Source of the DNA: Medakamo hakoo
Lineage: Eukaryota > Chlorophyta > Trebouxiophyceae > Coccomyxaceae
Direction of reading: 5' to 3'
Length of the DNA: 64,000 nucleotides
Assembly: GCA_026636295.1 (NCBI GenBank)
Contig: CP089456.1
Coordinates: 372,001 to 436,000, forward strand
Of this stretch, positions 1-64,000 are shown one piece after another (the first letter of the stretch is position 1; every line of letters starts with the position of its first letter). The position numbers and the translations under genes are program-made. The notes under the pieces are model-generated. The model saw only the letters and a program-made list of their open reading frames with translations. It searched no databases and had not been told where the DNA came from.

Positions 1-1016
1 CGGAGGGCAGGACTTGGAGCATGTTGGGCCCCAGCCCGGCGTACAGGCCCTTCACGCCCTGCTCCCGTACCAGGGCGGCGGCCGCGCCGCGGAACGAGAG
101 CGCCGGCGCGGCGGCCGCGGCCGCGGCCGCGGCCGCAGCTGCCCCCTCCGTCCCGGCCGCCGCCACGGCCGTCGCCAGCGCACGCGCCCGGGCCATGGAC
201 GCCAGCTGCATGCGTCGCCGCACGACTTCCGCCGGGTAAATGGACAGCTCGGCCGCGCACCCCGCCACGGCGCCAAAGGCGAGCGTCTGGGCGGCGGCCA
301 GGCGCGGAGGGCGGGGCACACCGCGCGCGTCAAACGTCGCGCGCAGGTAGGCTTCCTTCACCACGTCGTACGTGCCGTAAAACACGGCGCCCGCCGGAGC
401 GGTGGCGGCCAGCGCGGGCGCCAGGCCCACGTACAGCGAGCCGGGGCCTTCCAGGCGGACCATCGCCCGCAGCGTGGCCAGGACGCCCGCGCCCGGCGCC
501 GCGCCCGGCCCCATCAGCCGCGTCCGCAGCACGTCCAGCGGGAAGCACAGGCCCGTTGCCGTCATGCCCGCCAGCGCGCCCGCGCCAAAGCGCTCGGCCG
601 CGCCAAAGTGCGGCGTGCCCGTCGCGGCCAGCAGGCCGCGGCGGTAGGCGTCGAAGCACGCAAAGTTCAGGGCCTTGTGCGGGCACGTGCGCAGCAGGTT
701 GAGGCCGTTGCCCGCCCAGAAGCCGGCCAGGCCGCCGGCCGTGAAGATGGAGGCGGCCGTGGCCCGGAAGCCGGGCGCGCCGTGCAGGACCTGCTCCAGC
801 TTGATGCGTTCCAGGGGGGCGAGGGCGGTGCGCGTCACCGCGCACGAGGCCGCGCCCGCGGCCAGGTGGCGGACGTACGTCGACGCGCGGTCCAGCAGCA
901 GGCGCGGGTCCGGCGGCGGGGCGGACGTCGTCGCGGTGGTGGGCGGCGGCGCCGCCCTCGCGGCGGCGGCGGCCTGGTCCCGCTTCTTGCTTCGCTTGCG
1001 CCGCCACCAGGGCTGG

Positions 1017-1049
<33 letters not shown>

Positions 1050-1318
1050 GCACGGCTGAGCCATCCAGGCAGCCCGCGGGCGGCGGCGGCGCGGCTGGGT
1101 GCTACGTCGCGCGCGGCAGCCGGCTTGGCCGCCCCATTCCGCCTCCTGCGCTGCGGCCGCCACGCTTCCGCAACCGCCGCCGCCCCGTCCAGCTCCGGCG
1201 GCATGGACAGCCCAATGGGCGACCCCCGGTCCCACAGCCCGGCCAGGCGGTCGGTGATGTGTGCGGCGGCGGCGTGGAGCGGCGGGGGTGGGGAAACGGG
1301 CGTGTCACGGGCGGGCAT
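1..1318 (-). CDS. Mitochondrial substrate carrier (SLC25), plant BTL-like; 3' end off the left edge
   Basis: The frame is open from an ATG at 1318 to the window edge with no stop, so the C-terminus is missing. Three carrier signatures are visible in order: APLERIK near 800, FPLDVLRTRL near 520 and IYPAEVVRRRM near 215. These are the PX[DE]XX[KR] motifs that mark the three repeats of the SLC25 fold. The segments NGLNLLRTCPHKALNF and GAVFYGTYDVVKEAYL resemble plant Brittle-like adenine-nucleotide carriers (BTL group), so an inner-membrane nucleotide or cofactor carrier is the best guess; the substrate is inferred. About 110 N-terminal residues are low-complexity, with a Pro run and a basic WWRRKRSKKR stretch. 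An Ala run from a GC-only repeat (about 115-135) is inserted in repeat 3. No intron is needed. Confidence 0.85.
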
Positions 1319-1917
1319 GGCCGCACGCGCGCTGCCACGCCCACGGCCGATGCGGACATCATCGCCACGTCCGCTCGTGGATGGGGCGCAGGGCGAGCCT
1401 CGGCGTTCTAAGAGCAGGGTCGCGTCCCAGCCAATCGCAGAGCGCGGCGCGCCGAGAGCTCGCCGGCCCGGCATGTTTTGGGGGTGGCGTGCGCGCACGA
1501 CTGGGCCCTGAATGCGTGGATGGGGCGCTCACTAGAGTGGGGGTGCGGGTCCGGTGTTGAGATGCGTCCCCAGCCGCCACCCCGCACGCCCCCTGGACGG
1601 CCGAAAAAAAAGGAAAGTGAGAGGCGTGCAGGCTAACTCTCGCACTCGGCGGTTTGCGCATGCTCGAGTCCTGACTCGCGCCCTCATCTTGGAATCGTGT
1701 GGCGCGCCTCCTCGCCCCTGCAAACCTGCTGCCAGCTGACTGAGGTGTCACAATATCCGCTCAAATCAGCGCCAGGTGCTGAGGAGTCGCCACGCCTCTC
1801 TGTCAGTGCCGGAAAACACGCACGCTGGTGCACAGCGCCCGTGTCGCATCAACAACCTGCTCCCTCCGCCCACTCTTCGGACGCTGGACGCCGCCGAAGC
1901 CGAGCGACGCATCAACC
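1319..1917. other. Intergenic region between divergent genes
   Basis: This stretch separates the carrier start (minus strand) from the SWIM-protein start (plus strand) and must hold both promoters. GC falls in places, for example the A-rich run near 1603-1615. No convincing open frame, RNA gene or repeat was seen. Confidence 0.5.
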
Positions 1918-2703
1918 ATGGCGGACGACCTCTCGCCCTACGAACTGGAGCGGGCGGCGCTCATCGCCCGCAACCGGGCCCGTTTGCAAGCCATGGGCAT
2001 TCCGCTGGCAGCCGCGACGCTCGCCCCACCACCTCCGCCGCCGCCTCCTCGCCCGCGCGCGCCGTCCGCCACGAAACCGAAACGTCGCGCGCCGGCCCAG
2101 CCGACCCGGTCGTCCCGGCGCTTGCGGGGTGGGCCCGCCACCCGTTCCTCCGGTCCGGCCCCCTCTCCGGAACGGTCGCCATCCCCGCCCCCACCCCCAC
2201 CCAAAAAATGGGCCGCCGCTGAACTGGCGGCGATTGAAGCCGCACGGGCTGCAACGCTCGCTCACAGGCTCACGGAACTGGATTTAGCCGGTCTCATTGA
2301 CAGCACGAGCCCGTCGGACGACCCGGCTGATAAAAGCGCGGAAGCCCGCTTTGCGGTCGTGGGCGCGCCGCACAAAGGCCAGCGGCGCAAACACTACGTC
2401 ATTGTTTTACAGCTGGATGGAAAGGGCAAGAAAGCGACGCACACGTGCGAGTGCATGGACTACAAATGCCGGCAGCATCGCGTTGGGGGCGCCTGCAAGC
2501 ACATTCGTCTGGTGTTGACGCAGCTGGGTTGCGCGGACGCCGTGCTGACCTGGCCGGAGTGCATGCGGGCTCGGGTGATGGGCGAGAGTGGGGGTGGGTC
2601 GAGCGTAAAGGTGGAATCGGGCGGCGGCGGTGGCGGCAAGCGCAAGGTGAAAGCCGAGCCGGGCGCCCGCTCGGTCAAGGTCAAGGCCGAGCCGACCGGG
2701 TGA
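1918..2703 (+). CDS. SWIM-type zinc finger protein (261 aa)
   Basis: The ATG at 1918 lies in a strong ACCATGG context, so it is preferred over open frame further upstream. The N-terminus carries YELERAALIARNRARLQAMGI, a version of the short basic motif (YExxRxxxIxRNxxxLxxLGI) found at the start of several eukaryotic nuclear proteins, including the WDR76/CMR1 group. A Pro/Arg-rich linker follows. At about residues 175-205 the pattern C-E-C-M-D-Y-K-C then a later C-K-H-I fits a SWIM finger (CxC...CxH), which usually mediates protein or DNA contacts. The tail holds repeated KVKAEP-type segments that resemble sumoylation or nuclear-localisation sequences. The function is unknown; a chromatin or DNA-repair role is inference only. 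No intron is visible. Confidence 0.75.
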   Translation: MADDLSPYELERAALIARNRARLQAMGIPLAAATLAPPPPPPPPRPRAPSATKPKRRAPAQPTRSSRRLRGGPATRSSGPAPSPERSPSPPPPPPKKWAAAELAAIEAARAATLAHRLTELDLAGLIDSTSPSDDPADKSAEARFAVVGAPHKGQRRKHYVIVLQLDGKGKKATHTCECMDYKCRQHRVGGACKHIRLVLTQLGCADAVLTWPECMRARVMGESGGGSSVKVESGGGGGGKRKVKAEPGARSVKVKAEPTG

Positions 2704-2731
2704 GGAGAGAGGGTGTGTGTGTGTGTGTAGA

Positions 2732-2736
2732 TGTAA
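2732..2736 (+). terminator. Putative TGTAA polyadenylation signal
   Basis: TGTAA lies about 28 bp after the SWIM-protein stop. UGUAA is the usual poly(A) signal of chlorophyte algae. The site is short and could be chance. Confidence 0.35.
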
Positions 2737-2807
2737 AAAAATGCTTGCAGTTGCGTTTGGTCATTCACACGCACCCCCATCCATGCTAAAAACAGCGCTC
2801 TCTGTCA

Positions 2808-5800
2808 TCATTGGTTGGGGCACGACGACGCCCAATGCCCGGGCTGGCCGCACTTGAAACAGCCGCCGCCACTGCCGCCGCCAGCCGCGGACACGAAGCG
2901 GGTGGACGGGTCGGCAGAGCGGGACGTGCTCCCGCGGGATCCGCCGCGCCCCCCGCCAGCCGCCCGGCCACGAGAGGCAGCGCGCGCGCTGCGGCCCCGG
3001 CCCCGGCCGGGCGTGCCACCTCCGCTCGCCGCCCGCCCGCGCGCCGGCGCCACACCGCCGCCGCCGCCACCATCGTACTCGTCCGCCCACGCAAACGCCA
3101 GGCACCCATCCTGCTCGCCCTGCACACTGCACTTGTAAAACTGGCGCCCGGAGTTGGCGGCTGTGCGCGAGGTGAGGACGAGGACGGGCTGGTCGTGCTG
3201 CGGGCAGCGGGGCGGGCCACCGGCGTTTGCGCGGGCGCGGGAACGGGGGCGACCTGTGTCGGGGGTGCCGCTGGCGGCGCGGGTACGCGCGCGGGCGGGA
3301 GGGGGAGGAGCCGGGTCAGGCGGCGGAGGGCGGCGGACGGGCGGCGGCGGCGCGGCCCAGGCGGCAGCGGCGGTGCCACCGCCGCCGCCGCCGCCTCCGC
3401 CGCCGCTCGCACCAGGCGGCCGCGGCACGCGGAGCGGCCCGCACGCCGCCAGCAGGGTCGCCAAGCTGCGGTCGCAGCCTGGCACCAGGCATGCATCCAT
3501 TTCAGCGGGAAAACCAGCCGGAATGGACCCGCGGCGGAAGCGGAGGCGGGCGCGGCGCGCTGAGCACCGCGAGCAGCGCGGGTCGGGCAGCAGCGCCGCG
3601 TCCGCGCCCGGCGGCAGCGCGACCTCCACCCGGCAGAGCGGCGCGGCCGCGCACGCGGCGTACGCGCCGCCGGCGGACGCGCCCGACGCCTGGCCGACGC
3701 GCAACAGAAGGCTGGACCCGCAGGACGGGCAGGGCCCGACCGTGGCGTCGGCGTCGGCCGGGGCACCGCCGGCGGGGTGGCGGCCGCCGTCGGCCCCGTC
3801 GCCGCCGCCCCCGCCCCGCCGCGCAAACCACTTGCCGACCTCTTCCTCCAGCGTGCCCGCCCCGCGCCGCGCCGCCTCGAACTGGGCCCGGAAGGACGCG
3901 ACCGCCTCCGCCGTCGCGGCTTCCTTGCTCTTGCGCCCCGCGGCCACGGCCCGGATCGACGCCTCGATCTGGCCGCGCAGGCCCGGCTCCCACAGGCCGG
4001 CCAGGCCGAGGCGGGCGTACGCGGACACGAGGGCCTCGCCCAGGGGGCGCGGCCCGAACGCGCCGCCGCCGTCCTTGGCCGCGTACCCGCGCGCCAGCAG
4101 GGTCTTGATGTGTTCCACCATCGTCGCGTCCGTGCCGATGCCGAACCGGTCCATTGCGGCCAGGAGGTCGGCTTCCGCGAGGCGCGGGGGCGGCGCCGTC
4201 GCCGAGCGGCGCAGGGCTGGGCCGGGCGGCGCGAGCGCGAGCCGCTGGCCCACGGCCAGGGGCGGCAGGGGCGGGGCGCCCGCCGGCCCGCCCCCGCCCC
4301 AGGCCGTGTACGGGTACACGTCCAGCCACGCCCGGTCGATGACCATGAGCCCGGACGCGGTGAAGCGCTCGTGGCCGATGGCCGCCTCCACCCGCGTCTC
4401 CTGGCCGCGCGCGGGGCGCGAGCACGCGGCCAGGAACGACCTGCAGACGAACTCGTACAGCCGCCGCTTGTCGTGACACCAGGACGGGTCCGCCCCGCCG
4501 GGCGGGCACCGCGTCGGGTGGATGGGCGGGTGCGCCCGGTCGTTGTGGCCGCCCGACCGGGGCCACCGCCACAGCTCGCCGCTCAGGACGCGGCGCGCGT
4601 ATGCGCCCCAGGCAGGGTGGTCGGCCTGGGCCGCCACCAGCGACCGCAGGTCCGTGTCGGGGGCGAACTCGTCGGTCTCCGTGCGCGGGTAGGATATGAA
4701 GCCGGCCTGGTAAAGTTCCTCGGCCAGCTTCATGACCCGGTCGCCCGCCAGGCCGACGACGCCCCGCCGGGTGGCGGCCTTTTGCAGTTCCAGAGTGGAC
4801 AGCGGCGCGGGCGGCTCGCGCGTGCGAGGGACGCCATGGACGGCGAGGACGACGGCGGAGGAGGCAGTCACGCAGTCGGCGTGCAGAGCCGTCGCAATGG
4901 CCTCGTCGAACAGGCGGCCGCGGGCCCAGTGCAGCGGGATGCGCGTGCCGTTGGGCGGTGGGGGCAGTCGGGCTGCGGTGGCGGCGGGGGCGGGGGTGGC
5001 CGTGGCGGGCGTGGAGCCGCCGCCCTGCCCCACCCCACCACCGCCCGGCGGCGCCACCACGGCGGCGTCGATGGTCCAGAACGGTTCCGGCTCGTGCGCC
5101 CGGATCTCCCAGGCCCGCAGCACGATCAGGCCGAGCGTGGGGAACTGGCAGGGGCCGTAGGAGATGAGGCGGGAGGCGGTCGCCGGACCGGCCGGCGCGT
5201 TTTCGTCGGCCTCCCACTCGAACTTTTCTTGGAGCAGCAGGGTCTGGAGCCGGGTGAAGGACGCGCCGACGCGCAGGTCGATTTCCTGGCGGGCGTCCAC
5301 GGCCGCCGCGTCCGCGGCGTTGGGCGGGCCCAGCGCCGACACGGCCCGCGCGACTTCGGGGCCCGAGACGGCGGAGAAGCGCGCGCGCAGGACGCGCAGC
5401 CGCGGGTTGGACGCCCGGCAGGCGGCGATGACTTCGAACGCGATGTTTTCGCCCTCTCGGTCGCAGTCCAGCCACAGCAGCAGGACGTCCGCGCGGGCGG
5501 CGCACTCCCGCAGGTTGCGCTCGATGGGCGCCTTGTCGGGCGGCACGCGCTTGGCCACGGGCGCGTCGTACAGCGACGCCGGGTCCACGGCCCGCCAGGA
5601 CTTGTGCGACGGCGGGAAGTCCAGCTCGGTCATGTGGCCTGCCACGCACGTGAAGGTGATGTCGCACGGGCCCAGGCCGGGCAGGGCGGTGGAGAAGCGG
5701 TAGGCCCGACAGTATTGGGCGCTGGAGGGTTGAAAGGGGGTGAGGGGCGTGTGAGGGCAGCAGGTCGTGTGCGGGGGAGCGTGCGCGTCGTCGTCGTGTC

Positions 5801-5963
5801 GGGGGCCAGGGGCGCGTGCGCGGGCCATCCTCCCTCGGCGCCCCGGCACCACCCCTCACACGCACCACGTCGGCGCCCCGCGCACGGGCCCGCCATTGAG
5901 GACGCGGGCCACGCCCTCGGCCACGCTGTTTTTCTCGGCGACGCACAGGACGCGCGTCGGCAT
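2808..5963 (-). CDS. TOP3A: DNA topoisomerase III alpha (type IA)
   Basis: Two exons are inferred: 5963-5866 and 5721-2808, joined across an intron with a GTGCGTG donor and a CCTCCAG acceptor; the joined frame encodes about 1003 aa. Exon 1 gives VLCVAEKNSVAEGVARVLNG, the start of the TOPRIM domain. The TOPRIM acidic motif LDCDREGENIAFE follows. The active-site tyrosine is in GFISYPRTETDEF at about residue 375. The C-terminus has a C4 topoisomerase zinc segment, a GRF-type zinc finger (CPQHDQPVLVLTSRT...FYKC) and a CCHC knuckle, CFKCGQPGHWASSC. This zinc-finger set is typical of TOP3A rather than TOP3B. The enzyme dissolves recombination intermediates with RecQ helicase and RMI1. Gly/Arg-rich linkers separate the fingers. 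It is convergent with the SWIM gene and divergent from TXNDC9. Confidence 0.93.
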
Positions 5964-6406
5964 TTTCCTTTGGCGGTGCGAGGGGGAGAGCGGCGGCCAC
6001 TCCGGCTCCGTCCGGCGTGGGTAGGTGGGTGCGGATCACGGGGAGGGCGGCGCCATGGCGGGGCGCATGTTGTGCGTGTGAGCAGGCGCGCGCCCGAACG
6101 ACGAAGAAAAGAGCGCTATGCAGCAAAGATGCGGTTCCGCGCTCAGAGTTTTTTTTTTTGTTTTGTTTTCCTGCGACGCGCCGCCCGTCTCCCATCCTCA
6201 CGCACAGCTCCCACTGGCTCGGCAGAGAAGGCCCTGCCGCGCGTGCACACACAGCCTGAGCCTTGTGGACACACGCAACGGCCGCCTCCCGTCTCGCGAA
6301 GCCACGCCCATTGGCTCGTGCAACTCTTCGCCTCCCCCCTTTTTGCTTCTCGACGCCCGCCCGCCGCGCGCTCAGCAGGCCACCACCGCCTCCCACACCC
6401 GCCATC
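5964..6406. promoter_or_regulatory. Shared divergent promoter region, TOP3A / TXNDC9
   Basis: These 443 bp separate two divergent starts. The stretch has a T-run (about 6149-6168) and lower GC than the coding regions. No distinct element or gene was recognised. Confidence 0.45.
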
Positions 6407-7099
6407 ATGGCCTCGACCGCGCACACGACCGCGCTGGAAGCCGCCGTCCTGTCTGCGGCCGCCGCTGCGGAAGCCGCGGTCGACACTCAGATCAGCGCAC
6501 TCGACGCGCTCGGCGACGACGACCTGGCTGCCCTGCGCCGCAAGCGCTTGGCCCGGCTGAAAGCCGACGCGGACGCGCGGAGTGGGTGGATGGCGGCCGG
6601 GCATGGGAGCTATGCCACCGTGCGGTCCGACAAGGAGTTTTTCGAGGCGGTGCGGGGCGTGAAGCTCGCGGTCGCGCACTTTGGTCGGGCGTCCCGCCCC
6701 TGCACCGCCATGGAAGCGGCGCTGCGGGCGCTGGCCCCGCGCCACCTCGAGACCAAGTTCATTGGCGTCGAAGCTGAGAAGACGCCGTTTCTGGCTGAGC
6801 GCTTGAAGGTGTGGATGCTGCCGACGCTCGCCTTTTTAAAAGATGGGCAGGCTGTGGGCTATTTGGTCGGCCTGGACGGCGTGCACGCGGCGGGGTCGTC
6901 GGCGTCCGAGCCGACCGTGGATGTGAGCGCGTTGGAAGACCGTCTCGTCGTGGCGGGCGTGCTGCGGTCGGATGGCGTGGCGTTGGGTGCGCCCGCCGAA
7001 AAGGAAAACGACGGCGGTGGTCGGCGGACGGTGCGGGCGGGGTGGGAGGGTGGGAGTGGCCGGCGCGCGTCCAGCGATGAGGACTCGGACTTTGACTGA
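6407..7099 (+). CDS. TXNDC9: Thioredoxin-domain protein 9 / phosducin-like (PhLP3)
   Basis: This is a 230-residue protein with an ATG at 6407. It matches the TXNDC9 family along its length: an N-terminal helix with LGDDDLAALRRKRLARLK, then GHGSYATVRSDKEFFEAV, then a thioredoxin fold with HLETKFIGVEAEKTPFLAER and LPTLAFLKDG. The canonical CXXC of redox thioredoxins is absent (only SRPC is left), as in the family, so a co-chaperone role with the CCT chaperonin in tubulin and actin folding is expected rather than disulfide chemistry. The C-terminus has RRTVR and the acidic SSDEDSDFD tail typical of the family. The stop lies only 24 bp from the stop of the convergent hydrolase gene. Confidence 0.92.
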   Translation: MASTAHTTALEAAVLSAAAAAEAAVDTQISALDALGDDDLAALRRKRLARLKADADARSGWMAAGHGSYATVRSDKEFFEAVRGVKLAVAHFGRASRPCTAMEAALRALAPRHLETKFIGVEAEKTPFLAERLKVWMLPTLAFLKDGQAVGYLVGLDGVHAAGSSASEPTVDVSALEDRLVVAGVLRSDGVALGAPAEKENDGGGRRTVRAGWEGGSGRRASSDEDSDFD

Positions 7100-7123
7100 A
7101 AAAAAAGTGTCGTGCGTGTAGTT

Positions 7124-7714
7124 CTACTTGTGCTGCTGTTTTACCCTGGCGTTGTGCCCCGCCCACGCGGCCTCCACCTCCGCGCACGTTGCGATGGTCG
7201 CAAAACCAAACCCGAGCGCGGACAGCGTCGCCCGGTGGTGGGCACGGCTGTCCGTGCCCGTCCCGTCCGACAGGAACACGACGTCGAAGCCCTTGACGAA
7301 CGCGGAGCGCGCGGTCGTTTCGCAGCACAGCTCCGTGCACACGCCGCAGATGACGACCGCGCTGCGGCGCGCGCGTGCCAGCGCGCCCTCCAGCTGCGTA
7401 CCGTGGAACGCGTCGTACGTTCGCTTTTCGTCCAGGACGACGTCGGCGGCCTTGTCGCACCCCAGGCCCGGCAGGAACTGCCAGGCGGACGAGCCGACCT
7501 TGATGGAATTGGATGGCGTCCACCAGCGGACGAGGTTGGAGGTGGCAGCGTCAGCGACCGGGTCGGGGTGGCCGTGCTGCGACCAAAACACAGGCACGCC
7601 CGCGGTTCTGGCGGCCGCGGCGAGCGACGCCAGGCGTGGGATCAGGGGCGCGGCGCACGACCTGAAATGCTCCTGCATGTCGATGATGACCAGGGCGGCG
7701 GTGGACGGGTCCAT
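7124..7714 (-). CDS. Isochorismatase-family cysteine hydrolase (196 aa)
   Basis: The ATG at 7714 starts MDPSTAALVIIDMQEHF. The frame stays open upstream, but that part is translated CA/GT repeat, so this start is preferred. The family triad is visible: Asp in VIIDMQ (about residue 13), Lys in LDEKRTYDAF (about 100), and the nucleophilic Cys in VVICGVCTELCCETTAR (about 135). The length fits stand-alone isochorismatase-like hydrolases, which include nicotinamidases and N-carbamoyl or ureido amidohydrolases. The substrate cannot be assigned from sequence. No transit peptide is evident. It is convergent with TXNDC9, and its upstream region carries a long GT repeat. Confidence 0.87.
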   Translation of the reverse strand: MDPSTAALVIIDMQEHFRSCAAPLIPRLASLAAAARTAGVPVFWSQHGHPDPVADAATSNLVRWWTPSNSIKVGSSAWQFLPGLGCDKAADVVLDEKRTYDAFHGTQLEGALARARRSAVVICGVCTELCCETTARSAFVKGFDVVFLSDGTGTDSRAHHRATLSALGFGFATIATCAEVEAAWAGHNARVKQQHK

Positions 7715-8059
7715 CCTGCGAGCGGTGGTCGTGGTGGTGGCGGCGTGAGTGTGTGTGGTTTTCCTCCTCGCCTGGTGTCGCGCTGTCGGCGCCCTGGGAG
7801 GTCGGGGGGCGAAGCCCCCCGCCTCGCCCGTCCCCGCCCTCCACCACACGCCATGCGCACATCGTGGTGCGCACTGGTCCGTGCGGTAGAAGGCGGAGCC
7901 GGACCCGACGCGCACGACGCCGGAAGAGAGCTTGGAGACGAGCTCAAACCAGCGCCGCTGGACCAAACCAACGCGCGCGGCCAGGGGCCTGCATTCGATC
8001 TGCGCACCAGATGGCCCCGTTCGCGACTTGGGAAAACGCGAGGGGGATGGAAGAGGTGC

Positions 8060-8119
<60 letters not shown>

Positions 8120-8763
8120 GGCCGTGGAACACTCACCTGCCGTCGTGTTTGCCTGGAAAAAGTTTTTTTTTGAGGGGGGGTTCAAGTTTTGTCGGGTGAG
8201 CTTCTTCCAAAGGCCCGTTCAGCGGGTTTTCGCGGATGGAATAGGTATTGCCACCGTGTCGGTGGTCTCCCGCTGAAACACGAGTGTGTTGAGGACCTCG
8301 GCCACCGTGGAAGATAGAAGGGTGGCGAGGGCTAGAGCAAGCGGTTGTCAGGTTGGTCACGCCGAGCGGCGGCTGATGTGGCGGCCGTCGGCTGTTGGCG
8401 CACCGTTCTTCTCAAGCCGCCGTACCTGTGCAAGCAGCAATGGACTATGTGCGTCTCAGCTGTGCCTGCGCCGTGATGTCGGATGGGTCTTCGCGCCCAG
8501 TTTTGCGCGAGACGTGAAAGCTAGCCTCAAATGTGTTTGCAGCAAACTTTTGCACGGCCGCGCCCAGACAGACATGCGGCCATGCACGCGAGCAAGCACA
8601 CGCTTGAAGCGTGTCGCAGGCTGCCAGGCGTGCGTATGCCGTGTCGGAATGCCACAGGAAAGCGTGGCCGACGCAGGATCGCCGTCGAACAAACAAGTGA
8701 GGCCGGCGGACGCCGCTCACTTGCCGACCCACACCAGTCTGCCCAGAACGCCCACTACCCACC
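7715..8763. other. Long divergent intergenic region with microsatellite
   Basis: This 1.05-kb stretch is the longest non-coding gap in the window and lies between divergent genes. It holds the (GT)n tract described separately and a locally AT-richer part (about 8160-8560). Short open frames exist on both strands but none has recognisable content or a plausible start. Confidence 0.5.
8061..8117. repeat. (GT)n microsatellite, 57 bp
   Basis: This is an uninterrupted alternating GT tract about 350 bp upstream of the isochorismatase-like gene. Alternating purine-pyrimidine tracts of this length can adopt Z-DNA and are usually highly polymorphic in length. Confidence 0.97.
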
Positions 8764-10063
8764 ATGCCGCCACCTTCCCCCCGCACCCTCCGCCTGATCA
8801 ACCTGGCCGACGCGCTGAGGGAAGAGGCTGCAGGCCGTCTGGGTCTGAGCGGCGATGGAGCCCTCACAGACCCGCCGGGCGAGCCGCACGAATGGTGAGA
8901 GGGCGTGGGAGATGGAGTTACGGGGCCCCGTAACACCACCATCCCTTCCGCTGACCTCTCTCTCTCTCACGGCCACCGCTCACCAACAGGACGGAATCCA
9001 CCGTGCGCGCCCACTACGCCGCCCTGGGCATCCTGGCCACGCCCCAGCGGAGGCAACAGCCACTCCCACCGCCTCTGCCCGACCACCCGGCCTTTACCCG
9101 CTGGGTGCCTGGCCTGCCCATTTCCCGCACCGCTGTGGCGCGCCCGTCCTGCCCCGCCGCCCGCATCGTCGCTTTCCCCTGCGCGGGCTCGGCGGAAGAC
9201 ATGTACAGCCTCGAAGGGACGGGCAGCCGGCGCGCCGCGTCCCCGCTGCTCGTGCGTTTTGAGAGGGAGGAGGCAGCCGTCCACGCCGCCGCGTCCATCC
9301 CTTCCCCTCACGCCCCCCCTTTTCTTACGCACCGCCCCACCATCCACACCTGCAGGACTGGTGCCGCGCCAACAACGTGGAGCTGCTGGCTGTGCAGCCT
9401 CCCGGCCGTGCCGCAAGAGGGGGTGAACCGCCCATGTCTCGCGCCGCGGCCCTGGCAGAGGCCGCGTTACCCGCGCTCGCGCCCCGCCTGGCCGGCCCGG
9501 TCCCATGGTTTCTCGTCGGCCACTCCGCCGGCACGTGGGTCGGGTACGAGTTTGCGCTGGCCGCACGGCGGACGGGGCTGCCGCCGCCGCTGCGTGCGTT
9601 CCTGTCCGCCATGCTGCCGCCAGACACGCCGGAGTGTGAGCGACCCTGGCGCAAGTCGGCAGCCCTCTCCACGCCCGACCTGCAGGCCGAGTGCAGGGCG
9701 TGGGGGATGGCCGGCGCGGCCCTGGGCCCGGGCGTCTGGCCGGCGTTTGAGCCGTTGATCCGGGCGGACTTCCAGCTTTTTGACGAGTACGAGTGGAGGG
9801 CCGGCGGCGGGGACGACGGCGGCGGGCGGCTTGCCTGCCCGTTGACTGTGTTTGCTGGCAGCGAGGACGGCCGCTGCCCCGCAGCCGCGCTCGCGGGGTG
9901 GGCACGGTTCGCCCCGGCCTTTGAGTTGGTCAGCGTCCCGGGCCCGCACCTGTGGCCGCTGGACAGGTCGTGCAAGCCCGGGTGGTTGGCGGCCATTGCC
10001 GCCCGTGCGGCAGCGGACTTGGGGCTCCCCCCGCCCGCTGGCGGGTGGAGTGGTCGTGCCTGA
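8764..10063 (+). CDS. Type II thioesterase (alpha/beta hydrolase, NRPS/PKS-associated family)
   Basis: Three exons are inferred: 8764-8894, 8990-9251 and 9356-10063, with donors GTGAGAG and GTGCGTT and acceptors CAACAG and CTGCAG. The phases join exactly and give about 366 aa. After an N-terminal extension of about 75 residues, RIVAFPCAGSAEDMYS matches the oxyanion region of type II thioesterases. The nucleophile is in GHSAGTWVGYEFA (third exon), the acid in VFAGSEDGRCP and the catalytic His in VPGPHLWPL. Relatives hydrolyse misprimed acyl groups from carrier proteins of polyketide and non-ribosomal peptide synthases. Giant PKS genes occur in green algae, but none is in this window, so the partner is inferred. 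It ends 54 bp from the convergent transporter gene. Confidence 0.85.
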
Positions 10064-10117
10064 GAAGCGCGTGAAAAAAATTGACAGTGTTGACACGTCC
10101 CGCCCATCCACCATCTC

Positions 10118-11959
10118 TCACGCCCCGTCCGCACCGTCCCCACTGCCACCCCGGTCAAAGCCGCCAAACGCCGCCCCTGCCGTCGGACCGTACGACGACA
10201 CGGCGTTCAGCGCGAACGTGGAGCGGAAGCTCATGGGCGTCGCGCCCAGGGAGGCACCCCCCACCGTGCGGGGCAGGGAGCCGATGGCCGAGGAGGACGC
10301 GCGGCGGGCGGGGCGGGCGGGGATGGGCGCGCCCGCGCCGGACGTGCGGCGACTGCCGGGCGCGGCGGCGGCGAGCGTGGGCGTTTCCGCGCCGCCGTCG
10401 ACGGACAGGCCGTCTGCCACATCAGGGGCGGCGAGCGCGCCCGCGGCCGCGGCGGCGTCACGCTCGTCGCCGCGGCCGTACAGGAGCGTGCCCGCCACCA
10501 GGACGATGAAGCCGGCCGCCTGCACCCAGGACCAGGGCCCCCAAGATTCGCCCAGGCCGCCGCCGCCCGCGCCCGTGGCGGCGAGGATGAGGTCGACCAC
10601 CCAGACGGCGAGCGTGCGGCTGGTTTCGAGGACGGTGCGGAAGACGGCGCCCAGGTGGCCGGTCACCGCCATGCCCGACACATTGTACGAGAGCAGCGCC
10701 ACCATTTGGACGGCGAGCGTGGTGGCGATGGCGGACGAGCCGGCGACCATCTGTCATGTTTTGAGGGAGGGAGGGAGGGCGGCAGGGGGGGGTGAGAGGA
10801 TGGATCCGAAACAAACAGGGGGCGAGGAACCGACGACAAGCCGCCGACCACAAACGCACATGCCACGTGTCTCGCGTGTCTTCATGGATGCCGTCGCCAT
10901 CGGTACCGGGCAACACGGAGACGAGCGGGAGCAGCAGGCACGCCATGGCGGCCGTCCCCAGGACGCCCTCCCAGCCGACGATCAGGAGCGGGTCGAGGGC
11001 CAGCCCCGCGCCACCGCTCATGAAGTGGTCCTCAAAGGTGAGCTGGCCCGCTTGCACGGCCTGGGACAGGATGATGAGGGCCATGCCGAGTGCGATTTCG
11101 GCGGGCGGGACGACGCGCGTGCGGGAGCCTTCGCCCGAAAGGAGGGAGGCCGCGCCAACGGCAGAGATGCCGACCACGCACGCGGCCAGGCCCGCAGCGT
11201 GCAAGCGGTTGAGGCGGCGGCCCAAGAAAGTCACGGCGAATAGCGCCGCAAACAGCATTTCGGCACCGCGCATCATTTGGTAGACGGATGCCTGGTGGGG
11301 GTTGGTGGTGGGCGCGTTAGAGAGAGTGAAGGCGGAGCAGTGTGGAGAAGAAGGGAGAGAAAACCAGCACCACACACCGTCACCGACAGCAGCCCGACAT
11401 TCATCAGCACGGTCGCCACCAGGTCAAACGCAGTCGGGATCGCGAGCAGCGCCACAATGCGGGCCTGGGACGGTGGCGGCGGTGGAGGAGGGGCGACGTC
11501 CACGCCCAACAGTGGCGTCGTGGTTGCGGCCCCCGTCCCAGCCGCCGCGCCCGCGGCCGCGTGCCGTTTGGCCGCCACCCTGTGCTTGGCCAGCGCCAGC
11601 GGCAGGCAGAACGACATGCCGGCAAACATGATGGTCGTCATGGCCCAGGGCTTGCGGAAGAACTTGGGCTTGTCGTCTGCGAGGGATGGGCCCTGCAGCT
11701 CGTACACTGATTTTGGTGGGAGGAGGGGCGTGGAGTCATGTGTTGAGTCAAGGAAGGAGGAAAAAAAAACGCGCGCCGCCCTAACCTCCCCGTTTTCGGG
11801 CGGCGAATCCCCCGACACGCCACGCCATTCGGCACTGAACGACCACATGCGTGTGCTTGGGTCCATGAGCCCTCCAAGCGCACCGATTTTGGAAAGCAGG
11901 CTGGTCGTCGTGCCAAAGACGACCAGCCCGCTGACAGCAGAGGCCGCCCCACAATTCAT
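10118..11959 (-). CDS. SLC35F6-type drug/metabolite-superfamily transporter
   Basis: Four exons are inferred: about 11959-11824, 11706-11378, 11291-10860 and 10750-10118. The last three junctions have matching phases (donors GTGTGTGG and GTGCGTTT; acceptors CACCAG and GACAG). The first donor is uncertain: only sites within about 11824-11840 give the right phase. The order of conserved parts follows SLC35F6: SAVSGLVVFGTTTSLLSKIGA; KPWAMTTIMFAGMSFCLPLAL; IPTAFDLVATVLMNVGL; ASVYQMMRGAEMLFAALFAV with TFLGRRL; LIILSQAVQAGQLTFEDHF; LSYNVSGMAVTGHLGAVFRT; LVAGTLLYG. About nine or ten membrane segments are expected. Human SLC35F6 is lysosomal/mitochondrial; the substrate is unknown. The C-terminal 110 residues are Ala/Ser-rich and probably cytosolic. 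Confidence 0.85.
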
Positions 11960-12222
11960 AATAAAGGAGAGGGTGCACGGGTACTGTGGACGGGCGTGCC
12001 GCTCGGGGTTCTGGCTGGTCTGATGGTCCACTACCCAGGTGTGGATGGCAGAGTGCCGGCGAAGAGCGAAAACCACGGCCCCACGACGGGCGTCACAGAA
12101 AAAAAAGAGAGCAAGTGAATCTCTCACTTGCCGTTCGCGGGTGTGCAGCCCGCGCCCGGCCTGCTCGCACAGACGCACGAGCGCGAGCGCGCCATTCGTT
12201 GCGGGCGCTTATTTCTCGCCCC
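11960..12222. promoter_or_regulatory. Divergent promoter region, transporter / F-box-LRR gene
   Basis: These 263 bp lie between two divergent starts and include an A-run near 12100-12107. No specific element was recognised. Confidence 0.35.
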
Positions 12223-14268
12223 ATGTCCCGCCGGGACCGCCCGATTTCGCGCGCCCAGACGGCCTTTGAGTCCCTGCTGCTGCCTGACGAAGAGGATGAC
12301 GCAGCCTGGGCGCGCCTGCAGCGTGGCAGCAGTAGTGGCCGGAGTCGGGGCACCGGGCGGTCTGACCGAGGCCGCTTTGCGCTCCGCACGTCGCCGCCCG
12401 GGCCCACGCCATCCACGTCCGCCCTGGACGCGCTCATCGAGAGGACGGCCGCGCCCCGCGAGCTGGCGGCCGACTGCTACGCCGCGTGTGGTCATGACTT
12501 AACCGCGGCGTCGGCGGCCCTCGCAGCGATGGGTTTCGGCGGGGGAGGCGGTCAGCCTGTCCAGGCGGCGGGGCAGCCTCCACCTCCCCCGCGCCCAGCT
12601 GTCGGAGCCACTCCACCTCGCCCGCCACCACCACGCCCGGTCCACACCATCTGGGACGACCTGCCCATTGACTGCCAGCGTGAAGTCTGGGCCCGGCTGT
12701 CGCTGAGGGATGCGGCCGCCGCCGCGCGGGTGTGCAGGGCGTTTGCGTCCTCGTCGCGGACAGCCCGGTCGGCCGTCCGGACCCTCGACCCGCCGGCCGG
12801 GCTGAGCGTGCGCGCGTTGGCCGGCATGGTGGCCGCCCACCCGGGCGCGACCGCCGTCAACTTGGCCAGGTGGGGCGACCGCCTGGATGAAGAGGCGGGC
12901 GGGCCGGGCGCGGCAGCGGTGGCTGCTGCGCTGGCGGCTGGCGTGGAGGGCCGCTTCGACGCCTGGCGCCGGGCGCAGGCGGCGGGCGGCGACCGGCCGA
13001 CGACATCCGCGGACGATGCCTGGAACCTGGCCCGCACGCCCGCCCCCGCCGGCGGGCTGCCACCGCCCCTGCCCATCACGCGGCTGGACCTGCCGTCCTC
13101 GGACAAGCTGGTTGAGAGGGGGGTCGGCGCGTTTTTACGGGAGCTGCCGTCTCTGACGGCGGTCACGGCCGTGCGGTGTGGCGGGTTGAACGACGCGGCG
13201 GCGGCGGCGCTGGGCCGGTACAGGCGCCAGGTGCCCGTGGCCGCGGCGGCGTTTGAAGGGGGCGGCGAGGAGGAGATAGGTGGCGAGGAGGAGGCAGGCG
13301 GCGGTGCGGGCGGCCAGCCGGCCGCAGCAGCCCACCCGCGCACGGCCGCCGCGATTGTGCGCCGGGCCACAGCCGCCGCCGCCGGGTCGGCCGCGCCGCC
13401 GCCGCCGCCGGACGCATCCCTGGCCGCTCCCGGCGGTCTGGCTGCAGCCCCGTCGCGCGCGCCGTCGGGCCCGTGCGGCGGCCTCGCGCACGTCGCGCTC
13501 GTCGCGTGCCCAGGCGTGACCGACGCCGGCCTGTCGTCCCTGCTGCGCGGCCCCGCGGCCCGGGCCTCCCTGGCCTGGCTGGACATGTCCCGGTCCAACA
13601 ACATCACGTGTGTGGGCCTGTCAGGCCCGCGGGCTCCCAACCTCACCGCCCTGCGCGCGCACAACTGTTCCGGCCTGGCCGGCGCCCTTGCGCTCGACGC
13701 GTCTTCGCTGCCCTCACTCCAGTCGCTGTCGCTGGCCGGGTGCGCCCGCCTGACCTCCCTCCGCCTCGGTCCGCTGCCCCGCTTGACCACGCTCAACGTC
13801 GCAGGCTGCAAGGCCTTGACGGCCCTGGGCCTGGGCGGCGTCCCGGCGCTGGCCTCCCTGTCCGCGTCGGGGTGCGCGTCCCTCGCCACGCTGTGGCCAC
13901 CGGGCGAGGGGCGCGGCCTGGCCGACCTCAACCTGTTTGGCTGCCGGTCCCTGACGGCCCCCGCGCTGGAGGGCGGGCTGGCCGGTGCGGGCGGCCTTGT
14001 TCGCCTGACGCTGAACGGGTGCACGGCCCTGTCGAGGGTGAGGCTGCCGCCGCACGCGACGTCGTTGACCGAGGTCGACGGCGCCGGGTGCGGGTCCGCA
14101 GTCGAACTGGACGCGGGCGGTGCGCCGTCCCTTACCTTCCTCCGGCTGGACGGGTGCCGGGCCCTGTCCAGGATTCGCTTAGCTCCGGGGACGCGGCTGA
14201 GGCAGCTGAGCGTCAGTGGTTGCGAAGCTTTAGCGCCGGAGTGGGGCGCACTGGCGCGGAGTCTGTGA
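12223..14268 (+). CDS. F-box / leucine-rich repeat protein with UBA-like segment (681 aa)
   Basis: The chosen ATG at 12223 follows a short leader. Residues about 75-105 (ELAADCYAACGHDLTAASAALAAMGF) look like a UBA/CUE helical motif. The F-box follows at about residues 143-180 (WDDLPIDCQREVWARLSLRDAAAAARVCRAFA). The C-terminal half, from about residue 410, has cysteine-containing leucine-rich repeats of the FBXL/AMN1 kind, for example LQSLSLAGCARLTSLRLG, LTTLNVAGCKALTALGLG and LADLNLFGCRSLTAP. F-box proteins dock on SKP1-CUL1 and recruit substrates through the LRR region, so this is a probable SCF ubiquitin-ligase subunit. The substrate is unknown. No intron is needed. The UBA-like call is weaker than the F-box and LRR calls. 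Confidence 0.85.
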   Translation: MSRRDRPISRAQTAFESLLLPDEEDDAAWARLQRGSSSGRSRGTGRSDRGRFALRTSPPGPTPSTSALDALIERTAAPRELAADCYAACGHDLTAASAALAAMGFGGGGGQPVQAAGQPPPPPRPAVGATPPRPPPPRPVHTIWDDLPIDCQREVWARLSLRDAAAAARVCRAFASSSRTARSAVRTLDPPAGLSVRALAGMVAAHPGATAVNLARWGDRLDEEAGGPGAAAVAAALAAGVEGRFDAWRRAQAAGGDRPTTSADDAWNLARTPAPAGGLPPPLPITRLDLPSSDKLVERGVGAFLRELPSLTAVTAVRCGGLNDAAAAALGRYRRQVPVAAAAFEGGGEEEIGGEEEAGGGAGGQPAAAAHPRTAAAIVRRATAAAAGSAAPPPPPDASLAAPGGLAAAPSRAPSGPCGGLAHVALVACPGVTDAGLSSLLRGPAARASLAWLDMSRSNNITCVGLSGPRAPNLTALRAHNCSGLAGALALDASSLPSLQSLSLAGCARLTSLRLGPLPRLTTLNVAGCKALTALGLGGVPALASLSASGCASLATLWPPGEGRGLADLNLFGCRSLTAPALEGGLAGAGGLVRLTLNGCTALSRVRLPPHATSLTEVDGAGCGSAVELDAGGAPSLTFLRLDGCRALSRIRLAPGTRLRQLSVSGCEALAPEWGALARSL

Positions 14269-14581
14269 GGAGGAGTGGGAGGGCGCGTGAAGAGGGCCGC
14301 AGGTTGAATAACAAAGCTGGTCGGTCAGTCACATCTCCGTACGGCGACAAGGGGGCCGAGCCCGCCCTGCCATCGCCTCTGTCCACCCTTGCTGCTCACC
14401 CCGTGCGAGGCGCCACAGTCCTAACCGTCCAGGATCGCGCGGGGGTCTCTTGCGGTCGAGGTCCCGGGGGCACCCGTGCGCGTTTTTTTTCTGCGCGGAA
14501 CTCGGACCGCGTTCCGCGCTGCAGCGAGAGTGAGACTTTGTCGGCCGTGCCCACCTGCCTGCCTGGCGCCCGCTGGTCCAC
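14269..14581. other. Intergenic region before the AP2 gene
   Basis: This 313-bp stretch has no recognisable gene. It holds the 3' end of the F-box gene and the probable promoter of the AP2 gene, whose first exon may begin within or just after it. Confidence 0.4.
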
Positions 14582-17145
14582 ATGGTGCGTGTTTTAGGAT
14601 GGTCACACTGTGAAGTCATTTTGCCTGAGCCGGATTGCAAGCGGGTGGCCGGGTACGGCCGGCCGGGCGCTGTCTGTGCACCGCCGCGACCGACGCGAGG
14701 GCGGGCACCGGCCATGTGCGAAAGCGACTCGCATCCGAAAAAGGGCGCGCGGAGCCCCCGAGCCCGGCCTTCCGCCCGCTCTCTTCCGCTGCCAACCCCA
14801 TATCCGGATGCATGCGCGCCCGCCGTGTGCAATTCCGGCACTCCCCGATCGCACCTTCCCCCTCAATTCACCTCCCATCAAAATAAAAACAAAAAAAAAC
14901 TCTCCCTCCAGCCCAAGGTGCCGCGCACGCCGTCGGGAGGCGCCCTGTCCTCCGGCGGCCCGGCCTCATCCGGTCGGGCGTCTGAATTGACGGCCCAGCT
15001 GCGAGGCACGCCGTCCCCGCCCCGCGACGGGTCCGCGCACGCGCACCCCAAGAAAGGCAAGGCCAAAGCCGCTGGCCATGCGACGGCTGGGCACGGCGGG
15101 CACGGCGGTCCGGGCGCGTCTTCCCGGTACGCGCCGTCCGCCTCAGACGATGACGGCGGCCACGGCGGCCACGGCTGGGTGCCGGCACCCGGGTCGGCGT
15201 ACGCGCCCGACGCGTCCGGCGTCGTGGCCAAGGGCCGCGACAAGACATATCGCGGCGTGCGCCAGCGGCCCTGGGGCAAGTGGGCCGCCGAGATTCGGGA
15301 CCCCACAGTCGGGCAGAGACGGTGCGTGTGTGGTTGTGTGGGTGGGGTGGGGTGGGAGGCACGCGGGATTGGGTCGGAACGGCGCGCCGACCGGCGACGG
15401 GCAGGGGGGAGGCACAGGGGCGTTGCGGCCGCGCCCACACGCCCTCACCGCGCGCCCGCCCATCCCATGGCCCCTCCTCCTCCTCCTCCTCCTCCTCCTC
15501 CTCCTCCTCCTCCTCCTCCTCCAGGTGGCTCGGCACGTACGACTCCGCGGAGGAAGCCGCCCGCGCGTACGACGCCGCCGCCCGCGCCATCCGCGGCCCC
15601 GCCGCCCGCTGCAACTTCCCCGACGAAGTCGACAACATCGCGCCGCCGGAAGCCCTGGCGGCGCTGCCGCTCGCGGGGTCGGGGCGCGAACCCGGCGGCG
15701 GCGGCGGCAACCTGTCCGGCCTCGCCGGCGTCTGCAAGAAGAAGCCGGGCGGCGGGCCCGGCGCCGCGTCCGCCGCGTCCGCTGCCAAGGTGGCCGCGCT
15801 GAAAGCCGCGGCGGCCGCGGCGGCGGCGGCCGCGGCGGCGGCGGGCGAGCCGGCGCCGTTGCCCGTGCAGCGCGTGCCGCCCGGCCCGCCGGCCGCTGGG
15901 CTGGGCGGCCTCCTGCCGCCGGGCGCGGCCGACGAGCGCGCCCCCCGCCCCGCGCCCGACCCGGCGTCCGTGTTCGGTCGCCCGCTGGTGCCGCGGGCCG
16001 GGAGCTCGCCGGCCGGCGAGGCGGGCGCCCTGATCGAAAACGCGGCGCACCTTCCGGGGGCGGGTGTGGCCGGGTCGGGCGGCGCCGCGCTCGCCCCGCC
16101 CACGCCCGTCCTCCCCGTCCGCCCGGGCGCCGGCGGCCGCGGCGGCGCGTCGTCCTCCTGGGCGTCCATCGCTGGCCGGGCCCCCCTGCACCCGGGCGCG
16201 GCCATGGGCGCGGGCGACGCGCTCGCCCCCGCCGGCCCGGCCTTTCCCGACCACGGCCGGGCGGGGACCTCCCCCGGCGGCCGGTATGGCGTGGCGCACC
16301 CCACGTCCGCCACCGCGTCCGCCGCCGCCTGCCAGCACCACCTGCAGTTTGGCACCTCGCCCTTTGGCCGGTCCCTGGACATGGTGGACGTGTGCACGCA
16401 GCTGATGGAGAGCGGGCGGGCCGTCGCGGGCCTGGGCTCCTCCATCGGGCGGGGCGGCGGCGGCCGCAGCGGCGCCGGCCACGCCGGCGCCTCGCCGTCC
16501 GGCCGGCCACCGCACCCGTCCGCCACGCACCACCACGCCCCAGCGGCCGACCCGCTGTCCACGCTGTCCATGTCCCTGCGGGCGGAGCTGGACGGCCTGG
16601 CCCTGGCGCGCACGGGCGTGGCGGGCAGTAGCGGCGTCGCCGCCGGCGCGCTCTGCGCCCCGCCCGCCGCCGCCCACCCGCCGCATCCCATCCCACCTCG
16701 ACCGTCCGCACCGGACGACGACGACGGCGGCGCCGTCGCCGCGGCCATGATGCTGGGCACGACGCCAGCCGGGTGGCCTAGCGGCGTGCGGCCGGGAACC
16801 GCCGCCGGCCGCGGGCCGGGCCAGCCCTCACCCTCCCGCGTCGTCCCGCCCGGGCGGCTGGCGCACGGCGGCGGCGACGACACGGAGGAAGACGAGGCCG
16901 TCATGGGCATGTCGCCCGACGGCCACGTCACGATGGGCGGTCCGCACAGCCACGGCGGCCACGGCGGCCACGGTGGCCACGCGCCCTCCCACCCGCCGCC
17001 GCCCGCGACGGACGTGCCGACGCCCGCCCAGCCGTCCGGTCCCCGGCCGTTGGAGGCCGCCGGGTCCGGGCCCGCCCCGTCCCCGACGCCCGCGCCCTTT
17101 CGGTCGGCGGCCTGGACGCAGGGCCAGATGATTCACAATACCTGA
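14582..17145 (+). CDS. AP2/ERF-domain transcription factor
   Basis: The single AP2 domain is split by an intron. KTYRGVRQRPWGKWAAEIRDP ends exon one at 15321 (donor GTGCGTGTG). RWLGTYDSAEEAARAYDAAARAIRG resumes at 15525 after a long (CCT)n pyrimidine tract. The phases match, and the domain continues to RCNFPDEV, so all three beta strands and the helix are present. The AAEIRDP and WLGTYD residues resemble the ERF class. The rest is Ala/Gly/Pro-rich low complexity, with GHGGHGGHGG runs. The 5' end is unsure: the frame is open from an ATG at 14582, but CTCCCTCCAG at 14902-14911 looks like an acceptor and would make 14912-15321 an internal exon. The likely role is DNA-binding regulation of transcription in the nucleus. 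Confidence 0.85.
15472..15522 (+). repeat. (CCT)n tract serving as polypyrimidine tract of the AP2 intron
   Basis: About 16 TCC/CCT units run directly into the CAG acceptor at 15524. A trinucleotide repeat has become the polypyrimidine tract of the intron that divides the AP2 domain. Confidence 0.9.
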
Positions 17146-17925
17146 GAAACCCCAACACGACGAACACTTTAACCTTTCCGAAACAACCTTTCCGAAACAC
17201 CCCCCCTTCAAGTTTTTACGTATCGCGAGACAACAACACATGTCCTTCTCTCCTTTCTTGTCCCCCCACTGTTTTGCAAGGGTAGGCGGGCGGGCGCGGA
17301 GCTAGAGCGTCCGTGGTTCCCGCCCTTTACCCTTGTTGTCGCTTTTGTCTTTTTTTTGTCCCTTTGTTTTTCCTGTGTTTTTCCTCCTCCTGTTTCTTTT
17401 ACAAGCCCCGGCATTGGGGTCGTGCTGCAAGCCTCCAGAACGAGTGGCGTTGATCTAGCTACCCGTGAGTGTAAAAAAAGACCAGGCTTTGCGGGCGCCG
17501 GCCCCTCGTCGCATGAGTTTTGGGGTGGTGGATGGAGAGGAGGGCGCAGGTCGCAGTCACAGGTCACACTCGCTTTCGCTCGACGCGGGAAAGAAACAAA
17601 AAAAGGTGCGTGTGCGCCCAACTTGCGCATCTCCAGTCCTTCTTCCGCCCACGCCTGTGCACTGCTGGATACTCCCCCTCCCTGTGGACAAAACGCCGCA
17701 GTCCAGCAGCACGCGGCGACCGTCGCAGCAGAGCCGTTTTTGCGCGGCGCCGTCGTCGCTGCGCGCTCTCGTCTCACGCCCCGCACCCCCGCCTCCCGGC
17801 CCTTACCACCACCCACAGCCTTTGCTTTTAAGTGTGGCGCGTGTAGCTACACACCCGCACACCATCAACGGCCCGTTAGTCGCCGCAGACCCGTAGAGTC
17901 TAGCCGTCTTTTAAGAACACACCCG
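17146..17925. other. Intergenic region; 14-bp tandem duplication
   Basis: These 780 bp separate two plus-strand genes. A perfect 14-bp tandem duplication, AACCTTTCCGAAAC at 17171-17184 and 17185-17198, lies just after the AP2 stop. The rest is T-rich (17337-17400) then mixed. It probably contains the AP2 3' UTR and the next promoter. No gene was recognised. Confidence 0.6.
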
Positions 17926-18264
17926 ATGCGCGGCGCCGCAACGCGCCTCGCGCGCTCCGCCGCGGGCCGCCTGACCGGCGGCACGTCCGCCTCCACCGCG
18001 TCCGGAGGCGCCCGGCGCCACGCGGGCGATCTTCCCGTCAAGGCCGACCCGCACGTGGAAGCCTGGGGCACGTCGCGCGAGCACATTGAGGAAGGCTTCC
18101 GGTGGGACACGCGCACGCTGCGGCGCGGCGCGCTCTGGATCGCGGCCGTGCCGGCCCTGATTTACTGGGGCGTGACGCACGAGTACAAGGTTGTGGACGA
18201 GCGGGCAGGGCAGGGGACGAAAGAGGCCGGGGCGCGGAAGGTGATGGGAGGGGCGGCCGAGTGA
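17926..18264 (+). CDS. Small mitochondrial single-TM protein, NDUFB4-like candidate (112 aa)
   Basis: The N-terminus MRGAATRLARSAAGRLTGG is basic and Ala/Ser-rich without acids, a good mitochondrial presequence. The conserved-looking part is DPHVEAWGTSREHIEEGFRW, then a basic residue pair and one hydrophobic segment, ALWIAAVPALIYWGVTHEYK, followed by VVDERAG. This layout (short matrix helix, one membrane segment, charged tail) resembles the B15/NDUFB4 subunit of respiratory complex I as found in plants and algae. That match is from memory of the family pattern and is the uncertain part; the mitochondrial inner membrane location is better supported. It is convergent with the DHHC gene, 81 bp away. 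Confidence 0.6.
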   Translation: MRGAATRLARSAAGRLTGGTSASTASGGARRHAGDLPVKADPHVEAWGTSREHIEEGFRWDTRTLRRGALWIAAVPALIYWGVTHEYKVVDERAGQGTKEAGARKVMGGAAE

Positions 18265-18345
18265 GTGTGACAAAGAGGGTGGGGGGCAGGTTTCCACCCC
18301 GCCTCGCCTGGAAAAACAAAACCTCGGCCTCTCTCTCCCATTTTT

Positions 18346-19353
18346 CTACAGCGACCGCGCGCTCTCCAGGTCCTGCCCATCCCCGTCATCCGCCCCAGGC
18401 GGCGCGCGCGGTCGCGCCGGGCCCTTGCGCAGGGCGTCGTCCAACAGCGCGCGCCTCTCCGCCGCGCTCAGGCTGGGCACGCCCCACCGCGCCGGCGCCC
18501 GCCCAAACACTGCCGCCAAATTGCCGGCCAGGCCGTAATCGTACGGCCAGGCCGCGACGCGCCGCTTCTCGTACGCTTCGATGGTCGTCACGTTGCGGGC
18601 CACCAGGCCGGCGTGCAGGATGAGGAAGCCGGCGACGGCGAGGGCGAAGGCGCCGTCCAGGACGCAGCCCGCAAAAATGATGACCGGCACGCCGGCGCCG
18701 CCCGCGCTCCCGTCGGGGTCCAGGCGGTCGCCGGCGCGCATGGCCCGGACAAAGGCCGCCACGCACAGGCCCAGGCCCAGACTGCAGGCGGCCAGGGTGT
18801 ACGCCAGGAACAGCAGGAAGGCCTTGTAGTTGAGCAGGCCGACGCAGTTGGCGACCCACACGCAGTAATGGTCCATTTTGAGGGCGCACGCGCCCGTCAT
18901 GGAGTCGTGGTGGGCGCGGTCCGGCTTCCAGGCGCCGCACTTTTTGCACCAGCGCGGGCGCGGGATGCCGGCCAGGCGGGCCGACCGGTCGGGCGGGGCG
19001 GCCTGGAGGCGCTCCAGTTCAGCGGCCGCGTCCGCGTCGCACGTGAACGGGTGCCAGCCCGGCGGCACGCGGCCGGGGCCCGTGACGGCGCACGCAAAGT
19101 ACGCCCACAGCAGCATGCCGACGAGGGACAGGAAGGCCGCGATGCCGACGCCCGCGCCAAAGCGGGCCGGCCCGGACGGGGGGGGTGCGCCGCCAGGCCC
19201 CGCCCGCCCCGCCGCAATGGGGACGTACGCGGACAGGACGGCCGCGACGGACAGCGTCACCGCGCCTAGGACGACGAGTACCATGACTTTGCCCACATGG
19301 CGCAGGCACCGGCAGTGGCGGAAGATGTCGAACGCGAACGCGGCGGGGGCCAT
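18346..19353 (-). CDS. DHHC-type protein S-acyltransferase with degenerate cysteine-rich domain (335 aa)
   Basis: Two N-terminal hydrophobic segments (about residues 20-50 and 72-95), a cysteine-rich domain, and two further hydrophobic segments follow the PAT layout. The domain reads WCKKCGAWKPDRAHHDS, then MTGACALKMDHYCVWVANCVG, then LLNYKAFLLFLAY. The active Cys is kept, but DHHC is DHYC and the usual PWV is VWV. Two zinc-ligand cysteines of the standard HHCSxC segment are replaced by Asp and Thr (HHDSMT). DHYC variants such as yeast Akr1 are active, and some PATs lack a few CRD cysteines, so activity is possible. The C-terminus matches the usual cytosolic tail. The start ATG at 19353 opens a single-exon gene. 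Confidence 0.85.
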   Translation of the reverse strand: MAPAAFAFDIFRHCRCLRHVGKVMVLVVLGAVTLSVAAVLSAYVPIAAGRAGPGGAPPPSGPARFGAGVGIAAFLSLVGMLLWAYFACAVTGPGRVPPGWHPFTCDADAAAELERLQAAPPDRSARLAGIPRPRWCKKCGAWKPDRAHHDSMTGACALKMDHYCVWVANCVGLLNYKAFLLFLAYTLAACSLGLGLCVAAFVRAMRAGDRLDPDGSAGGAGVPVIIFAGCVLDGAFALAVAGFLILHAGLVARNVTTIEAYEKRRVAAWPYDYGLAGNLAAVFGRAPARWGVPSLSAAERRALLDDALRKGPARPRAPPGADDGDGQDLESARSL

Positions 19354-19849
19354 GGTGGGGAGGGGAGGGGGGACGGGTGGGGGGTGCGGATTCGCGGCGC
19401 GCGCGCACGTGCGGGGGCGTCGCCCGGGCGGGCAGGGTCCCTGCCAGGCTCCGGCGCAAGGGTGCCGGCTTCCTCACGCAAGCGACGACTCTGACGTGGG
19501 CCGCGGCGGGCAGGTGCGCGGGCGTTGGCCCCGCGCACGCGCGGGTGAAAGGGAGAGGGAGCCGCTGCGCGCGGAGGAAGACAGAGTGCGGGGGGAGCGG
19601 GCGGGCGCCGCCTCACTGCTTCATTGCCGACCGCGACACTCCTGCCCTCGCACGCGTGCGCGACCCCAAGCCACGCTCATCAGCCAGTGCGCACGAGCAT
19701 CTCCCTTCACTCGGCGCGGCGTGCATCCGCCGCATACTCGCGCCACCACGGACGCCCGACCCGCGCCGCGGCTGCGGCGGGCATTGCCGACGTCCCGCCC
19801 GCCGCGCCCACGCCCACAGCGGCTGCTGTCCCTGCTGCTGCGACCTGCC
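19354..19849. other. Divergent intergenic region, DHHC / Gag1-clamp genes
   Basis: This 496-bp region lies between divergent starts and should hold both promoters. No RNA gene, repeat or further open frame with content was recognised. Confidence 0.4.
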
Positions 19850-20460
19850 ATGCAGGAGGAGGGCGTCCCGTCCACGTCGACGGTTGTGACGGCGCACCGC
19901 GGCAAACGGGCGGCGCCGGGTGATGAGGCAGAGGGAGGCAGCATGGGTGCCAACGACCACCCCGCGCCGACGGCAGGTGTGTCGAGAGAAAAGAGGGGGG
20001 AGGAGAGAGGGGAGGGGACCGTTCTCGAGCGGCACAGCGCCCTTCACGTTCACCATCCACACACTCACACACACACACACATGCTCACAGGCCCGGACTA
20101 CTGGGAGGCGCGGCGGTCCGCCTGGCGCGCGGTGGGCGAGGCCAAGCGACGAGACCAGGGCGCGGCTGGAGTTGGGGGTGGTGGAGGGCGGGACGCGCCC
20201 CACCACCCGCCACACCGCCGCCCTGTCATCGACGCGGACGCCACGTACGAGAGCCTGTTGATGACGGACGTGCCGTTTAAGGAGCCGATCCCGCTGGACG
20301 TGCGTCTTGGCGTGAGGGACGGGGGGTGGGGTGGGGGGTGGGGGTAGGGCGCCTGCCCCCCTGGAAACAAAACTCTCACCCTCCCCATTTCCCTCCCGCG
20401 CCGTCCCAGGAAATGGTCGACTTCCTCGTCGACGTCTGGGTGGAGGACGGCCTGTACTGA
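19850..20460 (+). CDS. Gag1-like clamp domain protein (DUF4050), 128 aa
   Basis: Three exons are inferred: 19850-19976, 20091-20299 and 20410-20460 (donors GTGTGTCG and GTGCGTCT; acceptors TCACAG and TCCCAG). The phases match exactly. The joined product has PDYWEARRSAWRAVG, then DADATYESLLMTDVPFKEPIPLD and EMVDFLVDVWVEDGLY. This W-x-R-R-x-x-W ... Y-x-x-L ... PIPL ... MVD-LVDVW-E-GLY pattern is the Gag1-like clamp domain (formerly DUF4050) of fungi and plants. The molecular role in plants and algae is unknown. The short first exon is Ser/Thr/Gly-rich. The last exon is only 17 codons but carries the most conserved part of the domain, which supports the splice model. Confidence 0.8.
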
Positions 20461-20467
20461 TGGGGCA

Positions 20468-20472
20468 TGTAA
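20468..20472 (+). terminator. Putative TGTAA polyadenylation signal
   Basis: TGTAA lies 8 bp after the stop of the Gag1-clamp gene, in the expected chlorophyte form. The distance is short, so the call is tentative. Confidence 0.35.
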
Positions 20473-20515
20473 AACAACAAAGACACAACACCATGTGTGG
20501 CCGTCCCACCCCTCT

Positions 20516-22427
20516 CTACCCCAGCAACACAAACCCGCCCCTCTCCCGCGGCGACAGCAGGAAGGGCGACACCTGCCACCCACCCGCTTTCAAGGCTTTC
20601 ACCAGCCTGGGGGCGTCCCTGCGGGCGGCCTTCACAGCCGCGTCCAGCAGGGGGTCGGCGGACGGGTGCCGGCCCTCCGCCGAAGCAGCCGCGGCCGAGG
20701 CTTCCACAGCGGCCGTCCGCGCGTGCGCCGCGACCAGCACCGCGGCCAGCACGTCGTCCGCCGACGCGTCGGCCCGCATGATGGCGGCCAGGCCTCCCGA
20801 CGCAGCGCCCGGTAGGATGCCGCACCGTTCCAGCGCGACGCGGACGCTGCGCGGGAGGGGGAGGCCCCCGCTGCGACGCGGGGTGCGGACGACTAAAAAC
20901 TTGTCGCGTGCGTGGCGGGCGAGCGCGGCGTCGAGGGTTGCTGGATTCAGACCCGCCGCGTCTTCAACGGTCGTGAGGCGCAGAGGCAGCTTGCCTTTGC
21001 CGACTGAGAGCGGCGCGACCAGGGGCTCGGCCTTGGCGACGTCTTCAGACGAGGGCACGGCCGCCCGCCCGCTCGCCAGCCAGCCCTCCGCCGCCAACTC
21101 GGCGCGCTCGCGGTTGAGCGTGCGCAGGTGGACCGACTTCAGCTCGTGGTAGATGGACGTCAGGTCGCCGACAGCGAGCAAAGGCAAGAAGAGCCAGGGC
21201 AGGGCGGCTGTGGCCGGGACGGCAGCCGCGGCCGCGGCCGTCGTCGTCGCCGCGCCGACCACCCCGGCCGCAGCCGCCTTGGCCGCCGCCCGGCGCGCCC
21301 CGCCGCGCATGATGGCCACGCACGACGCCAGGCCCACGGTGTCCACCACCATTTGCTGGGCCTGGGCTTTCGCGGTGATGTCGGCCAGGTTTTCACGCCG
21401 GGCGAACGACTTCCCAAAGGACGGCTGGGTGGAGATGTAGGTCGTGAGGCCCACGGACTTGCCGACGTTGGCCGCCGCTGCGAGCGCCAAGAAATGCTGT
21501 GGAAAGCGCGGCGTCGCGAATTCAAGGGCAATGGACGCCGCAAACAGCAGCGACGACGCAAAGCGGAAGCGCTTCAAGTCGGAGTCGAAGGACTGGCCAA
21601 ACCGGGTCGCGACGCCGAGGCGGCCCAGGCGGCCGAGCCCGTCTTTGAGCAGCCAGTTGGCCGCGGCGGCGGCGGGCAGGGACCGGCGCGCGCCCACGCC
21701 CACGGCCACGAGCAAGCTCTGCGTCGCGAAGTTGGTCAGCATGGATGAGCACAGGCGGTGGCCGGCCCGCCACCGGGCGTACGACCAGTAGTCGGGCGTC
21801 ACGTCGGCCGGGTCGGGGAAGAACGCGCTCCAGGCCGCGCGGCGGGCGGACGTCAGCCGGGCGCCCAGCGCGCCGGACGCCGTTTCTTCGCCGGCCGCCG
21901 CCGTCGCGGTGTCGACGGCCCGGATGCGGGTGCCGTCCCACACAAAGCGGCGGCGGCGCTTGCCTGCGGATGGATGGATGGACGGATGGTTGAGGATGAG
22001 AAAAAAAAAACACAGCCGCTTGGCTAGGTCTGGTCCATCCCGCCCGCCCGCCCACATCCAAACACTCACCGCTCCCCACTCCGATGGGCAGGGACACAAA
22101 CTGGGCGTTCCCTCTCCTCCAGGGCTTGGACCGGACCGCAGGCGTGGCGCTGGCGAACTGAGGAATGATGGGCAGCAGCACTGCCGACGGTTGCGCACCG
22201 CCGCGGCTGGTCAGGCTCGCGAACCCGGCGCGCGTGGTCGGGTGGCCGTGCCGCCGATATAGTCGTGGGCGCTGAGTTGACCACGACCCATCCAGTGTCA
22301 GTGTGTCGTAGGATGTGGAAGGGATAGACCCGTGGCGACGGTCTACGGCCAGCGCGGCGCCGGTGCCGACGGCCGCGGCCAATGCGTGGCCGGGCGGGCC
22401 GCGTTCCTGCGCCCACAACAGTGTCAT
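20516..22427 (-). CDS. ROOT UV-B SENSITIVE family protein (DUF647), probably plastid
   Basis: Two exons are inferred: 22427-22070 and 21963-20516, with a GTGAGTG donor and a CCGCAG acceptor. They join in phase to give 601 aa. DUF647 features include FFPDPADVTPDYWSYARWRAG, SSMLTNFATQSLLVAVGVG, a WLLKDGLGRLGR segment, TYISTQPSFGKSFA and AVGDLTSIYHELKSVHLRTLN. The order fits RUS proteins, which in Arabidopsis act in UV-B sensing, vitamin B6 homeostasis and auxin transport, with several in plastids. The N-terminal 100 residues contain many Ser/Arg and could hold a transit peptide, but the start at 22427 is not certain. An Ala-rich insertion (about 21210-21300) lies between conserved blocks. The family name is sure; which of the RUS paralogues is not. 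Confidence 0.9.
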
Positions 22428-22656
22428 TAGTATTGAGCTGGCTGGGCACCGTCGATGCGCTGCCGTGCCACCGGAATGAGCGCTGAGATGCGGCGCCCCC
22501 CAGGAAAGCCGGCGGCCGCTGTTTATGTGTGGAGTGGTGCGTGCGCAGCGACGACCCGACTCGACCACCCTGTCTTGTCTTGTCTCTTTTTTTCACACGC
22601 ACGCCCGAACGCCAGCAGGGCGCGATGGCCCATCGCATCGCCCCCCACCACCGCCC

Positions 22657-23993
22657 TCACCACCCCAGCCAGTGCGCGCCCGCCTGCATGGCCGGGTGCG
22701 CCAGGTACGCGCCCAGCGTCACCACCGCGATGGTCGCATAGGGCGCGCGCACCCACTCCCGCCAATAATCCGGCGGCAGGACTTGGCGCCCCTCCCAGAT
22801 CGCTTTGAAAGGGACGGCCGACGTGCGCGCGGCCACCGCGTCGAATGCGGGCCCGTACTTCCGGCGCAGGCGGTAGTCGCCGTGCCAGACGGAGAACAGG
22901 TGGTGCGCCATCAGCGCGGCCGACGTGGCCAGCATGAAGGACGACCCGACCCACGCGCAGTGCGCCGCGCACCAGATGCCCTGGCCCAGCGCCTGCGGGT
23001 GGCGGGTGATGCGGGCGACGCCCGTCTCCCACAGGTGGAGCTTGGGCTCGTCCACCGCCGCGACTTCCAGCAGGTTGAAGGTTGAAGGGTAGAGCAGGAA
23101 GAAGGACAGGTAGTTGGCCGCCCACACGCCCGCGTGGACGCCGGGAATGCCGCGCACGTTCCAGAGCGCGACGCCGTCGTAGCGGTGGTTGATGAAGTAG
23201 ACGACGGCGGCGGTGGCCAGGGGCAGGGAGACCGACGCGAAGAGGACGCGCCAGGCCCGGGCGCCGATGGCGGCCTCGCCTGGCAGGGGGGGAGGGGGGT
23301 GGAATGGGGTGGGGTGGTGGTGGTGGTGGGCGAGGGCGGCGGCGGGGCGGGCGGGCGGGCGCCTGTGGCGTGCGTTCACCCCACCGCCCACTCACCGTAC
23401 GGCCGCAGGAACGCCAGCCCGGAGTGCACACACCCAAAGAACAGCAGTTGGAGGACGATGGCGCCGGTGGACGACCCGCGCGCCGCGGCCTCAAACGCGG
23501 CGCAGTAGGATGAGGCGAAGCCCGTGGTCGGCGAGATCCAGGCCTGGTGTGTGGGAGGGGCATAACGTGAGTGCGCCGGGCCGTCCCTCTCACCCACAGC
23601 TCTGCGTGCGTGGGTGACCTTAAGGCACAGGCGCGCCGCAGCACAAAAACGCACAAAGTACAAAATGGCCATCACGACCGCGAGCTCGACGCTGAAAAAC
23701 GCCCACGCGCCCAGGGATTGGGAGGCCAGGTCGAAGGCGGCGGCGTCTTCACCGATGAGAGCGGCAGGTGCGCTGGAGGAGGGAGAGGCGGTCGGCTCGG
23801 CGGTGGTCGTGGTTGTGGTGGGCCCGTCGTTGCCGTCGGGCGGCGCGGCACGGCAGCGGCTAGGTAGAGGTTTGTGCGGCCGGGCGACGGCAGCGTGGCC
23901 AGTGCCGGCCAAAGTTGGAGCCGAAATCGGCCGTGTCTGTCGCACACCCGCGACAGGCAGGGACCCAGGACGTGGGCGCGCATGCGCAACCAT
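22657..23993 (-). CDS. Z-ISO: 15-cis-zeta-carotene isomerase (Z-ISO)
   Basis: Three exons are inferred: 23993-23655, 23543-23396 and 23279-22657, with donors GTGCGTTT and GTGAGTGG and acceptors CACCAG and TGCCAG. All phases match and the product is about 369 aa. After a Ser/Arg/Pro-rich likely plastid transit peptide, the conserved parts are GEDAAAFDLASQ, FFGCVHSGLAFLR, VYFINHRYDG, SFFLLYPSTFNLLEVAAVDEP, LWETGVARITRHPQ and HHLFSVWHGDYRL. The His in VHSGLA and the His pair in HHLF correspond to the heme-ligand regions of plant Z-ISO. The enzyme isomerises the 15-cis bond of 9,15,9'-tri-cis-zeta-carotene in plastid membranes during carotenoid synthesis. Its presence supports a plastid-bearing host. 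The gene lies head-to-tail upstream of RUS on the same strand, 229 bp apart. Confidence 0.95.
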
Positions 23994-24172
23994 TGTGGCG
24001 GGAAATGCACGCACTGGAGGCGGTGAGCGCGGCGTCGCGGAAATGAATAAGAATTGTGAAACGGCCGTCGCGGTCGTTTTTTGAGGGGCCTACACTCCCT
24101 CATTCCACACGCGGGCCTCCCCTACGGCGGGGGGCCGCGCCACGCCACGTCTGATCCTTGCGGCACGACGCC

Positions 24173-25222
24173 ATGAGGACACCGCGCACTCGCCCGCGTG
24201 TGGACGCGCCAGCCGGGCCGTCCACCGCTGGCTGGCGGCCGCGCGGTGGCAGCGACGCGGCCGATGCCCGACCCGCCACCGCGGCCGAACCCCTCTCGCT
24301 GCTGCTCTCCCTCAACGACGACCTCCTCCTCGCCATCATCGCCAGGCTGGCCCCCTACCCGCACGGCTTCCTGCTGGGCCGGACGTGCAAGCGACTGCAC
24401 GCCCTGGTCAGCTCCGTCTCTTTGCGCTTGATCGTCTCCCCGGCCGCCACGGGCGCGGGCGCGCCCGGCACCGCGCGCGCGCCGCGCCCGCCCTGCCGCG
24501 CCGCGTTTGCCACGCTCGCGGCCGCCGTCGCGGCCTCCCGCCCGGGTGACACCATTGAGATTGAGTGTGGGCTGACACACGCCTGCGCGGACGTGGCCCT
24601 GCTCTGGCCTGTGCGCCTAGTGGGCGGGCTGTTTGGGCCGGGCGCTGCAACGGAGGGCACGCCCCCGCCGCCGCCGCCGACCCTGGCCCCGGCCGGCGCG
24701 GCCGCGACCGTCCTGGACGTCTCCGCCTCGGCCCTGCTCCACGGCTTGCACATCGTCGCCCCGCGCGCGGGCGGGCCGTGCGTCTGGCACAGGGCCGGCG
24801 CCCTGCGCATTGCCTGCTGCAGCGTCCAGGGCGTCGCCCCCCGGCCCGGCTCCGCCGCTGCCTCGACCCACCCGAAGCTGTCGTGCCTGCGACTCCACTC
24901 CCCACTCTTGAGCACGGCCCACAGGACGGACGGGCGGGACGTGCTGATCGTCGAAGAGACGCGCATCGCGGGCGCGGAGGGAGTGCCCGCCGCGCGCTGG
25001 TCGGGCGACTCGGGCGGCGCGGCGGTCGGGGACGCGCGCGTCGTGCCGCTGCCGGGCGCGGCGGGCGACCTGTTCTGGATGCGGGTGCGCCCGCTGCCGC
25101 CCAAACTGCTCCGGCCGCGCCCGGAGCTGCGCCCGCACCCGCCGGAACGGCCGGCCGCGATGAGCTTGGCTCAGCCCTGGTGCGGCGACGCACCCGTGGT
25201 GGCGGCGGGAGTACTGAAGTAG
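24173..25222 (+). CDS. F-box protein with right-handed beta-helix-like region (SKIP5-like), 349 aa
   Basis: The ATG at 24173 precedes an Arg/Pro-rich leader. An F-box is at about residues 42-85 (LLSLNDDLLLAIIARLAP ... LLGRTCKRLHALV). The following region, AAFATLAAAVAASRPGDTIEIECG then HACADVALLWPVRLVGG, matches the start of parallel beta-helix repeats found after the F-box in plant SKIP5 and in FBXO11-type proteins. A later segment, ASALLHGLHIVAPRAGGPCVW, fits another coil. The expected role is an SCF ubiquitin-ligase adaptor; the target is unknown. The C-terminus is Pro/Arg-rich. It is a single exon, convergent with the oxidoreductase gene 118 bp away. Confidence 0.75.
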   Translation: MRTPRTRPRVDAPAGPSTAGWRPRGGSDAADARPATAAEPLSLLLSLNDDLLLAIIARLAPYPHGFLLGRTCKRLHALVSSVSLRLIVSPAATGAGAPGTARAPRPPCRAAFATLAAAVAASRPGDTIEIECGLTHACADVALLWPVRLVGGLFGPGAATEGTPPPPPPTLAPAGAAATVLDVSASALLHGLHIVAPRAGGPCVWHRAGALRIACCSVQGVAPRPGSAAASTHPKLSCLRLHSPLLSTAHRTDGRDVLIVEETRIAGAEGVPAARWSGDSGGAAVGDARVVPLPGAAGDLFWMRVRPLPPKLLRPRPELRPHPPERPAAMSLAQPWCGDAPVVAAGVLK

Positions 25223-25340
25223 GCGGCAGCATTGTAGGCAGAGTCCGTGCAGCAAGCAACACCCCGTTTTTCGTTGCTCAAACAATTTCCTCAAAAAAAA
25301 AAACACACCGTGCTCGCTCGCTCATCCACCCACCCCTTCT

Positions 25341-26483
25341 TCATTCCGCAACTTTCACGACCACTTTGCCACGCACGTGACCGCCCTCCAGCTCATCCAT
25401 GGCCGCCCCAGCCGACGCCAGGCCATTGAACACTTTGATTTCGGGGGGCGTCAGCTTGCCCGCCGCAATCAGCCCCGTCGCTTCCTCCAGGCGCGCGCTG
25501 CAGTTTTTGGGCGACAGCACGACAAACGAGTAGTGCGGCCCCCACCGCAGGCCGCCGCGCAGCGACCGGCCCGCCACCTTGGCCAGCGACGTCCCCGAAT
25601 TCATGATGGACACGAACCGGCCGTCCTTGCCCTGCTTGGTCGCGCGGTACGACGCGTCTTCCGTGCTGCCGCCCACGACGTCGATGGCCACGTCATACGC
25701 GCCCGGGGACGCCTGCCCCACGTCCGTCGTGTTGTAGTCGATGGCAGAGGCCGCGCCGCGGGCCGTGACGTACGCGTTGTTGCGCGGGGAGCAGGTGCCG
25801 TGCACGGTCGCGCCGCGCGCGACGGCGAGCGGCACGAGGAACGAGCCGACGCCGCCCGCGGCCGCGGTGACGAGGACCTTCTGGCCCGCCCCCACCCGGC
25901 CGGCGTCCAGGGCCTGCCAGGCGGTGAGCAGCGCCAGGGGCAGGGCCGCGCCCTGCTCGAACGTCAGGGCGGCGGGCAGCGGGGCGAGCTGGGACTCGGG
26001 GACGAGCGCGTACTGCGCGAGCGAGCCGGCCGCCCCGACGGCGTTCATAATGCCAAACACGCGGTCGCCCTGCTTGAAGCGGCCGCCGGGGGCGGGGGAC
26101 TCGATAGTGCCGGCCACGTCGGCGCCGGGGGTTTTGGGCAGGCGGACGATCGGGCGCGGGAGGTGGCCCGAGCGGACCTGGAGGGTGGGGGGTGCATGAG
26201 AGGAACAAGCAGGCGAGAGGGAGCGGAGGGATGTGGACGGTTTTGGAGCGCGCGAACGAATGCTCTGTCGCACCAGGCCCGCCCACGTCGTGTCACCCGC
26301 ACCAACCCCGGCCCACCCACCCACCAAACCCTCCATCGCACAACGCACCTTCCAGTCAATGGGGTTGAAGGAGGCGGCGTGCACCTTGACGACGGCGTGG
26401 CCCGGTTTGGGCGCAGGGCGGTCGACGTCAACCACGCTGAGCACGGACGACGGGCCAAAGGAAGCGTACTGGACGGCTTTCAT
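25341..26483 (-). CDS. Zinc-independent quinone oxidoreductase-like MDR enzyme (323 aa)
   Basis: Two exons are inferred: 26483-26349 and 26177-25341, with a GTGCGTTG donor and a CCCTCCAG acceptor in phase 0. MKAVQYASFGPSSVLSVVDV and AASFNPIDWK are the usual N-terminal strands. PKTPGADVAGTI, FKQGDRVFGIM, LLTAWQAL and the dinucleotide-binding loop VTAAAGGVGSFLVPLA follow. The nicotinamide domain ends with HVRGKVVVKV. Catalytic-zinc cysteines are absent, so this is the quinone reductase/enone reductase branch. Closest known pattern: plant chloroplast-envelope QORH and related alkenal reductases, which reduce reactive carbonyls or quinones with NADPH. No transit peptide is obvious from this start, but an exon further upstream cannot be excluded. 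Confidence 0.88.
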   Translation of the reverse strand: MKAVQYASFGPSSVLSVVDVDRPAPKPGHAVVKVHAASFNPIDWKVRCAMEGLVGGWAGVGAGDTTWAGLVRQSIRSRAPKPSTSLRSLSPACSSHAPPTLQVRSGHLPRPIVRLPKTPGADVAGTIESPAPGGRFKQGDRVFGIMNAVGAAGSLAQYALVPESQLAPLPAALTFEQGAALPLALLTAWQALDAGRVGAGQKVLVTAAAGGVGSFLVPLAVARGATVHGTCSPRNNAYVTARGAASAIDYNTTDVGQASPGAYDVAIDVVGGSTEDASYRATKQGKDGRFVSIMNSGTSLAKVAGRSLRGGLRWGPHYSFVVLSPKNCSARLEEATGLIAAGKLTPPEIKVFNGLASAGAAMDELEGGHVRGKVVVKVAE

Positions 26484-27329
26484 CTCTTCGAAAGTTGGGT
26501 GGGTAGGGTGTGGCGGAGTGCAGGGGAGGCGGGCGGGTGTGTGCGGGCTGGGTGCGTGCGTGAGACGCAAAAAAAGGGAAGGCGGACAAAAGGGGGGTGA
26601 GAGGTGATGCGAGTGAGGAAGCTCGGCGCCGCCTGCCCCCATCACTGTGCCCAAACCAAGAAAAAACAAACGCCGCGCCTCGAGTCTTCGTCTCCAAGGT
26701 GCGTCGCACGCCCACGCTGTCACCGCCCACACGCCACCACCCACACGTGCGATGCCTCAAGCATCCAATGCTCTCGCCCCCTGCGCGGAGACAGCTACCA
26801 GCACGGCGTGGCACGGCCTGCCTTGCACCAGGCCCCCTTGGCTAGCGCTGGCATCGCTTGCTTTGCCTGCGAGGCTTTTCGTCCCGGGCCTCGCCCGCGC
26901 CCACATGCCAGCCTCCACCGATGTCGCCGCCCGTCCACATGGCCCATAAAACATCATGGCACGTCGGCTGGCGATTTTTGTGGCCGCATAGCCGCACCAG
27001 ATCGCTGGTGTGGGCGCGACGGCATTGGGAGAGGGGCGCCGTGACCGCGACGCGCGCCGGGCAGCCGCGCATGCGCCTCTTGCCCGTGCCCCCCCGCCCG
27101 CCGCCAGGCCTGCACGCGTCCGCCCCGTCATGCACAGCATGAACTGCCAGTACACTCGCATTCACGCCCTGCATACAATAAACTCCGATCACACACCACA
27201 GACCGGCTCCATCCAACGCACTCCGGCTGTTGCTGCGCTCGCGGCCGCTCGTCTGTTTTCGCGGCCTCCTAGACTCCTCGACGCTCTCCCCCCTCCTGCC
27301 TGGCGACACCACACACCAACCGCCGCGCC
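26484..27329. other. Divergent intergenic region, oxidoreductase / unknown membrane protein
   Basis: This 846-bp region lies between two divergent genes. It contains a GC-poor core (about 26640-26760 and 27130-27230). No tRNA, repeat or plausible coding exon was recognised. Confidence 0.45.
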
Positions 27330-28712
27330 ATGCCGTCCTCCCGGTCCTCCAGCCCCACCCCAGGCGGTGGCTTAGGCGGCTCCTTACGCGCCGCCTGGCG
27401 CCGGTCCACGTCCTCCACCGGCCTGGGTGAAGGCCTGACGAAAACCTCGCCGCCTGCACAGGCGGCCTCCACCACGCTCGCCCTGTCCCGCAGCAAGTCC
27501 GGCGTCGCCCTGGCCGCCCGCAACGCCGCGCTGATCGGCGCCGCCGCCGCGGACGCCACCGCCGCGGAGATGTCGGGTTCCCGCCGCCCGCCGCGGCCGG
27601 CGCCCATCAGCCCGCCGACGGCGGCCGGGGCGCCGGCCGCGCCCTCGCCCGCGCAGACGGCCGAGCGCGCGCCATCCACGTCTGGCGGGGCCGCCGCCGC
27701 CGCGCCCGCGCCCCTGACCCGCAAACCGTCCACGGGCCCGCCGTCTCGTGCCCCCTCCGGCCCGCTGCCCACGCCCGAAGTCCTGCCGCCGGGCGTCCTG
27801 CCCGACGGCGCCCTGTGGTTTGAGGAGGGGTCGACGCTGGACGAGAGCTACGGCGGCGACGCGGCCGCGTACGCGTCCTCCGCCGCGGCCGCCGCCCGCA
27901 TTCGGTACGCCGCCTTCAACGGCCGGTCCCTGGCCGCGGACGGTCTGTCCACGGGCTGGGAGTGCGCGCACGCCGACCCGGCGCGCGGGCGGCCGTGCGC
28001 GACGCCGGGCTGCCGGGGGTGCGCCGACCCGAGGCTGGCCGGGACCCGCCCGGCCACGCCCGTGGAGCGGGCCGCCGTCGCCGTCGCCGCCGCCACTCCG
28101 CCCGGCATTGACCTGCCCTTCTGGAAGCCGGCGTCGGCGGCCGGTAAGGCAGCCATGCTGGCGGCGGCGTGCGCGGCGCTGGCCCTGGGCCAGTGGGAGC
28201 TCGTGTCGGCCGCGCTCGCGCCGCTCGCCGCGCTCTCCGCCTCCCCCGGCGCCTTGGCCGCCACGGCCGCCGCCATCGTCTTGCTCATCGGCTCCGGCAT
28301 CCCTGAAGCCGTGGCGGCTGCCCTCACCGCCGGCACGACCAAAGCCCGCCGCGCGACGCGCGCGCCCATTGCGGCCGCGCACCGGGTCGTTGGCACCATC
28401 GACGCGCTCGGCACGCTGCCCATCATCCTGGCCCGCCTGGAAGTCGAAATCGCGACGATGAAGGACGACATCCGGTCCATCCGGTGCAAGGCCGACTGGC
28501 TGCCGTCCAAAAAAGGCGCGGGCGGCGGCAGCGGGAAAAAGGGCGGGTCGGAGAGTGGTGGCGGCGTGTCGGCCGCGGTTGTCGCGGCCGTCGCCGCGTC
28601 GGCCGCAGCCGGCGTCCCGCTCGTCCCGGCCGTGCCGCCCGCGCCCGCCGTGGCGTCGTCCAGCATCATGCGCCGGGCCACGTCCGATGCGGAGGTGTTT
28701 GCTGGCTGGTAG
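27330..28712 (+). CDS. Unknown membrane protein, Ala/Ser/Pro-rich (460 aa)
   Basis: This is a single-exon gene from an ATG at 27330. I do not recognise a family. Residues 1-150 are a Ser/Thr/Pro/Ala-rich disordered region. A Cys/His-containing segment (STGWECAHADPARGRPC then ATPGCRGCADP) at about 209-240 might bind metal. Two hydrophobic segments follow (AAMLAAACAALALGQWELVSAAL and the adjacent GALAATAAAIVLLIGSGIPEA), separated by a short turn, suggesting a hairpin membrane anchor. Then comes a short positively charged helix, LARLEVEIATMKDDIRSIR, with heptad spacing that may form a coiled coil, before a Lys/Gly/Ala-rich tail. The codon use matches neighbours, so it is probably a real gene; the role is unknown. 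Confidence 0.65.
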   Translation: MPSSRSSSPTPGGGLGGSLRAAWRRSTSSTGLGEGLTKTSPPAQAASTTLALSRSKSGVALAARNAALIGAAAADATAAEMSGSRRPPRPAPISPPTAAGAPAAPSPAQTAERAPSTSGGAAAAAPAPLTRKPSTGPPSRAPSGPLPTPEVLPPGVLPDGALWFEEGSTLDESYGGDAAAYASSAAAAARIRYAAFNGRSLAADGLSTGWECAHADPARGRPCATPGCRGCADPRLAGTRPATPVERAAVAVAAATPPGIDLPFWKPASAAGKAAMLAAACAALALGQWELVSAALAPLAALSASPGALAATAAAIVLLIGSGIPEAVAAALTAGTTKARRATRAPIAAAHRVVGTIDALGTLPIILARLEVEIATMKDDIRSIRCKADWLPSKKGAGGGSGKKGGSESGGGVSAAVVAAVAASAAAGVPLVPAVPPAPAVASSSIMRRATSDAEVFAGW

Positions 28713-29096
28713 AGAGAGAGGCGTGAACGATTCTTTCCTTTTCGTGTGTTGTGTGGGGGTTGGTGAGAGAGACAACACCCAAGAAAAGACCAAACCCCAA
28801 AACGCGGCGAAAACGCGCTGAACCCGCGTTCCCGCCGCCCTGCTTTGTTGTGTGTGTGCGTGTGGGTGTGTCTAAGAGAGAGACACCTGCCCATTCTCAT
28901 TCTTTTCTGTCGCTTGTGCGTGTGTGTGTGTGCGTGTGTGTTTGGGCGTGTGATTTGAGTGTGAAAAAAGGCTTGTGCGTGTGTAAAAAAAACGACCAGG
29001 TTGCCTGCATGACGGGATGGAAAGCGTGCTTTCACGGGCGCGCTCATCATTTCTACACAGTCTTTAGTCTGTCTTTCCCCCATCAACACTTTTGAC
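28713..29096. other. Convergent gap, low-complexity GT/T-rich
   Basis: These 384 bp between convergent stops have imperfect GT runs (about 28848-28945) and A-runs, and likely form the two 3' UTRs. No gene was seen. Confidence 0.5.
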
Positions 29097-29912
29097 TCAT
29101 GGCGTCTGCGGCGGCGGCGGCGGCGGCGGAGCGGGAGGCGGCTGGTACGGCGGCCGCGGCGGCGGCGGTGTGGCAGGAGGCACGGCCGGGCGCGCGGCTT
29201 CCGCCAGCCCCGCCGCGCCCGTCCCGACCGCCCATCCACGCGCCGCCAGCGCGCGCGCCACCATGGGCGTCAATCCCAGCGTGATCGGCGCCCGCACAGG
29301 AAACAGGGCCTTGTTGCAGATGAAGGCGAGGGCCAGGGACGAGCCCGACCCAGCCAGCGCGCGCTGCCACCAGGACGACCGCTCGTCGTGGCGCTGGCCA
29401 TCGTCGGCGGCGGGGGGCGAGGGCGCGGAGGTGGACGGTCCTCCGGCCGCAGGGACGGGTGTAGCGTCTGGTTGCTTCTGCCTGTGCGCGAGGAGGCCCA
29501 CTTTTTGGAGCAGTTTCTCGACTTTGACGCCGCGTTCGACGGCGACGTAGCAGGCTGGGGGAGTGGGATGGCGTGGGTTGATGGGAGAGGCGCGTGAGTC
29601 GCGGGGGAGCGATGGGCGTGCAGAAAACGGCGCGCGCGCGCACAGATTCGAGCGCTGATGTGCTTGCAGGCCACACGCCCAGCTGTGCTGCTGTCTCTGA
29701 CTTGAGGCTGGGCGGGCGGCTGCATCGGAGGGGGGCGTCCACCAGCCGGGCGGCGCGTGCAGCCAAACCGCGGTGATGAGCGGGTCGGGGCCATTCGCGC
29801 GGAACAAAAAAAACGCACTCGCCAACCCCGCGCCGTAGACTGCGAAGTGAACGCCGACGGCTACCCTGCCGTACTTCCGAAATAGATCCTTGGTGCGGGC
29901 GCCGTAAGACAT
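29097..29912 (-). CDS. FAM210 / DUF1279 family protein (about 222 aa)
   Basis: Two exons are inferred: 29912-29702 and 29554-29097. Exon one gives KDLFRKYGRVAVGVHFAVYG then AGLASAFFLFRANG. Exon two gives CYVAVERGVKVEKLLQKVGL and, further on, LALAFICNKALFPVRAPITLG. These match the DUF1279 pattern seen in FAM210A/B (a KYG..g...H start, a hydrophobic segment, then K-x-x-x-PvR-x-x-iTL). Family members sit in the mitochondrial inner membrane or plastid, and FAM210A affects mitochondrial translation. The intron uses GTCAGA, a weak donor, and was chosen mainly because the phase fits; the middle of the protein is the least certain part. The C-terminus is a Pro-rich run. It shares a 98-bp promoter with the thioesterase gene. 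Confidence 0.7.
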   Translation of the reverse strand: MSYGARTKDLFRKYGRVAVGVHFAVYGAGLASAFFLFRANGPDPLITAVWLHAPPGWWTPPSDAAARPASSQRQQHSWACGLQAHQRSNLCARAPFSARPSLPRDSRASPINPRHPTPPACYVAVERGVKVEKLLQKVGLLAHRQKQPDATPVPAAGGPSTSAPSPPAADDGQRHDERSSWWQRALAGSGSSLALAFICNKALFPVRAPITLGLTPMVARALAARGWAVGTGAAGLAEAARPAVPPATPPPPRPPYQPPPAPPPPPPPQTP

Positions 29913-30010
29913 GGCAGCAGCGATGCACGCCTGGAGGCGGCGTGTGCAAGTTTTTTTTTTTGCTTCTTGTTTGCGACTGTGAACAAACGCACACAGAGCT
30001 GTTTCGCACC
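29913..30010. promoter_or_regulatory. 98-bp bidirectional promoter
   Basis: The FAM210-like gene (minus) and the ACOT13-like gene (plus) start only 98 bp apart, so both transcription starts must lie here or within the coding ends. A T-run sits near 29951-29960. Confidence 0.6.
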
Positions 30011-30472
30011 ATGGGCACGCCCGCCGCCGCCCGGGCGTTCCTGGAGGCATCCTGCGGCGCCGACACGCGCCTGGACAGCTTTGACGCGACGGCACTACGC
30101 GGCCTTGTCGTGGAGAGCGTCGAGCCCGGCCGCGTCGTCGCCCGCCTGCCGCTCGGCGCCGGCCGCGCCAACCTGTACGGCACCGCGCACGGCGGCCTCA
30201 TAGCCACGGCGGTGGACGTGATTTCCAGCGCGGCGCTCCACTCTGTGACCGACAACTCGGGCGTCTCCGTCTCGCTGGCGGTCGACTACCTGGTCGGCAC
30301 GCCCGCGACGGCACCGACCTCCAGCCTGGCCTTTGACGCGAGGGTGGTCAAGGCCGGCCGCAACCTGGCCGTCCTGGCCGTCGACGTGAAGGACGCCTCG
30401 ACGGGCCGCCTGGTCGCCCAGGGCCGGCACACCAAGTTTGTGGGAGCGGAGAGCGGACGGAGCCGCCTGTAG
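30011..30472 (+). CDS. Hotdog-fold acyl-CoA thioesterase, ACOT13-like (153 aa)
   Basis: The ATG at 30011 is in a strong ACCATGG context. The product has the hotdog thioesterase core: NLYGTAHGGLIATAVDVIS contains the HGG motif and the Asp of the active site (corresponding to N-HGG-xxxxD in ACOT13). VSVSLAVDYLVGTP, VKAGRNLAVLAVDVKD and LVAQGRHTKFVG complete the sheet. ACOT13 hydrolyses long-chain acyl-CoAs at mitochondria or in the cytosol. The length matches the family. No clear targeting peptide is visible. It is a single exon, and its 3' end is convergent with the large membrane protein gene, 139 bp away. Confidence 0.9.
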   Translation: MGTPAAARAFLEASCGADTRLDSFDATALRGLVVESVEPGRVVARLPLGAGRANLYGTAHGGLIATAVDVISSAALHSVTDNSGVSVSLAVDYLVGTPATAPTSSLAFDARVVKAGRNLAVLAVDVKDASTGRLVAQGRHTKFVGAESGRSRL

Positions 30473-30502
30473 AAAAGATTGACGCAACGAAACAAGAGAC
30501 GA

Positions 30503-30522
30503 CACACACACACACACACACA
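30503..30522. repeat. Short (CA)n tract
   Basis: About ten CA units lie in the convergent gap between the thioesterase and the membrane protein. Confidence 0.9.
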
Positions 30523-30611
30523 CGCGCGCCCGTCCAGGTTGGAACCCCCACGCCCCGTCTCCCATCCCTCTCTCTCTGTGCATCCCCACACACCCCACGC
30601 AACCTTTTTCT

Positions 30612-32402
30612 TCACTCATCCCGCAGCGGACAGCTCGGCAGGTGGAACTCAAACCCGTCACTTCCGCCAGCCCCGTTCCCGCCGCCCATGGACGCCCTGT
30701 ACGCCGCACGCCGCGTGAAGTAAGTGGCCGCGCACCGGCACGCCTCGTTCATGCCGGCTGCTGGGTGCGCGACCTGCGGCAGCGGCGGGGGCGAGGCGGA
30801 CGCTGCTGGTGTCGGCGCGTCGACCGGACCGCCCGCCGCGCTGCCCGTCCGGATGGGCGGCGGCAGGTCAAAGCCCGCCGCGGCCAGCGGCGAGGGCGGC
30901 TCGCCCGCCCGGGCGCGTGCCGGTTGCTGGACCGATGCAGCGCCCTCTGCGCCCTCCCCGCCGCCCGCCGCCCGCCCGCCCGCGACCTCCTCGTCCGCCA
31001 GGCGACCGGCCAGACCGCCGGGACCCCACTCCTGCGAGGCGGCGGGGCCAGACGCGAGCGGGCCGTCCAGCACGCCCGCCGCACCCCCGCCAGCCCCGGA
31101 ACTGCGGCGCATGGCCGGCGGGAAGGCGTGGGAGACGGGGTGGGTGCGCGTCTGCCCGCGCGGCGTGCGGCCGCCGGCCAGGAAGGGCATGGCGGCGGGC
31201 GCGGAGGCGGACGGGTTGACGTACGGGCGCGTGGGCGGGCCCGACAACCCGCGCGCCTGGGCGGCCATGGAGCGCGGGGTGGTCGCGGCCCACAGGGCGA
31301 TGGCCTCCCCGCCGCCGCGTCCTCCGCGTCCGCCGGCGCTTTTGCGGACCGCCGCCGCCGCGGACTCAGCCGCCACCGCGGACTCCACGCCCACCAGGGC
31401 CCGGCGCCGGGCACGGGAGGCGGCGAGCGCGGCGCCGAGCACGATGGCGGCCAGCGCCGCGACGCCGCCCGCGGACGAGGCGGCGACGATGATCGTGCGG
31501 GCCCGGCCGCGGTCGGCGGCGCTGTCAGAGGACGGACCGACCGCCGCTTCCTTGGCGGGCGTGGCCGGCGCGGGCGCGGGGGCGGACGCGGCCGGGGCGG
31601 CGGCTTTTTTAGGGACGGCAGGCGCGGCCGCGGCGACGGGCGACGCGCCCCCTGCCCCGGCAGCGGGAGCGTCGCCGTCGCCCCCCCCGCCTGCGTCCTC
31701 GCCCGGCGCGGGCAGGGACGGCAGGGCGGGCGGCAAGCGGGGCGCGGCCGGCTGTTGCCCGGGCCGGCCAAACACTTCGCGCGGCGTCAGGCGGAAGGGA
31801 GGTGCGGCCGCCGCCGCGACGGGCGCAGCCGTGGCGGGCTGTGCGGCGGCGGCGCTGCCGGAGCCGGCGCCCGCGTCGCCCGCCGCCTGTTGGGCGGGCG
31901 CCGCGGGTGGCTCCTGCTGCAAGAACGACTGGGGTTTGGGGTCGGCCGCCGCCGCCGCCGCCGCCGGCTCGGACGCGCCGGGATCCGGTTCGGCGACCAG
32001 GACGCCCGACGCGGGCTCCGCCCCCGCCGCCTGCTGCCCGGGCTCCTCCTCCCCGCCCCCCGGCAAGAGCTGGGGTGGGCCGGCCGGCTGGGCGGGGAGG
32101 GCGGGGGGCGGCACGGGCTGCGGGGGTTGGGCAGGCTGGGCGCCGATCAAGTTCTTGACCTGCAGCAGGCCCAGCATGCTTTGCAGGCCGGACCGGAGGG
32201 CGGAGTCCACGACCTGGGACGGCGACTCGGAGTCGGACGCGGGGGCGGGCGTCGCCGGCGCGACCGCGGTGGCGGCCGGCAGCGCCTGCGGCGCGGGCCC
32301 GCCAGTGGACGGCGGCGGCCAGGCCGCGTCGGGCGATGTGCGTGCGCCCGCCGCGGCCGCGGCCAGGGCCGCCAGCAGCAGGGCGGCCGTGGCGGCGCGC
32401 AT
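30612..32402 (-). CDS. Unknown single-pass membrane protein with signal peptide (596 aa)
   Basis: The ATG at 32402 begins MRAATAALLLAALAAAAAGA, a good cleavable signal peptide. The luminal part is Ala/Pro/Gln-rich, with one more ordered stretch, DSALRSGLQSMLGLLQVKNLIG. At about residues 300-330, TIIVAASSAGGVAALAAIVLG and the next hydrophobic residues form a single membrane segment followed by the basic SRARRR, giving a type I topology. The cytosolic tail is Ser/Gly/Pro-rich but ends with a possibly folded part, MNEACRCAATYFTRRAAY then a short Gly-rich piece and FEFHLPSCPL. I do not recognise a family. A cell-surface or wall-associated role is only a guess. No intron is visible. Confidence 0.65.
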   Translation of the reverse strand: MRAATAALLLAALAAAAAGARTSPDAAWPPPSTGGPAPQALPAATAVAPATPAPASDSESPSQVVDSALRSGLQSMLGLLQVKNLIGAQPAQPPQPVPPPALPAQPAGPPQLLPGGGEEEPGQQAAGAEPASGVLVAEPDPGASEPAAAAAAADPKPQSFLQQEPPAAPAQQAAGDAGAGSGSAAAAQPATAAPVAAAAAPPFRLTPREVFGRPGQQPAAPRLPPALPSLPAPGEDAGGGGDGDAPAAGAGGASPVAAAAPAVPKKAAAPAASAPAPAPATPAKEAAVGPSSDSAADRGRARTIIVAASSAGGVAALAAIVLGAALAASRARRRALVGVESAVAAESAAAAVRKSAGGRGGRGGGEAIALWAATTPRSMAAQARGLSGPPTRPYVNPSASAPAAMPFLAGGRTPRGQTRTHPVSHAFPPAMRRSSGAGGGAAGVLDGPLASGPAASQEWGPGGLAGRLADEEVAGGRAAGGGEGAEGAASVQQPARARAGEPPSPLAAAGFDLPPPIRTGSAAGGPVDAPTPAASASPPPLPQVAHPAAGMNEACRCAATYFTRRAAYRASMGGGNGAGGSDGFEFHLPSCPLRDE

Positions 32403-32773
32403 GGTGGGGCTGTAGAGGAGGGAGAGGTGTGTTGTGTGGGTCGGCGGGCCGGCCGCGCGCGGAATAGCGCGCGCGCGCACGCCCGCGTGGCAGGCGTGAC
32501 GAGAGAGGCTGCTGCCGCCCACGCCCGCTTTCGGCCCACGCGCCCCTTGCACTGAGGGAAGAGGACGCGCTTGTGCTCAGAGCCACGCGGGGGGGCAAGA
32601 TGTGGGAGCGCACCTGTGAAGGACTGAGGGCGGGGCTGGCGAGACGGAAAAGGGAGAGTGAGGCATGCGCCGGGGCCACTTTGCTTCTCACTCGCCGATA
32701 AAACTCGCACAAAGCGTTCGCCACGGGGTGGAGAGAGATCGGCAGCGCCGTCAGCATCTGCGCCCCAAAACCC
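32403..32773. promoter_or_regulatory. Divergent promoter region, membrane protein / condensin D3
   Basis: These 371 bp lie between two divergent starts. No discrete element was recognised. Confidence 0.4.
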
Positions 32774-35700
32774 ATGGCCGACACGCTGGACATCATCAAC
32801 CGCTTGGCCGCAGCGGGAGCGGCCGCACCCGACGACGACGCGGGCGAAGACGCGGCCGCGGCCGGTGCCGCGCTCGCAGCGCTCGAGCTCGACCCGCTCT
32901 CGCCGACGGACGTGGCGGCGGTGGAAGCGGCCGCGTCTTCCACTGCCCACGATGGAGCGTGGTTCGACGCCACTGAGGCGGGCGTGCGCACGGAGGACGT
33001 GGGACGGTGCGTGCGGGCCGAGGTGGACTATTGGACGGTCCGAAGAAAAAAAAAGTCGACGCCGCGCCCGTGCCGCGCGCCTCACGTCCCTCCCTTCCTC
33101 CACCCTCACCCACGCACAGCGCCCTCCGCCTGCTCATGCGGGCTCGCCCGTTGGGCGGTGCCCTCCGCGCCGGCCGTGTGCTGGTCGGCCTGCTGCAGGC
33201 GCCCGGGTGCCCGGTGCGTTGCTTTCCTTTTTCCGTCGCGCGGCATGTGTGCGTGCTCGCGCCTCCCAAACCGCTCACGCGCCCTCCCCACACAACCCTC
33301 ACAGACGCTGGGCATGCTTGACCGCCTAACCGCGGCCACGCTCTTTGCTCTTGTACGGGAAGCGGGGACAGGCAGCGGCGTGGCGGGCGGGCGCGGGCGC
33401 GGGCGCGGTGGTGGCCGCGCTGCTCCAGCCGACCCGCCTCTCTCCCAGGCCAACCCTTTCTCGCCCTCGCCCTCCCGCGGCACGGCGGGCCGGCGGTCGC
33501 GTCGCCCGGCTGCGACAGCAGACATGGATGACGAAGACGGCGACGCCGAAGGCGAAGAGGAAGCGTCGAGCGACGACCCGCCGGCGGAACTGGCTGCGTC
33601 GGCTGCGGCGCTGCTGGCAGGGCTGGCCGCCGTCCTCGCATCGTTCGGCTTGGCGGACCAGCCGGACTCGGTGCGGGCGGCGGTGGAGGCGGCGGCCGAA
33701 GTCGCGCGGTCCAGCCGGGCGCCGTGCGCGGTCGCGGACGCGGCGGGCGGCGTGTTGCTGGCCCTGCTGCACCCGCGCCACGGGGCGGTCGAGCGCACGG
33801 TCGTCTCCGTCCTCCGCGGCCTCGCGCCGGGGTTGGCGGGGCTGGAGCCGCCGGATGGGCGGGCAGCCGCGGCGCGCGCACCCGGAGCCGTGCGGGAGGG
33901 GGTGGTGCGCCTGGCGAAGGCGGTCCTGGACAGCCACCCCGCGTCCGCGCCGCCAGCCGTGTGCGCCGCCGCGCGCTTTGCCCTGCTCGCGGCACCGGAC
34001 CGCGCCGACGCCCGCGCGGGCGCCGCGGCCGCCGCGGCCGCGCTGGCCCCAGCCCTGCCCTGGAACCACGCCGCGGCCTTGGCCGCCTTTGCGGGGCGCC
34101 TGGCCCGGTCGCCGCGCATCGGCCAGCGGAGTGGGGCGGTCGACCTCGCCGTCGCGCTGGTGGTGGAAGGCGGCGCGTCCGCGTTCGCGGACCCGCCTCC
34201 AGAAGACGAGCAACGTGCTGACGACGAGAACGCGCAGCCGGGCTCGCCCATGGCGACGGACGGAGGCGGCGCCAAGCCGCCCGCGTCGCCCGCGTCGTCG
34301 TCGGAGGAGGCGGGGGGAGGGGGTGGAGGAACGACCGCGCCGCCGCCGCCCCCACCCCCCCTCCCCCGCCGCCCCTGGGGCGTCACGGCCCTCGCCGCCC
34401 TGATCGGTCGCACGGCCGACAAAGCGCCGACCGTGCGTGCCAAAGCCTTGGCCGCCCTGTCCAACCTGCTGACGGCCGCGGACGAGGCGGGCGTGAGGGG
34501 CGGGGCGGGCAGCGAGGCGGCGCGCGGCCGCGACGCCCTGGTGCAGGCGGTGGCTGGGCTGGCGGCCGGGGAGGACGACGCGCCGGCGCCGCCGTCCTTG
34601 GAGCCTGCGCTGGCGCTGGCCCGCGCCCGGTCCGCCGACGAGAAAGCCACCGTCCGCCGGGCGGGCGTCGTCCTGCTGGACGCGGTGCTGGGGCTGCGGT
34701 GGTGGGGTGGTGGCGGACCGGGCGCGCAGTGCGCGCCGCGCCCGCCCTCCACGGCGGACCTGGACGCCCTGGAGGCGGCGGCCTCAGATGCCATGGTCAC
34801 CGTGCGGCGGGCGGCCCTGACGGCTCTGGGACGCGCCCTGCGGGCGGCGCTGGCGCTGGGGGACGCGCCCACCACGCCCGCCGTCGCGGCCGCCTGGGCG
34901 CGCGCCGCCCTGCCGCTGGCCCGCGACGTCGAGCCGCCCGTCGCGGAGGCGGCGGCGGACGAGGTGGGGGCGCTGCTGTTGGGCCCCGTGTTGGACGCCG
35001 TTGGAGGAGCCCGGCCCGCCGTCGCGGCCGCAGCGGCCGTCCTGGCGGCCCTTGACGGGGGCGGCGCGGCCGCGCGCGTGTGCGCCGGACGCGCGGCCGG
35101 CCGCCTCCACGCGGCCGGCCGCCTGGACGCGCCCGCCGTCGCGGCCGCCCTGCAAGCCTTCCTCGAGACAGACCTGCCGTGCGCCCGCCTCCCCGCGCCT
35201 CTGCCCGCCGCCGCCGCCCGCGGCGGGTGGGCCCTGCTGGCTGAGCTGGCGGCGGCCGACCCGGCCGCGCCCGACTGGCGGTTTTTGCGGCGGGCCTGGG
35301 ACGGCGTGCACGGGCAGGCGGCGGCGGGGGACGGTCCGTCCCCAGCCGCTGTGCTGCGCGTCGTCTCTCGCGCTGCGGCCCGCTTCCCTCCCGCCGACGC
35401 CGCGGCCCTGGCGGGCGAGCTCGAAGGCGCGCTCGCGGCGTTTGGGCTCGACGCGGCGGCCGTGGCTGCACACGCGGCCGCCCTGGCCACCCTGGCCCCC
35501 GTCGCGGGCGGGGAATCGCCCACCTCCGTCTCGGGCTGGGACGGCCGCCTGCTGACTGCAGCGGAAGCGACGCTGGCGGCGGCGGTGGCCGCGCTCGCGC
35601 CCGGTGGGGTGGGCGGCGAGGCCGCGGCGCGCCCAGCCGCCGCGGCCGCGTGCGTCGCGGGCGAGGTCGCCTTGCTGCGTGGCCGGCCGTTGTCCCGCCG

Positions 35701-38059
35701 CGTCGTCTCTTTGCTGGAAGCCTTGGCCGCGCCTGGTGCTGCCGCCGCCGCCGCGGCTGAGGTGGCGGCCATGGTGGTGGACGGCGGCGGCGGCGGGCAG
35801 CCGGCCGGGGCCGAGGCGGCGCCACCCGCCGCCGTGCCCGCACCCCCCTCCCCCATCCCGCCCGCCCTGCGCGCCGTCGCCTGGATCGCCCTGGGCAAGG
35901 CCTGCCTGGCCCACGAACCCACGGCGGCGAGGCTGCTCCCCCTCTTCGTGACCGCCCTGGGCTCCGACGAGGCGCCCGCCGTGCGGAACAATGCGATGGT
36001 GTGCCTGGCCGACATGTGCGCTGCGTACACAGCCCTTGTCGACGCGCACGTCCCGGCCCTGGCCGGCGCGGCGGGGGACGCCCACCCGCTGGTGCGCCGC
36101 CAGGCCCTGGCCCTCCTGGCCGACCTGCTGCAGCGGGACTACGTGCGCTGGCGGGGCCCACTCTTCCTCCGCCTGCTGCTCGCGCTCGCCGACCCGTGCC
36201 CGGCCGTGTCCCACCTGGCCGGCCACCTGCTCACGGACGCCCTGTCCGCCAAGGCCCCGCTCCTGGCCTACAACCATTTCGTTGAGGCCGTGTACGTGCT
36301 CAACGGCGTCCCCGCCCGCGGCGGCGTCGTGGGGAGCGGCGGCGTCCTGGCGGGCGCGCCAGGCCTGGACGCGCTGCTGGACGGCGCGGCAGACGACGCT
36401 GACGGCGGCGGGCGGGAGGACGGCGGGGGCGCGTCGCCGTCCGCGCCCGCGCCCCTGCCCGCGTCGGCGACCGCTGCCACGCGCGGCCCCTCCCCCGCGG
36501 CCCGCGCCCGGCGGGCCACCATCTACCGCGAACTCCTCGTCCGCATGGCGCCCGAGCACCGCTTTGCTACGGCCGCCCGCCTGTGCGGCGACGTCCTGGC
36601 CGAAGCGCTGGACGGCGCGCCACCGCCTGGAGGGGGCGGGCCCGCCGACCCGGACCGGCCGGTGTTGGCCCTGCCGGACGAGGTGGTGCGCGACGCCCTG
36701 CGCGTGTTGGGCTCGCCGGAGATCCGGGTCGTGCCCCCGCGGGGCGGCGGCGGCGGCGGCGGACACGCGGCCGACGCGGAGGACGAGGCCGACGCCGCCG
36801 CCGCGGCCGTGGCGGCCGAAGATGGAGACGCCGCCGCCGTCCGCGCCGTCGCCAAGGGCCGCCTGCTGGGCGCGCTCATGAAAAAACACCTGGCCGACGG
36901 CATGCTGCCCGTCCTGGTGGATGTGAAGCGCGCGCTGGAGGCGGGGCGGTCCCCCCTGTCGGCCGACTTGGCCGCCACGCTGCGGGCCCTGCTCAAAGAC
37001 CACCGCAAGGAGCTGGTCGACCTGCTTGGAGGCGACCGGCAGCTGGCTGCTGAGGTGGAGTACGACATCCAAGCCGCGGAGGAGGCGGAGGCGGCGGCAG
37101 CGGCCCGCGCGGCGGCAGGCTCGGGCGCGGCCGGCGACGCGCACCCCGCGCCGCCCCCACCACCGTCCGGAGGAGGCGCCGTCGCGGCCGCGCTCGCCGT
37201 CGCGCCGGACGCCGTCCCTCCCGTGGCTGCCGCGCGCGGGTCGCCCGTCGTGGTGGCCAGCCCCGCGGCCCACACGCAGCAGCGGCGGCCGGCCTCTGCT
37301 GCCCTGGCGGGCGTGGACCCAGCCGCCTCCCCCGTTGCGGCCGAAGTTCTGGCCGCCGTCGCGGCCGAGGTCGCCGCCGCCGCGTCGTCGGGCGGCGGCG
37401 CTGCCGGTGCCGCGCACCCGCCCGCCGCGCCGCGGGGTCCCACGCCGCCGGTCGTCGACCCGCGCGGCCGCACGCCCTCCAGCGCGGGCGGCGGCCGGGC
37501 CTGGACGCCCGCGCCGCCGTCGCGCCTCGCGCCGCCGGGCGGTGCGCCCGCCGCCGCCCGGACGAGCCTGGACGGCGCCACGCCGCGCTCCGCCCGCCGC
37601 GTGTCCGCACCGGGCACGGGCGGCTGGCCCAGCGGGGGGCTGCCGCCGCCGCTGCCGCGACCTTCCACCGGCGGCGGCAGTCCGGCCCTGGCCCCTCCCC
37701 GCCTGCGGCCCAGCTCTGGCGGCGGCGGCGCACCCCCACACCACCGCCGCACCTCCAGCGGGGCGGGCGATTTGGCCGCCGCCCTCCTGGTCGACCACCC
37801 TCCGCCCGACCTGCGCCTGTCCTTTGACGGCGGGCACGCGCGCGGCGGTGACGCGGATGTGATGCTGCCCTCCCCCCTGGCGGACGTGGTGTGGAACGTG
37901 CCGGCCGACGTCGCGGCGGGCGGGCCCGACGGCCGCGGCGGGCGGCGCAGCGGCAGTGGAGGCGCTGGGGCGCTGCTGCGGGGGCGGCCCAGTGAGTTTG
38001 GCGGTGCTCCGGGAGGCAGCAAGCGGAAGGCATCGGCGTCACCGGCCGGGCAGACGTGA
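32774..38059 (+). CDS. NCAPD3: Condensin II subunit D3 (CAP-D3)
   Basis: Exons are inferred at 32774-33006, 33120-33213 and 33305-38059 (donors GTGCGTGC and GTGCGTTG; acceptors GCACAG and CTCACAG), giving about 1690 aa. A further small intron may lie within 33375-33525, where the translation is low-complexity. HEAT-type repeats fill most of the protein. The condensin core is clear: VAWIALGKACLAHE, then VRNNAMVCLADMCAAYTALVDAHV, then HPLVRRQALALLADLLQRDYV. A later LADGMLPVLVDVKRALEAG and LLKDHRKELVDLLGGDRQL match D3 and not the D2 subunit. Condensin II compacts chromosomes in the nucleus. The last 300 residues are a Pro/Ala/Ser-rich tail. It is convergent with TCP11, 92 bp away. Confidence 0.9.
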   Translation: MADTLDIINRLAAAGAAAPDDDAGEDAAAAGAALAALELDPLSPTDVAAVEAAASSTAHDGAWFDATEAGVRTEDVGRCVRAEVDYWTVRRKKKSTPRPCRAPHVPPFLHPHPRTAPSACSCGLARWAVPSAPAVCWSACCRRPGARCVAFLFPSRGMCACSRLPNRSRALPTQPSQTLGMLDRLTAATLFALVREAGTGSGVAGGRGRGRGGGRAAPADPPLSQANPFSPSPSRGTAGRRSRRPAATADMDDEDGDAEGEEEASSDDPPAELAASAAALLAGLAAVLASFGLADQPDSVRAAVEAAAEVARSSRAPCAVADAAGGVLLALLHPRHGAVERTVVSVLRGLAPGLAGLEPPDGRAAAARAPGAVREGVVRLAKAVLDSHPASAPPAVCAAARFALLAAPDRADARAGAAAAAAALAPALPWNHAAALAAFAGRLARSPRIGQRSGAVDLAVALVVEGGASAFADPPPEDEQRADDENAQPGSPMATDGGGAKPPASPASSSEEAGGGGGGTTAPPPPPPPLPRRPWGVTALAALIGRTADKAPTVRAKALAALSNLLTAADEAGVRGGAGSEAARGRDALVQAVAGLAAGEDDAPAPPSLEPALALARARSADEKATVRRAGVVLLDAVLGLRWWGGGGPGAQCAPRPPSTADLDALEAAASDAMVTVRRAALTALGRALRAALALGDAPTTPAVAAAWARAALPLARDVEPPVAEAAADEVGALLLGPVLDAVGGARPAVAAAAAVLAALDGGGAAARVCAGRAAGRLHAAGRLDAPAVAAALQAFLETDLPCARLPAPLPAAAARGGWALLAELAAADPAAPDWRFLRRAWDGVHGQAAAGDGPSPAAVLRVVSRAAARFPPADAAALAGELEGALAAFGLDAAAVAAHAAALATLAPVAGGESPTSVSGWDGRLLTAAEATLAAAVAALAPGGVGGEAAARPAAAAACVAGEVALLRGRPLSRRVVSLLEALAAPGAAAAAAAEVAAMVVDGGGGGQPAGAEAAPPAAVPAPPSPIPPALRAVAWIALGKACLAHEPTAARLLPLFVTALGSDEAPAVRNNAMVCLADMCAAYTALVDAHVPALAGAAGDAHPLVRRQALALLADLLQRDYVRWRGPLFLRLLLALADPCPAVSHLAGHLLTDALSAKAPLLAYNHFVEAVYVLNGVPARGGVVGSGGVLAGAPGLDALLDGAADDADGGGREDGGGASPSAPAPLPASATAATRGPSPAARARRATIYRELLVRMAPEHRFATAARLCGDVLAEALDGAPPPGGGGPADPDRPVLALPDEVVRDALRVLGSPEIRVVPPRGGGGGGGHAADAEDEADAAAAAVAAEDGDAAAVRAVAKGRLLGALMKKHLADGMLPVLVDVKRALEAGRSPLSADLAATLRALLKDHRKELVDLLGGDRQLAAEVEYDIQAAEEAEAAAAARAAAGSGAAGDAHPAPPPPPSGGGAVAAALAVAPDAVPPVAAARGSPVVVASPAAHTQQRRPASAALAGVDPAASPVAAEVLAAVAAEVAAAASSGGGAAGAAHPPAAPRGPTPPVVDPRGRTPSSAGGGRAWTPAPPSRLAPPGGAPAAARTSLDGATPRSARRVSAPGTGGWPSGGLPPPLPRPSTGGGSPALAPPRLRPSSGGGGAPPHHRRTSSGAGDLAAALLVDHPPPDLRLSFDGGHARGGDADVMLPSPLADVVWNVPADVAAGGPDGRGGRRSGSGGAGALLRGRPSEFGGAPGGSKRKASASPAGQT

Positions 38060-38151
38060 GAAGACAGAAGAGAGAGAAAAGGGGGGAGCGTGAGACAGAC
38101 GGCGGGTTGGATGGAAAGCACACAATCGAAAACAATGTTTTTACTCTCCAC

Positions 38152-41100
38152 TCAACTCAACTCCGAAACAATGGCCTCCCACACCCGGCCGTGCACTGCC
38201 TCGCCCACGGCGGCAATGCCAGCCAACTCCGCAGCCAGGGCGTCAATGTCGGGCGCGAGCCACGCGCCCGCGCCAGCCCGGGCGAGGGCGGACCGCACAG
38301 CCGCGTCGGCCGCGCCCAGCCCGGGCGGCAGGACCAGCCGCGCGACGACCGCCGCCTCCACCGCGCCCGCCAAGGCTGTGAACGGCGCCCCGCCCCGGCG
38401 CAGCAGGCGGGACAGGCCGGCCTGCATGGTGGAAATGAGGGCCGGGTCCGGGTCGGACGCGGCGCCAGGCGCGGCAAGGCGGGCCAGCTCGACGCCCACG
38501 TCCGGCAGCGCGCCCGCCGGGTCGCCCAACACCGCACGCAGCCGGCCCCGCACAGCCTCTGGCCCACTCCCGCCGCCGTGCTGGGACACCAGCAGTGCGC
38601 CCGCCGCGCACACGACCGCCAGCTGGAAGGCGTGTTGCGCGCCGGACAGGGCCAGGCCGTCGAGGGCGAGCGTCTCTGGCAGAGTGGAGGTGGTGGTGGA
38701 GGTGGACGGGCCGCCGACCACGGGCGTGCGCGCAGCGGCGAGCCCAGCCAGGCCCGCCCGCACCGCCCGGCGCCAGGAGCCGGGCGGGGCGGGTTGCAAG
38801 GCCGGCGGCCCGGCGTCCAGGCCCAGGGCCGCGTCCGCGGACGCGGCAGACGGAGGGGGCGGCGCGGCACGCCCAGCCCGCAGGCCGGCCGGGACGGCGG
38901 ACGCAGCTCCACCACACGCGTCAGGCAGGCCGCCTTCCAGGGCAGGCAAGCGCCCGACCGCGTCCGCCAGCCAGGCCCGGGTTAAAGGCAGAGCGGACGC
39001 CAGGGCGTCGCCGTCGGACGCGGCCGCGCCCGCCCGGTCTGCGAACAGGCGGGCCGCGTGCGCCGCCAGGCCGCCGCCCCCGCCCGCCCGCCCCGCCGCC
39101 ACCAGGAGCGCGGCTTCCGCGCGGGCGACGTCAGCTTGGAGCAGGCGCACAGCAGCGGCGCTGACGCGCAGGGCGGAGGTGAGGAGGTCCGGTGGTGGCG
39201 GCCCGCCGGACGCAAGGGCGGGCGCGAGGCGAGCCGCGACCGCGCCGTGCGCCGTGCGAGCGGCCGCGTCGCGGGCGGGCGCGCACAGGCGCCGGACGAT
39301 GGACGCCGTCCAGTCCACGGCCTCTAACAGAGGCTGCGGATTCAGGGAACCGTCTTGTGGAGAGCGCAAAGCCGTGGACAGGCTGTCCGGGTCCAGGCGG
39401 GCCGCGACTTCCGAGCGCAGCGCGGCCGCGCGCGGGCCGTCGCCCAGGCAGGCGGCCAGGCCCGCGCCCGCGGACGCGAGGGCGCCGGCCGCCGCGTCCA
39501 CGGCGGCCTGGCCGCCTGACGCGAGAGCCACGGACACGCGCGCCCACTTCAGCTGGTCCTCCGCGCGGGCGAACTGCACAGCCGCGGCAGCGCGGGCGGC
39601 CGCGCCCGCGGGCGCGGCAGCAGACCGCGCCGCACGCGCGGCTGCCAGGCCCGCCTCGGCGGCCGCCACGCCCGCCGAGCTCGACCCACTCCCAGCCGCG
39701 TCCTCCCACAGGGCTTCCGCGGTGCGGACACCCGCGCCCAGGCCGCCCGCGTGCAGCATGGACCAGAGCAGGCGCTCTGCTGGGGTGGGCGGCGGGATGG
39801 ATGGGGTTGGGTTGGCCTCAGAGGCCGGGGGTGCTGTGCCGTCGGCGACCACGCGCGCCTCGCCGCCCGCCCGGGCCGCGACCAGGGCCGCCTCCATGCG
39901 CGCGACGCCCGCTGCTCCACCCAGGGCCGCCACCCGGTCCTTTAACAGGCCCAGGTCCCGGTCGACGGCGGCGCACAGGTCCGCGACGTCCGCGCCCGAC
40001 GCGGCGCGCGGGAGTGGCGTGGGTGTGGCGGTGGTGGCGGTCGAGCTCTCAGCCGCCGCGGCGGCGGCAAGCGCCGCTTCCCGGGCCGCCACGACGGCCG
40101 CGCGCGAGCCTTCCATGGCCGCCGCCGCGGCGACCAAGTCGGCTTCCAAGGCGGCAGCGTCCGCGGCTTTCCACGCCGCAAAGGGCCCCAGGTACGACAC
40201 CCAGGCGGCGTCAAAGGCCGCCAGAGCCGCCCGGGTGGGACGGGAGCCGGGCCGGCCCGCCAGGGCGTCCAGCAGCGTACGCGTGGCGCCCACCAAAGCC
40301 CCCGCCGCCTCACTCAGCGCGGCTTCCTCGGGCGTGGGCGCGTGGGAAGGAGGGGGTACCGCGCGAGCATCCTCGGCCGCCGGCCGCTGGTCCGCCGGCG
40401 AGCCGCCGCCCCCTGCCCCACGGAACACGACCGCCGGGTGACACACGACCATGAAGGCGGCCAGGAAGGGGCGGGTCGGGTACCGGCCTTCGGCAGGCGG
40501 CGGGCACGGCCCGCCACCACCACCGCCGGCCGTGCGCGGGCGGGCCAAGCGCGACAGGAGGGCGGGGACGGGGTCGTCCGCCGAGCCCCCGCCCTCCGCC
40601 TCCCGCACCAGGGCCGCGCGCGCGTCCAGGCGGCGGAGCAAGGCCCGCGTTGCGCCCAACGTCGCTGGAGCTTGCAGCACAGCGGCGTCGGCGTCGAAGG
40701 CGAGCGCGGCCGGGTCGGCCGTCGCGGCGGCGGAGGAGCCCCGGCGCCCGCCGCCACCGGGCGCGCCAAAGATCGCCGCAGCGGGCGGGGCGCCGTCATC
40801 TTCCGGCGCGCTCACGGTCGCTTTCCCTAACTCCAGCACGCCCGTCGCAGTGAAAGCAGCCGCCAACGTGGCGCTCGTCTTGGCGGACGCCCGCCACCCG
40901 CGCCAGGCGCGGGCCAGGCGGCGCGACGCGTGGTGCGCCCGGAACGCGGAGACGGGGCAGGCGAAGTGGGGCGGGGGCGGGGGGTGGGAGGTGGCAGCCT
41001 GCTCAACAGGGCGTCCGGCCGCGCCCGCTGCTGTGCCGGGGCGGGAGGACGCGGCCTTGTCCGCGACCCAGGCGAGGAAGGCCTGTTGGGGTTGATGGGA

Positions 41101-41609
41101 CGGGGGGGGGGGGTCGGCGGGCGGGGCGGTCTGTTGTTGGCGTGCCTGTTCGTTCGAGGAGGCGCGCACCAGACGGCCTGCATGCCTCCATTGTGCTTTG
41201 CCACACGCGTGCAGGCATGGTCGAATGCCATGCCGTCCATCGACAGCGTTTGTCAGGCACCCAGATCTCTGTCACTCGTCGCGCGCGACCCCAATTCGCC
41301 TCGTCCTCGTTTCGTCCAAAAGAATGCCTCTTCGGCCCGACGGGCATTTGCTCTCTCCGAACTAGCCCGCCGCGCCCTGCCCACCCACTCAACTCCTCTC
41401 TCCGCCCTCACCTGACGACGCTCGCTAGCAGCTGTTTGCTTTAAACCCAAGTGTTCAGGGCTGACACGCCGCCGGTCGACACCTCCGTCGCCGCTCCCCC
41501 ACCGCGCGGCCAGGCGCGGCGGCAGGCGCGCGACCGAACCCGACACGTCGCCCGGCGCGAAATCCAGGCGCACGGACCCGGACCGCCGTGGCGGGGAGGA
41601 GTCACCCAT
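38152..41609 (-). CDS. T-complex protein 11 (TCP11) family protein
   Basis: Two exons are proposed: 41609-41261 and 41177-38152, in phase, about 1124 aa. Exon one begins MGDSSPPRRSGSVRLDFAPG and has PPRLAARW, which resembles the N-terminus of plant TCP11 proteins (GRVGIAFEFPVSEA..LPRRLR), followed by a charged helix. Exon two contains FRAHHASRRLARAWRGWRAS, a LLRRLDARAAL segment and YPTRPFLAAFMVVCHPAVVF, then FDAAWVSYLGPFAAWKAADA, the diagnostic TCP11 parts. The family's role is poorly known; in Arabidopsis a TCP11 protein affects reactive-oxygen signalling and chloroplasts. The proposed intron has a GTGCCT donor and an acceptor without a good pyrimidine tract, so the junction is less certain than the two exons. 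Confidence 0.8.
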
Positions 41610-42144
41610 GGTGTTTTGTGTTGTGGTGTTTTGTTGGGGTGGGTGGTGTTGTGTCGGCCGCCAAACCGCGCCCCCCCGTCTCGAACGAGAGTGTGAGAAC
41701 GAGCGCGCACGCTTTCGTTTTTTTTTTCGCTGGCTTTTTGTTTAGTGTTGTTACAATCGCAGCCGCCGCAGCGGGGAAAACACCCCGCACATAGTCGGCG
41801 GTGTTGCGAGCGGGGGGACCCTTGTCTCTGTCTCGTAGCAAGAAAAAAAGGAATTCGCGGCTGTCGTTGTTCAATTCAAGTCCTTGGTTTTTTTTGGTTG
41901 AGCTGTCGGCACAAGCGGAGGTCGGGTGGTAATCAATAGGCAAAAGAAGTTGGGGGGAGGGGAGGGGGAGGGGGATACAAACAATTAAATTGTGTGAGGG
42001 GGAGGCTCCGTTTAGGGCCAGCCGTCCCAGTGTGCAGCCGGATCGCGCCAGCGTCGCAGTGTGTCCGGGCGTCGCTTGTTGTTTTGGGTTGTGGCTTGTG
42101 TGTGTTGGTGCGAACAAGAAAAAAAAAAGGGTCGGGGTCGCTCT
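41610..42144. other. Intergenic region, T-rich
   Basis: This 535-bp region lies between the TCP11 start and the stop of the upstream GATA-MBD gene (same strand). It has unusually low GC for the window, several A and T homopolymers (about 41719-41730, 41843-41850, 41888-41896, 42118-42128). No gene was seen. Confidence 0.5.
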
Positions 42145-43387
42145 TCACGTCCGCCCGCCGCCGCGCCGCCCGACCGCCGCCGGGGTCACAGGCCCCAGCG
42201 AGGCGTTGACGGCTCTCGCGGCCGCCGCCGCGGCTGAGAGCGCGCGCGTCGACGCGGCGAGGGCCTTGCCGCCGTCCACGGCCAAAGGTGAGGCAGGCAG
42301 CAAGCCGACCGCGGCCGCGGCTTCGGCGGAGGTCGTCGACGACAGCCCTGCACCCACGGTCGCCGGCACGCCGCCGGCCAGCTCGTAACCGACTAGGTGC
42401 AGGGCGTGCAGCGGGTTGTTGTGCGGCACCAGGCCGAACGCCGGGCCGGCGGCGGCGGCGGTGTCCGGGCTGCCCCCGCCACTCTCGCACGCCGCCCCGC
42501 GCACAATGACCGCCAGGCGCAGGGCTTCCATGCGCGCGACGACTTCGCGCGGGCTGGAGGGCGGGGCGTCAAGCGAGGCAGCCGGCTCTGGTGCGGCGGG
42601 CGGCGGAGCACCCGCGGCGCCGCGCTCCGCCCGCGGCAACAAGTGGAGCAAGACGGGCGGGGGCGACCCCGCGCCCCCCGCGCCCGCGGCCGCCAGGACG
42701 TTGGCGCGCGGGAAGACGCCGACGACGACCAGGCGGGTGGGCAGGCGGGACGCGGCGGCGGCTGGCAGGGACGCCTCCAGGCTGAAGACGGGCGCGGACG
42801 GCGGCGGTGGGCCGGCGGACGCGGCGGCGCCGGGCGCGCAGGGCCGCCGCCCGGAGCGCGCGGCCTGGCGGCCACAGACCTCCTCACAGCCGTCGGAGCC
42901 GTCGTCGTCGCCGTCGGCGGCGGCCGGTGCGGCGGCGGCCGCCGCCGCGTCGGAGGCAAAGACGCCGCCATGCCAGGCGACTGGCGGGGCGCGCCCACCG
43001 CCGCCGCCGCCCGCGGAGCCGCCGGCGCTGCCCGCTGCGACGGACTGGCAGCGGGGCGACGACGCGGCCGTCGTGGCGGGGCCGTCAGCGGTGGGGCGGC
43101 CGCCGGCCGTCGCCGTCGTCGCGGTGACTTCCGTCGCCGTGGCAGCACCACCGCCAGCCCGCGCGCTGGGCGTGACGGGTGAGGCGGGCTGGAGCGGCTT
43201 GATGTCTGCCGGCGGGGCGGCGGCGGCGGCGGCGGCGCCAGTGGCGGCCGGGGCCGGGGCCGGGCCCGCCTGTGTCGCGTCCCCCCTGTCGGCGGCCGTC
43301 GCCCGTGGCGGGGCGGACAGCGGCGCGGGCGGCGACCCGCCCGACCCGCGCGTGCCCGCCACGGCCGGGCTGGCCACGACGCTGGCC

Positions 43388-43421
<34 letters not shown>

Positions 43422-45911
43422 AGCCGCCGCTGCCGCCCGTCGCGGCCGCGTGCGCGAGCGCCGCCTCGAGCGTCAACAGCGTCGCGCCCGTGTCCGGGCA
43501 CACATACGCGACGTCCAGGCGCGTCGCCGCTGCCAGGGCGCCGTCGCCGTCAAAGACGCCGTCAGGCGCGAACAGGTGGGCGAGCTCCGGGGAGGAGGAC
43601 GACGCCGGGTCGAGGCCGGAGGGCATGGGCGGCCGGGTCACGCACACGACCTTCCTCCACCCGGGCGGCAGGGAGTCGAAGCCCGGGTCGGCGCCGACGG
43701 CGGCCGCGACGGGCGCCGGCACGGACGCGGCCGACCGACGCCGCCGCGGGACGGGCGTGGCAGCGGCCTCGCCGCCCGCGTGCGGCGCGGCCCAGTCGCC
43801 GTCCGAGTCGTCGCCGTCGGTGCAGGCGCGGTGTGGGAGCAGGGCGAGGCCGGGCGCGCCGCACACAAAGCGCCCGTGGGCGGGCAGGCGGGCGCTGATC
43901 AGGCGGGACCGCCCGCACTCGTCGCAGGTCGCCCACAGCCGGCCGTGCGTGGTGGTGAGGCGCAAGGCGGCCGACCGGGCGGCGGCGGCGCCCGGGCGGC
44001 CGCCGACGGCCGCGGCCGCGGCCAGGCGCGAGAGCTCGGCCGCGGCCGCCGCGTCCGGCCACCGCCCGCGGACGGCCGCCGTGGCGGCGCCCGCCAGAGC
44101 AGCAATGACACGGCCGATCCCGGCGCCTGGACACCCGACCAGCGACGCTTCCAACGCGCGCTGCCAGTCCGGCATGGTGCGGCGGTGGTGCGGCGGGCGG
44201 GCGGGGTGCAGCGGGCGCGGGTGGGCCCCGCCTCCTGCATTGTTGCGTGGGTCACCCGCCTCGTCCGACGACGACGACGGCAGGCCCAGCAGGAGCAGGG
44301 CGCCCGCGTCGGCCAGGTCACTCAGCAGGCGGCCCGCCGCGGGCGCGTTCGTCCACACCAGGGCCGCCGCCCGGCGCAGGTCGCCGCCGACGTGCGTGCC
44401 GGCCAAGTCGGGCACGGCCGCGACCGCGCGCGCCGCGCGCAGGGTTAGGGCCGCCGCGCGCGCCGCGCCCGCGCCGCCCCCGCCGCCATCGCCCGCCTGC
44501 AGCGCCGCCCGCGCCCGATCAATGAGCTCAGACCACAGCGGTTCGGAGGGGGACCGTGGGGACGGCGGCTGGCTGGCGGCGTGGGCGGCGCCACACGGCG
44601 GGGCGGCCATGCGGAGGTGCGGGAGGTGCGGGCGCGCGCCGCCCGCGGCCGCGGCCGCGGCCGCGCCGGCCGCCGCTACCGCCGCTGCCGCCGCCGCGGC
44701 CGCGTTCGTCGCCGCCAGCGCTGCTCGGGGCGCGTACACGGGCAGGTACTGGCCGTTCGCCGCCGCCATGTAGTGCGTGGACGCCGGGCGGCCGCCTCCG
44801 CCCCCCGCGCCGCGGCCGGGTGGCGGCGCGGGCAGGCCGGCGCCGAGGCCGGCCGCGGCCGCGTCCGCCGCCATCTGACGGGCGAGAGCGATGGCGGCGC
44901 GTTCGGCAGCGGGACGGCGCACGCCCGACCGCCGCTTCTTGGCGGGCGGAGGGTGAGGCGGCGCCGCCGCGGCCGCGGTGGCGGGCGGCCCGGGCGGGCC
45001 GGGCCGCGCCGAACTGACCGACCCGCCGCCGCCCCCATGCCCGCCACCCCCACTCGGCCCGGCCGACAACCCAAACTCGGCGCCCGGCCCGAATTCCGAC
45101 CCGAACCCGCCGCGGCCGGGCGACGGGTGCCCCGCCGCCCGCGGCGGGCTGGCGGGGTGGGGGGTGGCGGCCGTCGCACCGGTCTGCTGGACGCCGCCGC
45201 CACCGCCGCGGCAGCCGCCGGGGACGTACCCGTCCAGCGTGCCTTTGTTGAGGTAGCGCACGCCACACGCATTGCACAGGTGTGGGGAGGTGGGCGGGCC
45301 CCGGCGCCAGGCGGGGGAGTGGCGGCTGTGTGTGTGCATGGAGAGGGGTGGGGGTGTGGGCTGAGCGAAACCTGGGAGAGGGTGGGAGGGTGGGAGGGGG
45401 GGGTGGGGGGGGGGGGCGGACGAAGGAACGGAGGCGCACGCCCAAACACAACGCACCGCCCGCAGTGATCGCACGGCCCGCCCGACTGGGACGCGTAGCC
45501 GGTGCCGGACGGGGGTGGCAGGCCCGTCGCGTGGGCGTGGTGGTGAGGCGGCCCACTGGACGGGCCGCTCCAGCCACCACCACCGCCGTCGCCCTCCCAC
45601 TCGCCGTCGTCGTATTGTCGCGGTTTGCGCTTGCGGCGGGTGCCGGCGCGTGGTGGGCCTGTGCAGTGCGGTGTGTGGGGATGCCGTGTTGCGTGAGTGT
45701 GCGAGGGATGACGCGACAGCGGGTGGGACGCTTTATGTGTGCCACGGACGGGGAAAAAGGGGAGGGTGGAGGTTGCACCCCGCGAATGGGCCGGCATCAG
45801 AGAGCGGGAGCCCCCCCCGCGCGGCGGCCGCGCACGGCCTTGCCACCCTCTCCCACCCGGCTGCGGACGTGCATTGGACTTCAAGGCCGCCATCGCGGGA
45901 GGTTCCAGCAT
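42145..45911 (-). CDS. Chromatin protein joining GATA, CW-like and MBD-like domains
   Basis: Two exons: about 45911-45457 and 45325-42145, with a GTGCGTTG donor and an ACACAG acceptor. Joined in phase they recreate one GATA finger: CDHCGRRHSPAWRRG in front of PPTSPHLCNACGVRYLNKG. Spacing is CX2CX18CX2C, the plant class. About 400 residues later, LWATCDECGRSRLISARLPA and GRFVCGAPG with a fourth Cys in HRACTD fit a CW zinc finger. Next, SLPPGWRKVVCVTRPP and then TRLDVAYVCPDTGATLLTLEA resemble a methyl-CpG-binding domain. Several plant MBD proteins carry CW before MBD; the added GATA finger is unusual. The rest is Ala/Gly-rich. The N-terminal start is unsure: 45911 is the first in-frame ATG, and a splice acceptor near 45655 is possible. 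The role is inferred as DNA- or histone-mark reading. Confidence 0.8.
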
Positions 45912-46312
45912 CGCGGGACCGCCGCCGGCTCGGAGATGGCAGCGCGCCCGTTCCCTCTGCCCCCGCTTCGCGTCGGACGGGCTCGGCCAATGCCCAGCCA
46001 CTGTTCGCTGTGCCGCCGCCCGCACGCCGCCTCACCTTCGGCGCGGTCGCCTGCGCCGGGCATCACAGCAATGTGGAGACACCCAGGATCAGAATCTGAT
46101 GGAGCAAGGAGTGTCGGAAAGGGCCCGTGGAGCGTGCGCGAGGGCCGCAAGGGGGAGCGATGAAGAGAGAATGCAGACGCGTCGGCGTCTAGTCGGCGAG
46201 CACGAGCGAGCGCCGCACAGAGTGAGGGCCAGCCCCCCGCCCTCCCAGACTGCTGTTCTGAAACTCTGCCCGACTTTTTTGCGCCCACCACTCCAGGCCC
46301 CCCAAACCCCAC
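45912..46312. promoter_or_regulatory. Divergent promoter region, GATA-MBD gene / TOM6
   Basis: About 400 bp separates the divergent starts. The CTCCAG at 46291-46296 upstream of TOM6 could be an acceptor of a 5' UTR intron. No gene was recognised. Confidence 0.35.
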
Positions 46313-46441
46313 ATGTTCCCCGCCCCCACCGTGGACCCCGCTGAAAGCGCGCGTGAACTGAAGCGCAACCTGGTCACCCTCGGCCTCTTCTGCCTCGCCG
46401 TCCGCCTGGCGCCGTCCGTGCTCGCGTCGCTGCGCGGTTGA
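46313..46441 (+). CDS. TOM6: TOM6, small subunit of the mitochondrial import receptor (42 aa)
   Basis: The product starts MFPAPTVDPAESARELKRNL and ends VTLGLFCLAVRLAPSVLAS. Plant TOM6 has the same architecture: MFPG at the start, a charged helix with ALKQL, then a single membrane segment with a central Arg followed by AP (VRVAPYIL/IRAAPYVL); here it reads VRLAPSVL. The length (42 aa against about 54) is a little short. TOM6 stabilises the TOM complex in the outer mitochondrial membrane. The start is in an ACATGTT context. The stop at 46441 is only 45 bp before the ATG of the choline-kinase-like gene on the same strand, so a shared transcript is possible. Confidence 0.8.
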   Translation: MFPAPTVDPAESARELKRNLVTLGLFCLAVRLAPSVLASLRG

Positions 46442-46486
46442 AGCGCCGGCGCCGCGGCGAGAGCCAATCACACGCGCGGTCGAGCC

Positions 46487-48028
46487 ATGGACGGCGTCCC
46501 TCCCAAAAACCGCGCGCGCCGGGCTATCGAGCTGGCGTGCGAGCACCTGCCGGCGTGGCAGGGGGTGCGGCCCAAGGAAGTCAAGGTGAGAGCGCCCGAT
46601 GAGAGAGAGAGACCGCGTGGGCGGCGGCGGCGAAAAAAAAGCAAAACCCGCACGCACTCACGCGCCCCGCCCTCACCCCGCCCGCAGGCAACCGTCATCT
46701 CCGGCGGCCTGACCAACGCGCTCTGGTCCTTGCACCCACCCCACCCGGCCCCGCCCATTGCCGCGCGTGCGTTCGGCGACGGCTCCGACCTGCTGGTCGA
46801 CCGCGCGGCGGAGAAGGCCGCGCTGACCGCCCTCAACCCTGCCGGCTTTGGCGCGGCCTCGCTCGTCCACTTCCCGGGCGGGCGCCTGGAAGAGCTGCTG
46901 GCCTTGCGCACGCTGGACGCGGACGGTGTGGCGGACCCGGCCATGGCAGCGCGCATCGCGGCGGGCCTGGCCCGCCTGCACGCGGCGGGGCGCGGCGTCC
47001 TCGTGCACAAAGCCAAGGCCGGCCGCGGCCGCTTCCCGTCCCCCGCGTCCTCGTCCGCCGCCGCGCACGCCGCCCTCTTCCGGACGATGCGGTCCTGGCT
47101 GACGGTGGCGCTGCGCCTGGAAGCCGTGGCGGCAGGCGGCGGAGGCGCCGGCAAAGGCGGCAAAGTCTCCGCGGACGCGGCCCGGGCCGCCGCGCGCGCG
47201 GCCGCGCCCTCGCCCGCGCCGCGCCCGGCCGACGGCCTGGTGGCCGGCGTGCCCGTCGCCGCCTTCGCCGCCGCCATCGACCGGTGGGAAGCCGCGACGG
47301 CGCCGCTCGCGGCAGCCAGTGGGCCGCCCGTCTTTGCGCACATGGACCTGTTGCCCGGCAACATCATGGTGGCGGCCGACGACGGCGGCGGCGGCGGCGG
47401 GGATGACAAAAACGCGGGCGGCCCGCCGAAACTGCGCGTCCGCTGCCCGCCAGCCAACGGTGGCGGCGGGGCCACGCCCACATCCGACGGCGGGCCGCCG
47501 GCCTCTTCCACCCCGTACGGCCCGGGCCCCGGCATGCAGTTCATCGACTTCGAGTACGCCCGCCCCGCGCCACGCGGGTTCGACGTCGGCAACCACTGGT
47601 GCGAGTGGGCGGGCCTGGACTGCGAGTGGGGCCGGTACCCGTCGCCGGGCGCGCGCGCGGCGTTTGCGGCCGCGTACTTGGCCGAAGCCGCGCGCTGGGA
47701 CGTGCCCAAAAAGGGCAAGGGCGCGCCCACGTCCGCGCCTGCGCCCCCCTCTGCGTCGGCCATCGCTGCGCTGGTCGTCGAAGGCGACGCCTACGCGCTC
47801 GCGGCGCACCTGTGGTGGGCCGCCTGGGCACTCGTCCAGGCGCGCGTGTCGCCCATCGACTTTGATTACGGCGCGTACGCGGCCTCGCGCTTCTCTGAAT
47901 TCTTGGCGCGGGAGGGAGACGTCCGGGCGGCCGTCGACCGGCTGTGCGGCGGGCGGGCAAAGAAGAAGGGGGCGGGCGCGTGGCTGCGGCCCCTGTTGGG
48001 GTGCGGCGCGCACCCCGCGGTCGTGTGA
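46487..48028 (+). CDS. Choline/ethanolamine kinase
   Basis: Two exons, 46487-46585 and 46688-48028, join in phase 0 (donor GTGAGAGC, acceptor CCGCAG) to give 479 aa. TVISGGLTNALWSL is the nucleotide-binding start, FPGGRLEELLALRTL the hinge region, and HMDLLPGNIMV the Brenner/catalytic loop (HxDxxxxN). QFIDFEYARPAPRGFDVGNHWCEWAG is the choline-kinase motif with the metal-binding Asp. The enzyme makes phosphocholine or phosphoethanolamine for the Kennedy pathway. Choline versus ethanolamine preference cannot be told. Two Gly/Ala/Pro-rich insertions (about 47130-47230 and 47370-47520) interrupt the fold in loops. Its ATG lies 45 bp after the TOM6 stop; the gene is convergent with the methyltransferase, 73 bp away. 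Confidence 0.9.
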   Translation: MDGVPPKNRARRAIELACEHLPAWQGVRPKEVKVRAPDERERPRGRRRRKKSKTRTHSRAPPSPRPQATVISGGLTNALWSLHPPHPAPPIAARAFGDGSDLLVDRAAEKAALTALNPAGFGAASLVHFPGGRLEELLALRTLDADGVADPAMAARIAAGLARLHAAGRGVLVHKAKAGRGRFPSPASSSAAAHAALFRTMRSWLTVALRLEAVAAGGGGAGKGGKVSADAARAAARAAAPSPAPRPADGLVAGVPVAAFAAAIDRWEAATAPLAAASGPPVFAHMDLLPGNIMVAADDGGGGGGDDKNAGGPPKLRVRCPPANGGGGATPTSDGGPPASSTPYGPGPGMQFIDFEYARPAPRGFDVGNHWCEWAGLDCEWGRYPSPGARAAFAAAYLAEAARWDVPKKGKGAPTSAPAPPSASAIAALVVEGDAYALAAHLWWAAWALVQARVSPIDFDYGAYAASRFSEFLAREGDVRAAVDRLCGGRAKKKGAGAWLRPLLGCGAHPAVV

Positions 48029-48101
48029 ACGCGAAAGTGGGTGGATGAAAATCCCAGTTAGGTGTTACAAGCTTCTCTTTTCTACAAAGGATGATGCCTC
48101 T

Positions 48102-48968
48102 CTAAGGCTCGGGCGCGGTGGGTGTCATGTCGTCCAGGGTGGCCGCGGCCGCGGCGGCCGACAGGCTGGCGACCGCCGCCGCACCACTCCCCCCACCTCC
48201 ACCCCCACCACGCCCACCCCCACCCCCACCCAACCCGCTGCGCCGCTTCATGATCAGGATGTCGATGGCCGGGTGTTGGTACACCGGGTGCATGCGCGCC
48301 CGCGGGGCTTTGCGCCAGGTAAAGTGCTGGGCAAACGCGGCCGACCAGGCGGACTGGACGGACGCCGACCGGAACTCGTTCACGCACAGGACGGTGGTTT
48401 TGCGGCCGGGGCCGACGAGCGCGAGCACCGCGCCGAGCAGGGGTTCGACCATGGCTTCCTTGTACACGCAGTCGCACATGAGCACGATGTCGGCCGGCCC
48501 GCCCGCGAGGACGGGGCCCCACGTGGTCGGGCGCAACCAGTCGTACTCCAGGACGTCGACCGCGCCGGCCGACCGGGGCCCGCCCGGCAGGCTGCGCCGG
48601 GCCGCGGGGCCCAAGTTGGCGTCCGCGTTGGTCCGCAGCAGTGGCAGGACGCCCGCCACGTCCGTCAGCGTGACGTCCGCGCCGAGCAAGGCCAGGGCCA
48701 GCCCCGCCGCGCCCGCGCCCGACCCGAGGTCGATCGCGCGCTTCCCACTCACGCGGCCGCGCCCAAACTCCGTCTTGGCCGCCTGGTTGCGGTCCAGGTA
48801 GGCGGCCAGGACGATGGACGCGTCCCAGACGGTCAGGCCGAGGTTGCCGCTGTTGGGGTCTTGGGCCAGGCGCAGCGTGACGCCCGTGGTGGGGAGGTCC
48901 AGGCAGACGGACGTTTCCAGGTGCGTGGACCACCGGTCCCAGGTGCCGCCGCCGGAGGAGGAGGCCAT
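48102..48968 (-). CDS. METTL21-type protein methyltransferase (288 aa)
   Basis: The ATG at 48968 begins MASSSGGGTWDRWSTH. LTVWDASIVLAAYLDRN is the family entry motif (W-D-x-s-x-x-La-x-yl). KRAIDLGSGAGAAGLALALLGADVTLTD is motif I and following strand of the class I SAM-binding fold. DVLEYDWLRP and ADIVLMCDCVYKEA are the post-I parts, close to the DxxY(E) motif used by METTL21/METTL20-type lysine methyltransferases. The end has TWRKAPRARMHPVYQHPAIDILIMKRR. Relatives methylate lysines of chaperones, elongation factors and other proteins. The C-terminal 45 residues are a Gly/Ala-rich tail. It is a single exon. The exact substrate is unknown. Confidence 0.87.
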   Translation of the reverse strand: MASSSGGGTWDRWSTHLETSVCLDLPTTGVTLRLAQDPNSGNLGLTVWDASIVLAAYLDRNQAAKTEFGRGRVSGKRAIDLGSGAGAAGLALALLGADVTLTDVAGVLPLLRTNADANLGPAARRSLPGGPRSAGAVDVLEYDWLRPTTWGPVLAGGPADIVLMCDCVYKEAMVEPLLGAVLALVGPGRKTTVLCVNEFRSASVQSAWSAAFAQHFTWRKAPRARMHPVYQHPAIDILIMKRRSGLGGGGGGRGGGGGGGSGAAAVASLSAAAAAATLDDMTPTAPEP

Positions 48969-49289
48969 TGTCGCGCTCGCGTCCCCTCTTCTTCCTTCGT
49001 CTCTCCCGGGCCAGTGACTCGCCCGCCTCAAGGTGGGAATGGCTTGAGGGCGTGGTCAGACAACGGGCGGTGAGCGGCTGCGCCTCCAGGAAAACGCCAG
49101 AGCAGCGGCCCCCAAAAACAGAAGAGTGAGAAAACGTGGCTAGCGTGACCGACACAGTTTGCTCCGACGACACATATCATTTTCTCCAGACGTCCCCACG
49201 CCGCCACCCGCGTGCCTGTCCCATCCACTTAGGCATCAGGCGGGTGTGTCGGCGCCTCAACTAGCCACGGAAGGCCACCACCAAAGACA
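48969..49289. promoter_or_regulatory. Divergent promoter region, methyltransferase / TyrRS
   Basis: These 321 bp lie between divergent starts; no distinct element was recognised. Confidence 0.35.
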
Positions 49290-50930
49290 ATGCGCCGCCT
49301 CGGCACGTCCGCTCCGCGCCGGCTGCACGCGGCCGCGGCCAGCGCGGCCGCGCGAGCGGCCGGCCTCCTCCGCCCGGGCGTGGCCGCGCCACCCGCCCAG
49401 CCTGCGCGGCTAGTTGGAGAGAATGGGGCGCTGTCCACGCAGCGCTGCGTGGCGGCGGCCGCGGCGTCGGCGGACAAAAGCGGGGCGGCCCAATGTCCGC
49501 TCCCACCCCCGCCGCCGCTGGCCCGCCTCCCGCCCGGCACCAACGTCGTGTCCCTGCTCCGCTCGCGCGGCCTGCTCGCCGACGTGGCGGGCGAGGGCCT
49601 GGAAGCCGCCGCGTCGTCCGGCCCGCTGCCCGTCTACTGCGGCTTCGACCCGACGGCGCCGTCGCTGCACCTGGGCAACCTGCTGGGGATCGTCGTCCTG
49701 ACGTGGTTCCGGGCGGCGGGCCACCCGCCGGTCGCGTTGCTCGGCGGGGCGACGGGCCGGGTCGGCGACCCGTCCGGCCGGTCCGCCGAACGGCCCGTCC
49801 TGTCCGAGGCGGCCCTCGACGCCAACGTCGCGGGCATTCGGGCCATTCTCGAGGACCTGCTCACCCGGCCGGGCGTCGCCGACGGCGGCCCGCGCCCGAC
49901 CATCCTCAACAACCACGACTGGTTCGGCGGGGTCGGCCTCCTCGACTTTTTGCGCGACGTCGGCAAGTTTGCGCGGGTGGGCACCATGCTGTCCCGGGAC
50001 TCTGTCAAGTCGCGCATGGCGGCCGACGCCGAGGGCCTGTCCTTCACGGAATTCACGTACCAGCTGCTGCAAGGCTACGACTTTGTCCACCTGGCCCGGT
50101 CGCACGGCGTCCGCGTCCAGGTCGGCGGGTCCGACCAGATGGGCAACATGGTGGCGGGCCTGGACCTGTTGCGCCGGCTGGGCGGGGTGGAGGGGGCGGG
50201 CGCGGCGGCGCCCGGTGGCGCGCCGTCCCCGTCCAGCGACGGCGGCGGCGAGCCCCCGTCCAACGACGCTCCGTCCTCCTCCACGGGCTGCTACGGCCTG
50301 ACCTTCCCCCTCCTCACCAAGTCGGACGGCACCAAAATGGGCAAGTCCGCGGAGGGGGCGGTGTGGCTGGCCCCCGCCCAGCTGTCGCCCTTCAAGTTTT
50401 ATCAGTACCTGCTGACGGCCGTGCCCGACGCCGACGTCGTGAAATTCTTGCGCATGCTCACCTTTTTGCCGCTGGACTACATCGAGCGCGTGGAACAGGC
50501 GATGGCTGCGGGCGCGGGTGGCGGGTACGCGCCGGGCGACGCGCAGCGCATCCTGGCGGCCGAGGTCACACGCTTTGTCCACGGCGAGTCGGGCCTGTCC
50601 GCCGCGCTCGCCGCGACGGCCGCCCTGCGCCCGGGCGCCGACACGGCCCTGGACGCCGACGCCCTGGAAGCCGCAGTCGGCGACGGCCCGTCCGCGTCTC
50701 TGGCCCGGGCCGACGTCGTGGGCAGGCCCCTGGCCGAGCTCATGGCGGCGGTGGGGCTGCAACCCTCGAAAGCCGCGGTCCGCCGCATGATTGCGGGCGG
50801 GGGCGTGGCCCTGAACAACGCCAAAGTGGGGGATGAGGGCCGCGTCGTGGAGGAGGGCGACCTGATTGGCGGGCGCCTGCTCCTGCTGGCGGCCGGCAAG
50901 AAGAACAAGCTGCTGGTGCGGGTGGAGTGA
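49290..50930 (+). CDS. Organellar tyrosyl-tRNA synthetase (bacterial type)
   Basis: This is a single-exon gene encoding 546 aa. The N-terminus, MRRLGTSAPRRLHAAAASAA then more Ala/Arg, is a plausible dual plastid/mitochondrial targeting peptide. The class I signature is HLGN in FDPTAPSLHLGNLLG, and the second signature is KMGKS in SDGTKMGKSAEGAVWL. YCGFDPTAPS, LLGGATGRVGDPSGRSAERP, LNNHDWFG, YQLLQGYDFVHL and QVGGSDQMGNM are typical of bacterial TyrS. The C-terminus has an S4-like RNA-binding part (LAELMAAVGLQPSKAAVRRMI ... GGVALNNAKV). The eukaryotic cytosolic form lacks this layout, so the enzyme serves organelles. A Pro/Ser insertion lies between conserved blocks (about 50200-50280). Confidence 0.94.
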   Translation: MRRLGTSAPRRLHAAAASAAARAAGLLRPGVAAPPAQPARLVGENGALSTQRCVAAAAASADKSGAAQCPLPPPPPLARLPPGTNVVSLLRSRGLLADVAGEGLEAAASSGPLPVYCGFDPTAPSLHLGNLLGIVVLTWFRAAGHPPVALLGGATGRVGDPSGRSAERPVLSEAALDANVAGIRAILEDLLTRPGVADGGPRPTILNNHDWFGGVGLLDFLRDVGKFARVGTMLSRDSVKSRMAADAEGLSFTEFTYQLLQGYDFVHLARSHGVRVQVGGSDQMGNMVAGLDLLRRLGGVEGAGAAAPGGAPSPSSDGGGEPPSNDAPSSSTGCYGLTFPLLTKSDGTKMGKSAEGAVWLAPAQLSPFKFYQYLLTAVPDADVVKFLRMLTFLPLDYIERVEQAMAAGAGGGYAPGDAQRILAAEVTRFVHGESGLSAALAATAALRPGADTALDADALEAAVGDGPSASLARADVVGRPLAELMAAVGLQPSKAAVRRMIAGGGVALNNAKVGDEGRVVEEGDLIGGRLLLLAAGKKNKLLVRVE

Positions 50931-51042
50931 GGCGGGGCGGGGGGCGGGGGGTGGGTGGGTGGACGACAGAGGCCGGTTGTGGCGCGTGGTTCACTCTTCC
51001 GTTTTCGTGCCTCGTCCCCGCGTGGGCCTCACTCCTCCCGCC

Positions 51043-53346
51043 ATGGCCGCCGCCGAGGAGGCTGTGCCTCTGCAAGGCGAGCGCGCATCGTCGCCGCCGC
51101 AGCCTTGCGGGCCTGCGACGGCGGGAGGCGGCGCACGACGCATGCCGCGTTTGCGCCGCGTCCTCGCCCTGTGCACCGCCTGCCTGGCCCTGACCGCCGC
51201 CGCCGCGGGCCTGGCGCTGTGGCGCGGGACGGGGCTAGCTGTGTGGTCGGTGCAGAAAGGGATGAGCGTCACGCGCAGCGCTGCCGCGCCCGACGTTGGA
51301 CAGTGCGTTGCGCGCGCGCGCCCACCGCGCCCGCCACCAGTTGCGGCGGCAGAGTGGGGGTACGCGACGTTGGCCATGGCCATGGTCGACTCGCCCGCGC
51401 GGGGTGAGGCACTGGCTGCTTTGCGCGCCCAGGACGCGGCTGAAGCCTTGCAGGCAGCGCGCAGGTTTGCGTGCGCGGGCGGTGGCCCGTCGTCGCCGCC
51501 GCCGCCCGCCGCGCCGGTCAGCGTCGACCCTGCGACCTACGCCCTGACGCCCTCGCGCCTGGCGGCCCTGTTCGGCCCGCCCGACCCGGCGTCGCCCGTT
51601 GCGGTGACCTGGTGCAACGCCGCCTTTGTGCCCTTTGCCCTGAACTGGGCGGCGCACGCGCGGGCGGCGGGGTTGACGCCCTTTGCGGTCGGCGCGGCTG
51701 ACCGCGGCGCGCTGGAGGCGCTGGTGCGCGCCGGCATTCCCGCCTTCACCATGCCGGGCGCGTCGCCCGACGCCTCGGCCGACACCGGGTGGGGCACGCC
51801 CGCCTTCCACGCGCTGGGCAGGGCCAAAGCGGCGCTGGCCGCGGCCCTCACGGGCGCGGGCTACGACGCCCTGCTGTGCGACGTCGACACCGTCTGGCTG
51901 GGCGACCCGCGCCCGTTCCTGGCGGGCTGGCCGGGCGCGGCCGTCCTCACCTCCTGGGACGGGCTGGCGCGCACGAGCGGGGAGGAGGGGCACGCCACAC
52001 AACCGGCGCCGCCGACCAACGCGTCCGGCTTGGGCGCCGCGGTCGCCGCGCTCTCGCTCCCGCGCCCGCCCGACCCCGCGCTGGAAGCCTGGCCGGCCGC
52101 GTCCGCCGCGCCCGCCAACATCGGCGTCATGCTGTGGCGGGCGCCCGCCCACCCCGTCGCCGTCGCCTGGCGGGACGCGCTGCTGGCCGAACCCGGCGCG
52201 TGGGACCAGGACGTCTTCAACGACCTGCTGACGGCGGGCGGGGGCGGTGGGTGGGCGCCGCCCGCCCCGCCCGGCCTGTTCCGCGCGTTTGGGCGGGCCG
52301 CGCCGACCGCGGCGTCGGCGTTCGCTGGCGTCCTGCCCGTCGACGCCTTCGCGTCAGGCCACACCTTTTTCATCCAGCGCTTGGCCGAGCGGACGGGCGC
52401 GCGCCCGCTTGTTGTGCACGCCACCTTCCAGTTCTCGGGCAGCGCGGGCAAGGCGCACCGCCTGCGCGAGCGCTGGCTGTGGGCCGTCGACGGCCCGGAG
52501 CACTACGCGCCACCGACCGGCCTGCTCACCCTGGGCGCCTTTGAAGACGACCCGGATTTTGGAGCGTTCCTGGCCCGGGCGCCGCCCGGACCCGTCCCGG
52601 CCAACGCGTCCGCCGCCGCCGCGCTCGCGGCCCTGGACGGCCACTTTGCGCTCGTCGCCCGCCAGCTCCGCACACTGGCGGCCGGCCTGGCCCTGGCCTC
52701 CGCCCTCAACCGCACGCTCGTCCTCCCACGGCTCTGGTGCGGGGCGGACCGGTGGTGGCAGCCCTTTGTGGGCGGGTCCATCCCGGGCACGGCGGCCCCC
52801 GCCCGCCTGCCGTTCCGGTGCCCGGCCGACCACGTCCTCGACCTCGCGGCCCTGGGCGATCGCGGGGCGCGCCTGGACGCGGCCACGTACGGCCCGCCCA
52901 TCGCCTTCAGGGAGGCGGGCCTCCTGGACAACCCGCGATTCCCGGCGGTGCACAAGCGGCCTGGCCCGAGCGGCACGCTGGCCGTGGTCGTCGTCGGCGG
53001 CGGGGGTGAGGGCGCGGGCGGCGGCGCGCCAGCGCCCGCGCCCGCGACCCTGGCCATCCCGCCGGGCCTGGACGACGCAGGGCTGAGGGCCGCCCTGTCC
53101 GCCGCCTCGTCCACGCCCGTCCTCCACTTCCCGGACCCGCTGTCCGCCATGACCGGCGGCTTCCGCGACGCGCAGGTCGGCACACGCTTCGCCCGCCGGC
53201 TCGCCGTGTCGACCGACCTGTGGTGCTGCGTCCCCGGGGCGGAGCCCGGCCACGTGTGGTACGACGCCGCGGCGGGGACGCCCCACACGGACCGGCATGG
53301 GAGGAAGTGGGGTGCGGGCAGCTGGGTGCCCACGCCCGGGCCGTGA
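51043..53346 (+). CDS. Type II membrane glycosyltransferase, GT77 family (XEG113-like), 767 aa
   Basis: The ATG at 51043 (CCATGG) opens a short cytosolic tail, then RRVLALCTACLALTAAAAGL as a single signal anchor, so the enzyme should face the Golgi lumen. The catalytic region has AVTWCNAAFVPFALNWAAHA, then GRAKAALAAALTGAGYDALL with CDVDTVWLGDPRPFL; the D-x-D is the metal/nucleotide-sugar site of GT-A folds. APANIGVMLWRAP, WDQDVFND and LPVDAFASGHTFF fit GT77, and the long C-terminal half (ALNRTLVLPRLWCGADRWW ... PFRCPADHVLD) resembles the plant arabinosyltransferase XEG113, which modifies extensins. The sugar donor is inferred. The gene starts 112 bp after TyrRS on the same strand and has no visible intron. 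Confidence 0.85.
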   Translation: MAAAEEAVPLQGERASSPPQPCGPATAGGGARRMPRLRRVLALCTACLALTAAAAGLALWRGTGLAVWSVQKGMSVTRSAAAPDVGQCVARARPPRPPPVAAAEWGYATLAMAMVDSPARGEALAALRAQDAAEALQAARRFACAGGGPSSPPPPAAPVSVDPATYALTPSRLAALFGPPDPASPVAVTWCNAAFVPFALNWAAHARAAGLTPFAVGAADRGALEALVRAGIPAFTMPGASPDASADTGWGTPAFHALGRAKAALAAALTGAGYDALLCDVDTVWLGDPRPFLAGWPGAAVLTSWDGLARTSGEEGHATQPAPPTNASGLGAAVAALSLPRPPDPALEAWPAASAAPANIGVMLWRAPAHPVAVAWRDALLAEPGAWDQDVFNDLLTAGGGGGWAPPAPPGLFRAFGRAAPTAASAFAGVLPVDAFASGHTFFIQRLAERTGARPLVVHATFQFSGSAGKAHRLRERWLWAVDGPEHYAPPTGLLTLGAFEDDPDFGAFLARAPPGPVPANASAAAALAALDGHFALVARQLRTLAAGLALASALNRTLVLPRLWCGADRWWQPFVGGSIPGTAAPARLPFRCPADHVLDLAALGDRGARLDAATYGPPIAFREAGLLDNPRFPAVHKRPGPSGTLAVVVVGGGGEGAGGGAPAPAPATLAIPPGLDDAGLRAALSAASSTPVLHFPDPLSAMTGGFRDAQVGTRFARRLAVSTDLWCCVPGAEPGHVWYDAAAGTPHTDRHGRKWGAGSWVPTPGP

Positions 53347-53463
53347 TCAGGGGAGTGCTTGTAGAATCGAAAGAAAGCGAAAAGCAACAGGTTGGAAAAA
53401 AAACACATCTCCCCCCCCCCCACACACCCCGCACCCCACCCCACCCCTCTCCTAGAACCTCGT

Positions 53464-54291
53464 CTATAGTTCGCGCGACCAGTCCACAGGCGCCTGGTTC
53501 CTGTCCGGGCGCAGCAGGGATGAGTCGGCGGTTGTGCGGCCGCCCTCAACCTGCGAAGGGCCAGAGGGCAGGGGCTCAGGCGGTGTCGGCGGCGCTCTTT
53601 GCTCGGCCACGGCCGCCTGCGTCGCGAGCGCAGTCCGCAACTGCCGCCTGAACGGCGCCGACACCAGCGCCAGCACCGGCCACAGGCCGACGAGCAGGGG
53701 TTTGGATGATTTTTTGTACGTCGTGCCTGCTTCAAAGCGCCGGGCAAAGGCGGCGGCGATGGCCGCGTACGCGCCGGCGGCCAGCGCGGCGACGACGACG
53801 GCGGGCGAGAGGAAGGACGGCGGCGTGGACGCCGCGCCGGGCCGGACCGGCGGCACGTCGGGCGCCACGCCCCACACGGCCACCGTTTCCGACCGCCATG
53901 AACGAGCATAGCCGTGAGACGTGCGCTGCTCCGACCGTTCCTCCCTGTGCCAGGACTGGCCGCCGCCCGGCAGCGCGCGCTCCGTCCAGGTGCGGCCGCC
54001 CTCGCGCTCGGAGGTGGACGGCACGGCGGCGCCGCGGTCCAGCCGGTCGAAGCGCTGGATGATGGCGTCGACCTCACGCAGAGTTTCGCGCTGGGCGCGG
54101 TCGAGGAGGGCGCCTGGAGAGGCGGGCCCGCCCAGGAGGTCGGAGGGGAAGGGGAAGGGCGCCGCGTCGTCGTCGGTCGGGAGGGCGGCCGGGCGGCGTG
54201 GGCAGAGGCGCGAGCGCGGGCGCGGCGTCCGTGCGGGCGGCCGGCCGGCCAAGCGACCAGCGCTTCCCTCGCACTGGACGACCAGGGCCAT
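53464..54291 (-). CDS. Unknown protein, probable plastid transit peptide and one or two membrane segments (275 aa)
   Basis: The ATG at 54291 starts [20 protein letters not shown] with an Arg/Pro-rich, acid-poor first 40 residues that look like a transit peptide. A helix, [25 protein letters not shown], follows. One hydrophobic stretch, [23 protein letters not shown], is likely transmembrane. The next part, [20 protein letters not shown], ends in a second hydrophobic region and [12 protein letters not shown]. The last part is reminiscent of conserved plastid membrane proteins of plants and cyanobacteria, but I cannot name a family. A single exon is assumed. It shares a 184-bp promoter with the helicase gene. 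Confidence 0.65.
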
Positions 54292-54475
54292 GGCGCGTCT
54301 GGTTGAGGCGGGTGGAAGGCGTGTGGTGGCCACCCCGGGCGGCGGGCCGCTCGCGAGAGAAGGCCAATGGAAAGAAAAAGGAGTGAGAGAGAGAGAGAGG
54401 AAGCGCGGAAGCGAGGCATATCACGTCGCTCACAGCGCGGGGGAGGCGTGCACAACTCCCACAAAAGAAAAAAAA
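54292..54475. promoter_or_regulatory. 184-bp bidirectional promoter
   Basis: The unknown plastid-type gene (minus) and the helicase gene (plus) start 184 bp apart. A purine-rich GAGA run (about 54383-54402) lies inside. Confidence 0.5.
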
Positions 54476-57129
54476 ATGGACGACGACTGGCCCGCCGGCG
54501 CCGGCGAGCTGGACGCCATGCTGGCCGCAGCCGACCGGCTTGCTGCCTCGCGTGCCGGGCGGGCTGGCAGCGGCGGCGCCGGACCGAGCGGGGCGGCCGC
54601 GCCGGTCGTCAATGCGCGTCCGCCGCCGCAACAGCCGCCGCCGCCTGGGCCGCCCGTCCCGGCCCTGGCCACGGGCGTCTTCGCGACGGGCGTGTTTGTG
54701 GACGAGGGTCCTCCACGTGGTGGTGGAGGTGGTGAAGGCGTGGCGCCGCCGCGCCACCCGGCAGCGGTCGCGCCACCATTCGCGGCCGGCCCCAGGCCGC
54801 CTGCCCCGCCGGTCCACCCGCCGCCGTCCCTCGCCGCCCGGGCGACGGCTTCCGGTCCGCCCTTCGGCTCCGGGTCCGGCAGCGCCACCGCCGCGACCAC
54901 GCCAGCCCCACCCCCCCTGGCCGCGTCCGCCACCTTTGTCGTCTCCCCGCACGGCAGCCCGACGGTGGATGTTGTCTTCCGCCCGCCCCCGCCGCCCGGC
55001 GCGCTGGGGGGGCTCGCCCCGGCGCTCGCCCGGCTCGGCGCCGAGCCCATCCCGGACAGCGGCGGGTCCGCCTGGCGGCTGCCCGCGTCCCGGGCGGGCG
55101 AGGCGGCGGCGGCGCTGCGGGCGGGCGCGGGCGGGGTGGGCTGGCGCCACGTGGAAGCGCTCCCGGACGTCGCGGCGCGCATCCTGTCGGCCGCCGCGGC
55201 CGCGCCCGACGACTCCCGCCTGTACGCCTCGCTGCCCCCGCGCCTGGAGGCCGCGCTCATGCCGTTCCAGCGGGAGGGCGTGCGGTTTGGCCTGCGCCGC
55301 GGCGGCAGGGTCCTCATCGGGGACGAGATGGGGTTGGGCAAGACGGTGCAGGTGCGTCCGTCGTCGTCGCGACGGGGGTGGGCCGGTGGAGTGGGTGGGG
55401 GCGCGCCCACTGAACCGCCCAGCACCCCATCCCCCACCCCATTCCCCACCCCACCACCACCACCACCACCACCACCCCCTCTCACACACAGGCCATCGCC
55501 CTCATGTCGGCCTACCGCTCCGAGTGGCCCGCCCTCATCGTCTGCCCCTCCTCCCTGCGCGAAGCCTGGGCGGCCGCCCTGACCGAGTGGCTGGGCGCGC
55601 GGGCGGACCGGGTCGTCGTCATCGGGTCGGCCAAGGACGGGGAGGGCATCGGGGCGGCGCCGGCGCCGACCTACGACTTTGTCATCGTGTCGTACGCCCT
55701 GGTCGGCAAGCTGCGCCCCCGCCTGGACCGCGCCGGCTTCCGCGTCCTCACCCTGGACGAGTCGCACTCCATCAAGGACGGCCGGGCCGAGCGGACAAAG
55801 GCCATCCTGCCCCTGGCCCAGCGCGCGGCGCGCCTCTTCCTGCTGTCCGGCACGCCCGCCCTCGCCCGGCCCAAGGAGCTGTTCACCCAGCTGGCCGCCC
55901 TGTTTCCGGGCGCCCGCCTGCGGGCCATGCGCGAGTACGGGGAGCGGTACTGCCTGGCCCGGCCGGGCGTGCGCACGTTTGGGCTGTACGACGGCGCGAC
56001 GCACCTGGAGGAGCTGCACCGCCTCATGACGGGCGCGGCCATGGTGCGCCGGCTGAAGGCGGACGTCCTGACGCAGCTGCCGCCCAAGCGCCGGCAACAG
56101 GTCTTCCTGTCCCTGGAAGGCGAGGCCCGGCGCAAGCTCGCCGCCCTGACCGCCGGCCTGGAACAGACGCGCGCCGCGTTTTCGCGCGTGGTCGCCCAAG
56201 CCGCGACGGGCGCGGCGGGCGACGCCATGTCGGCCCTGCGCGGCGAGGAGCGGCGCGCTGTCATGGACGCGTACTACGCGACGGCCACGCTGAAGGCGGG
56301 CGCCGTGCAGGCCTACGTCGAAGAGCTGGTGGCCGCGGGCGACGACAAGTTCATCATTTTCGCGCACCACAAGGAGCTGTTGGACGCCATCTGCTTCAAG
56401 CTGACCCGGCTGAAGGTGCGCCACATGCGCATTGACGGCGGTGTGGCTCCCGCCAAACGCCAGGGCCTCGTCGACAACTTCCAGACGGACAGCGGCCTGC
56501 GCGCGGCCGTGCTGTCCATCTCCGCGGCGGGCGTCGGGTTGACGCTGACCGGCGCGTCGGTCGTCGTCTTTGCCGAACTGTCCTGGACGCCGGGCCAGGT
56601 CATCCAGGCCGAGGACCGCGCCCACCGCATCGGCCAGGCGCGGGCGGTGAACGTGTACTACCTGCACGTGCGCGGGTCCGTCGACGACATCATTTGGTCG
56701 ACGCTGCAAAACAAGCTGGAAGCCGTGGGCGGCGCGCTGGACGGCAGGGGCGGCGAGCTGGCGGTGTCGGCGGCGGGCCGGGCCCAGCCTGAGGCGGGGC
56801 AGACGACGCTGGCGGGCATGCTGACGGCCGGCGGGAGTGGTGGCGCCGGAAAAGGGAAGGCGGCCGCGGTCGCGGCGGCGGCGGCGGCCCCGGCCCCGCC
56901 CCCTCAACCCGCTGGGCCGTATGACGACGACGACGGCTGTTCCTCGCCCGTCCACAACGGCGGCGGCGGCGGTGGCGGGCCGCCGGCCTTGCCCGCCCCA
57001 CCGCCGGCCCAGCCGCGGCACCTGCCACCCCCGCCCCCGTTTTCCAAGCCGACGGGGCCGATGGACCGGTGGGTCAAAGGCGCGGAAAACACGACGCCGC
57101 CGGGGAAGCGGGCGCGGCATGGCGGGTAG
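54476..57129 (+). CDS. SNF2-family annealing helicase, SMARCAL1-like
   Basis: Two exons, 54476-55351 and 55492-57129, join in phase 0 (donor GTGCGTCC, acceptor CACACAG) to give 837 aa. After a disordered N-terminus, [21 protein letters not shown] and [17 protein letters not shown] resemble one HARP domain. The SNF2 ATPase follows: [11 protein letters not shown], Walker [20 protein letters not shown] (DEAH box as DESH), [15 protein letters not shown]. Helicase C has [30 protein letters not shown] and [18 protein letters not shown]1 and ZRANB3 rewind RPA-coated forks; the HARP-like part favours SMARCAL1. The C-terminal QTTLAGML could be a weak PCNA-interaction motif. The intron contains an (ACC)n tract. 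Confidence 0.87.
55448..55476 (+). repeat. (ACC)n tract in the helicase intron
   Basis: About nine CCA/ACC units form part of the pyrimidine-rich 3' side of the intron, close to the acceptor at 55491. Confidence 0.85.
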
Positions 57130-57350
57130 GTGTTGTTTTTTTTTCCTGTAGATGAAAAACGCAAGACTGTTTCTGACACAACGCCCGACCCGTACGCGCG
57201 CTGTGCGTGTGCGTCCCGCCCCACATGCCTCCACTGTGCGCCGGCCGCAGAAAAAGAAGGAGAGTGCGCGCGGCTTTATTTTGATGGGGTGTGCCGTGGC
57301 GCGCGGGGCGCGTGCTGGCCGCGCTGGGTTTTGGGTCGCCCCGCCCGCTT

Positions 57351-57602
57351 TCAGTGCGGGGCGGCCTTGCTCGACTGCGGCTCGTACGGGCGTTCCTGCG
57401 CGAGCTTGGCCTCTTCCGTCAGCTCCTGCACCTCGCGCGTCGCGCCCGCCGGCGCGTCCGGCACGTCAGCGGCCGCCTGGAAACGCTGCTTGGCCTCGTC
57501 GCCGCCGGCGGTCGTGGCGAGTGGTTCGTCGACCGGAGAGCGCGTGTCGCGCTGGCCGGCGGCAGCGGCGGGGCCGGTGGGCGGGGTGTGCTGCTCGGAC
57601 AT
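57351..57602 (-). CDS. Small hydrophilic protein, unknown (83 aa)
   Basis: The frame starts with MSEQHTPPTGPAAAAGQRDT and ends with ERPYEPQSSKAAPH. It has a central helix-prone charged stretch, GDEAKQRFQAAADVPDAP then TREVQELTEEAKLAQERP. No signal peptide or membrane segment is seen. The coding evidence is limited: the composition is less biased than random frames here, with balanced Glu/Lys/Gln, and it fills an otherwise empty gap between the helicase stop and the next start. It would share a 193-bp promoter with the giant TPR gene. No family was recognised. Confidence 0.45.
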   Translation of the reverse strand: MSEQHTPPTGPAAAAGQRDTRSPVDEPLATTAGGDEAKQRFQAAADVPDAPAGATREVQELTEEAKLAQERPYEPQSSKAAPH

Positions 57603-57795
57603 GGCTTGCGTGGGGCGCGGGCGGCGGGTCGTCGGCGGACGCGGCGGGCGGCGGAGGGGGGGTAGAGGAGAGAGGGAGGTGGTCGTCTGGGGTGGGTTGC
57701 GCGGTGTGTGTGCGGGCCGCGGGCGCGCGCTCGCCTGTTCCACTCCTCCAAAAAAAAAAACCTCTCAAAAAAACGCCGCCCGCCCTCCCCCCGCC

Positions 57796-60700
57796 ATGGA
57801 CACCGTCACTGGCGGGCGCCCCTCTTCGGCCGCTGTACCGGCCGTCCCCACCCCCGCCCGCGATGAAGAACAGCGGTCACGGCCGCCTCCTACGGCCGGC
57901 GTCCGCGAACGGACACCCCCGCCTCCACCCCGCGCAGCGACGGCCAACGGTCAACACCCGCCACGCCCTCGCCTCATTTCGATGCTCGCTTCGACTGCGT
58001 CCGACGCCTACGCCCTGGCCCGCCACGCCCGGTACGACGGGCCCGACGCCATCGCCCTCGCCGCCTCCATCCGCGAAGCCGCGACCGCCGCCGAGCGAGC
58101 CTGGACGGCCGGCCGCTGGGGCAAGGGTGCGGCGCGTGACGCCGCCGCACCCGCGCTCTCGGCGGCTCTGGAAGCCTTGCCGTTGCTTGCGGCGTTGTCA
58201 GCTCCAGGCTGGCTGGCCGACATCACACGCGCCCGCACCAGGGGGATGAAGTGGGCGACCGTGCCCGCCAAGCACAACGCGGTCGTGCGCCGGCACGTCC
58301 GCGACCGCCTGGCTGCCGCCACCGCCTCCTTCCGTGCCGCCGCCCGCCCTGGCGGCGACCCCACGGAAGCGGGCGCGTCTGAAGACGGGACGGGCGCCCA
58401 GCCGCGCCCACCGCCCGCCGGCCCGCCCGCCGGCTCGCCCTGGACTCTGAACCCGAAAACCAACGTGGATGAGATCCATGACGTCCTCCACACTCAAATC
58501 AGGTCGGGCCCCGCCGGTCTTCCCAGCGGGCACACCACTTTCCTGTCCTCCCTCCGCACGGCGGACTGGGGTGGCGACGCGCTCGCTGAAATCGCTCCCC
58601 TCCTGACGCTCGTGCCGCTGCTGGACGTGGGCGCCCCAGCCGGGCCCGAAAGCGCGGTCACCGCCGCGCACCAGGCCAGCCTGGCGGCCGACGTCCGGGC
58701 GGAGGCGCTGCGCGTGTGCGGGCCGCCTGACCAGGCCTCCACATTCTCGGGTGGAGCTGACCGAGGCGAGACAGCGGCCGTCGCCCTGCGCCACCCCGGC
58801 TTGCAGGCGCTGTGGTTGCAGGCAGGCGGCGCGGCCGCCGACCGCCTGCCCTGGGAATCGTTGTGGGCCGCGCTGGCGACCAGCTGGGACGGCGGCGGCG
58901 ACGCGTTGGCTGGCGCGGGTGAGGGCGACGAGGACGACGAAGCTGCTGCCTCCGCCCGCGTCGCCGTCCAGGCGCTGATGCTGTCGCACGGCGCGCGCGC
59001 GGCGGTCGTGCGCGCGGTCGGTGGTGGCGCCAGTCCGTCCACCGCTCCCTTCGCGCCCGGCCCGACCTGCTCCATCGTGGAGCTGGACGACGTCGTCGGC
59101 CTCGCCCGGGGTGGCCTGGCCGGCGCGGAGACGTCCGCCGCGGTCGCGCTCGCCGCTTTGCAGGGCGGGCTGGTCCCGCCGTCCATCGCGGCCGAAGCGG
59201 CGGGCCACCTCCCGCCGCTGCCCGACGTGTCCGTCGGCCTGGACCGCCGGGCCGCCGACCTCGCTGACACGCTCAAGTCGGGCGTCGGGCGCACCGTGTG
59301 GGTGGCGGGCGAGCCGGGCGCCGGCAAAGCCACGGCCGTCAGCGCGGCGGCGCGGCTGTTGTTGGACGGGGGCGCCTGGTCGGCGGTGCGCTGGGTCGAC
59401 CTGCCCAACGTGGGCGGGCCCGGCCTGGAGCGGGCGCGGCCGCCGGCTGCTGAGGGGGTTGAGCCAAGTCCAGCGCCGGTGCCCGCGCCTGCGGCGGGCG
59501 CGGCGTCCGACGGCTCCGGCGGCGACCCGCCGCCGCCGGCCGCGACCACGCCGCCCGCTGGGCCTGCCGCCGCCGACGCGCCGCCGCGGCCGGAGAGCGC
59601 GGAACCCAGGTCCGCACCGGCACAGCCACCTCCACCCCCAACACCCCCACCACCTCGCACCCGTCCCTGGTCGCTAGACGCGGCCGACGCGCTGGGCTCC
59701 GCCATCATGCACGCGGTCGGCGCGTCGCCCGCGCCTGGTGTGACGGACTTGACCCGCGCGTTGGCCCGCCTGGCGGGCACGCCGCGCCCGGCGCTGGTGC
59801 TGCGCGTGGGCGCGCCGCCCCCGCACGACCCGCAAGCCCCGCCACCCCTGGCCGGGACGGCCGCCGCCGCCCGCCCGCCGCCGGGCCTCGTCGCCGTCCT
59901 GCGCCGCTTGCAGGACGCGCCCGGCTTGACGACGGTCGTCATCTGGCCGCACGACGCCCCACCGCCTGACGATTTGGAGGCCACGCCCGCGTTCGTGCCG
60001 CCCCTGGACGACGACGAGTCGCGCGCCTTGCTCTCCGCGCTCGCGCCCGCTCTGGCATCCCACAACCCCGACGGCGCGCCTGGCGCGCCTTTCACGCCCG
60101 TCTTACGGGGCTTGCCCGGCCTGATCCGCCTGGCCGGGCCCGCCATCGACTGCATGGCCGACCCCATGGAGGCCGTGCCCGGTGACGCGCGCCCGCCGCT
60201 GGACGCGGCGCTGCGGTCCCGGCTCCGGGGCGCGGTGTGCGGCTGCGGCGGCGACCATGGCCAACCGCCGGAGAAGCTGGCGGCCGGGCTGATCGGGGTG
60301 GGCGCCCTGCCGACTGACGCCGGTGAAGCAGGCGTCTCGCACGACCAGGCCCGGCCCGGCTTCGCCTTGCGGGTGTTGGCCTACGCGACCGCGGTCGCGG
60401 GCGGCGCGCCGCTCTCGCCCGCCCTGGTCGCCATGCTGGCCCAGGAGAGTGACGTGGACGTCAGGACAAAGGTGTTTGTCCCGCCCACGGTCGCCGTCGG
60501 GGCTGGCCTGCTGGCCGCGGCCGCTGGGGCGGGCGTTTGTGAGTGGGCGGCGGGTGGGATGGACGCTGCGACGGTCGGAAGCCTCGCGTGGCGCGCGGTC
60601 GTCGCGCGCTCGAGCCCCCACCTGCACCCACTCCTCGGCGGTCTCCCGGCCAAGAAGCGCACGGCCCACTGGCATCAGCTGCGGAACGTGGCGGCCTGGC

Positions 60701-63264
60701 TGGCCGATCGCTTTGCCGCGGCCGGGCGCACGGCGGCGGCGGGCGCGCCGGCCGCGGCGGCGCGGGTGGCGGCGGCGCACCGTTTCGACCTCGCCTGGCT
60801 CACGGGCTTTGTCGTGGAAGGCGGCCTGGCCGACCCGGACGACACGCCGCTCCGTGACCTGCCGCCCAAGAGTCCGGATGACGTCATCCGGATATCTGGG
60901 TCCTTCCTGGCAGAGACCGCGAACCTGCTGTGGGAAGGCGGCACGCTGCTGCCATCCATCGTTGGCGCGGCCGCCCACGCCTGCCTGTGCGACAGCATCG
61001 CGGCCGAGGCTTTCAAGGGCGTAAGTTCCACAACCGCCGAAATTTTCAACCACGGTCATCATCTCCCACCACAATTTTCCGATCCTCAGACATTTCGCTG
61101 CCTTGCCGCGGCCCGCGCCCTGTGGGCCGGCGGCTCCGCCCTGGCTAAACGCGGAGACTGGGCCCAAGCCGCCACCGTGCTGGTCGGCGCAAAGGAGGCG
61201 ATCGACGCCGCGAAGGGCACGGGCCCGCCTCATGAAGACGCGCCGCGGATTTTGGCGTCCCTGGCCCAGGCCGTCTACAAAACCAGTGGGGACATCCGCC
61301 AGGCGCAAGACCTGTACGCCCAGGCCTTTGCGGCGCGCGCGCGGCCGACCGGGGCCGGTGGTGGGCGCGGCGGCGGCGGCGGGCGCCGCCTGTCGTCGCA
61401 AGCCCAGGCGGACCTGGCCGACGCGCTCGCCGAAGACGACGGCGACTTGCTGGAAGGCGCGGCGGGGCTGCTGCGCGTGGCGGGCGCCGACCGGGACGCG
61501 GAAGCGGTGTATCGGGAGGCGCTCGCCCACCGCGACCGCACGCGCGGGCCCGACCACCCCGCCACGCTGTCCGCCGCGAACAACCTTGCGGTGCTGCTGG
61601 CGTCTGCGTCGACCGTGCGCGGCGGCAGTGGCGACCGGGAGGGCGCGCTCGCGGCGGCGTCGGAAGCCGAAGCCCTGCACCGCAGGGTGCTAGGCGCCCG
61701 CGGGCGAGCCGCGGGCGGCTCGCCCGACCTGGCCGCGGCCGCGTCGGCATTCAACCTTGGCTCTCTCCTTGCACGGTGGCCGGGCGGGCCCGGCCGCCTG
61801 GAGGAGGCGGCGACGCTGCTGCAAGCCGCGGCGGCCGGGCGGGAAGCCGTGCTGGGACTGCACCACCCGCTGGTGTGGGAGGCGTGGGCGGCGCTGGTGC
61901 CGGTGTGCGCGGAGCTGGGGCGGAGCGGCGTGGCGCGCGCGCTCGCGACGGCCGTCCTGGAGGCGCGGCGGGCGGCGGCGGGGGCGCCACCCCCGCCGCC
62001 GCCGGCGCCAACGGAGGACGCGCTGGATGGCCCTGAATATACGCAGGCCGCGGCCGCGGCGGACGCAGCGCCGGCTCACCAGGCCTACGCGCACTCCGCG
62101 GCCGTGGCGGCGGGCCTGGACCTGGACGCCTTGGCGGCGGCGCGCGCGGCCGGCGCCGCGGGCGGCGGGCCGGGCGCCGCCGCCCTGCTCGGCCGCGCGG
62201 TCGCCACGCTGCGGGACGCGCTGCCGCACGTCGGCCTGGTCGCCGGCGCCGGCGACCGCGTCTTCGACGTCGACACGCTGCACGCCACACTGCTTTTCCC
62301 TAACTTGAATCCCAATACGACGCGCTGCCACGCCAGGCTGGCCGCCCTACAGCACGCGCGCGGCAGGGTGCTCGCCCAGGCGTTGCGGGCCGAGCTCGCC
62401 ACGCGCGCGCATGTCCCGTGCGAGGAGGAGGTGGGGCCGGGGGAGTGGTGGAGCTTCCTCGCGCTCCACGTCCAGGAGGGTGAAGCGTGCCGCTCCGGCG
62501 GGCCGTCCGGGCCGCCCAGCCTGGCGACCCAGGCCGCGCTGTGCGAGTCGGTGGCGGCCTTGAGACTTCCACCGGAATCAACGCCGAAAGAGACTGTGCA
62601 GCGCGTCCTGAACGTGTCCGCGCTCGCGGCCGCGATGACGGGCCTGGCCGCCGTCACGCGGGCCCCGGCGTCGCCGGCCGACGCCGTCGCCACGCTGGCC
62701 GCCCACCCGCCCGAAGCCTGGCTGTGCGCGGCCTGGCTGCAATTGGCCTTGCTGGCCCGCGGCGCCGCCACAACGCCCCCGCCCGCCGGCCTGCCGCTCA
62801 CGGCCATCATGTGGACGCTGCGGGAAGCCGGCAGCAGCAACGCGCCGCACGACGCGTGCCGGTCGCTGCCGCTCACCACCCGCCGCGCCATCGCCGCCGC
62901 GCACCTGGCCGCCGTGCCTCTCGTCGCCGCCCCAGCCGCCCGCCACCACGGGCCGGGCGCGGACCCCGAGACGTGGGGCGCGCCGGTGCGCCGGGCCGTC
63001 GTCTTGGCTGCTGCGGCGGCGCGCCGGGTCTTGCCACCGTCCACGCCCGCCCTGGCGCCGCGGGCGCCGGACGCGCAGGCGCCGGCGCGCGGCCGGCCAC
63101 CGCCGCCTGCCCTGCTGCGCCCGGCGTTTGCGGCTGCCTTTGTGTCCGCGCACGAACAGTTTTTACGCACAGCCCTGGCGATTGAGGGCTGCTCCGAGGC
63201 TGGGGTCAACGCCTTGCTGACCTATCTGAAGGCGACCAAGGATGAGAGGGATGAGGCGGCTTGA
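57796..63264 (+). CDS. Giant STAND-like NTPase with C-terminal TPRs (NLR-like), about 1800 aa
   Basis: The ATG at 57796 opens about 1822 codons (about 1799 if the intron at 61021-61089 is removed). The N-terminal part is alpha-helical, with no domain I can name. At about residue 500, GRTVWVAGEPGAGKATAVSA is a P-loop, but the Ser/Thr after GK is Ala. LARLAGTPRPALVLRVG would be the Walker B strand yet lacks the acidic pair. VLRGLPGLIRLAGPAIDCM resembles the GLPL motif of NB-ARC/STAND proteins. From about residue 1090, kinesin-light-chain-type TPRs appear: ALAKRGDWAQAATVLVGAKE, AEAVYREALAHRDRTRGPDH with TLSAANNLAVLLA, and AFNLGSLLARWPGG. The architecture is that of a signalling STAND protein; its ligand and role are unknown. 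It ends 131 bp before the SYLF gene. Confidence 0.75.
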   Translation: MDTVTGGRPSSAAVPAVPTPARDEEQRSRPPPTAGVRERTPPPPPRAATANGQHPPRPRLISMLASTASDAYALARHARYDGPDAIALAASIREAATAAERAWTAGRWGKGAARDAAAPALSAALEALPLLAALSAPGWLADITRARTRGMKWATVPAKHNAVVRRHVRDRLAAATASFRAAARPGGDPTEAGASEDGTGAQPRPPPAGPPAGSPWTLNPKTNVDEIHDVLHTQIRSGPAGLPSGHTTFLSSLRTADWGGDALAEIAPLLTLVPLLDVGAPAGPESAVTAAHQASLAADVRAEALRVCGPPDQASTFSGGADRGETAAVALRHPGLQALWLQAGGAAADRLPWESLWAALATSWDGGGDALAGAGEGDEDDEAAASARVAVQALMLSHGARAAVVRAVGGGASPSTAPFAPGPTCSIVELDDVVGLARGGLAGAETSAAVALAALQGGLVPPSIAAEAAGHLPPLPDVSVGLDRRAADLADTLKSGVGRTVWVAGEPGAGKATAVSAAARLLLDGGAWSAVRWVDLPNVGGPGLERARPPAAEGVEPSPAPVPAPAAGAASDGSGGDPPPPAATTPPAGPAAADAPPRPESAEPRSAPAQPPPPPTPPPPRTRPWSLDAADALGSAIMHAVGASPAPGVTDLTRALARLAGTPRPALVLRVGAPPPHDPQAPPPLAGTAAAARPPPGLVAVLRRLQDAPGLTTVVIWPHDAPPPDDLEATPAFVPPLDDDESRALLSALAPALASHNPDGAPGAPFTPVLRGLPGLIRLAGPAIDCMADPMEAVPGDARPPLDAALRSRLRGAVCGCGGDHGQPPEKLAAGLIGVGALPTDAGEAGVSHDQARPGFALRVLAYATAVAGGAPLSPALVAMLAQESDVDVRTKVFVPPTVAVGAGLLAAAAGAGVCEWAAGGMDAATVGSLAWRAVVARSSPHLHPLLGGLPAKKRTAHWHQLRNVAAWLADRFAAAGRTAAAGAPAAAARVAAAHRFDLAWLTGFVVEGGLADPDDTPLRDLPPKSPDDVIRISGSFLAETANLLWEGGTLLPSIVGAAAHACLCDSIAAEAFKGVSSTTAEIFNHGHHLPPQFSDPQTFRCLAAARALWAGGSALAKRGDWAQAATVLVGAKEAIDAAKGTGPPHEDAPRILASLAQAVYKTSGDIRQAQDLYAQAFAARARPTGAGGGRGGGGGRRLSSQAQADLADALAEDDGDLLEGAAGLLRVAGADRDAEAVYREALAHRDRTRGPDHPATLSAANNLAVLLASASTVRGGSGDREGALAAASEAEALHRRVLGARGRAAGGSPDLAAAASAFNLGSLLARWPGGPGRLEEAATLLQAAAAGREAVLGLHHPLVWEAWAALVPVCAELGRSGVARALATAVLEARRAAAGAPPPPPPAPTEDALDGPEYTQAAAAADAAPAHQAYAHSAAVAAGLDLDALAAARAAGAAGGGPGAAALLGRAVATLRDALPHVGLVAGAGDRVFDVDTLHATLLFPNLNPNTTRCHARLAALQHARGRVLAQALRAELATRAHVPCEEEVGPGEWWSFLALHVQEGEACRSGGPSGPPSLATQAALCESVAALRLPPESTPKETVQRVLNVSALAAAMTGLAAVTRAPASPADAVATLAAHPPEAWLCAAWLQLALLARGAATTPPPAGLPLTAIMWTLREAGSSNAPHDACRSLPLTTRRAIAAAHLAAVPLVAAPAARHHGPGADPETWGAPVRRAVVLAAAAARRVLPPSTPALAPRAPDAQAPARGRPPPPALLRPAFAAAFVSAHEQFLRTALAIEGCSEAGVNALLTYLKATKDERDEAA
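61021..61089 (+). other. Probable 69-bp stop-free intron inside the STAND/TPR gene
   Basis: The stretch begins GTAAGT, ends CCTCAG and is markedly less GC-rich than its surroundings. It is 69 bp (23 codons) long with no in-frame stop, so translation reads through either way. Removing it joins EAFKG to TFRCLAAARALW without a frame change. Confidence 0.7.
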
Positions 63265-63395
63265 GGGGTGGGGTGGTGGGGTGGGGTGGGGTGGGCTGGA
63301 ACACACTTGCGTTTCTCTGTGTGCGTTTCTCTCTCTTCTCTCTCTGTTGTTTGCGTGCGGGGGCCCACCACGACGCACGCGCCTCCCTCACGCGC

Positions 63396-64000
63396 ATGGC
63401 CGCCCCACCAGCGCCTGCTGCCCCGGCCGCGGCCGGCCTCCCGCTGGAGGACGCCGTCGCCCGCGCGCTGGCCCTGCTCGACGACCTGACGGACGAGGGC
63501 CGGGCCGCGAGCCACCATGGCGAAGCCCTCCGCGCCATCGACCTGGACGAGTGCGCGGCCATCGCGTTTTTGGACAGCACGAGGGCGGGCCTGGGCATTG
63601 TCGCCGGCCTGGGCAAGGGATTCGTGATCGCCAAGGTGTGTGAGCCGTGCGCCTTTTTTTTTTTTTGGGCGCATGCGTTTTTTTTTTTTCTCGCCATCAT
63701 CCCAGGACCGCATGAACCACACCCCCATCCACACCCCCCTCACACCAGATCCCGGGCAAGCGCGGCTGGTGGTCCGCCCCCCTCGCCGTCCGCGCGCTGC
63801 ACCTGTCCCTGGGCGCGTCGGCCGGCTTCCGCTCCACGTCCGCCCTGCTGACGCTGGACGGCGACGCCCTGCGCCGCCTGGTCACGCACCGGGCCCGCGG
63901 CCCCGCCGTCCGCCTGTCCGCCGGCGCGGCCCTGGCCGTCTCCTGCCCGTGCGCCGGCGGCGCGGCGTCCCGCGACGACTCCTTCGAGTTCGGCCTGGCC
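63396..64000 (+). CDS. SYLF (Ysc84) domain protein; 3' end off the right edge
   Basis: Exon one is 63396-63635 and exon two starts at 63749 (donor GTGTGTGA, acceptor CACCAG), joined in phase 0. IDLDECAAIAFLDSTRAGLG then IVAGLGKGFVIAK, and after the intron IPGKRGWWSAPLAVRALHLS with LGASAGFRSTSALLTL, follow the SYLF plan: a helix, then AxGIxxxP-like G-x-G-x-G and W-S-x-P-x-x-x. In yeast and animals SYLF proteins bind phosphoinositides and actin, and in plants SYLF-FYVE proteins act in vesicle traffic. The intron holds two long T-runs (63652-63666 and 63679-63690). The C-terminal part of the gene is beyond the window. Confidence 0.75.

Follow-up and report, generated by a model that had tools for sequence, protein, structure and literature searches.

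The locus considered here raises the question of whether one algal protein can join a sequence-specific DNA binding finger to two chromatin-reader domains and, if it does, whether these domains still read their marks. The gene belongs to the trebouxiophyte (Trebouxiophyceae) Medakamo hakoo, whose genome was analysed as 15,638,232 bases in 16 contigs (it is reported as 15.8 Mb in 18 contigs, 2 of them organellar, with 16 chromosomes and a GC of 72.7%; PMC9871001), and it lies in a window, that is the whole 64-kb stretch of DNA that was analysed (G000:C5:372001-436000), with a GC of 74.1%. The initial annotation had described a single frame running from a GATA finger through a CW-like zinc finger to an MBD-like segment, and had proposed that GATA-site binding, H3K4-methyl reading and DNA-methylation reading could be combined in its product.

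The gene has two exons on the minus strand (45911-42145; Table 1) and its spliced ORF encodes 1211 aa with no stop inside. Exon 2 is contained in an uninterrupted open frame of 1195 codons, and the candidate start codons of exon 1 are in-frame ATGs at 45911, 45893 and 45797. As its length is not divisible by three, the intron has to be spliced out for the two halves of the finger to be joined; the finger had been read across an "in-phase" intron, and the intron does lie inside it, but in a phase that makes the term inexact. From how the ORFs of P0001, P0007 and P0009 read around the finger, we infer that these relatives share the intron at the same codon: P0001 and P0009 start with unrelated letters right upstream of the finger's second half, and P0007 has extra letters at the codon matching the intron position. 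The finger is joined in the Elliptochloris and Botryococcus gene models. Past the stop codon there is a TGTAA, a possible green-algal poly(A) signal, the frequency of the motif within the window being at chance level. A divergent neighbour (window 46442-48028, plus strand) is a kinase-like ORF that by eye resembles choline/ethanolamine kinases.

Table 1. Features of the gene, given as window positions.
Feature	Position	Strand	Remarks
Exon 1	45457..45911	-	residues 1-151 plus two bases of codon 152; start uncertain
Basic stretch TRRKRKPRQ, NLS-like	45615..45641	-	NLS role putative
Intron	45326..45456	-	131 nt, phase 2, GTGCGT...CACAG, interrupts GATA finger
GATA zinc finger	45238..45473	-	residues 147-181, C-x2-C-x18-C-x2-C, PF00320 E 3.1e-10
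Exon 2	42145..45325	-	includes stop codon
Helical domain	44281..44535	-	residues 416-500; aligned across relatives
CW-like C4 zinc finger	43792..43941	-	residues 614-663; zf-CW E 0.018, 57-aa cut segment
MBD-like domain	43438..43671	-	residues 704-781; ~33-residue insert in first loop
C-terminal SPOC/Ku/ACID-type domain	42376..42981	-	residues 934-1135, low-complexity inserts
TGTAA, possible green-algal poly(A) signal	41751..41755	-	~390 nt past stop

Relatives were searched for among proteins, each search scoring about 8000 candidates, and a wider spread of the architecture is possible. Queried with the CW-MBD stretch, a word search returned no match at E <= 1; alanine/glycine-rich words had probably crowded its candidate list. 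More was gained from a composite query, which matched P0001 (782 aa, from a 120-kb ENA contig) and P0002 (Elliptochloris bilobata), with P0003, a Dimargaris GATA protein, at E 0.46. With a profile of the window protein, P0001 and P0002, 71 of 7996 scored candidates reached E <= 1; most of the 71 have a GATA domain listed, and they also include P0004 (JGI, 671 aa) and the Botryococcus braunii protein P0005 (1045 aa). In P0005 one gene model runs from a whole finger through the CW-like and MBD-like parts to the C-terminal part; P0001 has the same order in one ORF, with the finger represented by its second half. The ORF of P0004 is without the finger, and P0002 shows GATA, the C-terminal part and, of the CW, its second half, the MBD not being visible, perhaps because of the gene model. 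The long relatives P0002 and P0005 are both trebouxiophytes. The frame first described is open throughout, and its order of parts recurs in Botryococcus and in the ENA reading frame. It is extremely improbable that two adjacent genes have been read as one: the start of exon 1 is uncertain and the gene model was predicted from sequence, but the finger's second half and the CW, MBD and C-terminal parts stand in the one 1195-codon frame, and the same parts are united in one ORF in P0001 and in one gene model in P0005. Searched at the protein level with the CW-MBD part and with the C-terminal part, the genome itself gave only the window locus at E < 0.1, followed by three further matches at E 0.17-0.21. 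No description of a GATA-CW-MBD protein was found in the open PMC literature, judged by titles and the starts of abstracts, and this is a single gene with a conserved layout, apparently undescribed in the literature searched.

The identity of the GATA finger is certain, PF00320 scoring 39.9 bits in the full-length protein against a curated cut-off of 26.8, and its spacing falls within the C-x2-C-x17-20-C-x2-C of the family. The finger resembles those of plant-type GATA factors (PF00320, C-x2-C-x18-C-x2-C) in sequence, in spacing and in the nearby basic stretch, comparable K/R stretches being found upstream of it in the Elliptochloris and Botryococcus relatives; we know of no plant GATA factor, however, with CW, MBD and SPOC-type parts. 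In the precomputed Pfam columns of the 71 matches GATA stands alone or with BAH, PF00643 or DUF7573 (four proteins are without a listed domain), and CW or MBD is listed in none; this holds for P0001 and P0005 too, whose segments score below the cut-offs. The BAH-GATA fusions P0033 and P0043, from the volvocine algae Astrephomene and Chlamydomonas, show that a GATA finger is fused to a chromatin domain in chlorophycean algae too, but BAH takes the place of CW-MBD there; by precomputed Pfam such fusions also occur in Gonium, Chlamydomonas schloesseri and Monoraphidium. A profile search of the genome found 11 places above the GATA cut-off, window locus included. A GATA finger followed by an AP2-like segment was seen in a single open frame at L018 (G000:C5:349784-349873; both pass Pfam, GATA at 1.6e-9 and AP2 at 2.3e-9) and in one frame at L020 (G000:C1:1406651-1406731; E <= 0.001 for GATA only).

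Concerning the other two domains first proposed, the W-x2-C-x2-C-x17-C-x12-C pattern is found at residues 616-653 and the LPPGW...LDVAYVCPDTG segment at residues 704-765, while the profile search places zf-CW and MBD below their cut-offs on cut segments and lists neither in the full 1211-aa protein. With 24,736 families scanned, each was nevertheless the sole family listed for its own cut segment: zf-CW (PF07496) reached 15.5 bits on the 57-aa segment, against a cut-off of 27.5, and E 0.062 on a 107-aa piece, and MBD (PF01429) reached 14.3 bits on 88 aa, against 21 (E 0.032). In the 289-aa segment spanning both, MBD alone was listed (E 0.18). A loop-deleted MBD segment gave E 0.00072, the join having been chosen by hand. 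Among the relatives, zf-CW was unmatched in the CW segments of P0001, P0004 and P0005; MBD was the first or only Pfam match in P0001 (E 0.0018) and P0004 (E 0.00036) and was unmatched in the P0005 segment, the three scores of 14.3, 18.3 and 20.5 bits all being under 21.

We also compared the segments with the genome's own domains. The CW segments aligned with its CW domains in hhalign at P 3.9e-5, a score reached by 0/200 and 0/200 shuffles. The four zinc cysteines are spaced C-x2-C-x17-C-x11/12-C in all four family members and C-x2/4-C-x17-25-C-x10-16-C in the genome CWs. For MBD, the four untrimmed members against the two Pfam-positive MBDs of the genome gave P 0.0019 (0/60 shuffles), and P 0.00013 (0/60) when the Medakamo member was left out; with P0001 and P0004 alone, and likewise with P0005 alone, 2/60 shuffles reached the score. 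A value of P 1.9e-7 was set aside, as it came from a trimmed loop and one by-eye reference (L001, first copy). When the predicted model was compared with the PDB by Foldseek, the top three were weak matches to AtMBD6, AtMBD5 and AtMBD6. The VIA list for the first model tests residues 98-191, and the lack of CW structures in it is uninformative. When the CW and MBD segments were compared with PDB sequences, C2H2 fingers and dihydropyrimidinase-related proteins came out on top, and with profiles mixed chains did; neither was counted as support.

These data bear on the possibility that the C4 zinc and alpha/beta segments of this GATA factor are unrelated to CW and MBD and resemble them by chance, in biased sequence. 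The scores under the Pfam cut-offs, the absence of full-length matches and the failure of PDB sequence profiles to recover the CW would favour it. However, independent weak signals concur, in the CW-then-MBD order that we recall from plants, no shuffle reached the CW score or, with all four members, the MBD score, and the best Foldseek matches are plant MBDs. Chance likeness is thus unlikely; the assignment gains support from the relatives, from the comparison with the genome's own CW and MBD domains and from the PDB matches of the model, and the CW and MBD folds, like the SPOC/Ku/ACID-type fold discussed below, are moderately supported. The insert in the MBD contains three short in-frame GT..AG pairs (57-66 nt), all ending in CCGGAG, none of which uses the CTGGCAG acceptor. 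Since the reading frame is open across it, the insert was kept as protein, and it may still hold a short intron.

Whether the folds read methyl marks is a different matter. In the ASHH2 CW the pocket is reported to be built by W865 and W874, W891 belonging to the core (PMC9043364). In the family the first Trp is kept in 4/4 members, the second cage Trp is S, T, N or A (W in 0/4) and the third is F or Y (W in 0/4), whereas the six genome CWs compared have all three. Seven genome CW places stand above the cut-off; L007, whose second half is in another frame, was excluded from this six-row reference, and its first half has both cage Trp. At L005 (G000:C5:231233-231361) a CW finger (5.3e-13) is followed by ARID (3.4e-6) in one frame. 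As the second cage Trp is missing, H3K4me reading is unsupported. For the MBD, MeCP2 Tyr123 is among the residues known to be important. The arginine fingers R111 and R133 together with D121 are also reported as important (PMC8811898). With reader residues placed by fixed offsets, the equivalents of R111 (RF1), Y123 and R133 (RF2) are each found in 0/4 members (P0005 has Y at RF2, or Q if shifted by one residue) and that of Asp121 in 3/4; both Pfam-positive MBDs of the same genome have RF1, Asp, Tyr and RF2. With both arginine fingers missing, methyl-CpG reading is unsupported as well. Other MBD-like segments of the genome vary: L001 (G000:C9:648154, 1-1800) is an ORF with one Pfam-positive MBD and, upstream, a by-eye degenerate copy keeping none of the four residues, and L011 (G000:C1:713089-713202), sub-threshold at 16 bits, keeps RF1 and Asp and has a poly-Gly first-loop insert resembling that of the window protein.

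A single protein combining the reading of a GATA site with that of H3K4 methylation and of methyl-CpG, as first suggested, therefore becomes very unlikely. Its domain order is confirmed, the first CW Trp is kept throughout and the Asp121 equivalent in most members, and a DNA methyl signal is possible, since the genome has one strong DNA_methylase (PF00145) place, the only one listed (L025, G000:C2:261513-262802, E 1.9e-47, in a 1873-codon frame, of DNMT1/MET1-type look by eye). However, the lost Trp and Arg are residues reported to form the binding sites in the ASHH2 CW (PMC9043364) and in MeCP2 and AtMBD6 (PMC8811898) and, judged by its residues, the window protein is not equipped in a known way for reading that signal.

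Two further domains, both missing from the initial annotation, complete the protein. The helical one is conserved and is predicted to form four helices in Botryococcus (AF2, P0005 residues 291-370, pLDDT 79-96); for its identity as a TFIIS N-terminal (LW) domain, Pfam support was absent. The C-terminal one is conserved in the alignment of P0001, P0002, P0004 and P0005, and its SPOC/Ku/ACID-type fold was predicted on P0005 only, where the model shows the seven-stranded distorted beta-barrel with helices of SPOC (PF07744). Pfam scans gave no SPOC match in the window protein or the relatives' segments, a SPOC profile search of the genome gave none (nor did its controls), and hhalign against the PHF3/SPOCD1 SPOC was not significant (P 0.11, 4/100 shuffles as high). 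R1025 corresponds to an Arg that all five aligned members share and that by eye lies about 3 residues beyond the position of PHF3 R1248, the conserved phosphoserine-anchoring Arg of SPOC. That this domain is a relative of the Ku core or of the MED25 ACID rather than of SPOC is rather unlikely.

The best explanation, and in our opinion a rather probable one, is that the gene encodes a transcription adaptor of trebouxiophytes, anchored to DNA, in which the CW/MBD folds have been repurposed and a SPOC-like domain serves for docking. It would be one lineage-specific nuclear regulator with, in order, GATA finger, helical, CW-like, MBD-like and C-terminal SPOC-type parts. Through its finger the protein would sit on GATA-type sites, the pair of CW and MBD folds, its methyl-mark reading gone, may be kept as a folded module contacting protein or DNA, and the C-terminal domain may dock to phosphorylated partners, for example the Pol II CTD or a cofactor; anchoring and docking together would make the adaptor. 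A bolder form of this idea, which we consider rather unlikely, is that the GATA factor alone connects a promoter site with phosphorylated Pol II by SPOC-type CTD docking, via a CW-MBD pair shifted from methyl reading to unmodified chromatin, a transcription factor-to-polymerase adaptor invented in trebouxiophytes.

Known systems match parts of this layout. Plants have CW-containing MBD proteins (AtMBD1/2/4/12), with CW before MBD, and the window protein shares with them CW and MBD in one chain. Watermelon ClMBD10 and ClMBD7 are such proteins (PMC9125323); no GATA finger is named for them in that source, and the window protein differs in having lost the second Trp of the CW and the arginine fingers of the MBD. 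The SPOC proteins PHF3/DIDO/SPOCD1 and FPA have a C-terminal SPOC-type fold in common with it, and the layout of PHF3, in which SPOC is accompanied by a PHD finger and a TFIIS-like domain (PMC9834408), is roughly parallel; however, significant sequence similarity to the PHF3/SPOCD1 SPOC is absent and GATA stands where those proteins carry PHD or RRM.

The genome is very small, and the searches found neither the CW-MBD nor the C-terminal part a second time in it, which would ease a functional test. With its reading residues naturally lost while other CW and MBD domains of the genome remain intact, the protein offers a testable example of reader domains retained for something other than their textbook ligand. 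The gene represents a conserved algal regulator in which sequence-specific DNA binding, chromatin-reader folds and a probable transcription-docking fold are carried by one chain.
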